Assembly (NCBI RefSeq): GCF_000304355.2
Contig: NC_018227.2
Span: forward strand, 310,001 to 374,000
Origin: Methanoculleus bourgensis MS2
GTDB lineage: Archaea; Halobacteriota; Methanomicrobia; Methanomicrobiales; Methanoculleaceae
Direction: 5' to 3'
DNA: 64,000 bases
Made by a program: the position numbers and the translations under genes
The notes under the pieces: model-generated
Told to the model about the DNA's origin: nothing
Database searches by the model: none
Seen by the model: the letters and a program-made list of their open reading frames with translations, nothing else
Shown: positions 1 to 64,000 of the stretch, piece by piece
Position numbering within the stretch: the stretch's first letter is position 1
Layout: each line of letters begins with the position of its first letter

Positions 1-791
1 ACTCTGATGCCGTAGTTCTCCTCGATGTACTCTTTTGCGTCCACAGCAACAGGCCGCTGCCTTGCTATACTCAGTCCGCCGAGCGTTCGGGTCTCCTCGC
101 GGTACTCAAACACCTGGTTGTTCTTCTCTGAGAGGAGCAGGAGCGTCTTTCCGCTTGCTGCAGCGGCCTCGGCCTTCACGAGGATTCCCCCGACCGGGCC
201 GATCTCCCCGTTCTCATTGATGGTTCCGGTCACGGTCACGTTCTCGTTGAGCGAAAACCCCTCCAGTACCGAGAGGAGCAGCGTTGTCATCAGCGCCCCC
301 GCGCTGGGGCCGTCGATCTCTGAGACCTCCTCCGGTCCGTGGATGCTGAAGATGATGTCGCTTGTCGAGAGGTTCACGTGGGAGCGGTTCTGCGCGACAG
401 CGACTGCCTGATTCGCAGCGTCCTGGAAGACCACCCCCATCAGGGGCGTTGTCTGGACGAGCACCCGGCCCCGTCCGGGCACGACCTCGGCTGAGATGTC
501 CACCATCGCGCCCTCCTCGGTCACCCTGTCCGGGGAAAAAGGACCGCCCCGGCCGGCCTCGATCTTCTGGAGGATGACCGGCGCCTGCATCGACGCCGTA
601 CCTCCGGCCCCCGCTTCCTTCTCTGTCGGGAGAGGAGCCGGGGTCGTGATCGGGCATATATCATCTGCCGGAGGTTGGGAAAGAATCCGGGCCGGGTCCT
701 CTCCCGGGACAAGGGCGACGACCAGGAGGAAGACGTTCATGACGAGCGATAGAATGAGCAGAGTCGCCAGGGTCTTCTCCCGCATGCGCAT
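1..791 (-). CDS. Membrane-anchored S16 (Lon-like) serine protease, 3' end cut by window
   Basis: This reads as an archaeal stand-alone S16 peptidase, a Ser-Lys protease of the Lon proteolytic-domain type without an AAA module. I read it directly from the reverse strand: 263 codons from an ATG at 791, with no stop before the window edge. Residues 8-28 form a hydrophobic N-terminal anchor, followed by a Pro/Thr-rich linker to about residue 70, so the protease domain should face outside. The nucleophile is Ser163 in G-P-S-A-G. The general base is Lys206 in GGILVKAEAA. Their 43-residue spacing equals that of Lon. A second in-frame ATG lies two codons downstream. No ATPase partner is visible in the window. 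Substrates are unknown. Confidence 0.85.
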   Translation of the reverse strand, partial: MRMREKTLATLLILSLVMNVFLLVVALVPGEDPARILSQPPADDICPITTPAPLPTEKEAGAGGTASMQAPVILQKIEAGRGGPFSPDRVTEEGAMVDISAEVVPGRGRVLVQTTPLMGVVFQDAANQAVAVAQNRSHVNLSTSDIIFSIHGPEEVSEIDGPSAGALMTTLLLSVLEGFSLNENVTVTGTINENGEIGPVGGILVKAEAAAASGKTLLLLSEKNNQVFEYREETRTLGGLSIARQRPVAVDAKEYIEENYGIR

Positions 792-1047
792 ATGGTACCC
801 GGACACCATTCATCCAGATATACCTTTCCGAAGATCGGTGCAGGAAGGCGCTATCCCCGGCTGCCTGGCTTGTTCTTCACCAGGGGTTTGGTCCGCCCCG
901 ATAACCCCCACAGACTTCCATGCGAGGCAACCCGGGGTGCAGACGGCGTTCTGGTCGCACGTAAAGCCGTGAAGTATGGGATTATTCAAGACCTTGGAGC
1001 ACTCCGGACAGGCGGGGTAGCAGAAAAATAGGGGGTTGAGAGGCGAT

Positions 1048-1335
1048 CTATCTGGTAGGGCGTTTTTGGGAGGCTCCCTGTCGCCCGTCCTCTTCCTGAG
1101 AGACCTCAGTGGTCTCCGGGGAGAGAGCCGCTTCAGGGGATATGTCAAAGTACGATTCGATGATCGAATCATTCTCACGATCGTGATACTGCTTCCCTCC
1201 GTCCCTGGTTTTCATCCAGAGGCGGATCTGCTGGAGTAGTGTCACATAACTCATTCCTGTTGTCTTCAGCGGGGAGTCACCCGCTGACGTATGCCATTCT
1301 GATCCTCGAAGAATAAATCCATTATGATACGGCAT
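1048..1335 (-). CDS. Small uncharacterised protein downstream of mutL
   Basis: A 95-residue soluble protein that I do not recognise. An in-frame ATG at 1422 would overlap the mutL stop. I prefer the ATG at 1335 because a TATA-like TTTAAATA lies at 1365-1372 on the same strand, placing transcription start about ten bases before 1335. The product begins MPYHNGFILRGSEW, has a central LLQQIRLWMKTRDGG segment and ends in a charged Glu/Arg/Gln-rich tail. There are no membrane segments or cysteine motifs. It may be transcribed on its own or with mutS-mutL. The reading frame is open throughout and codon use looks like that of its neighbours, but the function is unknown. Confidence 0.5.
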   Translation of the reverse strand: MPYHNGFILRGSEWHTSAGDSPLKTTGMSYVTLLQQIRLWMKTRDGGKQYHDRENDSIIESYFDISPEAALSPETTEVSQEEDGRQGASQKRPTR

Positions 1336-1364
1336 TCTGCCGATATCGCCGTCAGGTTCTACGG

Positions 1365-1372
1365 TATTTAAA
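1365..1372 (-). promoter_or_regulatory. TATA box for the small gene after mutL
   Basis: TTTAAATA on the minus strand, about 35 bases before the ATG at 1335. It lies downstream of the mutL end, so it would give the small gene its own transcript. Confidence 0.4.
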
Positions 1373-1418
1373 AAAGGGCGGTTCATAGGGGTTATTTTTA
1401 GATCCCGACCCGGCTCCC

Positions 1419-3179
1419 TCACCCACGCCGGAACATCCCGTCGAGTTTCCGTTTATCGAACGCCACCACCGTCGGCCTCCCGTGCGGGCATGTCCAGGGG
1501 GTCTTCGTCCGGGCGAGCTGTGCGAGGAGACGTCTCTGCTGGTCGTGCGTGAGAAGGACGCCGGCCTTCACCGCGCCCCTGCAGGCGACGATGCAGGTGA
1601 CCGCCTCCCGCCGGTCGGGATTGGTGCGGGACGCTCCGGTGAGGAGGTCGGCGATCGTCTCCCTGACAACCCCGGGGTCCTCAAGTGCGCCGAGGGCGGC
1701 CGGCACCGCCCGGACGGCGAAGGTGTCCCGGCCGAACTCCTCGACCACGAACCCCTCCTCCGCCAGGACCGCCATTGCGTCGCGGAGCGCGGCAGACTCC
1801 CGCGGCGGGAGGGAGAGGACGGCAGGCATGATCAGTTCCTGGGTCTCGGGCGTTGCGTCGCGCCGTTCCACGACCTGGTCGTAGAGGATCCGTTCGTGGG
1901 CCGCGTGCTGGTCGATGAGATAGAGGGTCCCGTCGGCCCCTTCAGCCACGATATAGGTCGCCGCCACCTGTCCCACCGGCTTCATGGCGGGGAGGAGGTT
2001 CTCGGCATCCCCTGCTTCCTCCGTCCTGCGGAGCTGCCGGTCTGAGAGGGTGAGAGCCCGGTGGCCTGTTGCGTAGGTAGCGGTCGGCTCGGCCACCGGC
2101 GGCATCGGTTTCGGCTCCGCCGGGACGATCTGCTGCTGCACCGGCTCCGCCGCCGCTGCTTCGCGGGCGAGGTCGCACCCGGCGAGCGCCTCCTCCACAG
2201 CGGCCGCAACCGCAGAGAGGATCTCCCGTTCTCTGGAGAGCCGGACCTCCCGCTTGGTCGGGTGGACGTTGACGTCCACGAGACCGGCTTCAAGCGAGAG
2301 GTCGACGAACGCCACCGGGTAGCGGTCTTTCGGGAGGAGGGTGCCGTAGCCCTCCCGTACGGCCGCAGTGATCTGCCGGGAGGTTATGCTCCTGCCGTTG
2401 ATGCTGATCGCGACCTGCGAGGAGTTCCCCCGGTTCTCGGACGGGCGGGACAGGTACCCGCTGATCCGGAGGAGAGGGGTTCTCGCGTCGATGGGGATGA
2501 GTGTGCGGGCAAGGTCAGCGCCGTAAAGACCTGCGATGGCATTCAGGAGTCCGCCCGACCGCTGGGTCGCCATCCGCTCTCTCCCGTTGTGCACCACCCG
2601 GAACGCGACCTCGCCGTGCGCGAGCGCGAGGTTCTCCGCAACCCCGTAGATGTGGGCGAGCTCGGTGTTCCTGCTCTTTAAGAACTTCCGGCGGGCGGGG
2701 GTGTTGTAGAAGAGGTGTTTCACGATCACCGTCGTCCCCTCCGGTGCCCCCACGTCGTTCTTCTCCACAACCTCGCCGCCCCTGACCACCACCCTGGTGC
2801 CGGCGAGCGCCCCTGAGTCCCGGGGACGGGTGACCAGGGTCACCTCAGCGACGGCGGCGATGCTTGCGAGCGCCTCCCCCCGGAACCCCAGGGTCCGGAT
2901 GAATGAGAGGTCGGCGATGTCCCGGATCTTGCTCGTCGCATGCGGCTGGAACGCAAGCACCGCCTCCTCCGGCATCATCCCTTCCCCGTCGTCGGTCACC
3001 CGGAGCATCGTGATCCCGGCAAGGTCCGAGGAGACCTCGACGAGGATGCTTGTCGCTCCCGCATCGATGGCGTTCTCCAGGAGTTCTTTTACCACCGATG
3101 CCGGCCGCTCCACGACCTCGCCGGCCGCGATCTGGTTGACCGTATCGGGGTCGAGGACCTGTATCTTCGTCCCGGTCAT
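1419..3179 (-). CDS. mutL: DNA mismatch repair protein MutL with endonuclease-type C terminus
   Basis: MutL couples mismatch recognition by MutS to strand incision and excision. The 586-residue product has the GHKL ATPase motifs at the N terminus (LLENAIDAGAT near residue 35, GFRGEAL near 97) and a C-terminal dimerisation and nuclease domain. The metal-binding motif near residue 423 reads DQHAAHERILYD. Bacterial nicking MutL proteins end this motif in Glu rather than Asp. The ACRGAVKAG, CPHGRP (near 564) and terminal F-R-R-G elements of nicking MutL proteins are also present. It starts 7 bases after the mutS stop, so the pair is one operon. Bacterial-type MutSL occurs patchily in archaea and is usually explained by transfer from bacteria. 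Confidence 0.96.
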   Translation of the reverse strand: MTGTKIQVLDPDTVNQIAAGEVVERPASVVKELLENAIDAGATSILVEVSSDLAGITMLRVTDDGEGMMPEEAVLAFQPHATSKIRDIADLSFIRTLGFRGEALASIAAVAEVTLVTRPRDSGALAGTRVVVRGGEVVEKNDVGAPEGTTVIVKHLFYNTPARRKFLKSRNTELAHIYGVAENLALAHGEVAFRVVHNGRERMATQRSGGLLNAIAGLYGADLARTLIPIDARTPLLRISGYLSRPSENRGNSSQVAISINGRSITSRQITAAVREGYGTLLPKDRYPVAFVDLSLEAGLVDVNVHPTKREVRLSREREILSAVAAAVEEALAGCDLAREAAAAEPVQQQIVPAEPKPMPPVAEPTATYATGHRALTLSDRQLRRTEEAGDAENLLPAMKPVGQVAATYIVAEGADGTLYLIDQHAAHERILYDQVVERRDATPETQELIMPAVLSLPPRESAALRDAMAVLAEEGFVVEEFGRDTFAVRAVPAALGALEDPGVVRETIADLLTGASRTNPDRREAVTCIVACRGAVKAGVLLTHDQQRRLLAQLARTKTPWTCPHGRPTVVAFDKRKLDGMFRRG

Positions 3180-3186
3180 ACTCCCC

Positions 3187-5799
3187 TCACTCCTCCCCGT
3201 TTGCGAGTTTCTGAAGGCGGCAGAGGGTGTTTAACGCCTCTATCGGCGTCATATCGTTCGGGTTTAAGGTCGCAAGTTCCCTGACCGCCGGGTTCTCCTC
3301 CACGACTCCTTCGCCGGGGTCGACGAGGAGCATCTGGGTATACCGGGGAGCCCGCGGCCCGCCCGAGAACTCACGCCCCGACGCCTCCTTGAGGAGCTTC
3401 ATCGCCCGGTCGGTCACCTTCTTCGGGATCCCGGCAAGACGCGCCACGTGGACGCCGTAGCTCCTGTCGGTCGCGCCGGGGATGATCTTTCTGAGGAAGA
3501 CGACGTCACTTCCGGTATCCTTCACCGCGAAGTGGAAGTTCTTCACCCGCGCAAGCGACCCTTCGAGGTCAATCAGGTCATGGAAGTGGGTCGCAAAGAG
3601 GGTCCGGGATCCGGCAACCGCTTTCCCGTGCAGGAACTCCACCACCGCCCGGGCGATCGAGCACCCATCAAGCGTGCTCGTCCCCCGCCCGATCTCGTCA
3701 AGGACCACCAGGCTCTGCGGCGTTGCATTATTCAGGATGTTTGCAAGTTCCAGCATCTCCACCATGAACGTGGACTGCCCGGAGGCGAGGTCGTCAAACG
3801 CCCCTACCCGGGTGAAGACCCGGTCGACGATCCCGATGGTGGCATGGCGGGCCGGGACGAAACTCCCCATCTGGGCCATGATGCAGCAGAGCGCCACAGC
3901 CCGCATGTAGGTGGACTTACCGGCCATGTTCGCCCCGGTGATGATCATGATCTGGTCGCCGGCAGCGTCGAGTTCGGTGTCGTTCGGGACGAACGGAACC
4001 GGGAGGTGCCGCTCCACCACCGGATGGCGGCCGTCCCTGATGATGATCCGGCCGCTCTCCTCGATCACCGGGCGTGAGTAGCCGTAGCGGGCGGCAACCT
4101 CACCGAGGGCCGCGTAGACGTCGAGCAGCCCGACCGCCCGGGCGGTCGCCTGGAGGTCGGGGACATGCGCCGCAAGCGTTCTTACAAGTTCGGTGTATAG
4201 CTCGGCCTCAAGCGCCGCGAGCCGCTCCTCCGCGGTGGCGATCATCGCCTCCTTCTCCCTGAGGTCAGGTATCGTATAGCGCTCGGCGTTTGCGAGCGTC
4301 TGCCGGCGCTCGTACTCAGGCGGCACCAGATGGAGGTTCGGCTTCGTCACCTCGATGTAGTAGCCAAAGACCCGGTTGTAGCCGACCTTGAGCGACTTGA
4401 TGCCGGTCCTCTCCCGTTCCTGCTGCTGGAACTCCGCGATCCAGTTCTTCCCGGTCGTCGCGAGGTGCCGGAGTTCGTCGAGTTTCCTGTTGAACCCCTC
4501 CCTGATCATACCCCCGGACTTTGCGAGGGCCGGGGGATCGTCCACGATCGCCCGCCCGACGAGGTCGATGACCCCGGCATGGTCGCTCATCGCATCGAGG
4601 GCTTCCCTGACGAGGAGCGGGGCGTCATCGCTGAAGAGCGATTTTACGTCCGGGATACACTCAAGCGACTCTTTCAGCGTCGCAAGGTCCCGGGGACCGG
4701 CGTTCCCGTAGGCGATCCTCCCTGCAATCCGCTCGATGTCTGAGAAGTCGCCGAGGATTGAACGGAGTTCCTGCCGCTCAAGAGCGTGGTCAAAGAAGTG
4801 CTCAACAGCATCAAGCCTCTCGTCGATGGCAGTCTTCCCGATGAGCGGGCTGATCAAAAACGACCGCATCGTCCGGCTCCCCATCGAGGTCTCGGTGGTG
4901 TCGAGCACAGAGAGAAGCGTGTTCCCATCGCCGCTCCCCCGGATGCTTGTCGTGATCTCAAGGTTTCGCAGGGTGATCGCATCGAGCACCATGTTTCCGG
5001 TCGGTATCCTGCTCGCGATGCCTGAGATGTGGGGGAGGGACGACTGCTGGGTCTCCTGGGCGTAGCGGAGCGCCGCTCCGGCCGCGGCAACCGGGGCCGT
5101 CAGCCCCTCGCACCCGTAGCCCTCAAGCGTCGTCGTCCCGAACTGCTCGCAGAGGCGGGCATACGCTGCGTCGGGGTCAAAGGCGTCGTCGCGGTAGCGG
5201 CTCACCGTCACCCCGAGGGTCTCAAGCCTCCCCGGGAGGCCACCCTGGAGGCTCTCCGGGATGATCGCCTCCGTCGGGCGGTACCTGACCACCTCAGAGA
5301 CGAGATCGGCGTAATCGCGTCCGCCGCTGCCTGAAGAGATGAAGAACTCGCCGGTGGAGACGTCCAGGAACGCGAGACCGAAGGTATCCTTCCGGTCGGG
5401 GGCGACCGCCATTAGGTACTGGGCTCCCGCGGAGCCGAGCATCGAGGAGTCGATGAGCGTTCCCGGGGTGACCACCCTCGTGACGTCCCGTTTCACGACC
5501 CCTTTTGCGGTCTTTGGGTCCTCCACCTGGTCGCAGATCACCACCCGGTACCCCTTGTTCACCAGGCGGGCGATGTAGCCGTCGGCGGCGTGGAGGGGGA
5601 CGCCCGCGAGCGGCATCCGGTCGCCGTTCTTATCCCGGCCCCGGGATGTCAGCACGATATCGAGTTCCCGGGCCACCACGCCGGCGTCCTCACCGAAGGT
5701 CTCGTAAAAGTCCCCCATCTGGAAGAAGAGGATAGCATCGGGGTACCGGGCCTTCACTGAGTAATACTGCCGCATTGCCGGGGTTGGTCCGCTGGTCAT
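3187..5799 (-). CDS. mutS: DNA mismatch repair protein MutS
   Basis: This 870-residue MutS1-type protein binds base mismatches and recruits MutL. The N-terminal mismatch-binding domain contains GDFYETF (Phe31-Tyr-Glu33), the Phe-x-Glu that wedges into mispaired DNA. Connector, lever and clamp regions follow. The C-terminal ABC-type ATPase has Walker A GANMAGKST and Walker B VVLDEIGRGTS, followed by the ATHFHDL segment. The length matches bacterial MutS1 (about 850-880). It is the first gene of the mutS-mutL operon on the minus strand and is divergent from leuC. The start is supported by the conserved N terminus. Confidence 0.97.
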   Translation of the reverse strand: MTSGPTPAMRQYYSVKARYPDAILFFQMGDFYETFGEDAGVVARELDIVLTSRGRDKNGDRMPLAGVPLHAADGYIARLVNKGYRVVICDQVEDPKTAKGVVKRDVTRVVTPGTLIDSSMLGSAGAQYLMAVAPDRKDTFGLAFLDVSTGEFFISSGSGGRDYADLVSEVVRYRPTEAIIPESLQGGLPGRLETLGVTVSRYRDDAFDPDAAYARLCEQFGTTTLEGYGCEGLTAPVAAAGAALRYAQETQQSSLPHISGIASRIPTGNMVLDAITLRNLEITTSIRGSGDGNTLLSVLDTTETSMGSRTMRSFLISPLIGKTAIDERLDAVEHFFDHALERQELRSILGDFSDIERIAGRIAYGNAGPRDLATLKESLECIPDVKSLFSDDAPLLVREALDAMSDHAGVIDLVGRAIVDDPPALAKSGGMIREGFNRKLDELRHLATTGKNWIAEFQQQERERTGIKSLKVGYNRVFGYYIEVTKPNLHLVPPEYERRQTLANAERYTIPDLREKEAMIATAEERLAALEAELYTELVRTLAAHVPDLQATARAVGLLDVYAALGEVAARYGYSRPVIEESGRIIIRDGRHPVVERHLPVPFVPNDTELDAAGDQIMIITGANMAGKSTYMRAVALCCIMAQMGSFVPARHATIGIVDRVFTRVGAFDDLASGQSTFMVEMLELANILNNATPQSLVVLDEIGRGTSTLDGCSIARAVVEFLHGKAVAGSRTLFATHFHDLIDLEGSLARVKNFHFAVKDTGSDVVFLRKIIPGATDRSYGVHVARLAGIPKKVTDRAMKLLKEASGREFSGGPRAPRYTQMLLVDPGEGVVEENPAVRELATLNPNDMTPIEALNTLCRLQKLANGEE

Positions 5800-5926
5800 C
5801 GTTTCTCTTCACTAATTCCGCGCGGTATCACATAAGGTACTCGGCCCCGGGAAACAGGATGGAGAGAGCGCCGATTCCCTGCCAAACTAGATACGTCTGG
5901 AGCGCGTACCCATACCGCGATACTGC

Positions 5927-7180
5927 ATGGCGGCGACGATCGCAGAAAAGATATTTTCCCAAACGTGCGGCAGGGCCGTCCGCGCGGGCGACGTGGTGAT
6001 GGCACCCGTGGATGCAGCGATGATCCATGACATCACCGGCCCGCTGGCGGTCCGGGTCTTCCGTGAGATGGGAGGAGAACAGGTCTTCGACCCCGAGCGG
6101 ATCATCATGCTCTTCGACCACCAGGTTCCCGCCGACTCCATACCGGCGGCCGAGAACCACGTCTTCATGCGCCGGTTCGCAGAGGAGCAGGGGATCCACA
6201 ACTACGACCTCCACGAGGGTGTCTGTCACCAGGTGGTGATGGAGAAGGGGCGGGCGGCGCCCGGCGAGATCATCGTCGGCACCGACTCGCATACCTGCAC
6301 CTACGGCGCGGCGGGGGCGTTTGCGACCGGTATCGGTTCGACCGATATGGGTTTTGTCCTGAAGTTCGGGGCGCTCTACTTCCGGGTGCCTGAGAGCATC
6401 AGGATCGAGGTGGACGGGACGTTCGGCCGGCGGGTGGGGGCAAAAGACCTGATCCTCTCGCTTGCCGGGGATATCGGCGCCGACGGCGCGACCTATAAGG
6501 CGCTTGAGTTCACCGGCGGGGCCATACGTGCGATGAATATGGCGGGCCGGATGACCTGCGCCAACATGGCGATCGAGATGGGGGCGAAGGCGGGGATTGT
6601 GCCGCCCGACGCGACCACCTGGGAGTACGTCGCCGCACGCCGGGAGGTGGAGCCCTTCGACCTTGCAAGCGACCCCGGCGCCAAGTACGCCGAAACCCGG
6701 CGCTACGACGTCACCGACCTTGCACCCCAGGTCGCCGTCCCCCACAACGTGGACAACGTCGTGGACGTGGGCCGGGTGGCAGGGACGAAGGTCGACCAGG
6801 TCTTCATCGGCTCCTGCACGAACGGCCGCTACGAGGACCTTGTCGAGGCGGCCGAGGTTCTCGGGACCGCTGATGCGTTCGCTGACGGTGTCCGGGTGAT
6901 CGTCATCCCGGCCTCGCGCACCGAGTACCTGAAAGCGCTCCGGGCCGGGCTCATCGAGCGGTTCGTCGAGGCGGGGGCACTGGTCGAGGCGCCCTGCTGC
7001 GGCCCCTGCATGGGCGGCGCGTTCGGCCTCCTCGCCCCGGGGGAAGTCTCGCTCTCGACGTCGAACCGGAACTTCCGGGGCAGGCAGGGGAGCGCCCAGG
7101 CATCGGTCTACCTGGCCTCGCCGGCGACTGCGGCGGCAAGCGCCCTCTACGGCGAGATCACCGACCCGAGGGAGGTGTGA
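5927..7180 (+). CDS. leuC: 3-isopropylmalate dehydratase / homoaconitase large subunit
   Basis: The 417-residue aconitase-superfamily large subunit carries the [4Fe-4S] cluster and, with the small subunit at 7184, isomerises isopropylmalate in leucine synthesis or homologous tricarboxylates in the methanogen 2-oxosuberate/coenzyme B pathway. [11 protein letters not shown], the [11 protein letters not shown] segment with its cluster cysteine, and CCGPCMGG supply the cluster ligands. Methanogens usually carry two such pairs, one LeuCD-like and one homoaconitase-like, and sequence reading alone cannot tell which this is. The order leuC-leuD-leuB and the tight spacing show an operon for one complete isomerisation and oxidation module. 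Confidence 0.93.
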
Positions 7181-7183
7181 AGA

Positions 7184-7675
7184 ATGCGGGTATGGAAATT
7201 CGGCAATGATATCGATACTGACGCGGTCATCCCGGGCAGGTTCCTGACGATCTATGATCCCGCGGAACTTGCGAAGCATGCGTTTGAGGGGACGAGAGAT
7301 GAATTTGCACGGGAGGTCCGGGAGGGCGACGTCGTGGTGGCGGGCAGCAACTTCGGGTGCGGCTCTTCCCGGGAGCACGCGCCGCTCGCGCTCCTCGGGG
7401 CTGGCATCAGGGTCGTCGTCGCAGAGTCGTTTGCGCGGATCTTCTACCGGAACGCCGTCAACACCGGGCTCCTGCCGCTGGTCTGCGCCGGGGCAGGCGA
7501 GATCCGGGACGGCGATACCGTAACGGTGGATCTCGGCGGGGGCTTTATCGAGGTGAACGGGAAGCGGCTCGCCGTCGAGCCGGTGCCCGGGTTCCTGAAG
7601 AGCATCGTCGATGCCGGCGGCCTCGTGGCCTACGCGAAAGACCTTGACGAGGTGGAGACATGCAGCACCAGGTAG
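7184..7675 (+). CDS. leuD: 3-isopropylmalate dehydratase / homoaconitase small subunit
   Basis: This 163-residue swivel domain completes the dehydratase encoded by the preceding gene. [13 protein letters not shown] opens the domain and [14 protein letters not shown] is the active-site serine loop. [14 protein letters not shown] is also typical. The substrate-specificity loop after the DTD segment reads GRFLTIYDP. This is not clearly the YLRT form I associate with methanogen homoaconitase, so leucine synthesis is slightly favoured. The start follows the leuC stop by 3 bases and is preceded by a strong GGAGGTG ribosome-binding site. Confidence 0.93.
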
Positions 7676-8781
7676 CCGCCATCGGCGGGGACGGCATCGG
7701 CCCCGAGATCATAGCGGCAGGAAAGGAGGTTCTCGACGCCGCAGGGGAGCGCTTTGGGTTTGATATCGCGTGGACCGACTTCGACGTCGGGGCCGAGCGC
7801 TACCTCAGCACGGGCGAACTCCTCACCGAGGAGGATCTCCGGGAACTCTCGAAGTTCCGGGCGATCTACTTCGGCGCCATCGGTGATGAGCGGGTGAAGC
7901 CCGGGATCCTCGAGAAGGGGATCCTGCTTGCGATCCGGTTCCACTTCGACCAGTTCGTCAATCTCAGGCCGATCAAACTCCTTGAGGGCGCCCCGACGCC
8001 GCTCGCGAACAAGGGGCCGGAGGATGTCGACTTCGTGGTGGTCAGGGAGAACACCGAGGACTTCTACGTCGGTATCGGCTCACGGTTCACGGGTGCGCGC
8101 GAGCAAAAGACGCTTGAGGTCGTCCGCGACCTCTACAACATCAAGTTCGGGCTTGATGTCGAGACCGACGCCGACGAGATAGCCTACCAGATCGGTGTCG
8201 TCACCCGGCCGGGCGCGGAGCGGGTGATCCGCTACGCCTTTGACCTGGCCGCAGCGAGGGAGCGGAAGGTCACGTCGGTCGACAAGGCAAACGTCCTCTC
8301 CGACGTCTACGGCCTCTGGCGGGATGTCTTCAACCAGGTCGCCACCGGGTACCCGGACGTCGCGACCGAGTTCACCTTCGTCGACGCGGTCACGATGTGG
8401 TTCGTCAAGAACCCGGAGTGGTTCGATGTCGTCGTCACCCCGAATATGTTCGGCGACATCATCACCGACCTCGGTGCCATGATCCAGGGCGGGCTCGGGC
8501 TCGCTCCCGGCGGGAACATCAACCCGGCAGGCACCTCGATGTTTGAGCCGATCCACGGCTCGGCGCCGAAGTACCGGGGTCAGGACGTCGCAAACCCGCT
8601 CGCCACCATCTGGGCGGGCTCGATGCTCCTCGACCACATCGGCGAGCGAGAGGCGGCGAGGGCAGTCCTCAGCGCGATCGAGCAAAGCATCCTTGACGGG
8701 TTCGTGACCCGGGATATGGGCGGGGCGAAGAAGACGAGCGAGGTCGGCAGGTATGTTGCGTCGCTCGTGAAGAGGGCGTAG
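7660..8781 (+). CDS. leuB: 3-isopropylmalate dehydrogenase / homoisocitrate dehydrogenase
   Basis: This 373-residue beta-decarboxylating dehydrogenase oxidises and decarboxylates the product of the preceding dehydratase. It shows GGDGIGPEI at the N terminus, the substrate arginines around [11 protein letters not shown], the [12 protein letters not shown] segment with the catalytic Lys, the metal aspartates in [21 protein letters not shown], and the cofactor segment [18 protein letters not shown]. The Asp-rich context suggests NAD+ use, but this is not certain. It overlaps leuD by 16 bases and has GAGGTGG before its ATG, consistent with translational coupling. Leucine or 2-oxoacid chain elongation is the likely pathway. 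Confidence 0.92.
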
Positions 8782-8795
8782 GGCTGCCTGGATAC

Positions 8796-8802
8796 TTTTT
8801 TT
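8796..8802 (+). terminator. Oligo-T terminator after leuB
   Basis: Seven T residues 15 bases after the leuB stop, the usual form of an archaeal intrinsic terminator. Confidence 0.6.
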
Positions 8803-8845
8803 ATAGGGCTGCCCGGCCCCCTGCTGCACCAGGCCATTTTGCAGG

Positions 8846-9455
8846 TGTGCGGCTGGCGATCCTCCACACCCTGCAAAATATGGTGAAATGCTCCCCTCCT
8901 GGACTGTTTCACCTTAATTTTCCACGAAGACCTTCCCTGGTTGGCGACCGGGAGGCTGCCCTGGTCCGGCTTGTGCGGGGAGGGGGCTCGTCCCCATACG
9001 CGCTAACGTTTGGTATGGAGACTCATGAGAATGACGCTCGATTCAGGAGATGGGGGTCGGTTTCGGGTATTATTGACCGGTCTGCGGTCAATAATCCACC
9101 TCCTTAGAAAACGGTCTTGATCCTTGTCGGGGAGTACGAGATGAGAGCCCGACCGGTTCGCTCCGGGAGGTTACCATGCCCCCGGTAGGGTTTTTCCCGG
9201 GTATCGCCACACACTGCCCCCGTCCCACTGGGGCGGGGTGGGGGCTACGAGGAGGGATCTACGAGTTCCGCCGCCTGCGGTGAGGGGGCTCGCCCCCTCC
9301 CCGGTCCCCACCCCCCCCAAGGCGATTCCCACCACGGTCCACTGCTAGGGGCGAGCCTGGGATATCGGTCGCTGGACGGTATAGTCCCCTTCGCGTCCAA
9401 CGCGTGAGACCGGCGATCACTCCCACGCACCCTCACGTTCAGGTGAAATGGTCCC
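8846..9455. repeat. Mosaic intergenic repeat, composite long copy
   Basis: This gene-free stretch holds the right end of one element (GGTGAAATGCTCC at 8882-8894) joined to a long composite copy at about 8897-9450. The long copy starts TTTCACCTTA and carries a roughly 300-base module found again at 25.7-26.0 kb. A GC-rich stem (GAGGGGGCTCGCCCCCTC near 9281) and the sequence CACCACGGTCCACTGC follow. It ends in the terminal half-repeat AGGTGAAATGGTCCC, just before the stop codon of the PH-domain gene. A hairpin TTGACCG/CGGTCAA lies near 9073-9091. I see no gene here. Confidence 0.75.
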
Positions 9456-10043
9456 CTACTTCTCCACCCGGCCTTCGAGCAGCCTCCGGATCGCCCGGAG
9501 TTCCTCCACCACCGCGTCTGCTGCCGCCGGCGGCGCTTCCGGCTTCCCCTCGACCGCGACCGGCCCGCCCCTCCGCACAAAGCCCATGATCTTCTCCTGG
9601 AGGTCTCCTGCGTCCTCGATCCCGTTGAGGACGATCTCAGCCCGGGCCTGGGCCGAGTAGCCCGCGGTCTGGACCCGGAGCGCCGAGAAGGAGAAGAACC
9701 GCATCAGGGGGCCCTGGGCGATATCGACGTTCGTGATCCGGTTATAGGGGACGATGCCGGTCTGCCTGAACCAGACCCCCCGCTGCCAGGTGATCTCGGT
9801 GACGGTGAGCCGGTAGGAGATGCTCCTGTAGTAGAGCGGAATCCAGTAGAGGGTGAATAGAACGCCGGCAAGGATAGGTACTCCCGTGACGGCGGCAACG
9901 ACCACCGGGGCCGCGAGGATGGCGGGGACCAGCCAGGGCAGGACGAAGATGACGATGGTCAGGGCCAGATATACGTAGAGGTACGACCGGTACTGCGGTG
10001 CCGGTCCAAACGCCTCTCCTATGCGGACAGGGGTGAGGGGCAT
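9456..10043 (-). CDS. PH-domain (bPH2/YdbT-like) membrane protein
   Basis: A 195-residue protein with two adjacent hydrophobic segments near residues 24-64, followed by a bacterial-type PH domain of the DUF304/YdbT kind (YYRSISYRLT, WQRGVWFRQTGIVPYNRITNVDI, RVQTAGY). The C-terminal tail is helical and charged. The role is unknown; relatives are membrane proteins sometimes linked to envelope stress. An upstream GTG at 10052 directly abuts the previous stop. The ATG at 10043 is preferred because GGTGAT lies 6 bases before it. It follows the acetyltransferase gene without a gap and is likely cotranscribed with it. Confidence 0.8.
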   Translation of the reverse strand: MPLTPVRIGEAFGPAPQYRSYLYVYLALTIVIFVLPWLVPAILAAPVVVAAVTGVPILAGVLFTLYWIPLYYRSISYRLTVTEITWQRGVWFRQTGIVPYNRITNVDIAQGPLMRFFSFSALRVQTAGYSAQARAEIVLNGIEDAGDLQEKIMGFVRRGGPVAVEGKPEAPPAAADAVVEELRAIRRLLEGRVEK

Positions 10044-10052
10044 GGTTATCAC

Positions 10053-10541
10053 CTATCCCTCTCGATCCTGGACGGTTAAGCCTTCCTGCCCGGCCAGATC
10101 CTTGCGGAGGATGCAGCGGTCGGCTCCGTCCCCGAAGTAGGCCGGGCAGAACGCCACCTCCCCAAATCCCTGCCGCTCGTAGAGCGCCCGGGCCGCACGG
10201 TTCGTCGGCGCGACCGAGAGGTAGACCTCCTCCGCTCCGCTCTCCCGGAGTATGCCGGTGACGGCGTCGATGAGCCGTCCTCCGCATCCCCGCCGCCGGT
10301 GCCGCCCCGCCACCACTAGCCTGACGATCCAGCCCGTGGCCGGCCGGTGCTGCACGAGAGCACCGATGGCATAGCCGACGACCCGCCCTTCGTGCTCTGC
10401 GACAAGGAAGGTCCCGGCGAAGAGGACGCCGGCCTGCCTGATGAAGACCTCGGGCTTGCAGTCCCCCGAACTGTTCTCCCGCTCAAGGACGGAGACCCCG
10501 GGGAAGTCTGATTCGCGGTACCCCCTGATGATCAGGTCCAT
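10053..10541 (-). CDS. GNAT-family N-acetyltransferase
   Basis: A 162-residue single-domain GNAT enzyme that transfers an acetyl group from acetyl-CoA to an amine. The acetyl-CoA pyrophosphate loop is RHRRRGCGGRLI near residues 80-91, the core strand is WIVRLVV, and the C-terminal LSVAPTNRAARALYERQGF is the usual alpha4-beta7 region. It resembles RimI-like peptide N-terminal acetyltransferases, but the substrate cannot be assigned from sequence. The gene lies directly upstream of the PH-domain membrane protein on the same strand. A terminator lies between it and the preceding small gene. Confidence 0.88.
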   Translation of the reverse strand: MDLIIRGYRESDFPGVSVLERENSSGDCKPEVFIRQAGVLFAGTFLVAEHEGRVVGYAIGALVQHRPATGWIVRLVVAGRHRRRGCGGRLIDAVTGILRESGAEEVYLSVAPTNRAARALYERQGFGEVAFCPAYFGDGADRCILRKDLAGQEGLTVQDREG

Positions 10542-10566
10542 GCCGGTGTATTGGCCCTTACCGGTG

Positions 10567-10595
10567 AAAAAAGAGGCGGCCGCCCCCGGCCGCCT
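10567..10595 (-). terminator. Hairpin plus T6 terminator after the small Met-rich gene
   Basis: On the minus strand an 8-bp perfect stem (AGGCGGCC / GGCCGCCT, loop of six) is followed by six T residues. It lies just after the gene at 10607 and separates it from the acetyltransferase gene. Confidence 0.75.
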
Positions 10596-10606
10596 GCTTC
10601 AGGGTC

Positions 10607-10816
10607 TCATTTCTTCTTCATGCCCGCCTGGATCATATCACGTGCCATTTTGTAGGTCTCGACCTTGTACTGCATCATCTCGATCCGGTGCTCTTTCATC
10701 CTGATGTGGGACTCAATCATCCGGATCATCAACTGCCGCATCTGGTCCTCGTCGAGGAGGTCGAACATCCTCTCGAGGAGCATACCGTGGGCGGCGTATC
10801 CGCCATAGTGTGTCAT
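10607..10816 (-). CDS. Small Met-rich helical protein, unknown function
   Basis: A 69-residue protein with an unusually high methionine content (about 12 Met), predicted as one long charged amphipathic helix after a Gly/Tyr-rich start (MTHYGGYAAHG), and ending in three Lys. I do not recognise the family. A longer frame reaches 10918, but the ATG at 10816 has a GGGGGG ribosome-binding site 7 bases upstream and a TATA-like TATTTATC at 10886-10893. It lies between a tautomerase gene and a hairpin-T6 terminator on the minus strand. The Met-rich helix could bind metal or a partner protein, but that is conjecture. Confidence 0.6.
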   Translation of the reverse strand: MTHYGGYAAHGMLLERMFDLLDEDQMRQLMIRMIESHIRMKEHRIEMMQYKVETYKMARDMIQAGMKKK

Positions 10817-10885
10817 GCCATATTCCCCCCTTATATTGGCCTTACCTGTGCTGGGCAAGGCCGGGCATCCCTGTGCCCGCCAGGC

Positions 10886-10893
10886 GATAAATA
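10886..10893 (-). promoter_or_regulatory. TATA box for the Met-rich small gene
   Basis: TATTTATC on the minus strand, about 70 bases before the ATG at 10816 and just after the tautomerase stop. Confidence 0.4.
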
Positions 10894-10914
10894 CCTTATG
10901 GGGGTATGGCTGTC

Positions 10915-11283
10915 TCACCGGCGGGCCGCGGAAACCCCGCCGCGTTCGGCCCAGTTCTCTGCCGGCGGCTCGTAGACGGCGATACAGACATCGTCCGGGG
11001 GAACCCCGGGATCGCGGGCGAGATGTTCCACTATCGCCCGGTAGAGCGATTCTTTCTTCTCGACGCTGCGCCCCGCGATAAGGGAGACCTCGATGAGGAC
11101 TGCGTCGTCAGACCGGCCGGGCGGTATCAGGAAGTTCTCCTCTTTTCGCTCGCAGAGCCGGATCCAGAGGGCGGCCTCCGGGGTCTGCAGTGCGTCCAAA
11201 AAAGCCTCACGAACGCTTTCGATAAGCGATTGCCGGTACTCAACCGGCTTTCCGGTACGGATCTCGATTCTTGCAAGCGGCAT
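10915..11283 (-). CDS. Tautomerase-superfamily protein (4-OT-like)
   Basis: A 122-residue protein of the tautomerase superfamily. The start at 11283 is chosen because it leaves Pro directly after Met (M-P-L-A-R-I-E-I); the N-terminal proline is the catalytic base in this fold. GGAG sits 7 bases upstream. A TTG two codons earlier would mask this proline. The beta-alpha-beta pattern is repeated (ARIEIRTGKP..., VLIEVSLIAGRSVEKKE...), so it is a fused double-unit form, about twice the size of 4-oxalocrotonate tautomerase. The substrate is unknown. It follows the nitrogenase-like gene at 11359 on the same strand after 75 bases and may be part of the same transcript. Confidence 0.8.
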   Translation of the reverse strand: MPLARIEIRTGKPVEYRQSLIESVREAFLDALQTPEAALWIRLCERKEENFLIPPGRSDDAVLIEVSLIAGRSVEKKESLYRAIVEHLARDPGVPPDDVCIAVYEPPAENWAERGGVSAARR

Positions 11284-11358
11284 TGGCAAACTCCTGCGGG
11301 TGCCGGGGATCCGGGCGAATCCCCGCTCTCCTACATGAGTGCTCTGGCGCCGGGAGCC

Positions 11359-12519
11359 TTAACGCTTTCTCAAAGGGAGGGGCATGGTCTCGCCCCGGTT
11401 GCGCCGGTTCCGGTTTGTACAGGCGTTGAGCACCTCGTCCATCAACCAGAGCGCCCCTTCGACCCCGGCCACCGCCCGGGAGTGCAGGAGGACCGTGCCC
11501 CGGAGCGGCGGTGTCAGCCCGACGAACGCGGCATCGTCGGCGAGCGCCTGCTCGTAGGAGGAGCCAAGGATCAGGTCCGGTTCGGCATCCCGGATCACCT
11601 CCCTGATGGCCGAGAAGTCGGCCGCCCGGGCGCTGGCGTCGTTCCGGGCCGCGATATGGACGATATCTGCGTCGAGATATTGTTTGAGCATCCCTGCTGC
11701 GAAATCGGCGTAGGAGCGGCCGGAAAAGATCGCCACCCGGGGCGGGTCGAACCTGCGGAGGTACTTGCTGCACGCCTTCCTGATCCGGGCATCGGCCCAT
11801 GCAATCTCCTCCCTGACCGGCCGGGTCTCGATGCCGTCAACCGCGGCGGCGAGCGCATCAAAGGTCGCGGCCACGGCATCGAGGCCCAGGAGGGAGCCGC
11901 ACCATCTCCCGACGCCGCTTGCAAGGTCGGGGTTCGTCCCGACGGTGAGGGGCGCCGCCCGGCGGGTCGCGGCGTAGCGGTCCAGGCAGAACGTGGTGGC
12001 GACGGTCGCCCCGGCCAGGTTGAGCAGCCGCCGCGCCTCAAGGGCGTTGCCCCGGGAGAACGGGTCGGTGTGGCAGATGCCGTCGATGTTGACGCCGGCG
12101 GCATCCGGGTCCACCTCGGGCGCGACTTCCGCGAGCGCCTGATGGTATCCCACCTCCAGGTCCCCGAGGAACCCAGGGCTATCGACGATGAAGACCCGCC
12201 TGTCCCGGGCGAGGCTCCCGATATCCTCGCCCATGACGGCGGGAACACAGGTGTTGACCACCGCTATCCGGGCATACCGGTCTTCGAGTTCCCCGATCAC
12301 CTCCTGCAGGCGGGATTCCGTGCCGAAGATGACCTCGTTCTCAACGAGGAACGTCCCGTGAATGGGGACCCCGACGAGGGACGCGGGGTAGAAGTAGCAT
12401 CCGCTCGAACCGTGGACGACGACAGCGAGGTCTTCAAAACCTGCCAGGCACGCGACCGCCCCGGTCATTGCACAGGGCCAGAGCGGGTTTTCGCACGGTG
12501 TGTGATGATCGTCCGGCAT
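11359..12519 (-). CDS. Nitrogenase component-1-like subunit (NifD/NifK family)
   Basis: A 386-residue member of the nitrogenase MoFe-like family. The three cysteines in P-cluster positions are present: Cys16 (PCAMTG), Cys41 (GSSGCYFY) and Cys91 (NTCVPAVMGEDI). It can therefore carry an Fe-S cluster. It is smaller than NifD, and I do not see clear ligands for a FeMo-type cofactor. A NifH-like gene and a second component-1 gene lie 5 kb upstream on the same strand, giving an H-D-K set. The F430-cyclase CfbCD uses only one component-1 gene, so this set is probably a different, uncharacterised reductase. The ATG at 12519 is nearly leaderless relative to the TATA box at 12544-12551. Confidence 0.85.
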   Translation of the reverse strand: MPDDHHTPCENPLWPCAMTGAVACLAGFEDLAVVVHGSSGCYFYPASLVGVPIHGTFLVENEVIFGTESRLQEVIGELEDRYARIAVVNTCVPAVMGEDIGSLARDRRVFIVDSPGFLGDLEVGYHQALAEVAPEVDPDAAGVNIDGICHTDPFSRGNALEARRLLNLAGATVATTFCLDRYAATRRAAPLTVGTNPDLASGVGRWCGSLLGLDAVAATFDALAAAVDGIETRPVREEIAWADARIRKACSKYLRRFDPPRVAIFSGRSYADFAAGMLKQYLDADIVHIAARNDASARAADFSAIREVIRDAEPDLILGSSYEQALADDAAFVGLTPPLRGTVLLHSRAVAGVEGALWLMDEVLNACTNRNRRNRGETMPLPLRKR

Positions 12520-12543
12520 TCACAAGATTATGGTAGCGCCGGA

Positions 12544-12551
12544 ATATAAAG
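12544..12551 (-). promoter_or_regulatory. TATA box of the 11359 nitrogenase-like gene
   Basis: CTTTATATT on the minus strand, centred about 27 bases before the ATG at 12519, which predicts a leaderless or near-leaderless message. Confidence 0.55.
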
Positions 12552-12599
12552 CACGATCTCTCCCTGCATGCCGATACTCCGGGAAAAATTGGAGAATGG

Positions 12600-13073
12600 T
12601 TATTTCTGCGCCGCCACGTCCCGCTTGATGACCAGGACCGGCTGGTGGGCGTTCTTGATCACGTACTCAGAGACCGTCCCGAGCAGGCGATCGCGGATGT
12701 TCGACCGTCCGTGCGAACCGATGACGATGAGCGAGGCCCCCTCAACATCTGCCGTGTTCACGATCTCTTTCCCGGGGCTGCCGATAGGCACCCTGACGAT
12801 CACCTCTACGCCCTGCTTCTCGAGCGCCCGGCGGGTATTGATGATATGGTGGTGAATCTCCTCCCGCAACCTCTTCTGCGCTTCGGTCTCCTGGTCGGGT
12901 ACAGTCCCGAGGAACCCCTGTCCTCCCGAGGCGATCAGTGTGACGTCTTTTGAGTCGATGACGTGAACGAGGACCACCTCCCTGGTTCCTGCCTCCCGGA
13001 GTGTGGGGATGTAGCCCAGCACCTTCATGGAAGGCTCTGAAAAGTCTGTTGGAAATAGGATGCGTTTGAACAT
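12600..13073 (-). CDS. Universal stress protein (UspA family)
   Basis: A 157-residue single-domain USP. The N-terminal MFKRILFPTDFSEPS strand and the ATP-binding C-terminal loop IVIGSHGRSNIRDRLLGTVSEYVI fit the G-2x-G-9x-G-S/T pattern of ATP-binding USPs. The start at 13073 has GGAG upstream, and a TATA box lies at 13115-13123. It is transcribed alone on the minus strand, between the two parts of the nitrogenase-like gene set, with no shared overlap. The role is general stress or energy-state sensing; the partner is unknown. Confidence 0.92.
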   Translation of the reverse strand: MFKRILFPTDFSEPSMKVLGYIPTLREAGTREVVLVHVIDSKDVTLIASGGQGFLGTVPDQETEAQKRLREEIHHHIINTRRALEKQGVEVIVRVPIGSPGKEIVNTADVEGASLIVIGSHGRSNIRDRLLGTVSEYVIKNAHQPVLVIKRDVAAQK

Positions 13074-13114
13074 ACTCTGACCTTCTCCTCTGGTGTTTCT
13101 CTCTGCGGGCTGGA

Positions 13115-13123
13115 TATTTAAAA
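13115..13123 (-). promoter_or_regulatory. TATA box of the universal stress protein gene
   Basis: TTTAAATAT on the minus strand, about 45 bases before the ATG at 13073, leaving a short leader with a GGAG ribosome-binding site. Confidence 0.55.
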
Positions 13124-13917
13124 GACACTGTGGGGGCTGCTCGATGGGGCCCGGGACTGCGCATCGTCGGCCCCCCTCACCGGCGACCCTGCCTGCCCCC
13201 ATCCGGGAACACTCTGTCGACGAGGTCGATAACGGTTGAGACGAGCGCCTGGGGCCTTCTTCCCCTCCTGCCGTTCAAATGCCTCATACGGCAGGCCGCC
13301 CGGGGTCCCGCCCCGATAACGGGTTGGAACGTTAGAATTGACATGAGGTGTGTTCATATGAGAGTCCTCTCAGGTACTTCCTGCCGGGAAACTCCCCCTG
13401 TTGAGGAGCAACAGTTCATGAAATATTTGTAGATATGCAGAGGAGAGAAAGGTTGTATCCTGAAAATGTCGGCTCAGCGTGCTCAGAAATCGACGGATAT
13501 AAATAGGCGAATGCCAAACGGCATTATTGTCGAGACGCGCACGACAAGAGTGTGTATCTGACCTCGACAAGGTTATCACCTTGTCGGGTCCCGCCCCAGG
13601 GCCGGTAATGACAGCACAATCTCTGACAAAAATGTGTGGTCCCTTGTCAACATCAAGTTTTGGGTTTGGGCGTACTGCCGTTTGAACATGAGAAGGGGGG
13701 TTGTGACGCCTCCTATTGTAAAAGAGAATGTGGTCCAACGTATTCTATCAGCATGGATTCTGGGCACCGGCGAGGATCGTAAAGGAGGAACTGGGTTACA
13801 CGGGGTGGTCGTCGTGAGCGAGGAGGTGCCAGGGCCAGCTAACCATGTCGTCGCCGGGGAACTTGGCCCCCGGACAACTGTTCGGGAATTCCGAATAATT
13901 CCGCGGGGAGGTCTCCG
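13124..13917. other. Gene-free stretch with a promoter and a strong hairpin upstream of dinD
   Basis: No convincing gene. A TATA box (ATATAAATA, 13497-13505, plus strand) is followed by a strong hairpin at 13560-13590. Its 13-bp stem has one bulge, with arms CGACAAGGT and ACCTTGTCG around TATC. The stretch then runs to the dinD ribosome-binding site. An open frame ending in ATGA overlap with dinD (13634-13921) has no recognisable product. Confidence 0.5.
13497..13505 (+). promoter_or_regulatory. TATA box upstream of the dinD region
   Basis: ATATAAATA on the plus strand. The predicted start near 13530 would put the 13560-13590 hairpin in a long leader of the dinD message. Confidence 0.45.
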
Positions 13918-14784
13918 ATGAAGCCCGAGATCGTGCACCGGCTTCACCGGCATTTTGAGGACTATGTCCACGATGCAGGCGGGGTCGAGTTCTGGTATGC
14001 CCGGGACCTTCAGGTGTTGCTGGGTTACAAGGAGTGGCGAAATTTCGTCAAAGTTGTTGACAAGGCTAAAGAATCCTGTCAAACTACAAAACACGAGATT
14101 TCAGACCATTTTGTTGACGTCAACAAAATGGTCCCCCTCGGGTCGGGGTCGGAGCGAGAGATCCCTGACATCATGCTGACCCGGTATGCCTGTTATCTCA
14201 TCGCCCAGAATGGGGATCCCAGGAAAGAAGAGATCGCGTTTGCCCAGAGTTACTTTGCCGTGCAGACCCGTAAGCAGGAACTCATCGAAGAGCACATTCT
14301 CCTTACCGAACGCCTGAAGGCCCGGGCGCGGCTGCGGGAATCGGAGTCCGAGTTATCGCGAAATATCTACGAACGCGGCGTGGATGAGTCCGGCTTTGGG
14401 CGGATCCGCAGTAGGGGCGATATGGCGCTCTTTGGAGGATATAGCACCCAGACGATGAAGGAACGGCTGGGAGCGCCGCAAAACCGCCCCCTTGCTGACT
14501 TCCTCCCTACGGTGACGATCACGGCGAAGAACCTCGCCACAGAGATCACCAACTTCAACGTGGCGAAAGAGGACCTTCAGGGCGAGCGTGCGATCACAGA
14601 TGAACACGTCCAGAATAACACAGATGTCAGGAACCTTCTCGTGCGGCGCGGGATCCGGCCTGAGTCTCTTCCCCCGGAGGAGGACCTGAAGAAACTCGAA
14701 CGTCGGGTGAGGTCGCAGGAGAAGAAGATCGCCGGCACCGCCGGACGGTTGACGAACTCGGAGACGGGCACCGATGAAGACTGA
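13918..14784 (+). CDS. dinD: DNA-damage-inducible protein D (DinD)
   Basis: A 288-residue DinD-family protein. In E. coli DinD is LOS-regulon linked through LexA and inhibits RecA filaments; the archaeal role is unknown. The conserved core includes GVEFWYARDLQVLLGYKEWRNF, MLTRYACYLIAQNGDPRKEEIAFAQ and YFAVQTRKQELIE, and the C-terminal half is helical and charged. GGGGAGG lies 6 bases before the ATG. The coding sequence contains a perfect 30-base palindrome at 14104-14133. The gene overlaps the following truncated SIR2 gene by 11 bases, so it is in a small, probably defence-related operon damaged by an insertion sequence. Confidence 0.9.
   Translation: MKPEIVHRLHRHFEDYVHDAGGVEFWYARDLQVLLGYKEWRNFVKVVDKAKESCQTTKHEISDHFVDVNKMVPLGSGSEREIPDIMLTRYACYLIAQNGDPRKEEIAFAQSYFAVQTRKQELIEEHILLTERLKARARLRESESELSRNIYERGVDESGFGRIRSRGDMALFGGYSTQTMKERLGAPQNRPLADFLPTVTITAKNLATEITNFNVAKEDLQGERAITDEHVQNNTDVRNLLVRRGIRPESLPPEEDLKKLERRVRSQEKKIAGTAGRLTNSETGTDED
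14104..14133. repeat. Perfect 30-base palindrome inside dinD
   Basis: GACCATTTTGTTGAC followed directly by its exact reverse complement, with no loop. It encodes the DHFVDVNKMV segment of DinD. As RNA it can form a 13- to 14-bp hairpin. Confidence 0.9.
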
Positions 14785-15103
14785 TGCGGTTGTGCCGACT
14801 GCATATGCGATGCACGCCTCGCCGAAGCGCTACGCCCTGCTTCTTGGAGCGGGGATCTCGGTCGCTGCGGGTCTTCCGACGGCGAGTGATGTCTCCGGGA
14901 ATATGATCCTTGCCGTCGCCAGGGGACGGGGCGAGAAGGTGGAGGGAGGGAGAGACAACGAGGTCTGTCTTGCATGGTTCAAGGATACGTTTGGGGAACC
15001 TGCGACATTCCAGCGTCTCATGCAAGAACTTGGGATCTCAGAAGGGAACCGGAAGGACGGGTTGAAGAAATTCATATATGAGACCGAGGGGTTAGTCGGG
15101 TAA
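14774..15103 (+). pseudogene. SIR2-like protein, truncated
   Basis: A 109-codon frame encoding only the N-terminal part of a SIR2-like domain: RYALLLGAGISVAAGLPTAS is the NAD-binding GAGxS region. It continues to KKFIYETEGLVG and then stops. SIR2-like proteins of this type are normally several hundred residues long and often deplete NAD+ in anti-phage defence. The frame ends where sequence matching an IS1-type transposase begins, so the gene was probably cut by an insertion. It overlaps dinD by 11 bases. It is unlikely to be active because the catalytic His region is missing. Confidence 0.7.
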
Positions 15104-15105
15104 CT

Positions 15106-15546
15106 GGTCATCATCCGGGGACGATTATCCGGTATTACCGCTTGATCGGCGAACCTGCCGAACTCATGACCGAGCACTCGCATCAGTTCCACTCCCCTGG
15201 AAACGTTGAATTTGACGAGTTTTGGAGTTTTGTAAAAAATAGACCTCGGTAAAGGATTCAACGACCAGAACTGCAGTGATCGATGAGGAATGTGGCGATC
15301 GCTGGACGTACCTTGCCGTCAGGCGCAGAACGGGATACATCATCGCGCATTTCGGCGGAAAGCGAACGGAATCAACGTGCAACCAGTTTCTTGATCTTGT
15401 TTTCATGCGGCTGCCGTTACCGACGCCTTCTGACCCGCTTGTCATTTCAACCGCGGGAACCCACAGTATCGCAAGGCATTAGAGCGGTTCTGTTGCACAC
15501 CCTGTCTGGAGGGAGTTCTTGACATATTCAATTCAGTTCTGAAGTA
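15106..15546 (+). pseudogene. Decayed IS1-family transposase
   Basis: A transposase broken by at least two frameshifts. Frame one gives TGHHPGTIIRYYRLIGE and then VEFDEFWSFVKN. The next frame gives ECGDRWTYLAVRRRTGYI and FLDLVFMRLPLP. The last gives NPQYRKALERFCCTPCLEG and ends at a stop near 15546. This order matches the DDE transposase of IS1-type elements seen in methanogens (the DEFWSF and DRWTYLAV blocks). Terminal inverted repeats are not visible. It follows the SIR2 fragment directly and is the likely cause of its truncation. Confidence 0.75.
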
Positions 15547-15562
15547 GAACACTACCCGATAC

Positions 15563-16999
15563 CTACCCCTTCCGTTCAGCCAGGTACTTCCCTGAGAGCC
15601 GGGCGATATCCTGCAGGTCGCAGACCAGGTACCCCTCCCGGATCAGGTCCTCTTTCCCCTCAATATTCTTTGCTACCAGGGCGTAGCGCTCGTTCCGGTC
15701 CTCGTTTTGCCATCGAACCCCGGCGGCCTTCTCACGCAATGCCGTAAGGATGCCCCGGGCCTGGCGGTGGGTGAGGGTGGACCATTTGCACTCGCAGAAG
15801 AGGGCGCTCCCGGAGGTCTCGTCCAGTCCCACCAGGTCGATCTCCACCTCCTTCTGCCACCACCTCCCCAGTCGTGAGCCGGAGGCCTCCGGAAAGAGGA
15901 TACCCCTGCGGACGAGGTCCTCACAGAGAAGTTCAAACATCTCTCTGCAATAGGGAGCGATCTCGTCCCTGATGGATGAGAGCACCTCCCGGCTCTTTCC
16001 TGTCTCAGTCTCCGCCCTCCGGGGATACACAAAACGGAACCAGGACGTGAGGTAGGGGTCGGTCAACCGGTAATGCCGCCTCCGGTAGCCTGCATGTGCG
16101 GTTACCGGCACTTCGTCTTTGATAAGGTGCATACGCGAGAGGACAGCAAGGTACTTCGAGACCATCCCCTTATCCAGCCCCGTCACCTGGCAGAGAGACG
16201 ACTGGGTGGTGTACCCGGCCGCAAGAGCCCGGAGGATCGTCATGTAGTTTCCTGCTTCACGGAACTCGTACTGCATCAGGAGTTCCGCTTCCGAGTAGAG
16301 GTATGCCCCTTTCCTGAGGATCTGGTCTTCCACATTCTCCCAGAGAGAGCGATCCGGGCGGAACATCTGGAGATAGGCGGGGATCCCCCCGAGCATGCAC
16401 CAAGCCATGACCAGATCTTCCTCATCGTAGGGGAGGAACTCCCGGAGGTAGGGATAGGGGAGCGGCTCAAGCTGCCACTGCCCCGTCCTCCTGCCGTAGA
16501 GTGGGCTCCTGCAGCCGAGCACATCAGTCTCCATGGTGCTCACCGATGACCCGGAGATGATCAGCATCACCTGCTCCCTGGAGAGGACCATGTCCCAGAC
16601 TTTCTGGAAGAGTGAGGGAGTGGCCCTGTCCCTGGCGATGAGGTAGGGGAACTCATCGATGACGATCACCACTTTCCCTCCCGATGGTGGGGAGAAGTTC
16701 CGGTGCCGGATCAGCGCTGTTATGACGGCCTGCCAGTCCGGGTAGCTGATTCGCTCAAAGTCTGGATCGTCCAGGTACTCCCCTGCATAGTGGGAGAAAT
16801 CCCGGATATTGCTGGCGGTTCCTTCTTCCGATGCCAGAAAATAGAACCCCGGCACCGCCTGGAGAAACCGGGAAAGAAGTGCTGTCTTACCCACCCGCCG
16901 CCTCCCGTACAGAATCAGGCACTCCGGCACCGAGGAATGATACCGGTCCATGAGAAACTGCAGTTCCCTCTCACGGTCGACAAAGATATGTTGAGCCAC
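15563..16999 (-). CDS. Archaeal AAA ATPase with C-terminal DUF234 domain
   Basis: A 478-residue STAND/AAA ATPase of the large archaeal family. It has Walker A LYGRRRVGKTALL near residue 35, Walker B KVVIVIDEFPYL near 115, a winged-helix part (TQSSLCQVTGLDKGMVSKYL), and a C-terminal DUF234 region. That region contains VEIDLVGLD and LFCECKW, which resemble the D-E-x-K pattern of restriction-type nucleases. These genes are common in mobile parts of archaeal genomes, and their role is unknown. The start is the GTG at 16999, immediately after the predicted transcription start, so the message is leaderless. The octamer ATGTTGAG occurs three times around the promoter, suggesting autoregulation. Confidence 0.9.
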   Translation of the reverse strand: MAQHIFVDRERELQFLMDRYHSSVPECLILYGRRRVGKTALLSRFLQAVPGFYFLASEEGTASNIRDFSHYAGEYLDDPDFERISYPDWQAVITALIRHRNFSPPSGGKVVIVIDEFPYLIARDRATPSLFQKVWDMVLSREQVMLIISGSSVSTMETDVLGCRSPLYGRRTGQWQLEPLPYPYLREFLPYDEEDLVMAWCMLGGIPAYLQMFRPDRSLWENVEDQILRKGAYLYSEAELLMQYEFREAGNYMTILRALAAGYTTQSSLCQVTGLDKGMVSKYLAVLSRMHLIKDEVPVTAHAGYRRRHYRLTDPYLTSWFRFVYPRRAETETGKSREVLSSIRDEIAPYCREMFELLCEDLVRRGILFPEASGSRLGRWWQKEVEIDLVGLDETSGSALFCECKWSTLTHRQARGILTALREKAAGVRWQNEDRNERYALVAKNIEGKEDLIREGYLVCDLQDIARLSGKYLAERKG

Positions 17000-17040
17000 A
17001 AGTAGACTACTTTACTCTCAACATATTTATCGATGTTGAG
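16988..17040 (-). promoter_or_regulatory. Operator-like octamer repeats over the DUF234 ATPase promoter
   Basis: CTCAACAT (17017-17024) and ATGTTGAG (17033-17040) form an 8-bp inverted repeat. The minus-strand TATA box ATAAATAT (17023-17030) lies between and partly in it. A third copy, ATGTTGAG, lies at 16988-16995 at the start codon. A repressor bound here would block the TATA box. Confidence 0.6.
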
Positions 17041-17441
17041 TCGGTGGATCGTTGTAGCCCCCTGATCCTAGTCTGGTGCGAATACTCCGTATGGCCCCTC
17101 TCGATGACGATGTCAAACACGCTCTCCTGCTCCCGGCGCGTCAGTCATCCTGCAGGATCTCATCTGGGTCGGAGGTTACAAACTCGCCGGTCCCGCTCGC
17201 GCAGGAGCATCCCGGCAGGCAGTTCATCGTAACTCTGCCCGGCTTCTTTGAGGTCGTGCAGATCCCTCCAGATGGACTCTTTCACGGGAATGCGCTTGAT
17301 CGGTCCGGCCGCTCTATGCGTGCTGGAGTCATGTCACTGTGCAGGTCAGCGTGGAATTATAATTGCAGATATTCGTCACAATGTGCAAATACGCCATAAT
17401 GGTCGCCCTGGTGCCGTGGCAACACCGTCTCTTGGGGAGGC
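17041..17441. other. Gap with antitoxin remnant
   Basis: Apart from the degraded antitoxin-like frame at 17141-17332 and its TATA box, I see no gene. A short frame fragment on the minus strand (ESVFDIVIERGHTEYS, about 17070-17117) could be the remains of its partner, but it cannot be identified. Confidence 0.4.
17141..17332 (-). pseudogene. Degraded antitoxin-like (DUF7557/VapB type) gene
   Basis: Conceptual joining of three frames gives MTPARIERP, then KRIPVKESIWRDLHDLKEAG and SYDEL, then GEFVTSDPDEILQDD and a stop. The middle part matches the ribbon-helix-helix-type archaeal antitoxins with the pattern I-x-V-x-x-S-x-W-x-x-L-x-x-L-K. A TATA-like AATTATAAT near 17352-17360 sits about 24 bases before the ATG at 17332. 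Two frameshifts make it a pseudogene unless the sequence has errors. No intact toxin is visible. Confidence 0.4.
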
Positions 17442-18506
17442 TCACCCCCGGACCAGGAGCCTCCACCGGTGCAGCATCCTCCGGAGCCCCGCGGTCCCGA
17501 CCGGTGCCGGGTACGGGAACGGCACTAAAACCCCGTCCGGGGCGACCGTGAGGTCGAGGGCCCGGGCGCACTCGGTGCAGACGGCCTCTGCCGCCGGGTC
17601 GGCCCCGAGCATGGGGTGCGCTGTCTGGAAGCAGACCCTGCTCCCCGCCATATCGCAAAATCCCTCAAGCATCGCCTTCTGGTAGGCACGTTCCTCCTCG
17701 ACGGCATCGGAGGCGTCGATACCGGAGATCCGCCCCACCTCCTCAAGAAATCGGCACGTCCCCGAAAGCCCGGCCGGGAACGAGTCCACGTAAGGAGTGC
17801 CAAACCTCCTCCTGAGGTCTTCGCCGACCGGCTGGAGCGCCGGTTCCCGGAGAATATTCACGGTGGCGGACCCGAGGCGTTCGAGGTCACGGGTGCTGAT
17901 CCCCCGCACGAACCTGAGGTTGATGCCGATGCCGAGCCGGCCAAGGAGGCGGGCGATCTCGGCCGCATTCTCGTCGACACCGTACTCCAGGTTCTTCTCC
18001 CCGACCAGGTTTGCCGAAAGGGTCGGTTCGGCGGTCTCCGGCCTGGCAAGCGACGCCACCGCTAAGAGGGCGCCTTTGATCCCGGTCTCAAAGACCCCGC
18101 CAAGAAACCCCGCGGTCGGGACGGCGATCACCGGGACACCCCGAGGTTTTGCACAGACAGCCTCGGTGTCGTCCCCTATCGTCTCGACGATACAGGTCGA
18201 GAGGACGAAGATCGAGGCCGGGGTGGGGGAGAGCGAGAGCGCCCGCGCAATGGTCGTCTCCAGGGCCTCCTCGCCCCCGAAGATGATATCGTTCTCTGTC
18301 AGGCGGGTGGAGAGGAGGAGGGGGACCTCGAGTCGGTCGTTTGAGAGCAGGGTGGCGTGGAGGAGGGAGAAGTTGTGGTGCGCACACCCCGCCGGACCGT
18401 GGATGATGCAGACGGCGTCCCGTACCTCCGTGAGCACCGAGAGCGCTCCGGTCAGGGTGCACCCTTCAAACCTGGACGAATTCAAAGGCGAAGGATTCGA
18501 GTTCAT
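17442..18506 (-). CDS. Nitrogenase component-1-like subunit (second, NifK/NifD family)
   Basis: A 354-residue component-1-family protein. The start at 18506 is inside the end of the NifH-like gene (41-base overlap). Upstream in-frame codons would only read through that gene in a wrong frame. P-cluster-position cysteines are Cys16 ([10 protein letters not shown]), Cys41 (GPAGCAHH) and Cys105 ([12 protein letters not shown]). With the subunit at 11359 and the NifH-like protein it completes an H-D-K set. The long overlap with the NifH-like gene implies coupled translation. It is shorter than NifK (about 520), like other nitrogenase-like reductase subunits. The substrate is unknown. Confidence 0.87.
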
Positions 18507-19284
18507 CCATCTCGAGGGGGGTGGGGATACTCGTCTTTTGGTTCCCATAGACCGTGCGCCCCAGTTCCCGGTAGACCGCTGCCTGGTCCGATTCGGGGGC
18601 GTACTCGACGACTGTCTGCCTGTGCAGTTCGGCAACCTGGACATCCCGGGACCGGGGGATGTAGGCGATGAGCCGGGAGTTGATACGGCGGGCGAACTCA
18701 GCCACCAGGTCCCGTTCGCCCTCGATGTTCTTTGCATTGCAGATCACGCCTCCGAGCGTGCACCTGCTCCGCGCCCGGCGCGAGAGGCGGGCGATGGCTT
18801 TTGCGATGTTGTTTGCCGCGTAGATGGACATCAGTTCCCCGGAGGTGACCAGGTAGATCTCCTGCGCGTAGCCTTCGCGCATCGGCATGGCAAACCCGCC
18901 GCAGACGACGTCCCCGAGGACGTCGTAGACGATCACGTCTCCTTTGAGGGCGTCCAGGCGTTCGAGGAGCTGGAACGTTGCGATGATGCCCCGGCCGGCG
19001 CACCCGATACCAGGTTCGGGGCCGCCCGCCTCAACGCATCGCACCCCCCGGAAACCCTGGTAGACCACGTCGTCGACGGTGATGTTCTCGTCCCCACGCT
19101 CCCTGATGAGGTCGAGCACCGTCGGGATCCAGGTCCCGTGCATCAGCATGCGGGTGCTGTCGTGCTTCGGATCGCAGCCGATCTGCAGGATATCAAGCCC
19201 CTCCTCCGCAAGAGCTGCCGATAGGTTTGCTGCAGTAGTGGATTTCCCGATTCCACCCTTCCCGTAGAGGGCGATCTGTTTCAT
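18466..19284 (-). CDS. NifH-like ATP-dependent Fe-S reductase
   Basis: A 272-residue nitrogenase iron protein homologue that would deliver electrons, at the cost of ATP, to a component-1 partner. It has the P-loop GKGGIGKST at residues 8-16, [11 protein letters not shown], and bridging [4Fe-4S] cysteines Cys95 (GIGCAGRGI) and Cys128 ([10 protein letters not shown]). The Arg of CAGRG, ADP-ribosylated in true NifH, is kept. It could be CfbC (F430 synthesis) or a paralogue. The overlap with one component-1 gene and the presence of another nearby favour a separate nitrogenase-like enzyme. The promoter is at 19347-19360, and the same 14-mer also precedes the divergent gene at 19515. Confidence 0.93.
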
Positions 19285-19346
19285 TATCTCTAACTATGCG
19301 CCTGCATGGGTAATTAGGTGTCGGATGGTGTTCGCGTCAAATTATT

Positions 19347-19360
19347 ATATATACTTTGTT
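19347..19360 (-). promoter_or_regulatory. Promoter of the NifH-like gene (14-mer shared with 19459)
   Basis: AACAAAGTATATAT on the minus strand includes the TATA box. The predicted leader is about 40 bases. The same 14 bases occur in the opposite orientation at 19459-19472. Confidence 0.65.
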
Positions 19361-19458
19361 TAACTGGAGCAAAGATTTCTGAATGCACTATTTGTTGAAT
19401 AAATACAGATAAGACGAATTTTTGGGAGAATATTGGTTATAATCTGTTTTTTATTTAC

Positions 19459-19472
19459 AACAAAGTATATAT
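19459..19472 (+). promoter_or_regulatory. Promoter of the secreted-protein gene (14-mer shared with 19347)
   Basis: AACAAAGTATATAT on the plus strand, about 45 bases before the ATG at 19515. It is identical to the divergent promoter 100 bases away. Confidence 0.65.
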
Positions 19473-19514
19473 TTCACCCTTAGAAACTCTTGTGAAGCAG
19501 AGGAAGAGCGAACC

Positions 19515-20135
19515 ATGGACCCACGATTTCGATCACGGTTGATTGCGGCGATCATCATCCTGGTCGCCGTCTGTTCGGCCTTCTCGGTGAGCCCGGTCGC
19601 CGGATTCCGTCTGGAAAACAGGGATGGGAACGGCACCGAGGCGGCACTCGCAGAGGCACTGGTGTTGCAGCAGAGCACCAAAATCAGGAATGAGTATATG
19701 GAGAACCTCACCGTCTACATCGACAGCAGGAACAAAGTGTTCGGTGAGCAGGGTGGGCCCGGAACCGCGCTCGGCCTCTACGTCCCGGAGGAGAACGCCA
19801 TCTACATCCGCTCGGACCAGCACCCTGAGCGGGCTGATGACGTCTTTGCCGAGCAGGTGGGCTACCGGGTTTATCACACTATGGGGTTCGAGGAGAGCAC
19901 GGCCTTTTCGACCCTTGCCACAAAGCCCGGGTCATACCTGGCAGGAGTCAGCGCCCCGGCCGGTGAGGAGAGGGAAGCCGCGGTCTTTGCCGGCGCCTTC
20001 ATGCTCTACCACACCTCCCCTGACCTCCTGAAAGAGGATGCCCCCGAGGTCTACGCCTACATGGACCTGCTCGCAAAGAACGGCGGCGATGCGGCGACGG
20101 TGGACAACCTCTACACCAACATCCCCCCGGCGTAA
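19515..20135 (+). CDS. Uncharacterised secreted protein
   Basis: A 206-residue protein with an N-terminal signal or anchor (residues 8-28, RLIAAIIILVAVCSAFSVSP). The exported part has no cysteines and one Asn-x-Thr site in MENLTVY. The middle part (LGLYVPEENAIYIRSDQ, EQVGYRVYHTMGFEE) faintly resembles a metallopeptidase-like fold, but the HExxH motif is not there, so I do not assign a function. The message is monocistronic: its own TATA box lies at 19459-19472, AGAGGAAG precedes the ATG, and a T8 terminator follows. It is divergent from the NifH-like gene and shares an identical promoter 14-mer with it, so the two may respond to the same signal. Confidence 0.75.
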   Translation: MDPRFRSRLIAAIIILVAVCSAFSVSPVAGFRLENRDGNGTEAALAEALVLQQSTKIRNEYMENLTVYIDSRNKVFGEQGGPGTALGLYVPEENAIYIRSDQHPERADDVFAEQVGYRVYHTMGFEESTAFSTLATKPGSYLAGVSAPAGEEREAAVFAGAFMLYHTSPDLLKEDAPEVYAYMDLLAKNGGDAATVDNLYTNIPPA

Positions 20136-20147
20136 ACCCCAGAATTC

Positions 20148-20155
20148 TTTTTTTT
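20148..20155 (+). terminator. T8 terminator
   Basis: Eight T residues 12 bases after the stop of the secreted-protein gene. Confidence 0.65.
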
Positions 20156-20171
20156 GCGGCGTGGTTCGCAC

Positions 20172-20346
20172 GAACGGACCATTTCACCTCAAGTTGAGGG
20201 CACGTGGGAGTGATCGCCGATCTCCCGCGAAGAGCGCGAAGCCTTGATGCCCGTGTCGCTCCTCCCAACGGGAACCCTTCGCGTCTTCGCGTCTTCGCGT
20301 GAGGCGGTGGTGCATGGACAATATTAGATGAAATGCTCCACTCCGC
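20172..20346. repeat. Mosaic palindromic repeat, about 175 bp copy
   Basis: One unit: the left end reads GGACCATTTCACCTCAAG and the right end CAATATTAGATGAAATGCTC followed by CAC. The interior holds inverted CGCGAAG / CTTCGCG tracts that can fold into a long hairpin. It fills the gap between convergent genes (secreted protein and TrkH). The rest, to 20453, holds no gene. Confidence 0.75.
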
Positions 20347-20453
20347 TCTTCCGCGAGAGGGTTTAGCCCCATCCGTAGACGCGTTGCCGCGAAGGGGTGA
20401 GCCCGGGATGCGTGGTATGCTAACCGCCCCGGAGCACCGGTCTGTTCCGCCGG

Positions 20454-21911
20454 TCACTCAAATCCCTTGAAGACGCCCATGAAAAGCATGATCACCGGGA
20501 TGATCTCAAGACGCCCGATCCACATGATCGCGATGAAGAGGACCTTCGCCGGGTCGGCCATATCGGGCGAGACAAACCCTGCGGTCATACCATTGTTGCA
20601 CATGGCAGAGACAACCTCGAAGATCACGTTGCTCGAGTCGAAGGATGTCGGCTGCAGGTGCATCACGAGCACCGTGGCGATGAAGATCGTCAGAAAGTAG
20701 AGCATGATGACCAGCATGTTCCGCGAGACCTCAAGGTCGGCGACGTTCTTCGGGATCACCCTGCCGCCGTACTTGAAGGGCACAAGCACCTTCCCGGAGA
20801 CGAACATCCGCCGGAACCACCAGAGCAGGCTCTGGAACCCGAGGACCACCCGGGAGAGTTTGATACCTCCGGCGGTGCTCCCCGACGCCCCGCCGATAAC
20901 AATCAGCATCGAGAGGAAGAGGACCGTCACGCTCGCCCACTCGTTTGGGGAGGCGGTCTGAAACCCGGTGCTGGTGACCGCGGCGGCCGACATGAAGAGC
21001 GCCTGGCGGACGGCGGTGGCGATGTCGGTTGCGCTGAGCGTGACGAGGTCCCATGCTATCACGACGATCCCGAGCGCGACGAGTATGAAGAGGAGGCGCG
21101 CCTGCTGGTCATCGAAGAACCGCACCCCTTTCCTGCGGTAGAGGAGGTAGTAGAGTTTGAACGGCAGGGCACCGGCGATCATGACCGGGACGATGAGGAC
21201 CTCTAAGAGCGGGTTATTGTAGAACGGGATCCCCTCAGAGTGGACCGAGAACCCGCCGGTGGAGATCGCAGAGAGCGCGATATTCACCGAGTCCCAGAGG
21301 GATACCCCTGAGAGGAGGATCAGCCCGATCGATGCGACGGTCAGCACCAGGTAGATCTTCCACATCTCAAGCCCGGTCGCCACAACGCTCGGCATCAGCG
21401 CTTCAGAGCGCCCTTCCGACCGGTAGAGGCGGAACTGGGTCAGCCCCGTCCGCGAGGCCATCGCGATGGTGAAGGCGACGATCCCGACGCCGCCGAGCCA
21501 CTGCATCAGCGACCGCCAGAAGAGGAGCGTCCGGGGCAGGTCCTCGACCGACCGCATCATGGTCAGGCCGGTATCGGTCCACCCGGACATCGCCTCAAAG
21601 ACCCCGTCCAGGTACGGGACGCCGAGCCCGAGGGTGAACGGCAGAGCGCTCACAAGCGCGCTGATCAGCCATATCAGGGCGACGGCCATGAGGGCGGTGG
21701 AGAGGGGGGCCTCACGCTCCTGCCGTGGGACCCGGGCAAAAAGCGTTCCGAGGAGGAAGAGGGTGGCGGGGACGGAGGCCATGGGGAGGATCATATCCCA
21801 TTCCCGGTAGATCACCGCCACGACGAGCGGCACTGCTGTGCCGATACTGATATACCGGAATATATCGCCGATATCGTGAGCGATGGTCGAGAATTGCTCG
21901 ATCCTATCCAT
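20454..21911 (-). CDS. trkH: Trk-type potassium transporter membrane subunit TrkH
   Basis: A 485-residue K+ uptake channel subunit with about ten to twelve membrane helices and the repeated pore-loop segments of the SKT family (SGWTDTGLTMM, SAISTGGFSVH, AAVTSTGFQTA, SAMCNNGMTAG). The conserved glycines of each selectivity loop are visible. GGASGSTAGGIKLSR before the third membrane-pore-membrane unit is typical of TrkH. It needs a cytoplasmic TrkA partner, which is not in the window. It is a single gene on the minus strand, upstream of a repeat-filled gap and 51 bases after the phosphoribulokinase stop. Confidence 0.95.
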   Translation of the reverse strand: MDRIEQFSTIAHDIGDIFRYISIGTAVPLVVAVIYREWDMILPMASVPATLFLLGTLFARVPRQEREAPLSTALMAVALIWLISALVSALPFTLGLGVPYLDGVFEAMSGWTDTGLTMMRSVEDLPRTLLFWRSLMQWLGGVGIVAFTIAMASRTGLTQFRLYRSEGRSEALMPSVVATGLEMWKIYLVLTVASIGLILLSGVSLWDSVNIALSAISTGGFSVHSEGIPFYNNPLLEVLIVPVMIAGALPFKLYYLLYRRKGVRFFDDQQARLLFILVALGIVVIAWDLVTLSATDIATAVRQALFMSAAAVTSTGFQTASPNEWASVTVLFLSMLIVIGGASGSTAGGIKLSRVVLGFQSLLWWFRRMFVSGKVLVPFKYGGRVIPKNVADLEVSRNMLVIMLYFLTIFIATVLVMHLQPTSFDSSNVIFEVVSAMCNNGMTAGFVSPDMADPAKVLFIAIMWIGRLEIIPVIMLFMGVFKGFE

Positions 21912-21962
21912 CGATACAGATTCTCCGGGCGCTCTTATCTATCTTTGCGGGGCTGTGGCGGT

Positions 21963-22946
21963 TCACTCCCCGCCGGCCACACCGGGAGCGCTCTCGATGG
22001 CGATGCGCCGGTTGATGATCCGCCAGGCAAGGATGAGCTGGGCTATCCCGCCCGCCGTCAGGTAGGCGCCGTTCTTGACCAGGTTGATGGGCTGGACCTG
22101 CGTCTGGATCTCGATGTTTCTCTCGAGTTTCCTGACCACGGTGTAGTTTAGTTCGCCGTCGAACGTGAGTGCCCCCATCGCCCTCCCTTCCACGTCCTCG
22201 GTGGTGAACTCAACCATGAAGTCCCGTTGCGCGAGAGAGAAGATTGGGAAGAGGTCGATGGAGAGGTCGACGTTCCTGATGCTCCTGTCGATCTCGTTCT
22301 GGCAGAGGGTGACATGGTAGACGTTCCGGTTCTCGCTTGCCTCCCTGCCGTACTTCGAGAAGCCGATCCTGATGACCGCATCTGCAAATCCCCGCTGCGG
22401 CGCGACGTAGCGCTCGTAGTCGGGCTTGCGCTCCTCCATCTCGGCGATGACCGCTTCCGGGGAGTAGCCGCGCTGCTCCACGTCGCGCTTGATCTTCCAG
22501 GCACGCTTGACGCCGGGGTCCGGGTCCACGTAGAGTTTGAAGTCGATCAGGTCCCGCAGTTTCTCGGTGATGAAGGGGTGCAACCCTTCGACGATCAGGA
22601 TCTTTGTGGGGCTGAAGGGCACCGGGGGATCGAATTTGCCGTTGTCATGGTTGTAGACCGGTTTTTGGATGGACTTTCCCGCCTTCAGGTCCTCCAGGTG
22701 CTCTTCGAGCAGGTCGAACCGGTTCGCCTCGGGGACGAGCGGGGTGATCCCGAGTTCCTTTCGTTCCTGGCGGTCGTACCGGTGGTAGTCGTCGATGGTG
22801 ATCGTGGAGACGAGGTCTTTTCCAAAGATCGCCCGGATGGCCCGTGTGAACGTGGTCTTCCCGCTCCCACTGTCTCCTGCTACGCCGATGATGAAGACGT
22901 AGGGTGACTCTGCAATGACTCTCTTGAAATCGGAGGATGGTGGCAT
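21963..22946 (-). CDS. prk: Archaeal phosphoribulokinase
   Basis: This 327-residue kinase of the PRK/uridine kinase family makes ribulose 1,5-bisphosphate from ribulose 5-phosphate and ATP. Walker A is GVAGDSGSGKTTFTR near residues 22-36. TITIDDYHRYDR carries the acid residues, and ILIVEGLHPF is the Walker B-like strand. The C-terminal beta region (DFMVEFTTEDVEGRAMGALT) fits the archaeal form. A homologue in Methanospirillum hungatei has been shown to work with form III RuBisCO in the reductive hexulose-phosphate pathway. RuBisCO is not in this window. GGAGG is absent; the start follows from the conserved N terminus. Confidence 0.93.
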   Translation of the reverse strand: MPPSSDFKRVIAESPYVFIIGVAGDSGSGKTTFTRAIRAIFGKDLVSTITIDDYHRYDRQERKELGITPLVPEANRFDLLEEHLEDLKAGKSIQKPVYNHDNGKFDPPVPFSPTKILIVEGLHPFITEKLRDLIDFKLYVDPDPGVKRAWKIKRDVEQRGYSPEAVIAEMEERKPDYERYVAPQRGFADAVIRIGFSKYGREASENRNVYHVTLCQNEIDRSIRNVDLSIDLFPIFSLAQRDFMVEFTTEDVEGRAMGALTFDGELNYTVVRKLERNIEIQTQVQPINLVKNGAYLTAGGIAQLILAWRIINRRIAIESAPGVAGGE

Positions 22947-23005
22947 AGGTCAGCTCATTGGATTGATCGGTATCCTGAACTGTTAAGATTTTGGTTTGGG
23001 AAAGT

Positions 23006-23063
23006 AAAAAACCGCAAGGGGGTGTCCTCCTCGCCGCCCGAAGAGGGGGGGCGGGAAGCCCCC
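23006..23063 (-). terminator. Terminator after the flavodiiron protein gene
   Basis: After the stop at 23064 the minus strand has a GC-rich imperfect hairpin (GGGGCTTCCCGCCCCCCC) and then six T residues at 23006-23011. Confidence 0.55.
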
Positions 23064-24254
23064 TCAGGACACGATGGCCCCGGCCTCCTCGTGCTTCTTC
23101 AGGATATCGTCGGCGAGCCGGTCCAGCGCCGCGAAGTCTTCCTCCTTCGGGTAGCCCTTGACATAGACCGGTTCGAGGAACTCGACCTTGAGCCGGCCGA
23201 GCATATCCTTCAGGGTATCGACGGTCTTCCCGCCCCACCCGTAGGACCCGATCACCGTCGCGTAGCGGGTCTTCGGGCGGAGGAGGTTTGCGAGGTATGC
23301 GGCGTAGACGACCTGTGGATGGGGGCCGAAGATGAGTGTCGGCGCCCCGATCACGACCGTCGCGGCATCCACCAGCGCCTTTGCGAGGTCGCCGGTATCG
23401 GTCACCGTCAGGTTGAACGGCTCGACCTGGACGCCCCTCTGCACCAGGGCATCGATGAGGTGGTCGACCATCGCCTGCGTGCTCCCGTGCATGGAGACGT
23501 AGGGGAGGACCACCACGTTCTTCACCGCATCGCCCGTCCAGTCCCGGTAGGCGTCCATGATGAATGCCGGCCTGTCGTAGAGCGGGCCGTGGCTCGGTGC
23601 GATTATGTCAATCTCGCGCGGCGCCAGTTTCTGCAGGTGCCCCTTGATGCTCGCGCGAAACGGCATCATGATCTCGGCGTAGTAGCGTTTCGCCGATTCA
23701 TAGATCACACCCTCGTCAGGGACGTAGAGGGAACTCGTCGCGTAGTGCGACCCGAAGAAGTCGCAGGGGAAGAGGACCCGGTCTTCCTGGAGGTAGGTCA
23801 GCATCGTCTCCGGCCAGTGAACCCAGGGGGCGATGATGAACTCAAGCGTCTTCTCCCCCAGGGGGAGGGTCTCCCCATCGCCGATGACGATACAGCGGTC
23901 TTTCTGGATATGGAGGTGGTCGATTAAGAGGTCGCGGCATTTCTCGTTCGTCACTACCTTTGACCCCGGAAATCGGTCGAGCACCGCCGGGATCGAACCC
24001 GAGTGGTCCTGCTCGGCATGGTTGCAGACGATGTAGTCGATCTTCCCGACGCCGAGCTGGTCCAGGTTCGCCATGAGGTCTGCGGTCATCGCAGGATCGA
24101 CGGTGTCGATCAGCGCTGTCGCCTCACTGCCCTGCACCAGGTAGCTGTTGTAGGTGGTGCCGTCGGGAAGCGGGATCAGCTCGTCGAAGATTCGGCGGTC
24201 CCAGTCGATGGCCCCGACGGAGAAGACACCCGGCACAATCTCACGTGCGGTCAT
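23064..24254 (-). CDS. fprA: F420H2 oxidase (FprA-type flavodiiron protein)
   Basis: This 396-residue A-type flavoprotein reduces O2 to water with electrons from F420H2, protecting a strict anaerobe. The N-terminal metallo-beta-lactamase domain has the diiron ligands His79, Glu81, Asp83 and His84 (HAEQDH). Further ligands lie in APWVHWPETM, LFPCDFFGSH and APSHGPLY. A C-terminal flavodoxin domain starts near residue 255 with the FMN loop PYVSMHGSTQAM, and SYGWGGKTV follows later. The length is typical. GGAGGGGG lies just before the ATG. It is a single gene, ended by a hairpin and T6. Confidence 0.94.
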   Translation of the reverse strand: MTAREIVPGVFSVGAIDWDRRIFDELIPLPDGTTYNSYLVQGSEATALIDTVDPAMTADLMANLDQLGVGKIDYIVCNHAEQDHSGSIPAVLDRFPGSKVVTNEKCRDLLIDHLHIQKDRCIVIGDGETLPLGEKTLEFIIAPWVHWPETMLTYLQEDRVLFPCDFFGSHYATSSLYVPDEGVIYESAKRYYAEIMMPFRASIKGHLQKLAPREIDIIAPSHGPLYDRPAFIMDAYRDWTGDAVKNVVVLPYVSMHGSTQAMVDHLIDALVQRGVQVEPFNLTVTDTGDLAKALVDAATVVIGAPTLIFGPHPQVVYAAYLANLLRPKTRYATVIGSYGWGGKTVDTLKDMLGRLKVEFLEPVYVKGYPKEEDFAALDRLADDILKKHEEAGAIVS

Positions 24255-24823
24255 CCTCTACCCCCTCCAATCTGGTCATGCTCTGTTGTTTGTGGGACAT
24301 GGTTCATACTCTCCAGCCGCCCGGCGGTCTGTGCCGTGCCGGTCGGCGATGAATGGATATCCTGCCCGAACGCTGATAACGGTTTCGCCCTGCTGCTCCA
24401 GGGCAGCGCATAATCCCACGCACCCCGGGTTCGCCCACTTCCGCGTGAGACCGGATCACCGTCTCCGCACCTCAGGTTGCCTCATGCAACCATTGCGTGG
24501 AACTATTAAGTGCAATGGTACACTACTGCGTCATATCATCTAATATTTCACGTGGCATCCTATCAACTCACGCGAAGCCGCGAAGGACGCGAAGTTCGGT
24601 TGCTGGACGGTATAATCCCCTTCGCGCTCCCCCGCGTGCTTCCGCGTGCGGCTGGCGATCACTCCCACGCCCCCTCAAGTTAAGGTGAAATGCTCCCTAC
24701 TGCGCCATTTCACCGTATTTTGCGGCTCCTGGTGCTGATTGCCAGCCGCTCGTGTGGGTCAACCCCGGGTGCGATGGGATTATTAGTTACCCTGGAGCAC
24801 TACCCACAACCGGGAGGCAACCT
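24255..24823. repeat. Repeat-filled gap upstream of endonuclease V
   Basis: No gene. A complete mosaic unit lies at about 24517-24703 (left end CATCTAATATT, interior CGCGAAG hairpin arms, right end AAGGTGAAATGCTCC). A truncated second unit follows directly (CGCCATTTCACCGTATTTTG, to about 24745). A 40-base segment with AACCCCGGGTGCGATGGGAT at 24762 is repeated in inverted form at 24388-24429 and, diverged, at 928-1006. The gene at 24824 may use this sequence as its promoter. Confidence 0.7.
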
Positions 24824-25525
24824 GTGAAGATCCAAGAGACCCACTCGTTTGACCTGACACCTGCCGAGGCCGTCCGCCTCCAGGAGGTGTTGCGGGCCAG
24901 AGTCCGCCTCTCCGGCGATACCGGGGAGATCTCCCTCATGGCCGGTGCCGACGCCTCCTACACGAAGGGTTCGAACGAGATCTACGCGGTCGCGGTCGCC
25001 CTCCGCTACCCCGACCTCACCGTCGTCGAGCGGGTCTCTGCCCGCACCACGACATCGTTTCCCTACATCCCCGGGCTCCTGACCTTCCGGGAGGGGCCTG
25101 CCCTCATCGAGGCGTTTGGGAGGCTGCAGTCGGAGCCAGACGTCATCTTCTTCGACGGACAGGGGATCGCCCACCCCAGGGGGCTTGGTATCGCAAGCCA
25201 CATGGGCGTCCTGCTGGACCGGCCCACCGTCGGGGTCGCAAAGAGCCTCCTCGTGGGCACGGCGGCGGACCCGGGGCCTGCCCGGGGCTCGGCGAGCCCA
25301 GTGCGCCGCGACGGCGAAACGATCGGGATGGCGGTGCGGACAAAAGCGGGGACAAAACCGGTCTACGTCTCGGTGGGCCACCGGATAGCTCTTGCGCAGG
25401 CGGTCGACCTGGTGCTTGCGACAACACGGGGATACCGACTCCCTGAACCGACCCGGCAGGCCCACCTCTTCGCAAACGAGGTCAGGAGAGGGGGAAGGCA
25501 GACCACTCTACCGGGTGGGGAGTAG
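24824..25525 (+). CDS. nfi: Endonuclease V
   Basis: A 233-residue deoxyinosine-specific endonuclease that nicks DNA one base 3' of hypoxanthine, starting repair of deaminated adenine. GADASYTKG holds the first catalytic Asp, FPYIPGLLTFREGP is the wedge motif, DGQGIAHPRGLGIASHMGV holds the second Asp and the His, and GVAKSLLVG follows. The GTG at 24824 is chosen because GGGAGG lies 8 bases before it and the length then matches the family. Upstream codons would run into repeat sequence. It is a monocistronic gene between two repeat-rich gaps. Confidence 0.93.
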   Translation: MKIQETHSFDLTPAEAVRLQEVLRARVRLSGDTGEISLMAGADASYTKGSNEIYAVAVALRYPDLTVVERVSARTTTSFPYIPGLLTFREGPALIEAFGRLQSEPDVIFFDGQGIAHPRGLGIASHMGVLLDRPTVGVAKSLLVGTAADPGPARGSASPVRRDGETIGMAVRTKAGTKPVYVSVGHRIALAQAVDLVLATTRGYRLPEPTRQAHLFANEVRRGGRQTTLPGGE

Positions 25526-26899
25526 TGCACCGATTCCCAATAACCAGTACACTCACGAGAAGCGATGACCGATCGGTTTTCGCCCGATCTTGACACTCGC
25601 GAGTCCCGGCGCCACACCCGGGCATCACCACGCACTGCCCTGTTCCGGGGACGGGGGTTTCGTGGGTCGTGCCTCGTGCGGGGAGGGGACGAGCCCCATA
25701 GGCGTTAACGTTTGGTATGGAGATCCACGAGGATACCGCCCAATTCAGCAGACGGAGGCTGTTTTGGGGCAATATTGGCCAATCTGCGGTCAATCGTTCA
25801 CCTCCTCGGAAAACGGTCTGGATTCTTGTCGGGGGGCAATCAGCGAGAGTCCGACCGGTTCGCACCAGAAGTTCATCGTGCCCGGGCAGGGTTTGCCCCT
25901 GGGTATCGCCTCGCACTGCCCCCGCCCCCTGAGGGGGCGGGGGAGGAGGCCGGAGGCCGGGCGGGGTGGGGGCAACGAGGAGGGTTCTGCGAGTTCCGCC
26001 GCCTGCGGGGAGGGGGCGAGCCCCCTCCCCGGTCCCCACCCCCCCAGGGCGATGCCCACCACGGTCCACTGCCTGGGTGAGCCGGGGGATACTCCGCGTC
26101 CACCAGAACCGACATGGGGATTCAACCGAGCTTGCACCTCGCCGATAGCCAACCCGGAACGCAGTGCACCTATGTGGTAAGTTTGCGCCAATGGGGACGA
26201 GCCCCCTCCCCTGCCCCCATCCCCAAGGCGATAGCCACCACGGTCCACCGCCTGGGGAGAGCCCGAGGAAATTCACCCCCGGGGTGGGGACGAGCACCTG
26301 ATCCCGAACAGGGGGCAACTGAGTCTGATAATTCGGAATCGGTGTAGTAGTGCACTAATGCATCGTAATGTGAGGTTGTTGGTGCATGAGATCGGATCGC
26401 CGGTAACACCCAAAAATCTCGCGAAGGGCGTGGGGAATATGAGATGCCGTGGTCCAGTACTACCGCCCGCCGCACCGGCATAGCATACCGTCCGTGGTCG
26501 TGCAGGACCCGCATCGACTGAACTGCCCGGCCGCATACCCGAACCCGACCGCAACGATCGGGATGTTGAGTAGCGAAGGCCGCTCACGGGGGTCCGAACA
26601 GGTGATGGCGTACAACGAGTGACGAGCAATTCTCCCCGTGGAGAACCGCTGATCGAGGCTGCAACAGCCATTGCCGGTACTGGTGCGCGGGGCTCCGTTC
26701 CGGGCAATCACAACCGGTCCCATCTACCCGGCAACGCTGTCGTCTGCTACGATCTCCATGTTAGTCCACGCCAAATATCCATCCGACCGACAGGAGGAGT
26801 GAAGCCGGCCAGCGTAGTTTTAAGCATCTCGCGCAACACCGCCGCACAAAAAGATATGTTTTTGATATCGTCAACGAGAGGTGCATCTCGTGAACATCC
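25526..26899. repeat. Long repeat-rich gene-free stretch
   Basis: At 25674-26100 lies a second copy of the composite seen at 8976-9350: a shared 300-base module (CGTTTGGTATGGAGA near 25712, TCTGCGGTCAAT near 25789) and then the GC-rich stem GAGGGGGCGAGCCCCCTC. A partial inverted copy lies at about 26165-26300. From 26330 to 26890 I see neither repeats nor a believable gene; all frames are broken or of unlike composition, so this may be decayed coding DNA. Confidence 0.6.
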
Positions 26900-27331
26900 A
26901 TGAATGCAAGAAAGATGAATGCAAGAAAGATCATTGCAGGGGGGTTCATCGGTGGTATAGCCCTCTTCATCGTGAACTTCGTCATCTCGGCGCTCGTAAT
27001 GCTTGTCGCCCCCTACGATGCTCTCACTCTGGGCGGTATGCGACCGGCGGATGATCCGCTGATGCTTTTCTTCTTCGTCTACCCGTTCGTCCTATCGTTT
27101 GCGGCGGCCGTCGTATTCGACCTGGTGAAGGATGCGTTACAGGGCCCGTCGAGCAGCAAAGGGATGACGTTCGGTGCAATGCTCTTCCTGATCTACACGG
27201 TGCCGGGTGTCTTCATCACCTTCACGTCGATGAACTACCCAACCGGGTTCTATCTCGAAGACCTCCTCTTCGGGGCTATAGGTTTCCCCCTTATCGGCGC
27301 CATCTACGCCATGATCTGGGAGTATCTCTAG
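26900..27331 (+). CDS. Small multi-pass membrane protein, unknown
   Basis: A 143-residue protein with four predicted membrane helices (about residues 12-38, 55-75, 88-106 and 120-141), short loops and no conserved catalytic motif. I do not recognise the family. The N terminus reads MNARKMNARK because a 15-base segment containing the start codon is exactly duplicated in tandem (26900-26929). Translation could start at either ATG (26900 or 26915). The nearest AGAGGTG is 17 or more bases upstream. It is a single gene followed by an 8-bp hairpin. Confidence 0.65.
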   Translation: MNARKMNARKIIAGGFIGGIALFIVNFVISALVMLVAPYDALTLGGMRPADDPLMLFFFVYPFVLSFAAAVVFDLVKDALQGPSSSKGMTFGAMLFLIYTVPGVFITFTSMNYPTGFYLEDLLFGAIGFPLIGAIYAMIWEYL

Positions 27332-27345
27332 CCGGTCCTCACCCG

Positions 27346-27371
27346 GGACCCGCTTACCCGGGCGCGGGTCC
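27346..27371 (+). terminator. Hairpin after the small membrane protein gene
   Basis: GGACCCGC / GCGGGTCC, an 8-bp perfect stem with a 10-base loop, 15 bases after the stop. There is no T tract, so its termination role is uncertain. Confidence 0.4.
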
Positions 27372-27561
27372 TGGGAGAGCCCTGCCACCCGAAAAGAGCG
27401 GCACGGGTATCGGAAGTTCCCGCCGATCATCCTCGCGCCCGGCGAGCTCCGGGCCCTGAAAACAGCCGATCACATACTTTACGAATGCATCCTTGGAGGA
27501 AAAGTATTGATCGAGGGGTAATGAAGCACCGGTCTGAGCAATGCCTTGAGCGGGGGAAGAC

Positions 27562-28935
27562 TTACTTCCCGGTTATCCTTCTGATCCTCACGAGCGGCGA
27601 CGAGCGTTCGAGGAAACCCGAGAGAAACCCGGCAAACTCCCTATCCCAGCACCCTGCACCGACACTCACCGTCCAGCCATTCTCCATCGAGCGGCGGACA
27701 TGTTTGCCGAGCGCGACATCCAGGAGCGCCTTTGACCGCAGGAGGTCGACAGCCCGGGTGAACGTGCGGGGGAGTTCCACGACATAGCGCCCGTCCTCGA
27801 TGTAGGGGCCGGCGAGAACCTCGTCATCGACGTACTTTGCGACGAACTTTGCGGCGTTCCCCCGCGACCAGGCCGGCGGTCCGATGTGGCGCCGCATCAC
27901 CGGGACCTCATTCGCCATCAGCTCAAAGAGGAGCATGCACCGGTCCTTCTGCATGCAGACATCAAGCCGGTTTGCCGGAAACCCGCTCCGCTCGAGGAGT
28001 TCCCGGATAGATTCAGCTGATTTCCGGAGCTGGGGAACCACCGTATCAGGCGTGTACTCCGGCGTTGCGAAGGTGATGGCGAAGAGGTATGTCCCCCGCG
28101 CCGCAAGCAGGCGGGCGAAGACCTCCCGGCTGAGCGGCGGGGAGGATGGCCGGCAGAAGAACGCCTCGGACGGCTCCTCCAGGTAGCCGCGGGCGAGCTC
28201 CACGAACTCGAACATCCGGGAGACCGAGAGCGCCGCCGCCACGTTCCTCTCCGGGTCGACGGGGTCGATGACGACGAGCGGCTCCTCGAAACTCTTTGTC
28301 CCGTGATCCTCGATATCGACAACCTCTCCCGGCTTCCAGCAGGCGGCGGCCTCGAGGAGCGGGTGGAACCCGCCGTAGTAAATTGTCAGGATCTCGCAGA
28401 GGTACCCTGAGAACCCCTCGGTCATGTGGTCAGACCCGTAGACCCCGCCTGCCTTTGCAAACTGTTTCATGAGGAGGACATCGTCGACGTAATCGCCGAT
28501 GTGGGCCCGGATGTACCGGGTGTGAAACGGCGTCCGGTCCACGGCGCTCTTGATCTCGGTGGCACTTGGGACGGCGTAGCAGGGGACGAGATCGATATCG
28601 AGCGAGTTGATCGTCGCGTTGATGTAGGGGTGTTCTGCGTACTTCTCACGCCAGGTCGCGCCGAACTCCTCTGCGATCCGGCGTGCCAGGGATAGCCCCT
28701 TCTCCTGCAGGTCCTCCCGCGGGAGGGAGGGGTCAAAGAGCATGAAGATGTCGAGGTCCCGGTCGCCCCGGACGAAGGTATCGCGGGCGACCGATCCTAC
28801 CATCATCGCCTTCGCCATCCCGGACCGCTCCACCGCCTCGATCAGGCGCTCTCCTATCGTCCTGATGTAGGCCCGCTCCTCAGGCGTGGGGCGGATCCGC
28901 CTGAGCACCTCCTCCTCGCAGGGGCACCGGGTCAA
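27562..28935 (-). CDS. cca: CCA-adding enzyme (archaeal class I tRNA nucleotidyltransferase)
   Basis: This 457-residue enzyme adds or repairs the 3' CCA of tRNAs. The nucleotidyltransferase head has MVGSVARDTFVRGDRDLDIFML with the two metal-binding Asp residues, and DIDLVPCY holds the third. The central and tail regions match archaeal class I length (about 440-460). The start is taken as TTG at 28935, which overlaps the end of thpR by 4 bases. Longer frames read into thpR in the wrong frame. It forms an operon with thpR, so the two RNA-end enzymes are coupled. The tRNA-Gly gene in this window lacks an encoded CCA and so needs this enzyme. Confidence 0.93.
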   Translation of the reverse strand: MTRCPCEEEVLRRIRPTPEERAYIRTIGERLIEAVERSGMAKAMMVGSVARDTFVRGDRDLDIFMLFDPSLPREDLQEKGLSLARRIAEEFGATWREKYAEHPYINATINSLDIDLVPCYAVPSATEIKSAVDRTPFHTRYIRAHIGDYVDDVLLMKQFAKAGGVYGSDHMTEGFSGYLCEILTIYYGGFHPLLEAAACWKPGEVVDIEDHGTKSFEEPLVVIDPVDPERNVAAALSVSRMFEFVELARGYLEEPSEAFFCRPSSPPLSREVFARLLAARGTYLFAITFATPEYTPDTVVPQLRKSAESIRELLERSGFPANRLDVCMQKDRCMLLFELMANEVPVMRRHIGPPAWSRGNAAKFVAKYVDDEVLAGPYIEDGRYVVELPRTFTRAVDLLRSKALLDVALGKHVRRSMENGWTVSVGAGCWDREFAGFLSGFLERSSPLVRIRRITGK

Positions 28936-29471
28936 AGCGCTACCTCCACAAGGTCCTCGTAGACCGATCCGCGGGGCGTAAGCGTGCTCTTCTTGAGTTT
29001 GATGCTCTCCACCCGGAACCTCCCGAACGGTTCGCGAGGCATGCACTGCACCTGCCGGAGGAGCGAAGGGTGGAACTCCTTCACCCGTGCAAGCGTTGCG
29101 TGGGGCCGGAAAGGGCGGCGTTCCCTGGGGAACCCGAGCGGCTCGAGGAGGTCGTCCACCTGCCGGGCGAGGGCGGCGCTCTCCCCGGCGTCGGTGATGT
29201 CGCACCAGACCACCCGCGGCCTCCGCGGGGAGTTGCAGGCCGCACACCCGACCGTCAGTTCGAAAGGAGCGGCCCTGACCGCCCGGAGCGCCTCGATGAT
29301 CGCCCCGATCTTCCCGGGTTCGACCTCCCCGAGGAACTTTAACGTGATGTGGAGGTTCGCCGGGTCGACGAGTGCGAGACGCCCACCTGACTGTGCCAGG
29401 ATCGCCTGGGACTTACGGACCCTCTCGCGGATCTCTTCGGGCAGATCGATTGCAACAAACGTCCTGACCAT
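28932..29471 (-). CDS. thpR: RNA 2',3'-cyclic phosphodiesterase ThpR (LigT-like)
   Basis: A 179-residue 2H phosphoesterase that opens 2',3'-cyclic phosphates on RNA to 2'-phosphates; older names call it 2'-5' RNA ligase. The two His-x-Thr-x motifs are HITLKFLGEV near residue 46 and HATLARVKEF near 125. The start MVRTFVAIDLP is the family's usual N terminus. It overlaps the CCA-adding enzyme gene downstream, as in several other euryarchaea, suggesting joint action in tRNA end processing. Confidence 0.93.
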   Translation of the reverse strand: MVRTFVAIDLPEEIRERVRKSQAILAQSGGRLALVDPANLHITLKFLGEVEPGKIGAIIEALRAVRAAPFELTVGCAACNSPRRPRVVWCDITDAGESAALARQVDDLLEPLGFPRERRPFRPHATLARVKEFHPSLLRQVQCMPREPFGRFRVESIKLKKSTLTPRGSVYEDLVEVAL

Positions 29472-29643
29472 GTTATCGTACCTAATCGTGTCTCACCCTA
29501 CAAAATGGTGCTTGTCGGGCGGGGGCACATCCGGGGATACGATGCCGGTAGGGCGCAGGGGTGGATTCGGCGCGGGTCTCACCCCGGGGCCGTACCGGAT
29601 ACCGGTGTTTGTGCGCCCTGTAATAAACGGTTCTCTGCAGTGA

Positions 29644-29973
29644 ATGAGAGCAGATATATTCGACCAGCGCAAAACCATAACGATCGAATCCGGGGGTATT
29701 ATCATTTCCGATACAACGCAATTCATCGTATATACACTAGAATTCTGCCCGAATTGCGAAATTCTCAAAGAGTTCCTGGCCTCCAGGGGTGTCCCCTTTG
29801 TCGAGTGCGACATGGCGTCCGCCGAGGCGCTGACGGAACTCCGCATGAACGGCATATTCGTCCAGGAAGCGCCGGTGCTGCAGAAAGGTGACGCGTTCTA
29901 TACGTCCGGCGATCTCTTTGCCGGCGGCGCGTTCCAGGAAGACCTTGTCGCTGACCTGATCGCGGGGGCATGA
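29644..29973 (+). CDS. Glutaredoxin-like (NrdH-type) redoxin
   Basis: A 109-residue thioredoxin-fold protein with a Cys35-Pro-Asn-Cys38 redox centre (YTLEFCPNCEILKEFL), the cis-Pro loop EAPVLQKGDAFY and a C-terminal helix. The first 22 residues are an extension, and the true start may be later. It overlaps nrdD by 4 bases (ATGA), so it is almost certainly the thiol reductant for this ribonucleotide reductase. That fits class III reductases of the subtype that take electrons from a redoxin instead of formate. It is the first gene of the operon. Confidence 0.88.
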   Translation: MRADIFDQRKTITIESGGIIISDTTQFIVYTLEFCPNCEILKEFLASRGVPFVECDMASAEALTELRMNGIFVQEAPVLQKGDAFYTSGDLFAGGAFQEDLVADLIAGA

Positions 29974-32900
29974 GGTTGGCCCGCAAGTCAACGCAGACGA
30001 CTATATTTGGGGAATTCGTCCCCGTCCTCCCCAAAGTCCGGACATCGCGGGGGTACCTTCTCGACTGGGACAGGAACCGGATCGTCAGGCAGATCATGGA
30101 GGAGAGCCGGCTGGTCGAGGTCTTCTACGGCTACGAAGGGGCCGATGAGGAGACTGCACAGGATATCGCTCGAAGGGTCGAGAAGAAGATCCAGATGCTG
30201 GGCCTTCAGTCGCTCTCAGGCCCGCTGATCCGCGAGATCGTCAACATGACGCTCCTCGAGCGCGGGCTTACGTCCTACCGCAACGTCTGCACGCGGGTGG
30301 GAACCCCGGTCTTTGACGCGCACCTCATCGATGTGGGGAGGGGATTTGAGGCCCACGACAACGCCAACCTCCAGGAGAACGCTGAGACGTCGCACAAGAA
30401 GAAGGCCGACAAGATCAGCAAGGAGCAGTACCTCCTGCAGCTCCCCCCGGACCTTGCGGACCACCACCTCCGCGGTGACCTCCATATCCACGACCTGGAA
30501 TACTTTGGGACAAGACCGTTCTGTATTGACGGGAGCACGGCCATACCTGTACGGACGGACAACCGCATCTGCAGTATCCTCCCTGCAGAACTCCCGTTCA
30601 CCGGCGAGGAATGGCGCCCAGAGGACCTCTCCGCGTTCACACCAAAGGGCTGGAGGCGGGTTAGCAAGGTGACCCGCCGGCGGGTGAACCCGGGCGAGAT
30701 GATCCGGATCCGGACGTCGAGCGGACGGTCGCTCTCGGTCACCGGCGAGCACCGGATTCCGGTGCAAACCAGGGACGGTATGGCCATCCGCCGTGCCGAT
30801 GAGGTATGCGCCGGAGATACGCTTTATGGGATCCCGAGGACCGACGCCATCCGCGGGGAGACGATAGAGGCGATCGATCTCATCCGGGAACTGCCTGCAT
30901 CGGTCCCGGCCCACCTCCTTGAAAACGTCTACGTCCGCGGTGCCGAAGAGATCTTTGCTAATGTGGTGCGGACCGGAAAGGCTGCCTCATACGCCGATAT
31001 CTCCCGGGCGCTCGGCGTCGAGCACCAGAAGCAGTGGTATACCCGCGGGATTATGCCGGTTGCTCTCTTTGCAGCCTTCTCGCGCCGCTATGGCATCCGG
31101 GATTATGATCAGGTCACCATCGGCGTCACCGGGAGCGGAAACGAACTGCCTGCTCTCTTCACGCTTACGCCGGAACTCATTCGCCTTCTTGGGTTCTTCG
31201 TTGCCGAAGGCAACTACAACGCATCGCTCGAGGCCGGGCAGTACAACCTGGCAATCACAGAGAACGCCCTAGCGCCCGCGATCCAGGCAGCGGCATGCAC
31301 AAGCCCAAACACCTACGCAACACTCACCGGAGGCACCCCCGACACCACGACCATCTACGGGGTCGAAGTGGAGCGTAACCGGGCCCTGCAGGTCTACTTC
31401 GGGGGAAAACTCGTCTACCTGATCTTCCGCTACGTCTTCGGCATTCCGGAGGGAGCGGCCGGAAAACGCCTCCCCTGGCTTGTCTACCATCTTGACGACG
31501 TGCTCCTCCATGAGTTCCTCTCCGCTCTCTTCACCGGGGACGGTTCTGCGTACTACCGCCCCGAGAAGTCGGATTGCATCGTCAACTACACCACCACCTC
31601 CCCGGCGCTCCGGCAGGAACTCTCGCTCCTGCTCACCGCGCTCGGGATCACCCCCCACATCGTCGAACTCTATAGCGAGGAAGAACGGCCGACACTCTAC
31701 CGGCTCCAGTTCACCGGGCGCAAGAATATCGAGACGTTTGCCCGGTATGCCACATTCCTTGATCAGAGGCAGGACCATATCGACGGTTTCCTCTCTGCGG
31801 TCAAGGAGGGGCGGGGCCGGGAGCGGGAAGAGACTGTTGTCGAGACCTCACCGACAGAGCCTACCGGCGAGTACGTCTACGACTTCTTCCTCGCCGGCGA
31901 CGGGACCGAGGAGAGCCATACGTTCTATGCCTCCGACGGCCTGCTCATCCACAACTGCCAGGATTGGGACCTCCGTTACTTCTTCTACTACGGCCTGATG
32001 CCCGACGGCAACGGGACGAAGGCATCGGTCGCCGGCCCGGCGAAGAGGGCTGAGGTGGCGGTCCTCCACGCGGTCAAGGCGCTCGGCTCAGCCCAGACGA
32101 ACTTCGCCGGCGGCCAGGGCTACTACAACTTCCTGACGTTCATGGCCCCATTCTTCGAGGGGATGGACTACGAAGAGATCAAGCAGCTGATGCAGATGTT
32201 CGTCTACGAGATGACCCAGATGATGGTCGCCCGGGGCGGTCAGGTCGTCTTCTCGTCGGTCCAGCTCTCCCCCGGTGTCCCCACCCTCTGGAAGGACAAG
32301 CCCTGTGTCTACCGCGGCAAGGTCTGGGACGGGAAGCAGGCGCCGCTCCGGACCTACGGCGAGTTCGAGCGGGAGGTTCGGCTCCTCTTCAAGGCGCTGA
32401 TGGAGGTCATGCTCGAGGGGGACTACTGGGGCAAGCCTTTCTCCTTCCCGAAACCCGAGATCAGCATCGAGCCCGACTTCCTCACCGAGAACGAGGAGTT
32501 CAACCGGGAGCACCCCGACCTCCCGACCTACCACGACCTCTACCTGATGACCTTTGAGCTCGCGTCCAAATACGGCACCCCCTACTATGACAACCAGATC
32601 CCACCCTACCGGGGCGCCGGAGAGGGGATCTCGTGCTACCAGTGCCTCGCGGGCGACGAACTGGTCCCGGTGGCTGACAGCGACGGGAGGATCATCGTCA
32701 GGGCGATCAGCGACCTCTTCGATGCTGCGGCAAAGAACGGGAGACGGATCGACTCCTTCGGCACGGAGCTTGCTTACTATGACGGTAAGGCCCCGAGCGT
32801 CGACTTCACGACCCTGGAGGCGTCGCTTCGCCCGTTCCACGGCGTGATGCGGCAGCGGTATATGGGGGACCTCCTCAGGATCACCCTCGAGTCAGGCCGG

Positions 32901-34976
32901 CAGATCACCGTCACGCCCGACCACCCGGTGTACGTCCTGAACGGCGGGAGGTTTGTCAGGGAGACGGCAGGCGATCTCGAGCCCGGCGACTACCTGCCGG
33001 TGATGAAGGCCGGCGGGTTCTCCGAGACGCAGGTCGCCGGGATCGATGTCGCGGAGGTCATCGCCGGGGCAGGCTACGCCGACCAGATCCAGGTCACCGA
33101 AGACGGAGTGAAGACCCGTGGCGCCCGGCGTCCCGGCCTGCCCCGCACCCTCCTGGTCAGCCGCGACCTCGCAGCGTTCCTCGGTTACTACCTTGCGGCA
33201 GGGTCAAGCGACCACTCCGGGCGGCGGTATACGGTCAGGCTCTCCTTTGCGGGGCGCGAGGCCGGTCTTGCGGCGGACGCAGCCGCCTGCATCCGCACCG
33301 TCCTCGGGTATGAGCCGAAGGTCAGCGAGTCTGCCGCGGGGACCGAGGTCGTCGTCAGGAGCAAACTCATCTACCTGCTAATCGACGCACTCGGGTGCGG
33401 CTCCTCCGCTGGCGAGCGATCGGTGCCCGACCTCCTCTTCAACATCGACCGCACCCTGGTCGGCGACTACCTCGGCGCTGCCTTCCGCGCCGGAGGGAGG
33501 GGGACCTCCAGGCGCCGTGCCCGGAGCATCAGGCTGAAGACGGCCTCCCCGGACGCTGCCCGGAGACTGGTCTGGCTGGCAGGGGAGATCGGCGTCCAGA
33601 TGAGTTACGCCGAGCGGGAGGCGACGGTCCGGAGGGTCGATGCCCCCGAGAAGGCCTACATCTGCAGGATCACGGCCCAGGACCAGATCGACCGGTTCCA
33701 CGCAGAGACCGGGTACAGCGCCGAGGTGCCTCTGGGAAGGGAGACCGGCGGGGCCTTCACGCACCTCCCGGAGAGCGGGCAGGCTTTTGGGTGCACCGCC
33801 CTCGCGTGCGCCGGCAGGTACAGCGCCGGCGAGCTTGAGGGGATTCAGGTCTCGCTCTTCCTCCCGCCCGCCGCCGCTCAGATCACCCGGGGCGACGTCC
33901 ACCCGCTCCGTATCCGCTCGATCGAGCCGGTGCCATGCGACGACGGCTACGTCTACGACCTCGTCGATGTCGCCGGGACCCATACCTTCGCAAACGCGCT
34001 CGGCATCGTAACCGGGAACTGTTGCGCCTACCAGTTCTCGTCGCTTGCAAACGAGGACGACGAGTTTGAGGACAAACTCTACTTCCGGGAGGGGAAGCAC
34101 TTCTCGATGGGTTCCTGGCAGGTGATGTCCATCAACTGCCCGCGGGCGGCATATAAGGCGGAGGGCGACCAGGAACGGCTCTTTGCCGAACTGAAGGCGC
34201 TCATGGACACCGCCGTCGAGCTCTACCGCATCAAGCGGCGCTGGATGTCGCTGATCCGGACAAACGGGCGGATGCCGTTTGCCATGCAGCGCCCGAAGGA
34301 CCCGAACACCGGCGAGCGCGGCGCGGTCGCCGTTGACCTCGAGGGGCTCGTCTACACCATCGGCGTGGTCGGGGTCAACGAGATGGTCCAGCACTTCACC
34401 GGCCATCAGCTCCACGAGTCGAAGGATGCGTTCCGCCTCGCCGTCCGGGCCATGACGGAACTCGAGATGTACGCCCGTGAACTCTCGGCGAAGCACAACA
34501 TGACGATCGCGCTTGCCCGCACCCCGGCGGAGACGACCGGCCAGCGGTTCGCGGTCGCCGACCTCCTCGACGAGCGGTTCCGGGACCACGCGATCAAGGT
34601 CATCAAGGGCGACGCTGATGCGGCGCTCGATATGCTCGGCACGACGCTTGACCTCCCCATCTACTACACGAACGGGACCCATGTCACCCCGGCGGCCCCG
34701 GTCCCGCTCACGAAGCGGATCGAGATCGAGCACGTCTTCTTCCCGATCGTGGACGGCGGGAACATCTTCCACATCTGGCTTGGGGAGGCGCGGCCTGACC
34801 CCAGGGGGCTGATGGAGATGGCGATGAACCTCTGCCGGACGACCCAGATCGGCTACTTCGCCTTCACCCGGGATCTCACGGTCTCCCTCAAGGAGTACCG
34901 GGAGCTCAGGCCGAGGCATGAGGAGCCCGGGAAGGCGGCCGGAACGTCCCCGGCGGCAGACCGGGCGGACGCCTGA
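29970..34976 (+). CDS. nrdD: Anaerobic ribonucleoside-triphosphate reductase NrdD with two inteins
   Basis: The precursor is 1668 residues and the spliced protein is 731. The exteins are residues 1-184, 663-891 and 1351-1668. The +1 residue after each intein is Cys: CQDWDLRYF follows intein 1, and SCYQ-CCAYQF is formed across intein 2. Splicing therefore rebuilds active-site strands, including a three-cysteine cluster suited to a redoxin reductant. The N-terminal part (residues 1-120) is an allosteric-type region. The extein ends FTRDLTVSLKEYRELR and then a Pro/Ala/Glu tail. The zinc ribbon and the R-V-x-G-Y glycyl-radical motif expected there are absent, and no frameshifted copy lies downstream. 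NrdG is not in the window. An oligo-T terminator follows. Confidence 0.93.
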   Translation: MRLARKSTQTTIFGEFVPVLPKVRTSRGYLLDWDRNRIVRQIMEESRLVEVFYGYEGADEETAQDIARRVEKKIQMLGLQSLSGPLIREIVNMTLLERGLTSYRNVCTRVGTPVFDAHLIDVGRGFEAHDNANLQENAETSHKKKADKISKEQYLLQLPPDLADHHLRGDLHIHDLEYFGTRPFCIDGSTAIPVRTDNRICSILPAELPFTGEEWRPEDLSAFTPKGWRRVSKVTRRRVNPGEMIRIRTSSGRSLSVTGEHRIPVQTRDGMAIRRADEVCAGDTLYGIPRTDAIRGETIEAIDLIRELPASVPAHLLENVYVRGAEEIFANVVRTGKAASYADISRALGVEHQKQWYTRGIMPVALFAAFSRRYGIRDYDQVTIGVTGSGNELPALFTLTPELIRLLGFFVAEGNYNASLEAGQYNLAITENALAPAIQAAACTSPNTYATLTGGTPDTTTIYGVEVERNRALQVYFGGKLVYLIFRYVFGIPEGAAGKRLPWLVYHLDDVLLHEFLSALFTGDGSAYYRPEKSDCIVNYTTTSPALRQELSLLLTALGITPHIVELYSEEERPTLYRLQFTGRKNIETFARYATFLDQRQDHIDGFLSAVKEGRGREREETVVETSPTEPTGEYVYDFFLAGDGTEESHTFYASDGLLIHNCQDWDLRYFFYYGLMPDGNGTKASVAGPAKRAEVAVLHAVKALGSAQTNFAGGQGYYNFLTFMAPFFEGMDYEEIKQLMQMFVYEMTQMMVARGGQVVFSSVQLSPGVPTLWKDKPCVYRGKVWDGKQAPLRTYGEFEREVRLLFKALMEVMLEGDYWGKPFSFPKPEISIEPDFLTENEEFNREHPDLPTYHDLYLMTFELASKYGTPYYDNQIPPYRGAGEGISCYQCLAGDELVPVADSDGRIIVRAISDLFDAAAKNGRRIDSFGTELAYYDGKAPSVDFTTLEASLRPFHGVMRQRYMGDLLRITLESGRQITVTPDHPVYVLNGGRFVRETAGDLEPGDYLPVMKAGGFSETQVAGIDVAEVIAGAGYADQIQVTEDGVKTRGARRPGLPRTLLVSRDLAAFLGYYLAAGSSDHSGRRYTVRLSFAGREAGLAADAAACIRTVLGYEPKVSESAAGTEVVVRSKLIYLLIDALGCGSSAGERSVPDLLFNIDRTLVGDYLGAAFRAGGRGTSRRRARSIRLKTASPDAARRLVWLAGEIGVQMSYAEREATVRRVDAPEKAYICRITAQDQIDRFHAETGYSAEVPLGRETGGAFTHLPESGQAFGCTALACAGRYSAGELEGIQVSLFLPPAAAQITRGDVHPLRIRSIEPVPCDDGYVYDLVDVAGTHTFANALGIVTGNCCAYQFSSLANEDDEFEDKLYFREGKHFSMGSWQVMSINCPRAAYKAEGDQERLFAELKALMDTAVELYRIKRRWMSLIRTNGRMPFAMQRPKDPNTGERGAVAVDLEGLVYTIGVVGVNEMVQHFTGHQLHESKDAFRLAVRAMTELEMYARELSAKHNMTIALARTPAETTGQRFAVADLLDERFRDHAIKVIKGDADAALDMLGTTLDLPIYYTNGTHVTPAAPVPLTKRIEIEHVFFPIVDGGNIFHIWLGEARPDPRGLMEMAMNLCRTTQIGYFAFTRDLTVSLKEYRELRPRHEEPGKAAGTSPAADRADA
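30522..31955 (+). mobile_element. Intein 1 of NrdD, with LAGLIDADG endonuclease
   Basis: 478 residues, precursor 185-662. It begins CIDGSTAIPV. Block B is SVTGEHRIPV, and the C-terminal block ends GLLIHN with the canonical His-Asn before extein Cys. Both LAGLIDADG helices are present with their acidic residues (LLGFFVAEGN and FLSALFTGDGS), so the homing endonuclease looks intact. Confidence 0.95.
32643..34019 (+). mobile_element. Intein 2 of NrdD, endonuclease degenerate
   Basis: 459 residues, precursor 892-1350. It begins CLAGDELVPV, Block B is TVTPDHPVYV, and it ends GIVTGN before extein Cys. The residue before the terminal Asn is Gly, not the usual His. Both LAGLIDADG motifs have lost their acidic residues (FLGYYLAAGS and YLGAAFRAGGRG), so the endonuclease should be dead although splicing motifs remain. 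Confidence 0.93.
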
Positions 34977-34989
34977 CCGGTATCATACC

Positions 34990-34995
34990 TTTTTT
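34990..34995 (+). terminator. T6 terminator after nrdD
   Basis: Six T residues 14 bases after the nrdD stop. Confidence 0.55.
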
Positions 34996-35055
34996 GGCCC
35001 TGCGGGGAGATTCTGATAGTAGCTGTCGTGAGGACGGCGGCGTGCGAGGTAATCC

Positions 35056-36087
35056 ATGATCGATCTCAAGACTCCACTCCTGGCGATCGACGTCGGCAGG
35101 GGCACCCAGGATATCCTGGTCTACGAGCCCGGCCGGCCGATCGAGAACAGCATCAAACTGGTCCTCCCCTCCCCGACCGTGGTGGCGGCTGAGCGAATCC
35201 AGCAGGCGACCAGGGCCGGGCGCCCGGTCTTCCTGGACGGGTTCCTGATGGGCGGCGGCGCGAACACCGGCGCGATACGAAAGCACCTTGCCCAGGGTCT
35301 CCCGGTCTACGCCACGCCCGGGGCCGCCGGAACCCTCCACGACGATCTTGAGCGTGTGCGGGCGATGGGGGTTGAGATCCGGGCCACCGCTCCCGATGAC
35401 GCGGTGACCGTCCATACCACCGACTACATGGAGCCTGAGATCAGGAAAGCGCTCTCCCTCTTCGGCGTCGAGTACCCGGAGAACGTCGCGGTCGCGGTCC
35501 AGGACCACGGCTACTCGCCGCACCGGAGCAACCGTATCCACCGGTTCGAACTGATGCGCGAGCAGCTGGATGCCGGGGACTGGGACCTCCTCTCGCTCGT
35601 CGCTGACCCCCCGCTTGCTGATATGACCAGGATGCAGGCGGTCCGGCGGCAGGCGCCGGGGGCGCTCGTCACCGATACCGGGCCGGTCGCGCTCATCGGG
35701 GCGCTCTGCGATGCGAGGGTGCGGCAGCGGGCGAAGGAGGGGATCATCCTCGTCAACGCCGGGAACGGTCACACACTCTGCTTCGCCCTGAAGGGCCGCG
35801 AGATCTACGGGCTCTTCGAGCACCATACCGGCTCGCTCGACCCGAAACGACTGCAGCACTATATCTGGAAGCTCGCCGATGGCACGCTGACGTCAGAAGA
35901 GGTCTTTGATGACGGCGGCCATGGGGCGGCGGTCAGGAAGCCGCTCGTCACCGATACCGTGGTCATCACGGGTCCAAACCGGCTCCGGCTGATGCCGGAG
36001 GCCTACCAGGCGGCGCCCTTCGGAGACATGATGCTCTCGGGGTGCTTTGGGCTCGCGTACCTCTGGAGGGTGTTCCGGGAGCGGTGA
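35056..36087 (+). CDS. DUF1786-family protein, ASKHA-like
   Basis: A 343-residue protein of the DUF1786 family, seen mainly in methanogens and some bacteria. LLAIDVGRGTQDILVY at the N terminus and ILVNAGNGHTLCFAL near residue 235 resemble the phosphate-binding loops of actin/Hsp70/sugar-kinase folds, so ATP binding is likely. Databases carry an unsupported label, pyruvate formate-lyase activating enzyme, for this family; I see no radical-SAM CxxxCxxC motif. GAGGTAATCC precedes the ATG. It lies 80 bases after nrdD, past an oligo-T, on the same strand. A link with ribonucleotide reduction is possible but unproven. Confidence 0.85.
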   Translation: MIDLKTPLLAIDVGRGTQDILVYEPGRPIENSIKLVLPSPTVVAAERIQQATRAGRPVFLDGFLMGGGANTGAIRKHLAQGLPVYATPGAAGTLHDDLERVRAMGVEIRATAPDDAVTVHTTDYMEPEIRKALSLFGVEYPENVAVAVQDHGYSPHRSNRIHRFELMREQLDAGDWDLLSLVADPPLADMTRMQAVRRQAPGALVTDTGPVALIGALCDARVRQRAKEGIILVNAGNGHTLCFALKGREIYGLFEHHTGSLDPKRLQHYIWKLADGTLTSEEVFDDGGHGAAVRKPLVTDTVVITGPNRLRLMPEAYQAAPFGDMMLSGCFGLAYLWRVFRER

Positions 36088-36151
36088 GGAGCCGGGGTTC
36101 CCGGCTCTCCCCCTTCACGCGCGAGATCCCCTCAATATCCCACCGGCACGG

Positions 36152-37705
36152 CTATGCCTCCCCGCTGAGCCACCCAAGGAGATCGCTGAAGAACCCCACG
36201 ACCAGGTCGAGCGGCGATGACGCCGCGGCCGGCGCTCCCGTCCCGTCTATCTCTTCTTCGGTGTAGAGGGTCGTCAGTTCGTCCCTCCCGAGGCTTTTTA
36301 GGGCATCGAGGTGTCCGGCCGCTTCGGTAACGATCTGGTCGTGACCGATATCCCGCATCCACGCACCCGGGATCGTCTCGGACGGGAGGAGCGTTGAGTT
36401 ATGGATGCCCACGATCGTGTAGAGCGCGGGAAGGGGCGACTCCTCCGCCACGTCCCCGTTCCCGGCAGGCCGGATGGCGATCACCGGGTCTGAGAGCCCC
36501 ACCGATGGGTGCTCCTGGTCGCCGGCAAGAGCGTAGGCCCGGAAGGAGAAGAACTCGGGGTTCGTCGTCAGGTTAGTGATCTGCCGCTCCTCGTTGAGGG
36601 TGAGGTCTTCAAGCGTCAGCCTCCCGGTGCGGGTGAGGACCGAGAACTCCCAGACGGCCCGCTCCCCGTCGCGGAGTTCCCCGGGCTCGCTGGTCCGGGT
36701 GATCTCGTAGACCCCGGTCTCGCCCGGCGGCGGCACCAGGACGATGTAGGCCGGATCCTCTCCCGTGAGCGTCACGTTCCTGGCCTCGACCGTCACGGTG
36801 ACGGTGAACGTCTCCCCCTCAAGCGCCACCCTGGGGTGCCGGCCGCCAAGGTGCATGGCGGTGTCGAGCAGCCAGTCCAGGTTTGCTATCTCCACCCCGT
36901 TCCTGGTGAGGGCGACGTCCTCCGGGGTCCGGTCGAGGAGCACCCCGACGCCGCTGACGATCAGGCCGTCACGCGGCACAACGGCTGCCGGTGCCACTGT
37001 GAGCCGGTTCTCACCGGGGATGTAGGTCGTTCCGGGACTGACGACCTGGTGGGTGCTCAGGACCAGCGGGCGGTGGTGGGACTGGTGCGATTTTGCCAGT
37101 GTCGCGCCCGGGCGGGGCGGAGCGTCCTTCTCCATGGTCGGCGTCGCCTCTGTCCCGCCATCATCGTCGGTCTCCTCATCCTCCTCTTCCTCGGTGGCTG
37201 TGGGCGTCACTGTGGTGGACTCCCCGACAGTCGTGTTTGAAGTCGTGTTTGAGGTCAGCGCCGTCCCACCGTTATCGGTGGACGCGTTCTTCATCGCGGT
37301 CAGCTCTTGAGTGGTTGTGGTGTTTGAGGTCGGTGCTGCTTCCCCGGTGTTGTCATCTTCGGTGGTTGTACCTGTCCATGAGCCAACGTTCGGAGAGACG
37401 GTGTGGTCAGGTGTGGGCGTCGACGTCTCTAGAGGAGCAGTGGTCTCCGTCACTCCCCCGTCCACTACCAGGGAAGGCGTACTCTCATTTACGGTCTTTC
37501 CCTTTGATATGGTCTCTTCTGACTCGACCGTCTCCGTCTCATTCGGTGTGAAGGAGGTAACCGGCACCTTCGCGCTGACCGACTTCTCTTTTCCGGCCGC
37601 CTCATCAGGCGCGGCCCCCCCCACGGCCGTGAGGGCGAGAAGGGCGAGCGTGACGATACAGAGCATTACTATCGCGTATGCGAGGATCGGGCGCCTCAAA
37701 CCCAT
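36152..37705 (-). CDS. Thr-rich mucin-like surface protein
   Basis: A 517-residue exported protein. It has an N-terminal signal or anchor (residues 8-30), then about 170 residues of Thr/Ser/Asn/Glu-rich linker with many N-glycosylation sequons and an acidic run (EEEEDEETDDDGG). A folded beta-rich ectodomain follows near residues 215-420 (VTVTVEARNVTLTGEDPAYIV), and a hydrophobic end near 497-515 (LDLVVGFFSDLLGWLSG) may anchor it. It is likely cell-surface; I do not know the family. The ATG at 37705 has GGAGG only one base away, whereas a TTG at 37699 has proper spacing, so the start may be there. A 33-codon leader frame precedes it. Confidence 0.75.
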   Translation of the reverse strand: MGLRRPILAYAIVMLCIVTLALLALTAVGGAAPDEAAGKEKSVSAKVPVTSFTPNETETVESEETISKGKTVNESTPSLVVDGGVTETTAPLETSTPTPDHTVSPNVGSWTGTTTEDDNTGEAAPTSNTTTTQELTAMKNASTDNGGTALTSNTTSNTTVGESTTVTPTATEEEEDEETDDDGGTEATPTMEKDAPPRPGATLAKSHQSHHRPLVLSTHQVVSPGTTYIPGENRLTVAPAAVVPRDGLIVSGVGVLLDRTPEDVALTRNGVEIANLDWLLDTAMHLGGRHPRVALEGETFTVTVTVEARNVTLTGEDPAYIVLVPPPGETGVYEITRTSEPGELRDGERAVWEFSVLTRTGRLTLEDLTLNEERQITNLTTNPEFFSFRAYALAGDQEHPSVGLSDPVIAIRPAGNGDVAEESPLPALYTIVGIHNSTLLPSETIPGAWMRDIGHDQIVTEAAGHLDALKSLGRDELTTLYTEEEIDGTGAPAAASSPLDLVVGFFSDLLGWLSGEA

Positions 37706-37797
37706 CCCTCCAGGAATCTGTAGTCGTTCCAGAGACCGGCCCCTGATTCTGCTGCAGGCGGTGCAGGCTTCTCCGTTTGCCTGGATCCACCGTTCAT
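37696..37797 (-). CDS. Possible leaderless 33-codon upstream ORF
   Basis: The ATG at 37797 lies 29 bases from the centre of a TATA box (TTTATA, 37823-37828), so the message for the surface protein should start at or next to this ATG. The frame encodes 33 residues beginning MNGGSRQTEKP and ending WNDYRFLEGWV. Its TGA overlaps the start region of the surface-protein gene. Such a layout would couple translation of the large gene to the leader peptide. There is no homology evidence; position alone supports it. Confidence 0.35.
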   Translation of the reverse strand: MNGGSRQTEKPAPPAAESGAGLWNDYRFLEGWV

Positions 37798-37821
37798 GGG
37801 AGTCCTATGGAAGGACTGTTG

Positions 37822-37831
37822 GTATAAATAA
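37822..37831 (-). promoter_or_regulatory. TATA box for the surface-protein transcript
   Basis: TATTTATACC read on the minus strand. The motif is nearly symmetric (TATAAATA on the plus strand), so it may also serve the divergent methylase gene. Confidence 0.5.
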
Positions 37832-37948
37832 GTTATGGACGGGCGCGGAGGGTCGTCCTGCCGGTCTGCCCCACGGTCGGGTCGCCCCGGTCCGTGCCGT
37901 GGCGGGCGTTGTCGGGGTATGGCCCCGAGGATGCGGGTAATAACTAAA

Positions 37949-38890
37949 ATGTCCCAGAACAAACGTTTTAGACCAGTGGCAGCACCCATCGCACGACCGT
38001 TCCTCAAGTGGGCGGGCGGAAAGACGCAACTGCTTGATGAGTTCACCAGGCGGGTTCCGGAGGACCTCAGAGAGGGGAACCTCCCGGTCTTTGTCGAACC
38101 CTTCGTCGGTGGAGGGGCGGTCTATTTCCACCTCAACAGCCTCTTTGATCTCCGCGAATGCCACCTGTTCGATGTCAACGAGGAACTGGTCCTCGCTTAC
38201 AATGTCGTGAAGAACGATGTCTCAGGACTCATCGACTACCTTGACGAGGTATCCGGCGAGTTCCTCGCAAAGAGCGCTTCCGGGCGGGAAGAATACTACT
38301 ATGCCATGCGGGAACTCTTCAATTCATGGAAAGGGGCCATCGACTATGACCGCTACAGCAGAGACTGGATAGAACGGGCAGGTCAGCTCATCTTTCTCAA
38401 CCGGACGTGTTTTAACGGTCTTTACCGGGTAAACTCCCGAGGTGAGTTTAACGTCCCGTTTGGCAGGTACAGAAACCCAAGGATTCTCTACGAAGACCTG
38501 CTCAGGGCCGATTCTGCCGTACTCGGGAACACGACGATCCACCTGGGCGATTTTATGCTCTCCGAGCCCTGGATATCGGAGGATACCTTCGTATACTTCG
38601 ACCCTCCCTACCGCCCCCTGAACCAGACGTCGTCGTTCACGCAGTATGCAAAGGGCGGGTTCACCGACGAGGACCAGAAGCGCCTGGCTGAGTTTTATGC
38701 ACAGTGCGACGCTGCCGGTGCAAGGCTGATGCTGAGCAACTCCGACCCCAGGAACATCGACCCTGGCGATGATTTCTTTGATATCCTCTATGCCGGCTAC
38801 CAGATCGACCGGGTTCCCGCAAAGAGGATGATCAACTGTGACGGGGCGAAACGGGGCGAGATCTACGAGATCATCGTCACGAATTACTGA
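37949..38890 (+). CDS. dam: Dam-family DNA adenine N6-methyltransferase
   Basis: A 313-residue class D12 adenine methylase. FLKWAGGKTQLLDEF near residue 19 and EPFVGGGAVYFHLN near 51 form the SAM site. YFDPPYRPLNQTSSF is the catalytic DPPY motif. FLNRTCFNGLYRVNSRGEFN is the usual Dam/DpnM block. The target is probably GATC or a related site, but specificity cannot be read with certainty. No restriction endonuclease gene lies next to it, so it seems to be a solitary methylase. The ATG at 37949 is preferred; an ATG at 37931 would add six residues. Confidence 0.92.
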   Translation: MSQNKRFRPVAAPIARPFLKWAGGKTQLLDEFTRRVPEDLREGNLPVFVEPFVGGGAVYFHLNSLFDLRECHLFDVNEELVLAYNVVKNDVSGLIDYLDEVSGEFLAKSASGREEYYYAMRELFNSWKGAIDYDRYSRDWIERAGQLIFLNRTCFNGLYRVNSRGEFNVPFGRYRNPRILYEDLLRADSAVLGNTTIHLGDFMLSEPWISEDTFVYFDPPYRPLNQTSSFTQYAKGGFTDEDQKRLAEFYAQCDAAGARLMLSNSDPRNIDPGDDFFDILYAGYQIDRVPAKRMINCDGAKRGEIYEIIVTNY

Positions 38891-39701
38891 CCAGGGTGAT
38901 GCGTGCGCAAGTAGTTCCCCGGGCTTTGGCCGGTGGCGAGTCATGTCCTTGGGCAGGCACGCTTCGCAGAACGCCTGAGAACCCATAGGGTCCACCGGGA
39001 GAGAGGCATGGAGACTCCCTGCGAGACCGGCTGTTTTCATCCGAGGAGCATGAGGGGACGCGAAGGCCGTGGGGTTGTTATCCGCAGCGTCTCCCCTTCG
39101 CGGCAACGCGAAAGGTGGCGATCTGCCTCACACCCGCAAAAGAAGATGTCTCGATGCATTAATGGAGCATTTCGCCTAAATTTTCCTTGAAGACCTCCCC
39201 GGTTTGGCGGGTGGGGGAATCATGGCCCTGTTTGTGCCCCGGGTCCGGCTTGTGCGGGGAGGGGGCGAGCCCCCTCCCCTGTCCCCACCCCCAGGGCGAT
39301 TCCCACCACGGTCCACTGCCCGGGGCGAGCCCGGGGAATAATCCGCGTTCCTGCGTACAGCCTCTTGCTCTGCCCCATGAATTCTCTCGCGTTGAGCGCG
39401 AAGGACGCGAAGTTTGGTCGCTGGACGGTATAGTCCCCTTCGCGCGAGAGACCGGAGATCACTCCCACGCACCCTCAAGGTAGGGTGGAATGGTGCACTA
39501 AGGTGACTTAATGCACTCTGCACCTTCCTGACTGCAACCTCCCCCTTCACCGCCCTTTCGTCGAGCCCTTCCCCCGGGCCTGCCGCCGCATATGAGTAAC
39601 TATAAAAATTCCCCCTACAGATAACCAGTTAACCGGTTCTGATCTCCTGCAGGACCGTGGTTGCTCGACGCCGGCGAGGATCAAAGAGATAGGTACCAGG
39701 T
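38891..39701. repeat. Gap with a chimeric mosaic repeat and a promoter
   Basis: A long unit lies at about 39165-39510. Its left end reads GGAGCATTTCGCCTAAATTT. It carries the GC-rich stem GGGGGCGAGCCCCC and CACCACGGTCCACTGC, then the CGCGAAG / CTTCGCG hairpin arms, and ends near GGTGCACTAAGGTGAC. It thus joins the two interior types seen separately elsewhere. The stretch 38891-39160 shows no gene. A TATA box, CTATAAAAAT (39599-39608), serves the response-regulator gene. Confidence 0.7.
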
Positions 39702-40070
39702 ATGGCAAAGAAAGTAATGATCATCGACGACAACGATAAAGTCCTTCGAATATCCGAACTGCTCATAGAATCGTTTGGCTACTCACCCATCCCGGTAAAC
39801 GATCCCAGGGAGGGGCTCAGGATACTCTCAGAAGACCCGCCTTCGCTGATACTCCTCGACCTCATGATGTCGCCGATGGACGGTTCAGAGTTCCTGGACG
39901 AGCGAAGAAAGATCCCCGGAGCCCTGGAGATCCCGGTGGTGATCTGCTCGGCCTGGAGACTGACCGAGGAAGAGCTCGCCCCCTACAAGGATGAGATTGT
40001 CGGGGTCGTCACCAAACCCGTCGAACCTACGCTGCTGAGAGAGACCCTCAAAAACCATCTTGGGGCGTGA
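39702..40070 (+). CDS. Stand-alone response regulator receiver protein
   Basis: A 122-residue single REC domain. The acidic pocket is Asp9-Asp10 (IIDDN), the phospho-acceptor is Asp53 (LILLDLMMSPMDG), Thr/Ser is at the end of beta4 (VVICSAW), and Lys near residue 107 sits in VVTKPVEP. There is no output domain, so it must act through a partner protein, as many methanogen receivers do. The HEAT-repeat gene follows after 70 bases on the same strand and could be its target. A TATA box lies at 39599-39608, which leaves a leader of about 70 bases. Confidence 0.93.
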   Translation: MAKKVMIIDDNDKVLRISELLIESFGYSPIPVNDPREGLRILSEDPPSLILLDLMMSPMDGSEFLDERRKIPGALEIPVVICSAWRLTEEELAPYKDEIVGVVTKPVEPTLLRETLKNHLGA

Positions 40071-40139
40071 AAGCGTGTCATCTACCGGAAAGGATTGTGG
40101 GCCCCTACCGGCGGGGTTCTTTGCCGGGGGTGGGCTCTG

Positions 40140-43028
40140 ATGCCGTTTCGTCTCATCCCCGCCGATATTGGCAGGCTCGTTTCGAAGAGGGATCTCGGTG
40201 GCCTGATAGCGGCGCTTGAGAGCGAGGATAAGAATACACGATGGATGGCGGCGGGCGGCCTTGGGGAGTTGCGCGACCCGCGTGCAATCGATCCCCTCAT
40301 CCGGGCGCTGGCCGACCCTGACCCGGATGTCAGGTGGAAGGCTGTGGAGGCGCTCGGTTCTATCGGCGACGCCCGGGCAACGGAAGCGCTCATCCCGTTC
40401 CTCACCGACCCCGACGATACCATGCGGCTCCAGGTGGTCTGGGCGCTCGGGAGGATCCGGGATCAGCGTGCGACGACGCATCTCATCCCCTTCCTGGTGG
40501 ATCCCGACTACGACATGAAGATCGCGACAATCTGGGCGCTTGGGACCATTGGGGGCAGGCATTCTGCTGCCGTGCTGCGGGAGATGCTGCTTGACCGGCA
40601 CTCGGGTGTCAGGTCGAAGGTGGCCGAGTCCCTGGAGATGTGCGGGTGGAGACCGGCCGATGACCGGGAGCGGGGCGCCCTCGTGTTTGCGCGAAGAGAC
40701 TGGGGTGAGGTGTCGCGTTACAGGAGAGCGCTTGCGGATGTTCTGGTCTGGGCGCTGGATGACGGATATTTTGATGTTAGGATGCACGCTGCACGGATCC
40801 TCGGTACAACGAGGAGCCGGCACGCTGTCGGCCCCCTCCGCAAAGCCCTTGACGACCCTGAGGAGTGCGTCACCTATGAGGCGGCCGCCGCGCTTGCGGA
40901 GATTGGGAATCCGGAATCAAGACAGGCCCTTGTCCATGGGCTCGAGAGCCCGCATCTGGGCACCCGGAAGGTCGCGGCAGGGGCACTCAGGCGCCTGGGA
41001 TGGGAGCCCCGGAGCCTCTACCATAAGGTCCTGTTCCTGAACGCGAACGACGACTGGGTTGGTCTTGTGCGGCTCAAGAGGCACGGTGTTGGCCCCCTCG
41101 CCCGGGAGCTCACCGAGCGGCGGGGTGCGGAGAGGACGAGCATCGCAAAGGCGCTCAGGGCCATCGGCAGCCCGGCGACCGATGCCTTGGTCGGGCTGCT
41201 CAATAACCCGGATCCCGATATCAGGTGGCGGGCGGCCTCGATCCTGGGCGATGGCGGGGACAGGCGGGCGGTCGGACCGCTCGTTGCGGCGCTGGAGGAT
41301 ACTGACGGGCGCGTCGCGTCTTCTGCCGCGGTCGCGCTCGGTGAGCTCCGTGATGAAGAGGCGGTGGATCCTCTCATCCGGGCGTACAGAACCGGCAACC
41401 CGGACCTCCGCCGCGATTCTGTTGCCGCGCTCGGGAGGATCGGGTCCAGGCGGGCCGTTGCCGCCATCATCGAAGCGTCCGGCGACGAGAGTCCGGGTGT
41501 CCGTCTCAGCGCCATACGGACCATGGGTCGGATCAGGGATGTCCGGGTGCTCCCTGCCCTGCTCCCGTTCTTCCAGGACCCGGATCCCGCCGTCAGGTTT
41601 GAGGCGGTACGGGCGGTCCGTCCGTACTCCGGCCGGAAAACCGACCCCCTCCTCATCAGGGCGCTCGGGGACCCGGATGCCGGGGTACGGCGGGAGGCGG
41701 CCCGGCAGGTTGGCAGGCGGAGGGTGGGAGCCGCGGTCCAGCCGCTCACCAGGCTCTTTGAGGATCCCGATACCGGGGTGAGGAAGGCGGCTGCACGGGC
41801 GCTTGAGAGAATCGGCTGGAGACCGGCCGACTCCGGGGAACAACTGGCCTATCTTATTGCAAAAGAGGAGTGGGAGGAGATCCAGCGCCTGGGTCTCCTG
41901 GCCGACCCTGCAAGAGAGCAGGAGAGCGATAAATCGGCACTGCTCCCCGGCGGCCTGCAGGGCAGGATACGACCGGCTCTTCCTGAAGAGCAAACCCTGC
42001 AGGAGGACCGGGAGGCGGATACGGCGTCCGGCGGCGGGAAGGGGGGTGTCGCGGCGGTGCACGAGGACGTTCCCGGTCTGCAGTATTTTATCGGGGTGCT
42101 CAACAACCCGGATGCTGATATGCGGGCCCGGGCCAGGGCTGCGGAGGCGCTCGGGAACCTGGGGGATCTCCGGGGGGTTCAGCCGCTGATGAGCGCACTA
42201 CGCGATCCTGATGCAGAGATCCGCGGGCGTGCGGCGCTCTCTCTCGGAATGCTCGGTGACCACAAGGCCTTCGGATCTCTGGTTGTTGCGCTCGAGGACC
42301 CGGTGTTTGAGGTGATGCGGCGGGCTGCCGAAGCGCTCTCGGTCCTGAAACCGCGGGGTGCGGTCCTCCCGCTCACCGAGCTGGCGAAGAGCCCGGACCC
42401 GGGCAGCCGCACGCTTGCCGTCACGGTCCTCGGCAATTTTGAGGATGATGATGCGGTACGCGCCCTGCTCGTTGCGCTCAACGATGCGCATCCGGGGGTG
42501 AAGTCGGCTGCAATGGAATCGCTGCTGGAGCTGGTCGACTACTGGGGATCGCGTATATCCTTCTTCCTGAGAGACGCAAATCCGGCTGTCCGGGGGAACG
42601 CCATCACCGCCCTGAAGTCGCTGTTGGGGGAGGACGAGGCCGCATCAAGGCTTCTCCCGCTCCTCCGGGCCGGCAGTTTCTCTGTCCGGCGGGAGGCGGT
42701 TCTCGCACTTGGGGCGATGGGATGGCGACCGGGCCTGCCTGAGGAGTATGCGACGGTGCTGATCGCCGGCAGGAGATGGGATGAGGTTGTTGCGCTCGGG
42801 AAGCAGGCAGAGAGCACGTTGATCGATGCTCTCTTCGATACGGACCGGGAGATCCAGGACGGGGCGGTGGCGGCTCTTGCAAGGCTCGGAGATGCCGGGA
42901 CAGTCCGGTCGATCAGGGCGGCGATGAGGAGGGGCGGGGACCTCGAGGTCAAGGGGGTCTATGCCGCAATGAAGGCGGCAAGCCTCATCGAGGAGAAGGG
43001 GCCGGCTCCCTTTTCTCGGGATCTGTGA
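40140..43028 (+). CDS. Large HEAT-repeat (PBS-lyase-type) protein
   Basis: A 962-residue solenoid made of roughly 25 HEAT-like repeats of 30-31 residues, each close to the pattern A-I-x-P-L-I-x-A-L-x-D-x-D-x-x-V-R-x-x-A-A-x-A-L-G. About every 200-250 residues the array is broken by a conserved insert, G-W-R/E-P-x-x-x-x-E-x-x-x-x-x-I/L-x-x-x-x-W-x-E-I/V (for example GWRPADDRERGALVFARRDW near residue 170). A charged, low-complexity linker lies near 600-640. It is a protein-protein scaffold with no catalytic site visible. The start at 40140 is chosen for its GGGGGTGGG ribosome-binding site. Confidence 0.88.
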   Translation: MPFRLIPADIGRLVSKRDLGGLIAALESEDKNTRWMAAGGLGELRDPRAIDPLIRALADPDPDVRWKAVEALGSIGDARATEALIPFLTDPDDTMRLQVVWALGRIRDQRATTHLIPFLVDPDYDMKIATIWALGTIGGRHSAAVLREMLLDRHSGVRSKVAESLEMCGWRPADDRERGALVFARRDWGEVSRYRRALADVLVWALDDGYFDVRMHAARILGTTRSRHAVGPLRKALDDPEECVTYEAAAALAEIGNPESRQALVHGLESPHLGTRKVAAGALRRLGWEPRSLYHKVLFLNANDDWVGLVRLKRHGVGPLARELTERRGAERTSIAKALRAIGSPATDALVGLLNNPDPDIRWRAASILGDGGDRRAVGPLVAALEDTDGRVASSAAVALGELRDEEAVDPLIRAYRTGNPDLRRDSVAALGRIGSRRAVAAIIEASGDESPGVRLSAIRTMGRIRDVRVLPALLPFFQDPDPAVRFEAVRAVRPYSGRKTDPLLIRALGDPDAGVRREAARQVGRRRVGAAVQPLTRLFEDPDTGVRKAAARALERIGWRPADSGEQLAYLIAKEEWEEIQRLGLLADPAREQESDKSALLPGGLQGRIRPALPEEQTLQEDREADTASGGGKGGVAAVHEDVPGLQYFIGVLNNPDADMRARARAAEALGNLGDLRGVQPLMSALRDPDAEIRGRAALSLGMLGDHKAFGSLVVALEDPVFEVMRRAAEALSVLKPRGAVLPLTELAKSPDPGSRTLAVTVLGNFEDDDAVRALLVALNDAHPGVKSAAMESLLELVDYWGSRISFFLRDANPAVRGNAITALKSLLGEDEAASRLLPLLRAGSFSVRREAVLALGAMGWRPGLPEEYATVLIAGRRWDEVVALGKQAESTLIDALFDTDREIQDGAVAALARLGDAGTVRSIRAAMRRGGDLEVKGVYAAMKAASLIEEKGPAPFSRDL

Positions 43029-43227
43029 GGTGTGCAGGGCCTGGGGCAGGCCGGGGCGCTGCCAATCGTGAACAGGGGTCTGTCGACCAGGATGCGGTGC
43101 TTCCGGGCTCGAAAATACGGTTCATCCCTACGCACGTGGGGAACACCTTCTCCTTATCGTCGCCGGATACGACAACCCAGGATACCCATGTGTAGTGACA
43201 GAGAGAATGCCTTCACCCAAGATCAGG

Positions 43228-43234
43228 AAAAAAA
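43228..43234 (-). terminator. T7 terminator after tRNA-Gly
   Basis: Seven T residues on the minus strand, 13 bases past the tRNA 3' end. Confidence 0.6.
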
Positions 43235-43246
43235 GACCCGAAACCA

Positions 43247-43317
43247 TGCGATAGCCGGGAATCGAACCCGGGCTAGAGGCTTGGGAAGCCCCTGTCCTAC
43301 CGCTAGACTACTATCGC
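43247..43317 (-). tRNA. tRNA-Gly (anticodon CCC)
   Basis: A 71-base tRNA. The acceptor stem GCGATAG pairs with CTATCGC and the discriminator is A. The anticodon stem-loop is GGGGC-TTCCCAA-GCCTC, giving anticodon CCC (reads GGG, Gly). The T arm CCGGG-TTCGATT-CCCGG is perfect. CCA is not encoded, and no intron is seen. A TATA-like AATATTTATC lies at 43349-43358. Confidence 0.95.
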
Positions 43318-43362
43318 TCTGGTACCACTATATGTTGACCTGGGAGGTGATAAATATTCGGC

Positions 43363-44085
43363 TCACCCACTCTCCGGGCGGTAACGCGGCAGGGTCACCG
43401 TTATGGCCGCCCCCTCCTCCGGCCGGCCCGGGACGCGGTCCCCCGCCCGGACGCTCCTCCCGTAGCGCTCCGCAAGCATCCTGACGATGCTGAGCCCGAG
43501 CCCCTTCCCGCTCTTCTTCGTCACCCCACGCTCTTTGCGCTCGAATATCCGCGGCTTGAGGTCTTCAGGGATCCCGGGGCCGGTGTCGGCAACCGTCACC
43601 GCGACCCGGTCCTCACCCTCCTCCCTGACGCTGATAGTGACCTCGACATCCGGCCCCCCGAACTTGACGGCGTTGCCGATCAGGTTCGCAAAGACCTCGT
43701 TGATGAGGTCGTCGGCCAGCACCGTCGCATCCGACCCCTCGTAGACGATCCGCGTATCTGCGTAGTAGTTGCGCATCCACCGGCTCACGGGCTCAAGCCG
43801 CACCGGCCGAAGCGAGGCAGTCTCAAACTTCAGCCTCCGGATCGTGTTGACGTTCCTGATGATATCGCTACTCTGGTAGATGGCCGCAAGCGACTTCCTG
43901 ATAACCTCGCGGGTCGGCTCGTCTGCCGAATCAAGGATCATATGCAGGTAGCCCATCGCCGCGGTGTTTGCGTTGTTGACATCGTGCGTGAGGATATCCA
44001 CGTAGATGTTGACCGCCTCGTTCGCGGCGTTCGCCTCGTCAAGGTAACGGTTGGCGGACGCGAGCGCCGCCTCAAGTTCCCTCAA
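43363..44085 (-). CDS. Histidine kinase C-terminal part (DHp + HATPase)
   Basis: 240 codons encoding a phospho-acceptor helix (DILTHDVNNANTAAMGYL, the H-D-x-N-N type common in Methanomicrobia) and a complete HATPase_c domain (N box FANLIGNAVKFG, G1 VADTGPGIP, G2 KKSGKGLGLSIV). It begins with TTG inside the end of the upstream PAS/GAF gene, overlapping by 14 bases in another frame. Removing one G from the GGG at 44079-44081 (plus-strand CCC) joins both frames into one kinase reading MLLEELEAALASANRYL. It is most likely the second half of a frameshifted gene, unless translation is coupled. Confidence 0.85.
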   Translation of the reverse strand: MRELEAALASANRYLDEANAANEAVNIYVDILTHDVNNANTAAMGYLHMILDSADEPTREVIRKSLAAIYQSSDIIRNVNTIRRLKFETASLRPVRLEPVSRWMRNYYADTRIVYEGSDATVLADDLINEVFANLIGNAVKFGGPDVEVTISVREEGEDRVAVTVADTGPGIPEDLKPRIFERKERGVTKKSGKGLGLSIVRMLAERYGRSVRAGDRVPGRPEEGAAITVTLPRYRPESG

Positions 44086-45256
44086 GGAGCATCCCCTTTA
44101 CGACCGCGCTCCCGAGCCCTTCGCTGATCGTCGCAAGGATCAGGCGCTCGTCCTCCGGGATCGTCTCCCGGGTCCTGCTCGCGACTGCGATGCACCCCAC
44201 CGGCCCGTCATCGCCCGGGATGGGAGCCGCCGCAAACGACCGGATGGTGGGATCATCATGCCCCGGGTATCTCTCCTGAAACCGGTCGACAAACCGGGCA
44301 TCCCCGTCTTTTGCAAGAAGGGTGACCGAGACCTCTGCCGGCCACTCGCTCCCGTCGAACCTGCAGAGCGTGCACTCAACCGGCGCAAGCACCTCTCCGT
44401 GCAGGACCCGCTCCCGGCAGGCCCGGATCATCGCGAGATCCCTCTCCGCGAACAGGGTCTCCGGGTCCCTCCCAATAAGGTCCTCCCGCGCTGCCCCGCC
44501 GCAGAGCCTGACCATGGCATCGTTCACCTCGATGATCCGCCTGCCCGGGTCGGTGAGGATGATCCCGACATCGACGGTATTGAGGATGACACGGAACGTC
44601 TCCTCCGACCGGCGGAGCAGGTTCTCCATCCTCTTCTGCTCCGTCATCCCGGTGACCACCGCACAGTTCATCTCCTGATCCGGGAGGAGGCTTGTCGAGA
44701 GGAGGACCGGGCAGGACGTCCCGTCCCGGCGGATGAACTCGCAGTCCTGGTTCGTGACCGGCGCCGGGTTCCCGGGATACCCGGGCCAGAACGCCGTGAC
44801 ATCAAGAACCTCCCCGTCCGGGTAACCGAGCATCGCGGCGCACTGCCGGTTCATCTCCCCGACTTTCCTGTCGTCAGGCGAGAAGAGGAAGATGCCCGCG
44901 CCCGACGTCTCAAAGATCCCCCGGTACCGGCCCTCCCGCAGACGCAGACGGCCTGCCAGGTGCGACACAACGGCGGCAACGAGAAGGAATACCCCAGCCC
45001 AGACCAGAGCGTTTGCGATCTCCGGCACGCCACCCGGGGAGAGGAGGAGCACCTCCGCGAGGTGGGCGGCGGCAAGCGCCACGGCGATCCCGACGCCCCG
45101 TTCCGGGTGGCGGTAGGCGGCAAGGACGATCGGGATATAGAAGAGGTGTGAGCAGACGACAAACACCCCGGAGGAGAGGCAGTATGCGGTGGTACCGAGT
45201 GCAACCAGCGTTGACGCAATGATGCCGAAAGGGAGAAGGAACTCATTCGGGGACAT
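44072..45256 (-). CDS. Membrane PAS/GAF sensor, N-terminal part of a split histidine kinase
   Basis: 394 codons: three or four membrane helices (residues 7-105), a PAS domain (IFETSGAGIFLFSPDDRKV), a second PAS domain (ILNTVDVGIILTDPGRRIIEVND), and the end of a GAF-like domain (RSFAAAPIPGDDGPVGCIAVASRT). The second PAS runs straight into the GAF remnant, which looks like an in-frame internal deletion. The frame ends GMLLEGT at the point where the kinase core starts in another frame. Repairing one base would give a single kinase of about 630 residues. The ligand is unknown. Confidence 0.85.
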   Translation of the reverse strand: MSPNEFLLPFGIIASTLVALGTTAYCLSSGVFVVCSHLFYIPIVLAAYRHPERGVGIAVALAAAHLAEVLLLSPGGVPEIANALVWAGVFLLVAAVVSHLAGRLRLREGRYRGIFETSGAGIFLFSPDDRKVGEMNRQCAAMLGYPDGEVLDVTAFWPGYPGNPAPVTNQDCEFIRRDGTSCPVLLSTSLLPDQEMNCAVVTGMTEQKRMENLLRRSEETFRVILNTVDVGIILTDPGRRIIEVNDAMVRLCGGAAREDLIGRDPETLFAERDLAMIRACRERVLHGEVLAPVECTLCRFDGSEWPAEVSVTLLAKDGDARFVDRFQERYPGHDDPTIRSFAAAPIPGDDGPVGCIAVASRTRETIPEDERLILATISEGLGSAVVKGMLLEGT

Positions 45257-45429
45257 ACCACCTGGTACGTGACCCCCCCGCCCTCCATCATACTATAGTG
45301 GCCATTAAGGACCGCAATAAACCCTCAGGAACCGGTAGACGCGCCGGTGCGCTGAAACCCGGGAGGAACGGGATCAATGCGCCACCCGCGCATTTTCCCG
45401 ATACCCTTAAGGCATATCCCGGAGAACAT

Positions 45430-45455
45430 GTTGCAGCACATTATGTGCTGGCTAT
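45430..45455 (+). promoter_or_regulatory. Small hairpin upstream of rps15
   Basis: CAGCACA-TTA-TGTGCTG, a perfect 7-bp stem about 120 bases before the ribosomal protein gene. It may be a leader structure or end a short RNA. No T tract follows. Confidence 0.3.
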
Positions 45456-45569
45456 GGTAAGTCCGACGTGCTCCCATGCACTGCCCGCAAGGGCTCGGGA
45501 TTACAGAGATTAGTCAGTTTACGGACTCTTTTCTGGACTTAACATAGTGTATCTAACGGAGGTGTATGA

Positions 45570-46028
45570 ATGGCAAGAATGTACGCTCGGCGTCGCGGAA
45601 CCGCTGGTTCTGTCCGACCCTACCGGAAGGAGGCACCCGAGTGGTCCAACACGGACGCAGCGGAGATCGAGAAGATCATCGTTGAGCTCCGCAAAGACGG
45701 CATGTCGAGCAGCCAGATTGGCCTTGCGTTGCGGGACAAGTACGGTGTCCCCGACGTCAAGCTCGCCACCGGCAAACGCGTGAACGAGATCCTCCGCGAG
45801 AAGGGCCTTGAGTCTGAGATCCCCGAAGACCTGCGCAACCTGATGCAGAAGGCGCTCGGACTGAGGAAACACCTTGCGGAGAACAAGAAGGACGTGCACA
45901 ACGCCCGCCAGCTCCAGATCACCGAATCCAAGGTGCGCAGGCTGGGCAGGTACTACGTAAAGTCTGGTCTGATGCCGAAAGGCTGGACATACAAACCGGA
46001 GACCGCGGAGATCCTGCTCTCCCGTTGA
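45570..46028 (+). CDS. rps15: 30S ribosomal protein S15
   Basis: This 152-residue archaeal/eukaryal-type S15 (eukaryal uS15/S13e form) binds the central domain of 16S rRNA. The long N-terminal extension MARMYARRRGTAGSVRPYRK and the core LRKHLAENKKDVHNARQLQ and ESKVRRLGRYY are characteristic. GGAGGTG lies 6 bases before the ATG. It is the first gene of the rps15, DHH phosphoesterase, pcc1, rps3ae cluster, whose order is kept in many euryarchaea. Confidence 0.97.
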   Translation: MARMYARRRGTAGSVRPYRKEAPEWSNTDAAEIEKIIVELRKDGMSSSQIGLALRDKYGVPDVKLATGKRVNEILREKGLESEIPEDLRNLMQKALGLRKHLAENKKDVHNARQLQITESKVRRLGRYYVKSGLMPKGWTYKPETAEILLSR

Positions 46029-46034
46029 TGACCC

Positions 46035-47252
46035 ATGTCGCTTGACGCCGCTGCTGCCAGCCTCGCCGACCACCTGCTTGAGCAGGAATTTGTGGAGGTG
46101 CTTGCGCACCACGATGCCGACGGCATAGCCGCCGCATCCATTCTCTGCCACGCCATGTTCCGCGAGGGCGGGCGGTTCCGGCTGAGGGTTCGCTCAAGCA
46201 TCACCACGGCCGACGTACCTCGCGACAGCAGCGTGCTTCTCTGCGACTTCGGGTCAGCGCTATCAGACCTCCCCGGCGACGTGATGGTGGTGGACCACCA
46301 TGTGCCCCACTTCGAGGGCGACTACCACGTCAACCCGCGTCTTGCGGGTATCGACGGCGACCGGAACCTCTCGGCTGCCGGTGCGGCATATCTCGTCGCA
46401 CAGCGCATGGGGGATAACCGCGACCTCGCGGGGCTTGTGCTCCTCGGCATCATCGGAGACCGTCAGGAACTCGAGGGGCCGAACCGGGAGATATCCAACG
46501 AAGGCATCGCGAACGGGTTCATCGCACCCCGCCGCGGCCTCCGCCTCCCCGGAAGAGGGCTCGTCGAGCAGCTCGCGCTCGCCGTCAACCCCTATCTCCC
46601 CGGGTTCTCGGGCGCTCCCGAGACCGCCCGGACGCTGGTCGCACAGGTCACCGATGAGGACGACGTGGACTACGAGTCGCTCCTCTCCCGGATCGTCCTT
46701 GCGGCTGCTCCGGAAGCGTCGCTCTCCGCGATCTACGGGATCTGGGGCACCACCTACAGCCTCGGCCGGGAGGTCATCGACGAGGCCGCAAACCTCGCTG
46801 CCGTCGTCGACGCCTGCGGCAAGTCCGGGTCCGGAGACCTCGGCGCATCGCTCTGTCTCCGCTCGTCCCACGCGCTGCAGGAGGCCTGGGAGATCACCGC
46901 CCGCTACCGGCAGGCGGTCATCGCCGGCATCTGCGGGGCACGCCGTCTCGACGATAGGATCGCCCTCTTTGAGGTGGACGACGGGTCCGTGGCAAGCGAT
47001 GTCGCAGACGCCCTCGCAAACGACCTCGTCCAGGACGGCCCCGTCTTCGTCATCGGGCTGAGAGGGGACCACTGCTCCGTGTCGGCACGCTGCCCGCCGG
47101 GCATCGACGTCGACCTCGAGGCACTGATGCGGACGGTTGCGGAAGCGTGCGGCGGTCAGGGTGGCGGACACCACCGGAGAGCCGGCGCCCGGATCGGGGC
47201 AGGGAGTGTGGACCGGTTTAAGCAGGAGCTCCTGGGGGCGATTCCCGCATGA
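46035..47252 (+). CDS. DHH-family phosphoesterase, archaeal RecJ-like
   Basis: A 405-residue DHH/DHHA1 phosphoesterase. Motif I is VLAHHDADGIAAA, motif III is VMVVDHHVPHF, and the C-terminal DHHA1 loop is GGQGGGHHRRAGA. Archaeal RecJ/GAN proteins are single-strand exonucleases; GAN associates with GINS and CMG. This one lies in the translation cluster with S15 and S3ae, where a RecJ-like protein is usually found, so RNA or DNA end trimming are both possible. It begins 6 bases after rps15 and overlaps pcc1 by 4 bases. Confidence 0.88.
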   Translation: MSLDAAAASLADHLLEQEFVEVLAHHDADGIAAASILCHAMFREGGRFRLRVRSSITTADVPRDSSVLLCDFGSALSDLPGDVMVVDHHVPHFEGDYHVNPRLAGIDGDRNLSAAGAAYLVAQRMGDNRDLAGLVLLGIIGDRQELEGPNREISNEGIANGFIAPRRGLRLPGRGLVEQLALAVNPYLPGFSGAPETARTLVAQVTDEDDVDYESLLSRIVLAAAPEASLSAIYGIWGTTYSLGREVIDEAANLAAVVDACGKSGSGDLGASLCLRSSHALQEAWEITARYRQAVIAGICGARRLDDRIALFEVDDGSVASDVADALANDLVQDGPVFVIGLRGDHCSVSARCPPGIDVDLEALMRTVAEACGGQGGGHHRRAGARIGAGSVDRFKQELLGAIPA

Positions 47253-47479
47253 TCAGGGTCGAGGGCATCATCGAGACCCCGCACCGCCACCCCGATTGCG
47301 TGGCAGCGGCACTCGAGCCCGACAACCTCACCCTGATCAGGACCTACCCGACAGAGGGAGGTGTGCGGGCCGAGATCGATGGGACCAGGCTCCGGTCGAT
47401 CATCGCATCGGTGGACGACTACCTTATGAACCTGGCAATAGCGGAGGATGTCTGCACCTCCGCCTCCCGGGGGGTCTGA
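47249..47479 (+). CDS. pcc1: KEOPS complex subunit Pcc1
   Basis: A 76-residue Pcc1, the dimerisation subunit of KEOPS, which makes N6-threonylcarbamoyladenosine at position 37 of ANN-decoding tRNAs. The beta-alpha-beta-beta-alpha pattern is intact: VEGIIETPHRHPDCVAAALEP, VRAEIDGTRLRSIIASVDDY, and MNLAIAEDV at the end. The ATGA overlap with the preceding gene shows coupled translation. Kae1-Bud32 and Cgi121 are not in the window. Confidence 0.9.
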   Translation: MIRVEGIIETPHRHPDCVAAALEPDNLTLIRTYPTEGGVRAEIDGTRLRSIIASVDDYLMNLAIAEDVCTSASRGV

Positions 47480-47532
47480 AGGCGTATTACGGGTCAATTG
47501 GGCTGTAAAACAGATATGAGAGAAGTGATACC

Positions 47533-48126
47533 ATGGCAAAGAAGAAACAGGTTGGAAGAAGGGTGGAAGGCTGGAAGGCCAAGCGGTGGTACCGGGTGTA
47601 CGTGCCCGAAGCCTTCGGCAAAGTTGAGATCGGGGACACCATCTCGGCCGACCCCGAGAACATGGTCGGCCGGATCATGACCGCGACGCTCGGCGAAGTG
47701 GTGCAGGACTACTCAAAGTCCCACATCAAGATGAGGTTTAAGATCAACAATGTGGCCGGGGACTCCGCCTACACCGAGTTCGTCGGTCACGAGGTGACCC
47801 GGGACTACCTGCGGTCGATGGTCAAGCGGCGGGCATCCCGCATCGACACCATCCACCCGGTCATCAGCAAGGACGGCAAACTCCTGCGGGTGACGGTCGT
47901 CTGTCTCACCGTATCGAGGGCCGAGCAGAGTCAGGTCCATGCCGTCAGGCAGGCGATCTCACAGACCCTGACCGCCCGGGCGGCTGAGAGCGATCTCGAG
48001 ACCCTGGTCAAGGATATTGTCTCAGGCGACATGGCCCGGGACATCTTCAAGGTCGTCAAGACGATCTACCCGATCCGCCGGGTCGAGATAACCAAGTCCA
48101 AACTTGAGCAGATCGCGACCGTATAA
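47533..48126 (+). CDS. rps3ae: 30S ribosomal protein S3Ae
   Basis: This 197-residue S3ae (eS1) is an archaeal/eukaryal-specific small-subunit protein near the mRNA exit channel. MAKKKQVGRRVEGWKAKRWY, the KVEIGDTISADPENMVGRI strand and SMVKRRASRIDTIHPVISKDGK are typical. It is the last gene of the cluster that begins with rps15 and is followed by an oligo-T terminator 20 bases downstream. Confidence 0.96.
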   Translation: MAKKKQVGRRVEGWKAKRWYRVYVPEAFGKVEIGDTISADPENMVGRIMTATLGEVVQDYSKSHIKMRFKINNVAGDSAYTEFVGHEVTRDYLRSMVKRRASRIDTIHPVISKDGKLLRVTVVCLTVSRAEQSQVHAVRQAISQTLTARAAESDLETLVKDIVSGDMARDIFKVVKTIYPIRRVEITKSKLEQIATV

Positions 48127-48146
48127 GGCCGGCTGCTCAAACCCTA

Positions 48147-48152
48147 TTTTTT
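48147..48152 (+). terminator. T6 terminator after rps3ae
   Basis: Six T residues 20 bases after the rps3ae stop, just before the repeat array. Confidence 0.6.
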
Positions 48153-48167
48153 CGGATCTGTGTTTTT

Positions 48168-48795
48168 AGCGGAGCGTTTCATCTTATTTTGCGGGTTCTG
48201 GTGCGGATCACCAGCCTCACGCGTGAGGCAATGTTGCACATGCAACGACCTATGCCCCGGGCAGTGGACCGTGGTGGGAATCGCCCTGGGGGTGGGGGCA
48301 GGGGAGGGGGCTCGCCGCCTTCCCGCGCAAGCCGGAGCCGGGGCACAAACAGAGCCATGATTCCCCACCCGCAAAATCGGGGCGGTTTTTATGGGAAATT
48401 TTAGATGTAATGCTCCACTAGTGGACCGTTTCACCTTATGTTGCGGGTCCTGATGCGGGGCGAGCGATCGCCACCTCACGCGAAGACGCGAAGAACGCGA
48501 AGGGGACTCTGCCGCCCAGCAACCGAACTTCGCGGCTTCGCGCCCTTCGCGTGAGATGGTATTGCATGGACAATATTAGATGTAATGCTCCACTAGTGTC
48601 TCGTGTCATCTTATTTTAGGAACTTCTGTCGCATATTGGGACGGGCACTATGATCTCACGCGAAGCCGCGAAGAGCGCGAAGGGGACGATACCGTCCAGC
48701 GACCGAACTTCGCGCTCTTCGCGTGCTTCCGCGTGCGGCCATTGGCGAGTCGCCCCACACACCCTCAAAAAAGGTGACTGAATGCACTCAAGGAT
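48168..48795. repeat. Array of three tandem palindromic repeat units
   Basis: Unit 1 (about 48168-48421) has the GC-rich interior. Unit 2 (48418-48596, 179 bases) has the CGCGAAG-hairpin interior. Unit 3 (48593 to about 48791) is a diverged hairpin type. Adjacent units share a CTAG (48418-48421 and 48593-48596). Unit 2 is the reverse complement of the unit at 54842-55020 with about two differences. The array fills the gap after rps3ae, and no gene is seen in it. Confidence 0.85.
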
Positions 48796-48870
48796 CGCCC
48801 ACGATCCCCGCACGATGGGTATATGCCCTATGACCGGCATACCTCCGCCCGGGAGACTACAGGAGAAGTG

Positions 48871-49320
48871 ATGACCATGACCGTCTACCAGCGGACCAGG
48901 GGTGCGCGGCGGGCTGGGCCGGTTGTCCTCTGTCCCGGGGCCCCGGAAGAGCAGCAGATGATGGCCCGCGGGATCATCAGGAGGATGCTTGTCCAGTTCC
49001 ACCGGGAGTGGACCGCTCTCCGGGAGAGCGAGAGCGGTGAGGCCTGGGTCACGACCGCAAACGCGCTGCTCGACCGGTATTCGCACCAGCTCTACGATAT
49101 CGTCTGCGACACAGAAGCGATCGTCGGAGAAGACCTCGCGGTGGAGATCCGGTGTCTCTCTGCCGATATGATCAAGACAACCAATATCCTCATCATGATC
49201 GGTTGTGAGGAGGAGTGCCGCGAGCGCGGCGACACCCTCGCGAAGGAGGCGCTCCGCTACGCTGAACGGTGCCTGGTGAAGCTCGCGGGCCGGCGCGAGC
49301 GGGAAGAGGAGACCCGGTGA
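48871..49320 (+). CDS. Uncharacterised helical protein
   Basis: A 149-residue soluble, mostly helical protein of unknown family. The ATG at 48871 is preferred over one at 48823 because AGGAG lies 5 bases upstream. It has no membrane segment. The conserved-looking parts are QQMMARGIIRRMLVQFHREW, LLDRYSHQLYDIVCDTEAIV and MIKTTNILIMIGCEEECRER; three or four Cys residues are scattered. It lies alone between the repeat array and apgM, 50 bases upstream of apgM on the same strand, and may be cotranscribed with it. Confidence 0.6.
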   Translation: MTMTVYQRTRGARRAGPVVLCPGAPEEQQMMARGIIRRMLVQFHREWTALRESESGEAWVTTANALLDRYSHQLYDIVCDTEAIVGEDLAVEIRCLSADMIKTTNILIMIGCEEECRERGDTLAKEALRYAERCLVKLAGRREREEETR

Positions 49321-49370
49321 CCCTGCCTCACCGGGAAGAATAATCTGGTTCTGGATCGCACCTCTTCTCG

Positions 49371-50606
49371 ATGATTGCAGAGAAGGTGCTCTTCCTGGTA
49401 CTGGACGGGATATCCGACCGTCCCTGTGAAGCACTCAACGGACAGACCCCGCTTTCAGCCGCACGGACCCCGGTCCTCGACCGGTTGGCGGCAGAGGGCG
49501 TATGCGGGATCATGGATACCGTCGCTCCCGGTATACGGCCGGGGTCGGATACCTCCCACCTCGCCCTGCTCGGCTACCCGCCGCAGGACTACTACACCGG
49601 CCGCGGCCCGCTCGAGGCCGAGGGGACCAGCATCCACATGACCGCCGGGATGATCGGGTTCCGGTGCAACTTTGCCACCGTTGGCGGGGACGGTCTCATC
49701 ACCGACCGCCGTGCCGGGCGGATATCAGGGACCGGACCGCTCTCAGAGGCGATCCGTGAGGGCGTGGACCTCTCGGCGCTCGGCGTCGGGTTCAGGTTCG
49801 AGTCGGGCGCCGGTCACCGGGCCGCCCTCGCTCTCACCGGGGAGGGGCTCGGTGACGCCGTCTCGTCCAACGACCCGAAGAAAGAGGGGGCACGACCGCT
49901 CACGATCCAGGCCTGCTCCGACGACCCTGCCGATGAAAAGACCGCCCGTGCCTGCAACGAGTTCATCCGCCAGTCGGCTGAGATCCTCGCCCGCCACCCC
50001 TTAAACGCGCAGAGGTTGGAAGAGGGGCTGCCCCCCGCAAACCTCCTCCTGATCAGGGGCGCAGGAAAGATGGGCGCGTTCCCCCCGTTCCAGGAACGTT
50101 ATGGGCTCTCCGGAAGCGTCATCTCCGCGGCCACCCTCATCTCGGGTATCGGGAAGGTCGTGGGGCTCGAGCATATCCCGGTGCCGGGGACGACCGGGTC
50201 GGTCGACTCCGACCTGGACGCCAAGGTGAAGGCGACGCTTGGGGAACTTGAGCGGAAAGACTTTGTCCTGATGAACATCAAGGGCGCAGACGAGGCAGGC
50301 CACGACGGGAAAGCGATAGAGAAGCGGGACTTCATCGAGGTCATCGACGCGGCACTCGAGCCGCTGCTCGCGCTTTCGGATACCCTGATCGTCATCTGCG
50401 CCGACCACAGCACCCCCTGCTCGGTCAGGGATCACAGCGCCGACCCGGTGCCGGTCGTCATCAGGGGTCCGGGGGTCAGGGTGGACCCGACGGTCCGGTT
50501 CGATGAGGTCTCGTGTGCGCAAGGAGGCCTCAACCGCATCCGGGGTTGCGACATCATGCCGATTATCCTCGATCTAATTAATAAGAGTCATAAGTATGGC
50601 GCATGA
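49371..50606 (+). CDS. apgM: Archaeal cofactor-independent phosphoglycerate mutase
   Basis: A 411-residue ApgM of the alkaline-phosphatase superfamily that interconverts 3- and 2-phosphoglycerate for gluconeogenesis or glycolysis. The metal-site segments are LVLDGISDRP at the N terminus and GIRPGSDTSHLALLGYPP with the nucleophilic Ser. NIKGADEAGHDGKAIEKRDFIE and VICADHSTPCSVRDHSADPVP form the second metal cluster. The length is typical of the archaeal family (about 400-410). The next gene begins 17 bases downstream. Confidence 0.94.
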   Translation: MIAEKVLFLVLDGISDRPCEALNGQTPLSAARTPVLDRLAAEGVCGIMDTVAPGIRPGSDTSHLALLGYPPQDYYTGRGPLEAEGTSIHMTAGMIGFRCNFATVGGDGLITDRRAGRISGTGPLSEAIREGVDLSALGVGFRFESGAGHRAALALTGEGLGDAVSSNDPKKEGARPLTIQACSDDPADEKTARACNEFIRQSAEILARHPLNAQRLEEGLPPANLLLIRGAGKMGAFPPFQERYGLSGSVISAATLISGIGKVVGLEHIPVPGTTGSVDSDLDAKVKATLGELERKDFVLMNIKGADEAGHDGKAIEKRDFIEVIDAALEPLLALSDTLIVICADHSTPCSVRDHSADPVPVVIRGPGVRVDPTVRFDEVSCAQGGLNRIRGCDIMPIILDLINKSHKYGA

Positions 50607-50622
50607 AGAATATAGCAGGTAA

Positions 50623-51471
50623 ATGGAATCGACAGGAGACCACGACAGGTTCAGGGGCTGCACCCTCCCGGACAATACCGAACTCCAGGAGAGGACACTC
50701 AAGACCGATCAGGACATCGTCATCGGGGACCGGTGCCGGATCGATTACGGCCTTTTGGGCAAAGAGATCGTGGTCTGTGAATTTTGCAAGATCAACGGAG
50801 ACATCAACGCGAGCGCGGACGCGAGGATAGACAACTGGTGCGAGATCGGCGGCGACGTCGTCGTGGAGGAGGACGCCTACCTCGGCGAGGGAGTGAAGAT
50901 CCAGGGTAAACTGGTCGTCAAAGGCGACCTCGATATCGGGGACAACGTCCAGATCGAGCGCGGGTTTGAGGCGAAAGGCTGGATCTCCATCCGAAACCCG
51001 ATGCCGGTCATCATCTACATCATGATGTACCTCGTGGCCGTCCTCGGGATCGAGAAGGAGGACGAACTGGACGCCGTCCTCGAGAAACTCTTCGGCGATG
51101 ATGAGACACCGGCCGGGACGCCGCTGATGATCCCGGCCGGCGCCGTCCTCGATATGCAGACCTTCTCGGTGCCTGAGAAGATGACCGTCGGGTCCGGATG
51201 CCGGCTGCACGGGAACATCCGCGCCGGGTCGATCGTGGTCCGGGAGGGGACGACGATCTTCGGGAGTCTCCATGTGCGGGAGGGTGCGAGCATCGCCCGG
51301 GGATCGGTCATCCACGGCGACGTCCAGAGCGACGGCGATGTAAAGATCGAGCAGGGGGCGCATATCCTCGGGAACGTCTCCTGCCGGGGCCTCACCCTGC
51401 ACGAGGATGCCCGTGTGGACGGGGTCATCCGGGCGCCGGGCGGCCTGAAGATTGAGAGGCGAGAGAAATGA
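50623..51471 (+). CDS. Polymer-forming (bactofilin-like beta-helix) protein
   Basis: A 282-residue protein dominated by two beta-helix arrays with hexapeptide-like turns: GDRCRID, GDINASADARIDNWCEIGG to IGDNVQIE in the first half, and GSGCRLHGNIRAGSIVVRE to EQGAHILGNVSCRGLTLHE in the second. Between them is a segment with one hydrophobic stretch (PVIIYIMMYLVAVLGI, near 127-142) that may touch the membrane. It resembles the polymer-forming cytoskeletal family, but a role in filaments is untested here. It overlaps the next gene by 4 bases (ATGA). Confidence 0.72.
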   Translation: MESTGDHDRFRGCTLPDNTELQERTLKTDQDIVIGDRCRIDYGLLGKEIVVCEFCKINGDINASADARIDNWCEIGGDVVVEEDAYLGEGVKIQGKLVVKGDLDIGDNVQIERGFEAKGWISIRNPMPVIIYIMMYLVAVLGIEKEDELDAVLEKLFGDDETPAGTPLMIPAGAVLDMQTFSVPEKMTVGSGCRLHGNIRAGSIVVREGTTIFGSLHVREGASIARGSVIHGDVQSDGDVKIEQGAHILGNVSCRGLTLHEDARVDGVIRAPGGLKIERREK

Positions 51472-52304
51472 AGGTTACAGATATCCTTGAGGTCGACGGA
51501 TGCCGGTTGGTCGAGCCGTCGTTTGCGGAACTGACGATGGACTCCTATACTGCCCTTCTGCTGCGGGCGATGGCGGATGAGGCCCGCTTCTTGGTCGACG
51601 ATGAGGAGGAGCCGCTCGCGCTCGCGCTGCACGATGAATCAGGGTGGCACGCCGTCTCGTTCCTCTTCCGGGACCCGACACTCGCTGCGATCGAGTGCTT
51701 TGAGGAGGTCGGCGGCGACATCTATCAGGAGAGCCGGGCGGCGTGGCTCTCGGCGGTCCGTGAATACTACAGCCTCGATATCTGCAAAAACGTCCTCCCG
51801 GCACTCGAAGACCTCCCGCCCGACCGGGAAGGAAAGATCCGCGACCTCATCGGCGAAGTCTGGGGCGACCGGCCGGGGACCCTCTGCCTCGACTGCTGCT
51901 GCGGGTCAGGTGTCGGCACCGCGGCCCTCCGGGTCTCCGGGATGCAGACGCTCGCCTACGACAACGACCCGGCGCTCCTCGCGCTCGGTCTCTCCCGGGG
52001 CCGCCTCGCGCCCGCCGATACAATGTGCATCGACGCACGGGAGGCGTCCCGTTACATTGCGCCGGCGCCCCTCGGGGCCATCTTCATGGCCGGGGAGATC
52101 TACTCCTACAACGCAGACCTCTGGGAGCCGATCGTCACAGAGCTGCTCGCCCTCACCGATGAGGCCCTGATCACCGTCGGGACCGAGCCCGAAGCAGCCC
52201 TGGTGGAGGGGTGGTGCACCGGGCAGGGGCGGGATGTCCGGGTCTTTGAGAACCGGCGTGACCCCATCTACGATCGATGGTGCTGCGTCGCGCGACGGGC
52301 ATGA
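51468..52304 (+). CDS. SAM-dependent methyltransferase-like protein
   Basis: A 278-residue protein. Residues 1-125 form an uncharacterised N-terminal region. Residues 140-278 look like a class I methyltransferase fold: the SAM-binding motif I is TLCLDCCCGSGVGTAAL near 138-154, motif II is TLAYDNDPALL, and motif IV is near APLGAIFMAGEIYSYN. Three consecutive Cys residues replace the usual D-x-G-x-G start (LDCCCGSG), which is odd. The substrate is unknown. It is coupled to the polymer-forming gene by ATGA overlap. Confidence 0.72.
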   Translation: MKVTDILEVDGCRLVEPSFAELTMDSYTALLLRAMADEARFLVDDEEEPLALALHDESGWHAVSFLFRDPTLAAIECFEEVGGDIYQESRAAWLSAVREYYSLDICKNVLPALEDLPPDREGKIRDLIGEVWGDRPGTLCLDCCCGSGVGTAALRVSGMQTLAYDNDPALLALGLSRGRLAPADTMCIDAREASRYIAPAPLGAIFMAGEIYSYNADLWEPIVTELLALTDEALITVGTEPEAALVEGWCTGQGRDVRVFENRRDPIYDRWCCVARRA

Positions 52305-52326
52305 TTTTAGCCTACAATCGGGCCAA

Positions 52327-52335
52327 TATATAAAT
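52327..52335 (+). promoter_or_regulatory. TATA box of the MFS gene
   Basis: TATATAAAT, about 60 bases before the ATG at 52391. The surrounding 60 bases are AT-rich. Confidence 0.55.
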
Positions 52336-52390
52336 CAAAATATATTCAACATATTTTACCGGATCTCTCTTTCAAAACGGTGTACTATTC

Positions 52391-53563
52391 ATGGATACCG
52401 CGAAGCGCATCTACAACGTCTTATTCATCTCGGTCTTTGCCACCATGCTCGGTCTTGGTGTCGTCAGCCCGCTCCTCCCGATCTATGCGGAGAACCTGGG
52501 TGCGACCGGCATATGGCTCGGCATCATCTTCTCAGCCTTCGCGCTCTCCCGGTCGGTCTTCATGCCGCTCATCGGCCGGATATCTGACCGGCAGGGGAGG
52601 AAGTGGATCATCCTCATCGGGATGTTCGCCTACGCGGCCCTCTCGCTTGCCTACCTCATCGCCGGCAGCGTCTACTCGCTCACTGCCGTCCGCTTCGCCC
52701 ACGGAATCGCGTCGGCCATGGTTGTCCCGATAGCCATGGCCTACATCGCAGACCTCTCCGAGAAGGGGAAGGAGGGGAGCCACATGGGGAACTTCTCCAT
52801 ATCGATGTTCCTCGGGATGGGGGTAGGGCCGCTGCTCGGCGGGTTCCTCAACGACGCCTTCGGGATGCCGTCGGTCTTCTATGTCATGGCCGGCCTCTCG
52901 GCGTTCGCAACGATCCTTGTCGCAATCTCTCTTCCGGAGGCAAAACCAGGTTCATTCAGGAACCCGGCCGATGATCCCGCTCCGATGCGGGAGGTCTTCA
53001 GGCTGCCAGTCATGCGGGGGGTCATGGTCTTTAGTTTCATCAGCGCCCTCGGCCGCGGGGGCATGATGGTCTTCATCCCGGTCTTTGCCCCGCTGATCGC
53101 GATCAGTCCCGCCGAGGTGGGCGTCGTCCTCTCCGCGAACACCTTCCTGATGGCACTCCTCCAGGTGCCGATCGGGAGGCTCACCGACACCGGGAACAAG
53201 GTCGCCCTGATCGTCACGGGATCGGCCATAGCAGCGGTAGCGCTCGCCGCTATCCCGCTCTCTGGCTCGTTTTGGCCCCTGCTCGCGATAACCTCCCTCA
53301 TCGGCGTCGGAGGTGCCATCCAGCAGCCGTCGATCATGGCCCTGACGGTCGATGCGGGCCGGACCATCGGTATGGGGACCTCGATGGGCGCCTACAACAC
53401 GGTCTTCGGCGTCGGGATGATCATCGCACCGCTGATCGGGGGTGCGTTCATGGACTTCATCGGCATCGAGGCGGTCTTCTACGTGGGCGGGGCGATAAGC
53501 CTGCTTGGGACCGTGGTCTTTGCCGTGATGATGCAGGGGAGCGCCCGGGCCGCCGCCCCCTGA
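52391..53563 (+). CDS. Major facilitator superfamily transporter
   Basis: A 390-residue MFS protein with about 12 membrane helices. The A-motif between helices 2 and 3 is GRISDRQGRKWII, and a related motif in the second half is GRLTDTGNKVAL. The helix 5 segment GMGVGPLLGGFLND matches the antiporter C motif, which suggests an export or drug-resistance type carrier. The substrate is unknown. It has its own promoter (52327-52335), and a ribosome-binding site is weak or absent. Confidence 0.9.
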   Translation: MDTAKRIYNVLFISVFATMLGLGVVSPLLPIYAENLGATGIWLGIIFSAFALSRSVFMPLIGRISDRQGRKWIILIGMFAYAALSLAYLIAGSVYSLTAVRFAHGIASAMVVPIAMAYIADLSEKGKEGSHMGNFSISMFLGMGVGPLLGGFLNDAFGMPSVFYVMAGLSAFATILVAISLPEAKPGSFRNPADDPAPMREVFRLPVMRGVMVFSFISALGRGGMMVFIPVFAPLIAISPAEVGVVLSANTFLMALLQVPIGRLTDTGNKVALIVTGSAIAAVALAAIPLSGSFWPLLAITSLIGVGGAIQQPSIMALTVDAGRTIGMGTSMGAYNTVFGVGMIIAPLIGGAFMDFIGIEAVFYVGGAISLLGTVVFAVMMQGSARAAAP

Positions 53564-53636
53564 TGCCCAACGCCGTTCTCCTCCCTAGCCGAAATATCGC
53601 CTGGTGGCCGTAAAACCCTCCTCCACATACGATATG

Positions 53637-53644
53637 TTTATATG
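53637..53644 (+). promoter_or_regulatory. TATA box of the PAS sensor gene
   Basis: TTTATATG, about 100 bases before the annotated start at 53741. Confidence 0.4.
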
Positions 53645-53740
53645 ACGATTTTGCTATCTTGTGGTATGCTGGCGCGCGCCTGAGAGATGGGCTGACCTCT
53701 GCAGAGTATGTGCCCGGCACAAGCGACACGGTAGAATGGC

Positions 53741-54802
53741 ATGGACCTCTGCAACCACACCCTCACGTCTCCGCTGGACCTCCTCGCGGGCATCTGTATG
53801 CTTCATAGCCGCGGCCCGGTCGTTCTGGCAGTTGCTCTCCCCGAGGGGGTTGCAGGCCCCCTCGCCGTCCTGCTCGTCGAACTCTTCATCGCCGGTGTCG
53901 CTCTCGGGCTGCTCGGCATCTGGCTCAAGGAGCGGGACGTGGCCGCCCGTATCGCAGGCATGAGTACGGGTATCAGGGCCGCGAGGACCGGCAGCGGAGT
54001 CCCGGCCCGCCTCCCTGCGACCGGGACCGACCCGATCTCGCAATTCGCCGGGGAGATCAACCAGGTCTTCGACGAACTGGAACGGTCCCGGCAGGGACTT
54101 ATGGAGAGCAGGGACCGCTACCATCACCTCTTTGAGAGCGGCAACGATTTCCTGCTCGTCTGTGCGGTCGGGAGGGAAGGCACGCCCTACAGGATACTCG
54201 ACGCGAACGCGCTCGCCTGTCGGAGTCTCGGCTATACCCGGGAAGAACTGCTCACCGTTGCTCCACAGGCGGTCATCCTCATCAGGAGCGACTTTGCACG
54301 GGATGACCGCCGTCTCCACAGCGCCGACCTGATCCCGCGGCAGGGCGAGCGGATCCCCGCCGAGGCGACCATTCACCGGATCAGCCTCGAGGGCACTCCG
54401 GCGGTCCTCATCATTGCCCGGGACGTGACGGAGCGGCGGCGGGCCGAGAAGGAACTCATGAACTACCGCTACCACCTGGAAGAACTGGTCACACAGAGGA
54501 CCGGTGAACTCCGGATAGCAAACGAGAATCTTAAGTGGCAGATCAGGGAGCGGGAGAGGATAGAGCAGGAGAGGATGGAGGCATACCGGCAGATCGAGAG
54601 GAACATCGAGCAGTTCGCTGTCCTTACCGACCACATCAGAAACCCCCTGCAGGTCATCCAGGGGATGGCCGACCTCATCGAAGACGAACGGGCAGAGAAG
54701 ATCAAGGAGCAGATCGGGCAGATCAAAGAGATCCTCCGGCAGCTCGACGACGGGTGGGTGGAGTCTGAGAAGGTGCGGGAGTACCTGGAGCGGTACCGGT
54801 GA
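53741..54802 (+). CDS. PAS sensor with HisKA-like helix but no ATPase domain
   Basis: A 353-residue signal protein. It has a hydrophobic segment (residues 37-62) and a HAMP-like linker (FAGEINQVFDELERS). A PAS domain follows near 125-230 (HLFESGNDFLLVCAV, TREELLTVAPQ), then a long coiled coil, and a dimerisation helix LTDHIRNPLQVIQGMADLI with the His-x-x-x-x-Pro phospho-acceptor pattern. It then ends; the HATPase domain is missing and no such frame follows. It could receive phosphate from another kinase or be a pseudokinase. The start is uncertain; an internal ATG at 53800 is possible. Confidence 0.78.
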   Translation: MDLCNHTLTSPLDLLAGICMLHSRGPVVLAVALPEGVAGPLAVLLVELFIAGVALGLLGIWLKERDVAARIAGMSTGIRAARTGSGVPARLPATGTDPISQFAGEINQVFDELERSRQGLMESRDRYHHLFESGNDFLLVCAVGREGTPYRILDANALACRSLGYTREELLTVAPQAVILIRSDFARDDRRLHSADLIPRQGERIPAEATIHRISLEGTPAVLIIARDVTERRRAEKELMNYRYHLEELVTQRTGELRIANENLKWQIRERERIEQERMEAYRQIERNIEQFAVLTDHIRNPLQVIQGMADLIEDERAEKIKEQIGQIKEILRQLDDGWVESEKVREYLERYR

Positions 54803-54841
54803 GGGGAGTCCCTGGGCGGGCTCAATGATTACTGCGTGCGG

Positions 54842-55444
54842 CTAGTGGAGCATTTCATCTAATATTGTCCATGCAATACCATCTCACGCGAAGGACGCGA
54901 AGCCGCGAAGTTCGGTTGCTGGGCGGCAGAGTCCCCTTCGCGTTCTTCGCGTCTTCGCGTGAGGTGGCGATCGCTCGCCCCGCATCAGGACCCGCAACAT
55001 AAGGTGAAACGGTCCACTAGTGGACTATTGCACCTAATATTTCCATGTGATTGTTGCGTCACGCAGAAGTGCGCGAAGGACGCGAAGTTCGGTTTCTGGA
55101 CGATATGGTCCCCTTCGCGCTCTTCGCGCCTTCGCGTGAGACCGGCGATCACTCCCACACACCCTCAAGGTAAGGTGAAATGCTCCACTAGTGGATCATT
55201 TTATCTTATTTTGCGGGTTCTGGCGCGGATCACGCGGAAGATCGCGAAGGAGTGGGGAGTGTTCATGGGGCAGAGCGAGAGGCTGTACGCAGGAAAGCGA
55301 CCTATTCCCCGGGCGAGCCCGGGCAGGGGACCGTGGTGGGCATCGCCCTGGGGGTGGGGGCAAGGGAGGGGGCTCGCCCCATCCCCGCACAAGCCGCCGC
55401 CTCTAGTTCATAGCATTCCGAAGAATGACTATCAGGAGCACCCT
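54842..55444. repeat. Second array of three tandem palindromic repeat units
   Basis: Unit 1 is 54842-55020 (179 bases), unit 2 is 55017-55191, and unit 3 is 55188 to about 55400. They share CTAG at 55017-55020 and 55188-55191. Terminal inverted repeats are of the form CTAGTGGAGCATTTCATCTA. Units 1 and 2 have CGCGAAG-hairpin interiors, and unit 3 has the GC-rich interior and lacks a clear right end. The array fills the space between the PAS gene and the end of the helicase gene. Confidence 0.85.
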
Positions 55445-57454
55445 CTACGGCGCCTCTTCCACGGCGCACTCGAGTTCGGCGACGATCTCGGCCGCGTCGT
55501 CCATCCGCCTGACCAGGTCCTTGATCTCGATCAGGCGCTCGACGCCGATGAAATGCTCGGCCATCACCCGTGCCATATCGGTGAGTTCGATCCTTCCTGC
55601 CCGCCGCCTGACCAGGTTGTAATCGAGGAGTGTCGGGAGCGCCGGTTCCAGCGTCCCGACCATCGCCCGGTTCATGCGGATGATCTGCTGCTCGTCGCCG
55701 CCGCAGACAACGGCGTTCGCCACGAACTCCTCCGAACTCTGCTCCATATCGTACTCGGGGGCGACCTCCTCCATCTCCCCCCGCAGGAGGCCGACGGCGA
55801 CCTCGTCCTCGGTCTTCCGCGACGTCCGGGAGTACGACCCGCCGGGCTCAGCCATGATCACCACCCGGCCGAGGTCATGGAAGTCCGGCCGGCCCGCCCG
55901 GCCCATCATCTGGTGGAACTCCTGGACGGTGAGCCACTCGATCCCCATCGCAAGAGCATCAAAGACCACCTGGGACGCCGGGAAGTCGACGCCGGCGGCA
56001 AGTGCCGCCGTGGTCACGACGGCTGCGAGTTCTCCGTTCGCAAATCGCCGCTCCACGTCCCGGCGCTCCTGGGAGGTCAGCCCCGCGTGGTAGGGTGCGG
56101 CCTTCTTCCCGAGTGCGTCTGCGATGACATGGCACCGTGCCCGGGAGTTGGTGAAGACGATCGTCTGCCCCCGGTAGCCCTTCGACGACTTGATCTTGTA
56201 CTCCTCGGCGACCATCTGCTTGATGAACCCGATCTTCTTCGCCCGCTCGACGAAGATGAGGTGGCGCTCCAGGGCAACGGGTCGGGCTGCGTAGCGGACC
56301 AGGTTCGCCCGGAGTTTCTCAGCAAGCAGCCCGGGAAGCCCGATGGTGGCGGAGAGGTAGAGGAACTGGGCGTCGGGGGCGACGTGCTTGAGCCGTGCTA
56401 TCAGCCCGTCGAGACGGTGGCCCCGGTCGGGGTCCTCGAGCATCTGGACCTCGTCGATGACGACGGTCCCGATATCCTTCAGGGACCGCCCGGTGCGCAG
56501 CGCATGGTCGATCCCCTCGTAGGTCCCCACCACGACGGGAGCGTTGATATCCCGCTCCCCGGCCGGGCGGGTCTCGGGGAGGTTGAGACGGCTCACCCCG
56601 GTCTGCAGGGTGACCCGCATCAGGTGGCCGTAACGGTCGCGGAACCGCTGGTACTTCTGGTTGGCAAGCGCGACCAGCGGGACAAGGAAGAGCATCCTCC
56701 CCCGCCCCTCGAGGAAGTTCTTCATCCCCGCCATCTCCCCGATGAACGTCTTACCGCTCGCGGTGGCTGAGACGACCAGGAGGTGCTGCCCCTCAAGCAG
56801 CCCGTCCTGGACCGCAAGCTGCTGGACCGGCATCAGGTACTCGACCCCGGAAGCCTTCGCAAACGCGGGGGGCAGCGCCAGATCGGTGATATGGGCCGTC
56901 TTCTGGACCTCGTGCGCCTCCAGCCGGTCAAAGAGGGTCCGCGTTCGGTCGATCTTATCAGGCCCCACCGACGCGAGCACCCGGTCGAGATCCCTGACCT
57001 GCATGAGGAGTTTTTCGAGGTGCACGAGCACCGAACCCCCGAACCTCCCCATGTACCCGAGTTCGTGGCGCATCTCGCGCTTTGCGCACTCCAGGCAGAT
57101 CCACTCCCCACCGTAGCGGACGCCGGTTGCCTTATCGACGGGCGTGAAGCGGTCCTCAAGCTGGCAGAACCGGCAGATATCGATCCGTGATGCGGGGATC
57201 TGGAGATCGGCGAGGAACGACTCAAACTCCGGGCTCTCCCCCGCAAGGTGCACCGAAGACCGGCGCAGCAGTGTGATCAGGTCCCGCGTCGGCGTCGGCT
57301 TGAGCTGTTTGCCCCGCCTCCGAACCTTGAAGTTCTTCGGCCGCTGGCCCTTCGGGGTCGCCGTCAGGTTGACGAACCCTGACCCCCTGACACGGCCTTC
57401 TTCGACAAATAACAGTTTATACGTGCCTTTCTGGGGCTGGACGATGACCTTCAT
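55445..57454 (-). CDS. DEAD/DEAH-box helicase with N-terminal DUF5814-type domain
   Basis: A 669-residue superfamily 2 helicase found in euryarchaea. Residues 1-170 form an accessory domain with a zinc-binding CRFC...CLEC pair near 93-124. The motor follows: Q-type PVQQLAVQDGLL, Walker A VVSATASGKT, GVSRL, VGTYEGID, Walker B DEVQML, SAT motif LSATIG, then motif V AALAAGVDFP and motif VI HQMMGRAGRPD. A winged-helix-like end follows. It resembles Hel308/Ski2-type enzymes. DNA or RNA as target is not resolved. Its ATG overlaps the stop of the HTH gene upstream by 4 bases. Confidence 0.9.
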   Translation of the reverse strand: MKVIVQPQKGTYKLLFVEEGRVRGSGFVNLTATPKGQRPKNFKVRRRGKQLKPTPTRDLITLLRRSSVHLAGESPEFESFLADLQIPASRIDICRFCQLEDRFTPVDKATGVRYGGEWICLECAKREMRHELGYMGRFGGSVLVHLEKLLMQVRDLDRVLASVGPDKIDRTRTLFDRLEAHEVQKTAHITDLALPPAFAKASGVEYLMPVQQLAVQDGLLEGQHLLVVSATASGKTFIGEMAGMKNFLEGRGRMLFLVPLVALANQKYQRFRDRYGHLMRVTLQTGVSRLNLPETRPAGERDINAPVVVGTYEGIDHALRTGRSLKDIGTVVIDEVQMLEDPDRGHRLDGLIARLKHVAPDAQFLYLSATIGLPGLLAEKLRANLVRYAARPVALERHLIFVERAKKIGFIKQMVAEEYKIKSSKGYRGQTIVFTNSRARCHVIADALGKKAAPYHAGLTSQERRDVERRFANGELAAVVTTAALAAGVDFPASQVVFDALAMGIEWLTVQEFHQMMGRAGRPDFHDLGRVVIMAEPGGSYSRTSRKTEDEVAVGLLRGEMEEVAPEYDMEQSSEEFVANAVVCGGDEQQIIRMNRAMVGTLEPALPTLLDYNLVRRRAGRIELTDMARVMAEHFIGVERLIEIKDLVRRMDDAAEIVAELECAVEEAP

Positions 57455-58257
57455 GGTGCGATATCGTGGATTATGTAGGTGAGCCCTACCGTCTCCAGTC
57501 GTTTGAGGAAATCGGTAAACTCCTCATCAACAATAAGTATTGCGCACTGCCGGCCGTGGAACGCCGCCTCGATGACCCCCTCACGGGAGCCGAAGAACAT
57601 ATCTGGCTCGATACCCGCTTTCTTGAGAGCCACGTATGACTCAAGGCCCACAGAGGCCACCATATCCGCGTCCCTGATGGCGGCCCGGAGGAGATCGGTG
57701 CGGACCTGCCTGGACCCGCCCCGCTCGATCCGGGGCACCTTGCAGACATGGATAGCCCCCTCCTCGTGGTCGATGATGCCGTTTAGGTGGGCGACACCGA
57801 CATCCTCACCGGGCCGGGCATCCATGGTCGCCTGGCCCATAGCGCTCTGCTGCTCTTTCGTCGCGTAGAGCCACCCGTCCTGCATGAAGACGCCGACCGT
57901 ATCCCCTTTCTTGAGTTCGTTCCGGGCAATGGCTGTCCAGACCGCCACCTGCTGGATGACGTCCCGGGTGATGTGCCGGGCATAGGACTCGAGCACCTCG
58001 GCGTGCCGCAGGACCCACTCGATCCCGCTCTTCGTCACCTCGTACCTGCCCCGGCCGTGAGCGGTGACCAGCCCGTCATCCACCATCTCCCTGATGTATT
58101 CGGAGACGGCCTGCGGCGTCACGCCGAGTTTTTCCGCGATCTCCTGCTGGCGGATGGATGGCTGGTGCTCGGCGATCTCCACCAGGATCTGGAACCTGGT
58201 GGACTCACGTTTGCTGCGCAGGATCACATAGAGCGGGTCTTCAGCGAGATTGGTCAA
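57451..58257 (-). CDS. Winged-helix (MarR-like) transcription regulator
   Basis: A 268-residue protein. The N-terminal winged helix (IRQQEIAEKLGVTPQAVSEYIREMVDDGL, near residues 33-62) is a classic HTH, and the C-terminal 170 residues form an uncharacterised effector-like domain found in archaeal regulators (DMFFGSREGVIEAAFHGR). The start is a TTG at 58257, overlapping the ArsR-like gene by 17 bases. It overlaps the helicase gene by 4 bases. The three genes are a single operon, so the regulators may control the helicase or themselves. Confidence 0.82.
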   Translation of the reverse strand: MTNLAEDPLYVILRSKRESTRFQILVEIAEHQPSIRQQEIAEKLGVTPQAVSEYIREMVDDGLVTAHGRGRYEVTKSGIEWVLRHAEVLESYARHITRDVIQQVAVWTAIARNELKKGDTVGVFMQDGWLYATKEQQSAMGQATMDARPGEDVGVAHLNGIIDHEEGAIHVCKVPRIERGGSRQVRTDLLRAAIRDADMVASVGLESYVALKKAGIEPDMFFGSREGVIEAAFHGRQCAILIVDEEFTDFLKRLETVGLTYIIHDIAP

Positions 58258-58753
58258 GCAACACCATTCCCTGTCCTTTTACATCAAGGCTCGGGATTCG
58301 TTTGGCAAGCCCCTTGATGAAGGTCGGGCTGACCCCGTATTTTCTGGATATATCACCGATCGAGGAGGTTCCCGCCGCAATCTCCTGTTCGATCGAATCC
58401 ACAATACCCCGGAGACCTTCGTCGTTGGAGATGGCGATGTGCAGCAGGTCCCCGATATCGCCCATGGAACACTGGAAACTGGCCCTGAACCTACTGTATG
58501 TCGTCCGGTACTCCTTCGTCGGCTTCTGCCCGGGCTTGGGCATCCGCCACTGTTCTTCGATCAGGTTTCCCTTCTTGAGGATAGAGAGACACTCGGCCAC
58601 CGTTGAGGCGTCGGCGTATGTCCCGAGTTCCTCCTCGGTCAACCAGGTCTTGTTTAAGACTTCATAGATCCTTTTATAACCTGCGTTATTGAACGTAATA
58701 AGAAGAGGAACCAGGTCTACCGGATCATTAAGAATTTTGATATGTCCCGTCAA
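58241..58753 (-). CDS. ArsR-like winged-helix regulator
   Basis: A 170-residue protein whose first 100 residues form a winged helix (LLITFNNAGYKRIYEVLNKT, EEELGTYADASTVAECLSIL). The C-terminal part has a second HTH-like segment (TSSIGDISRKYGVSPTFIKGL). No metal-binding Cys pair is seen. The start is TTG at 58753, and TTTATGG at 58787-58793 may be the TATA box. It is divergent from hypF with only 57 bases between starts, so it could repress hypF, its own operon, or both. Confidence 0.8.
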   Translation of the reverse strand: MTGHIKILNDPVDLVPLLITFNNAGYKRIYEVLNKTWLTEEELGTYADASTVAECLSILKKGNLIEEQWRMPKPGQKPTKEYRTTYSRFRASFQCSMGDIGDLLHIAISNDEGLRGIVDSIEQEIAAGTSSIGDISRKYGVSPTFIKGLAKRIPSLDVKGQGMVLLDQSR

Positions 58754-58779
58754 TGCGATACCCTATCATTATATCGTTG

Positions 58780-58796
58780 TATAACTCCATAAATTT
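58780..58796. promoter_or_regulatory. Divergent promoters of hypF and the HTH-helicase operon
   Basis: TATAAC at 58780-58785 would serve hypF (start 58811, near-leaderless). AAATTTATGG read on the minus strand at 58787-58796 would serve the ArsR-like gene. Confidence 0.5.
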
Positions 58797-58810
58797 TTGC
58801 TGATTTTTCG

Positions 58811-61018
58811 ATGCGTACACGCGGCACTATCATCATCCGGGGCATCGTCCAGGGCGTCGGGTTTCGCCCCTTTGTCTATGCTAAGGCGCGGGAATTCGGG
58901 ATCACCGGGACCGTCAAAAACCTCGGAAGCGAGGTTGAGATCCATGCGTTCGGGGATCACTTCGAGGAATTCCTGGAGGCTGTTTCCCGCGGGACGCCGT
59001 TATCCCGGATAGATTCCGTCATTGTCAGGGATATGCGCGGCGATCCTCCCGATACCTTTATCATCCTCGAGAGCGGCTCCGGGAGCCTCTCCGGGTTCAT
59101 CCCGGCCGATGTTGCTACCTGCGATGACTGCATCACCGATATCTTCACGCCGGGCGGGCGCTACGAGGGCTACTGGGCCACCTCCTGCGTCAACTGCGGT
59201 CCGCGGTACAGTATCATCAACGCCATCCCCTACGACCGGGAACGCACGTCCATGGAGGCGTTCCCGATGTGTGATGCCTGCGGGAGCGAGTACACCGACC
59301 CGTCGTGCCGGCGCCACCACGCCCAGACGATCGCCTGTGCCGCCTGCGGGCCGCGTCTCTCCCTGCTCCGGGCCGACGGGACGCCGGTTGCGGTGGAGGA
59401 TCCGGTCAGGGAGACGGCGGCCCTCCTTGATGCAGGCTCGATCGTCGCCATCCGGGGGATCGGAGGGTTTCATATCGCCTGTGTCGAGGAGGCGGCCGGC
59501 GTCCTGAAACACCGCCTCGGCCGGAGCGAGCAGCCTCTCGCGGTGATGACGACCCCGGATGAGGTGGAGCGGATCGCGGTGGTCTCTGACGAAGACCGGC
59601 GGATCCTCCACTCCCGGGCCCGGCCGATCGTGGTGCTCGAAAAGCGTGATCCTCTCTCGCATCAGGCAATATCCGGGCTCCACACCATCGGGTGCATGCT
59701 CCCCTACTCGGGGCTGCACCACCTCCTCTTCGCAGACCTCGCCCACCGGCTCCTGATCATGACGAGCGCAAACCTGCCCGGCTACCCGATGATCACTGAT
59801 ATCTCCGGCGCCCTCGACCGGCTCTCGGGAATGGTGGACTACGTCCTCACCCACGACCGCCGGATCGTCAACCGGTGCGACGACTCGGTCGTGCGAGACG
59901 GGTATATCATCAGGCTCTCGCGGGGTCTTGCCCCGAAGCGGTCGGCGGTCGATCTTGGGGACCGGTCTATCCTCGGCGTCGGCCCGGAACTGAACGCGAA
60001 CATCTCTATCTACCGGGGAGGGTTCTGCATCACCTCGCCCCACGTCGGGAACGTCAGGAACCCCCGGACCCTCGCCTACCTGCAGGAGACGGTGGAGAGG
60101 CTCGGAGGGCTCGTCGGCGCCCGCTACGACCGGGTCGTCCACGACCTCCACCCGCAGTTCCTCTCGACCCGGTATGCGAGAGAGGTTGCCGAGGCGGTCG
60201 GGGCGGAACTCCTCGCGGTCCAGCACCACCGGGCGCACATCGCGGCCGCGACCAGGGAGGAGTGCGTCGGGATCGCGATCGACGGGGTGGGCTACGGCGA
60301 CGACGGTACGGTCTGGGGCGGGGAGGTCTTTGCCGGGCAGGTCCCCCACCTCGACCGGGTCGCCCACCTGGAGGTCGTCCCGATGCCGGGCGGGGATCTC
60401 GCGACCCGGTATCCTGAGAGGATGCTCTACGGGATCCTGCCGACGGCCGGAGTCCGGGATATGCTCGCATCACGGGGATGGAGCGATATCGAACTCGGCG
60501 TCCTCTCCCGGCAGGTGGAGCGGGGGCTCAACGTCACCGGGACATCGAGCACCGGCCGGGTGCTGGACGCCGCCGCGGCGCTCCTCGGGATCTGCCGGGA
60601 GCGGACATACGACGGCGAGCCGGCGATGAAACTTGAGTCGGCGGCGTATTCCGGGAGAGCATTGGCCTGGGACCTTGAGTTCCTGCGCGACGGGGGGTGC
60701 GAGGTCCTCTCGACGCGGTCGATCCTTGCGGAGGCATACCGGCGGTCGGCCGCCGGGGAGCGGACCGGGGACGTCGCGGCATCGGTCCAGTATAATCTGG
60801 CAAGAGGCGTCGCCGCGATGGCCATCCGGGCGGCTGATGAGCTGGGGATCCCCCGGGTGGCGCTCTCGGGCGGGGTGGCGTATAATCGGGCGATCCGGGA
60901 GACGATCATCGGTGAGGTTCGCGCCGCCGGGCTTGAGGTTGTTATGAACCGAGAGTATCCCCTCGGGGACGGGTGCATCAGTTTCGGGCAGGTGGTCTAT
61001 GGCGGGAGCGAAGAGTGA
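58811..61018 (+). CDS. hypF: Carbamoyltransferase HypF
   Basis: A 735-residue [NiFe]-hydrogenase maturation enzyme that turns carbamoyl phosphate and ATP into a carbamoyl group for HypE, giving the cyanide ligands. The N-terminal acylphosphatase domain has GIVQGVGFRPF. A zinc-finger region has CDDC...CVNCGPRYS, then CDAC...CAACGP. A YrdC domain follows (LLDAGSIVAIRGIGGFH), then a Kae1-like domain with HHRAHIAA and AIDGVGYGDDGTVWGGE. The length is normal (about 750). It is a single gene near a divergent regulator operon. Hydrogenases are essential in methanogens growing on H2 or formate. Confidence 0.97.
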   Translation: MRTRGTIIIRGIVQGVGFRPFVYAKAREFGITGTVKNLGSEVEIHAFGDHFEEFLEAVSRGTPLSRIDSVIVRDMRGDPPDTFIILESGSGSLSGFIPADVATCDDCITDIFTPGGRYEGYWATSCVNCGPRYSIINAIPYDRERTSMEAFPMCDACGSEYTDPSCRRHHAQTIACAACGPRLSLLRADGTPVAVEDPVRETAALLDAGSIVAIRGIGGFHIACVEEAAGVLKHRLGRSEQPLAVMTTPDEVERIAVVSDEDRRILHSRARPIVVLEKRDPLSHQAISGLHTIGCMLPYSGLHHLLFADLAHRLLIMTSANLPGYPMITDISGALDRLSGMVDYVLTHDRRIVNRCDDSVVRDGYIIRLSRGLAPKRSAVDLGDRSILGVGPELNANISIYRGGFCITSPHVGNVRNPRTLAYLQETVERLGGLVGARYDRVVHDLHPQFLSTRYAREVAEAVGAELLAVQHHRAHIAAATREECVGIAIDGVGYGDDGTVWGGEVFAGQVPHLDRVAHLEVVPMPGGDLATRYPERMLYGILPTAGVRDMLASRGWSDIELGVLSRQVERGLNVTGTSSTGRVLDAAAALLGICRERTYDGEPAMKLESAAYSGRALAWDLEFLRDGGCEVLSTRSILAEAYRRSAAGERTGDVAASVQYNLARGVAAMAIRAADELGIPRVALSGGVAYNRAIRETIIGEVRAAGLEVVMNREYPLGDGCISFGQVVYGGSEE

Positions 61019-61795
61019 GGGAGTCTGGTCACCACCCCGCTCCGGCGGCCTCTCCGCCAGGTCTTGCCCTTTGGGGTCGTGGTATCCGTCTCCAATCATT
61101 TGACAATCTTCGACAATCGTCCCCCAATTTATGTTCACTGATATCGATGGTTTGACGTCCATTTTGCAATATAATACACTATATTTGAGATCATTCCCCC
61201 AATCTGCGCCAATCATATCCCAAATTATACCTACTGCCCTTCGCCATCTTAAACCCTAAAATCCAATGTCACCTTCGCGACCTTCGCGGCTTCGCGTGAG
61301 GTTGTAGTGGACTCCCCGTCTCCATATGTGGCAATTGGCATTCCACCTTGTGCATCGAAATCTTCAAAAATAAAGTGACAAGATGCACTACTGGACCGTT
61401 TCACCTTATGTTGCGGGTCCTGATGCGGGGCGAGCGATCGCCACCTCACGCGAAGACGCGAAGAACGCGAAGGGGACTATGCCGCCCAGCAACCGAACTT
61501 CGCGGCTTCGCGCCCTTCGCGTGAGATGGTATTGCATGGACAATATTAGATGAAATGATACACTACCCTGGAGGGATGCCTTCTCGTAGCCCGCGAACCT
61601 GCCAGCAGGAGGATTCGCTTCGGGGAGGAATTGCTGTAACAGAGCGATCAGCGAGATACCGGCGGCTGCCGGCACTCCCCCGGAACGATTGCCCTTCTCG
61701 CAGATTGGCCTCCGGCGGGAGCGAGGGTACGAGATCGCCGCCTGACCGGAAGTAAGATTAACCCGGAACGCTGAACGGGCCGTGTCGTGCCCGCC
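61019..61795. repeat. Gap with AT-rich stretch and two palindromic repeat units
   Basis: From 61090 to 61255 the sequence is unusually AT-rich, with several CAAT-type motifs and no clear gene. A diverged repeat unit lies at about 61258-61391. A near-identical copy of the 179-base unit lies at 61388-61565: compared with 48418-48596 it has few differences apart from a changed right end (ATGATACACTA). From 61566 to 61750 I see no gene. Confidence 0.8.
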
Positions 61796-63037
61796 ATGGA
61801 AACCCTTGCAGGTGGTACCGGTGACGAGCCGAAACTCCGGCAGATCGTCTTCATCGCGCTCATCGCCATCATCTTCACGGTCGCCTACCTGGAGATCTAC
61901 GGGCTGCTCAACCACCTCATCTGGTTCGAGGAGGGCGTCCTGAAACCGCCCCGCTGGGCGATCCCGGTCGGTGTCCTTGCGTTCTCGCTCCTTGTCGGCC
62001 TCTGCCGGAAATACCTGCACGCACCGACCGTGATCCATGGCGGGTTCACGGAGTCGCTCAAGGGAGGCGGGGAGAAACCCGACTACCGGACCTTTCCCGG
62101 CGCCCTCCTCTCTTCGCTCTTCTCGCTCCTCTCCGGGGCAAGCGTCGGCCCCGAAGGAACCATCACCGTCCTCATCGGCTACATATCGTCCTACACCCGG
62201 GATAAGCTGAAGATCAGATCAACGACCGCCGCACTCGGGTTTGACGTCGCGGCGCTTGCCTCGGCGTTCAACGGCATCATCGGCAACATCCTCTTCACAG
62301 GGATCTTCGCCACCGAGTTCCAGGTCGGCGGGAGCAGGAACGCCCTGAAATTCCTCACCTGGAACCTGCTCGCCGGCACCATCGGCTACCTCGCGTACCT
62401 GCTCCTCGGACTCCCCTCGTTCGCCCGGAGCATCCCGTTTGAACCGATCAGCGGACTGAACCTCGCCTACATTCTCTACGCGGTCGTCCTCGGCATCCTC
62501 GGGGCGCTGCTCGCGGTCTTTATGGGGCTTTCCATGCAGGCCGCGGGGACTGTCATGGAGAGGGCATTTGGCGACGCAGTCATCACCCAGACCCTCGCCG
62601 CGGGGGCGATCATCGCATGCATCGGCTACTTCATCCCTGAACTGCTCTTCTCCGGGGAGGGGCAGATCCACGGGATCCTCGCCGATCCGGCCCGGTTCGG
62701 GGTTGGGATGCTTCTTTTCATGGCACTCCTGAAGGTCCTCCTGCTTGCGCTCTCGTTTAAGAGCGGGTATCTCGGCGGCCCGATCTTTCCCGTCATCTTC
62801 TCGTCCACGCTTGTGGGGCTCGCCCTGCACCTGCTCTTTCCGGGCATACCGGTCTCAATCTTCGTGCTCTGCATCGAGGTCGCCGCCATCGCCCTGGCCC
62901 TCGGGGCACCCCTGACCGCCATCCTTCTCGTCGTGGTCGTGGGCACAGCCGACCAGAACATGATCGTGCTCCTCGTGATCTCCGCCGTCACCGCCATGCT
63001 GCTCGGTGCAGCCGCAAAAGAGAGGAGAGGCACCTGA
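61796..63037 (+). CDS. ClC-family chloride channel or H+/Cl- exchanger
   Basis: A 413-residue ClC protein with about ten membrane segments. The anion-selectivity motif GASVGPEGT and the later GYLGGPIFP and GAPLTAILLVV match the ClC signature loops. No C-terminal CBS domains are present, so it is the short prokaryotic form. The annotated start is the ATG at 61796; a GTG three codons earlier is also possible. It is a single gene, 79 bases upstream of a DUF3303 gene. Confidence 0.9.
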   Translation: METLAGGTGDEPKLRQIVFIALIAIIFTVAYLEIYGLLNHLIWFEEGVLKPPRWAIPVGVLAFSLLVGLCRKYLHAPTVIHGGFTESLKGGGEKPDYRTFPGALLSSLFSLLSGASVGPEGTITVLIGYISSYTRDKLKIRSTTAALGFDVAALASAFNGIIGNILFTGIFATEFQVGGSRNALKFLTWNLLAGTIGYLAYLLLGLPSFARSIPFEPISGLNLAYILYAVVLGILGALLAVFMGLSMQAAGTVMERAFGDAVITQTLAAGAIIACIGYFIPELLFSGEGQIHGILADPARFGVGMLLFMALLKVLLLALSFKSGYLGGPIFPVIFSSTLVGLALHLLFPGIPVSIFVLCIEVAAIALALGAPLTAILLVVVVGTADQNMIVLLVISAVTAMLLGAAAKERRGT

Positions 63038-63112
63038 TTTATATACCCGGGAGTCGATGACGCCGACAGCCCGCCCCGGTATGGCCGGTGTGCGGCGTGA
63101 GAGGATGGAGCC

Positions 63113-63373
63113 ATGCAGTTCATAAGCATATTCACCTGGGAGCCGGGGAAGACGGGCGAGGTCATGGAAGCACGTGCCGCCGAGAAGATCCCGGACGGCG
63201 TGCGCCTGATCAACGAGTGGGTCGACCTCGGGAGCAACACGGTCTTCCGCTTGATCGAGACGGACGACCCCGCGGCCCTCCTGATGATCAGCAGCCCCTG
63301 GGGCGACCTCGGCTACAAAGAGGTGCACCCGGTGATGGAGTCAAAAGAGGCGCTGAGACTGCACAAGGGATAG
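63113..63373 (+). CDS. DUF3303-family protein
   Basis: An 86-residue alpha/beta protein of the DUF3303 family. It begins MQFISIFTWEPGKTGEVMEA and has the middle strand NTVFRLIETDDP and a C-terminal LGYKEVHPVM. It resembles small ferredoxin-fold proteins such as ABM-like domains. The function is unknown. GGATGGAG precedes the ATG. It is convergent with the ABC transporter gene, with 7 bases between stops. Confidence 0.82.
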   Translation: MQFISIFTWEPGKTGEVMEARAAEKIPDGVRLINEWVDLGSNTVFRLIETDDPAALLMISSPWGDLGYKEVHPVMESKEALRLHKG

Positions 63374-63380
63374 GGGGTCG

Positions 63381-64000
63381 TTACACCCCCTCCTTCAGCC
63401 GTCCCGGCCTGACCGGGACCACGTAGGGTGCCGGGAGGTCCTGTTTCACCACCGCCTCGATCCCGTAGACGCTTCCGAGCATCTCCGGGGTGAGAACCTC
63501 CTCCGGCGCCCCGTAGCCGTAGATCGATCCTTCCGCAAGAACCAGGAGGCGGTGGCAGTAGGTTGCCGCGAGGTTGAGGTCATGGAGCGCGATGACGACC
63601 GCAAGACCCTTCTCTTCGGCAAGACCGTGGAGGACCTCCATCACCGCCATCTGGTGACGGATATCCAAGTTGCTCGTCGGCTCATCCAGGAGGATCACCC
63701 CGGTCTCCTGGACGAGCGCCCGGGCGATCATCACCCGCTGACGCTCCCCGCCCGAGAGTTCGGCAACCTTCCGGAACGCGAGCCCCCCAAGGTCCAGGAG
63801 GTCGAGCGCCGCGGCCACCCGCTCCTCGTCCCCCGGGCTCACCGTCCAGTTCAGGTAGGGCCGCCGCCCCATCAGGACCGTCTCAAAGACCGTCGATGCG
63901 GTCTGGTTCCCGGCAGACTGCGGCACGTAGGCCATCGCTCGGGCAACCTCACGGCGGTGCATCCCCCCAAGATCCCGGCCCCCGAGCACCACCTTTCCTT
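63381..64000 (-). CDS. ABC transporter ATP-binding protein, 5' end outside window
   Basis: The last 206 codons of a FecE/BtuD-type ATPase that drives uptake of iron chelates, corrinoids or similar metal complexes. The signature is LSGGERQRVMIARALV, Walker B is GVILLDEPTSNLD, and the His switch is ALHDLNLAATYCHRLLVL. The Q-loop region is AYVPQS near the start. The Walker A part and the start codon lie beyond 64000; the frame stays open to the edge. FecB- and FecC-type partners are not in the window. It is convergent with the DUF3303 gene. Confidence 0.9.
   Translation of the reverse strand, partial: GKVVLGGRDLGGMHRREVARAMAYVPQSAGNQTASTVFETVLMGRRPYLNWTVSPGDEERVAAALDLLDLGGLAFRKVAELSGGERQRVMIARALVQETGVILLDEPTSNLDIRHQMAVMEVLHGLAEEKGLAVVIALHDLNLAATYCHRLLVLAEGSIYGYGAPEEVLTPEMLGSVYGIEAVVKQDLPAPYVVPVRPGRLKEGV

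Follow-up and report, generated by a model that had tools for sequence, protein, structure and literature searches.

The window analysed here, a stretch of 64,000 nucleotides from Methanoculleus bourgensis MS2 (C1:310001-374000), contains a gene for NrdD, the catalytic subunit of a class III ribonucleotide reductase (RNR), whose product ends before the glycyl-radical domain. In the common view of glycyl-radical enzymes, a single chain carries its own radical, and the question raised by this locus is where the radical of such an enzyme would reside. The first-pass annotation had left two answers, namely a radical domain encoded as a separate protein or a different mechanism. The features considered are collected in Table 1.

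Table 1. Coordinates of the nrdD locus and of associated genes (positions in the window unless a contig is named)
Feature	Position	Strand	Remarks
Glutaredoxin-like protein, NrdH type, CPNC	29644..29973	+	PF00462 23.0 bits; overlaps nrdD start
nrdD, class III ribonucleotide reductase catalytic subunit, precursor with two inteins, no glycyl-radical domain	29970..34976	+	ORF 1668 aa
Extein 1: weak ATP-cone match and barrel start	29970..30521	+	
Intein 1, 478 aa, LAGLIDADG-like domain	30522..31955	+	
Extein 2, barrel, last residues ...GISCYQ	31956..32642	+	
Intein 2, 459 aa	32643..34019	+	
Extein 3, runs to FTRDLTV = last conserved barrel strand	34020..34883	+	
Truncation point and unconserved tail	34884..34973	+	
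grd, stand-alone glycyl-radical domain (GRD) protein	C1:2665966-2666328 (L003:1315-1677)		120 aa
NrdG2 activase, own genome	C1:1323148-1323600	-	148.6-148.9 bits, above cut-off
Viral grd-nrdH-truncated nrdD clusters	L235:3929-6678; L242:3995-6521		

The reading frame matched the Pfam model NRDD (PF13597, 562 positions) with E=2e-124 in three segments (positions 1-60, 53-263 and 259-510) and NCBIfam TIGR02487 with 437 bits, above its cut-off, the latter match ending at position 529 of 581. NrdD families were matched and the class II models PF02867 and TIGR02504 were not (Pfam, NCBIfam), while the ATP-cone PF03477 in extein 1 stayed under its cut-off with 20.6 bits. The last 52 positions of PF13597, which comprise the zinc site, the glycyl loop and the tail, were missing, confirming the lack of a glycyl-radical end noticed in the first-pass annotation. 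The spliced extein was 731 aa long, with the C-terminus ...YFAFTRDLTVSLKEYRELRPRHEEPGKAAGTSPAADRADA. In full-length NrdDs from other families of the same phylum the chain runs on into CxxC...SRVTGY...GWN; here S702 occupied the column of their first zinc cysteine (TVC) and was followed by about 29 variable residues. A cysteine was found in this column in 13% of truncated versus 100% of full-length NrdDs (31 and eight aligned, respectively). Downstream of 34976, no frame showed a zinc ribbon or an RVxGY motif before the next gene began at 35056, again as had been claimed. This next gene, immediately 3' of nrdD (35056-36087), encoded a DUF1786 protein ('putative pyruvate formate-lyase activating enzyme').

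Barrel cysteines C185, C411, C414, C415 and C453 were invariant in all 31 truncated and all eight full-length NrdDs. The +1 extein residue of intein 1 was C185, which aligned without gaps with Cys125 of Thermotoga maritima NrdD (4coi); T. maritima Cys125 and T4 Cys79 represent the conserved reductive cysteine of NrdD (PMC4493059). Likewise, the +1 extein residue of intein 2 was C414, within a CYQCC motif of the finger-loop region. Since both inteins sit directly before catalytic-looking cysteines, the enzyme probably stays inactive as long as either has yet to be removed by splicing. One or both inteins were missing from many relatives. Two further extein cysteines, C301 and C685, occurred in 94-100% of the truncated NrdDs but were missing from all eight full-length ones; C685, which lies near the truncation, could be part of a docking surface.

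A profile search of the complete 2.79-Mb genome detected the small ORF with zinc ribbon and RVxGY whose existence the first-pass annotation had suggested. This separate ORF covered NRDD profile positions 503-562 (E=2.1e-14), which is exactly what the window NrdD misses. Its product reads MNWSPEQ...RYKCHTCHFVVDETPCPHCGE...MCPLDHCDCHHSIVESIEYCPLCGHAVCPECGSHDVVQISRVTGYLQDVAGWNAGKQQELKDRTRYPVV. The second half is an ordinary NrdD radical domain with SRVTGY and the usual NrdD tail, residues 76-116 matching the Prevotella copri NrdD structure 8p23 (E=6e-8), while the first half, which resembles a zinc ribbon, is an addition that fused NrdDs do not have. A weak NRDD match elsewhere in the genome (C1:1431139-1431255, E=0.13) was dismissed as noise.

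Twelve putative metal ligands were recognised in the GRD protein (C29, C32, C41 and C44; C53, H57, C60 and H62; C71, C74, C79 and C82). All of them, together with R92-T94-G95-Y96 (R-V/I-T-G-Y), were invariant in 18 out of 18 diverse GRDs; H57 and a few other positions were slightly variable in a larger set (n=40). These 12 Cys and His residues would presumably bind metal. Within the order Methanomicrobiales, amino acids of the GRD were far better kept than fourfold-degenerate sites (75% versus 19% identity, L176). Only NRDD/NrdD models were significant among Pfam and NCBIfam, no family of the pyruvate formate-lyase (PFL) type being matched at E up to 1. The AlphaFold model of the GRD alone had a pLDDT of 62.6, with a moderately confident zinc-ribbon half and a glycyl loop below 50; Foldseek with this low-confidence model returned no match below E=1. 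A model of a viral truncated NrdD, computed from five input sequences, was unusable (pLDDT 53.6) and was set aside. By every sequence feature, except that its radical domain lies in a separate chain, the window NrdD is a class III RNR.

Within the cellular genome studied, grd and nrdD were far apart (about 468 kb across the record ends if the single contig is circular) and did not share an operon. The cellular grd block consisted of dys-like, pyrF, grd, cbiZ-like and rpa genes and was found in most of about 100 loci. The presence of inteins in the window NrdD might suggest that NrdD and GRD, once translated, become covalently linked into an ordinary NrdD, trans-splicing being one conceivable route. 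However, both inteins are internal and complete, many truncated relatives carry none, no splicing signature was found on the GRD (Pfam, E up to 1) nor was one visible at the NrdD tail, and at its N-terminus the GRD carries a zinc-ribbon-like part of its own that fused enzymes do not have. Such a covalent joining is thus considered highly improbable. The CbiZ-like gene downstream (L006:8326-9213), related to B12 salvage and displaying a C-terminal Cys-rich domain, overlapped the grd stop with its start in the majority of the order's loci; pyrF lay upstream of both. The supply of the class II (B12) enzyme and that of the class III RNR may be coupled.

The distribution of both genes was followed in 120 genomes of Methanomicrobiales, drawn evenly; relatives retrieved by name all belonged to this order or to assemblies labelled Euryarchaeota. 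A GRD encoded by its own gene, 61-93% identical to that of M. bourgensis, was found together with a truncated NrdD in 100 of the 120 genomes. NrdD alone and GRD alone were each encountered twice, mostly in incomplete assemblies, and both were missing from the remaining 16, all of which belong to genus g18. Co-occurrence gave a Fisher p of 7e-16, a value that overstates independence because the 16 genomes form one clade, whose joint absence of NrdD and GRD is probably one evolutionary event. The activase NrdG2 (TIGR02495) reached at least 129 bits in all pair-bearing genomes but three fragmented or lower-quality ones; its best score in the 16 g18 genomes was at most about 70 bits. One genome (G034) displayed two truncated nrdD genes 14 kb apart (C1:285076-286791 and 300796-302511) and a single grd.

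As nrdD and grd are unlinked in cells, where grd shares a conserved block with genes such as pyrF and the cbiZ-like one, it could be imagined that the GRD serves another enzyme and that no glycyl radical is needed by the truncated NrdD. This seems extremely unlikely in view of the absence of a PFL-like enzyme (PF02901) from all 120 genomes, with working controls, of the joint loss of grd, NrdD and NrdG2 from one genus and of the grd-nrdH-nrdD clusters in viral contigs. Nor did the different mechanism entertained in the first-pass annotation gain any support, the barrel cysteines being retained throughout and NrdG2 being present wherever the pair is, three poor assemblies excepted.

A sequencing error truncating this copy, also mentioned in that annotation, is ruled out by the 31 aligned truncated NrdDs of the order, all of which end at the same place. 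More generally, the catalytic NrdDs compared across the order ended alike at profile position 510-516, the exceptions being contig-edge fragments and one extra copy in G001. A broader version of this objection regards the truncated NrdD as dead or damaged, or its truncation as an artefact of sequencing or assembly. Decay would be conceivable insofar as the search for other RNR genes recovered a complete class II enzyme, the B12-dependent NrdJ, in the own genome (TIGR02504, 608 bits). It is refuted, however, by order-wide conservation, the same end recurring in about 100 genomes, and its probability is regarded as practically nil: catalytic cysteines are invariant, viral contigs hold the truncated form adjoining a GRD, and six genomes were found without any other detected RNR. 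A class I/II-type RNR was present in the own genome and in 109 others, but two models revealed none in G113, G047, G059, G077, G087 and G097. These six, each at least 90% complete and G113 being a single contig, all carried truncated NrdD, GRD and NrdG2, which makes the split enzyme the only RNR detected there. G018 was left out of this set, as it contained a weak class II RNR fragment. In the majority of genomes, which encode a class II RNR as well, it is not evident that the split enzyme is essential.

Contigs predicted as viral in IMG/VR brought the two genes together. Stand-alone GRDs were found in ten IMG/VR records, two of which (L240 and L241) were alike. In two of the contigs, L235 (127,665 bp) and L242 (135,061 bp), grd, nrdH and a truncated nrdD followed each other consecutively, and in L242 start and stop codons overlapped within this row. 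Both viral NrdDs likewise ended after YFAFT[RK]D.T. An NrdH-like glutaredoxin, which is a probable electron donor, also lies directly upstream of the window nrdD, as it does before the viral truncated nrdD. This side-by-side arrangement of grd, nrdH and nrdD is the decisive link between the two parts. No NrdD was found in the partial records of the seven or eight further viral GRD contigs. Four other viral records, two of them probably copies of one virus, displayed the radical domain in cis and no stand-alone GRD nearby. L194 was rejected as a stand-alone GRD, being a cis NrdD cut by the contig end. Phage records only gave partial matches (at most 67% of the query), none of which covered most of the GRD; where annotation exists, these fall under annotated full NrdDs.

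The radical domain proposed as a separate protein in the first-pass annotation is thus well supported by a 120-aa ORF that supplies the missing profile positions, occurs order-wide and stands beside viral truncated nrdD. Taking together the truncation, the separate gene, the order-wide co-occurrence, the viral adjacency, the kept barrel cysteines and the absence of PFL-type enzymes, the window NrdD and the small GRD protein very probably constitute a two-chain class III RNR with its radical on a separate subunit. NrdD would provide the 10-stranded barrel with the catalytic cysteines, and the small protein the zinc-bound glycyl-radical domain. NrdG2 and SAM would abstract a hydrogen from Gly95 (SRVTGY) of the small protein, either alone or once docked, in analogy to YfiD. 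Its loop would enter the open end of the NrdD barrel beside the finger-loop cysteines, where the glycyl radical could oxidise one of them (C411/C414/C415 region) and start nucleotide reduction, C185 and the NrdH-like glutaredoxin encoded upstream presumably handling and resupplying electrons. Docking, radical installation by NrdG2 and turnover are inferences by analogy with NrdD/NrdG and YfiD. YfiD acquires its radical only once it has bound to cleaved PFL (PMC8683613), and the same safety rule, a radical only after docking, may hold for the small GRD protein.

Compared with known systems, the proposed enzyme shares with class III NrdD/NrdG the barrel, the invariant active-site cysteines, a radical domain with zinc, RVTGY and GWNAGKQQELKDR, and an NrdG2 in the genome. 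It differs in that barrel and radical domain are two proteins and in that the GRD protein is extended at its N-terminus by a zinc-ribbon-like part contributing eight more invariant putative ligands. The PFL spare parts YfiD/GrcA and phage T4 Y06I offer another parallel, being small stand-alone glycyl-radical proteins for a larger barrel enzyme that are also found in viruses; only two such PFL spare parts have been validated, others being possible (PMC8683613). In contrast to YfiD/GrcA, the GRD is of NrdD type and would replace the domain permanently in this order instead of repairing damage. In the split class II RNR NrdJa/NrdJb of Pseudomonas aeruginosa an RNR is also divided over two gene products, but class II enzymes use adenosylcobalamin and NrdJb has other C-terminal domains (PMC9669993; PMC4520616). 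No description of a split or truncated NrdD was found in the accessible literature, and a mention in subscription papers is possible.

The whole order appears to run an essential enzyme type whose radical sits on a separate protein. Should this be confirmed, nature would have provided a setup for examining the installation of the radical, docking and radical transfer on individual parts. It would also explain how replacement of a 14-kDa piece could restore an enzyme cut by oxygen, and would suggest that viruses exploit this.

Outside the order, the radical domain was found in cis in NrdDs of about 760-820 aa. A full-length NrdD was accompanied by an additional stand-alone GRD in family f8 (nine of 11 genomes of genus g55, one of g40 and one of g63), while two genomes of family f24 also combined a stand-alone GRD with a full-length NrdD. 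A role in repairing oxygen-cleaved NrdD, like that of YfiD for PFL, would fit these families and has a precedent in YfiD/Y06I (PMC8683613). As the main function of the GRD in place of a permanent subunit it is nevertheless very unlikely: Methanomicrobiales encode no intact NrdD, except for the extra copy in G001, the only genome of the order with an additional full-length NrdD (569 aa). There is hence nothing to repair, and the small protein would have to act in every molecule.

Truncated NrdDs formed one clade (SH-aLRT 100), so that the built-in radical domain was probably lost a single time in cells. The GRD profile of the order aligned to the g55 proteins over residues 16-119, versus 76-118 for most cis domains, which suggests a resemblance among stand-alone proteins that extends beyond the radical loop. 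In a GRD tree of 46 core columns, stand-alone GRDs were placed on one side of the best tree with weak support (35/87); including flanking columns produced a strong split (100/99), the stand-alone and cis kinds differing in the make-up of their flanks. A common origin of all stand-alone GRDs seems likely from these comparisons. Tentatively, the stand-alone GRD might be an ancient exchangeable radical subunit that was first a spare part beside full-length NrdD and then made the built-in domain dispensable in Methanomicrobiales, viruses of these archaea carrying it, in many cases with no NrdD, so as to recharge the reductase of the host or take it over. In one genome of genus g63 (G173, L186:4034-7002) the GRD copy was degenerate after RVTGY and lay just upstream of a class II RNR-like gene of 799 aa.
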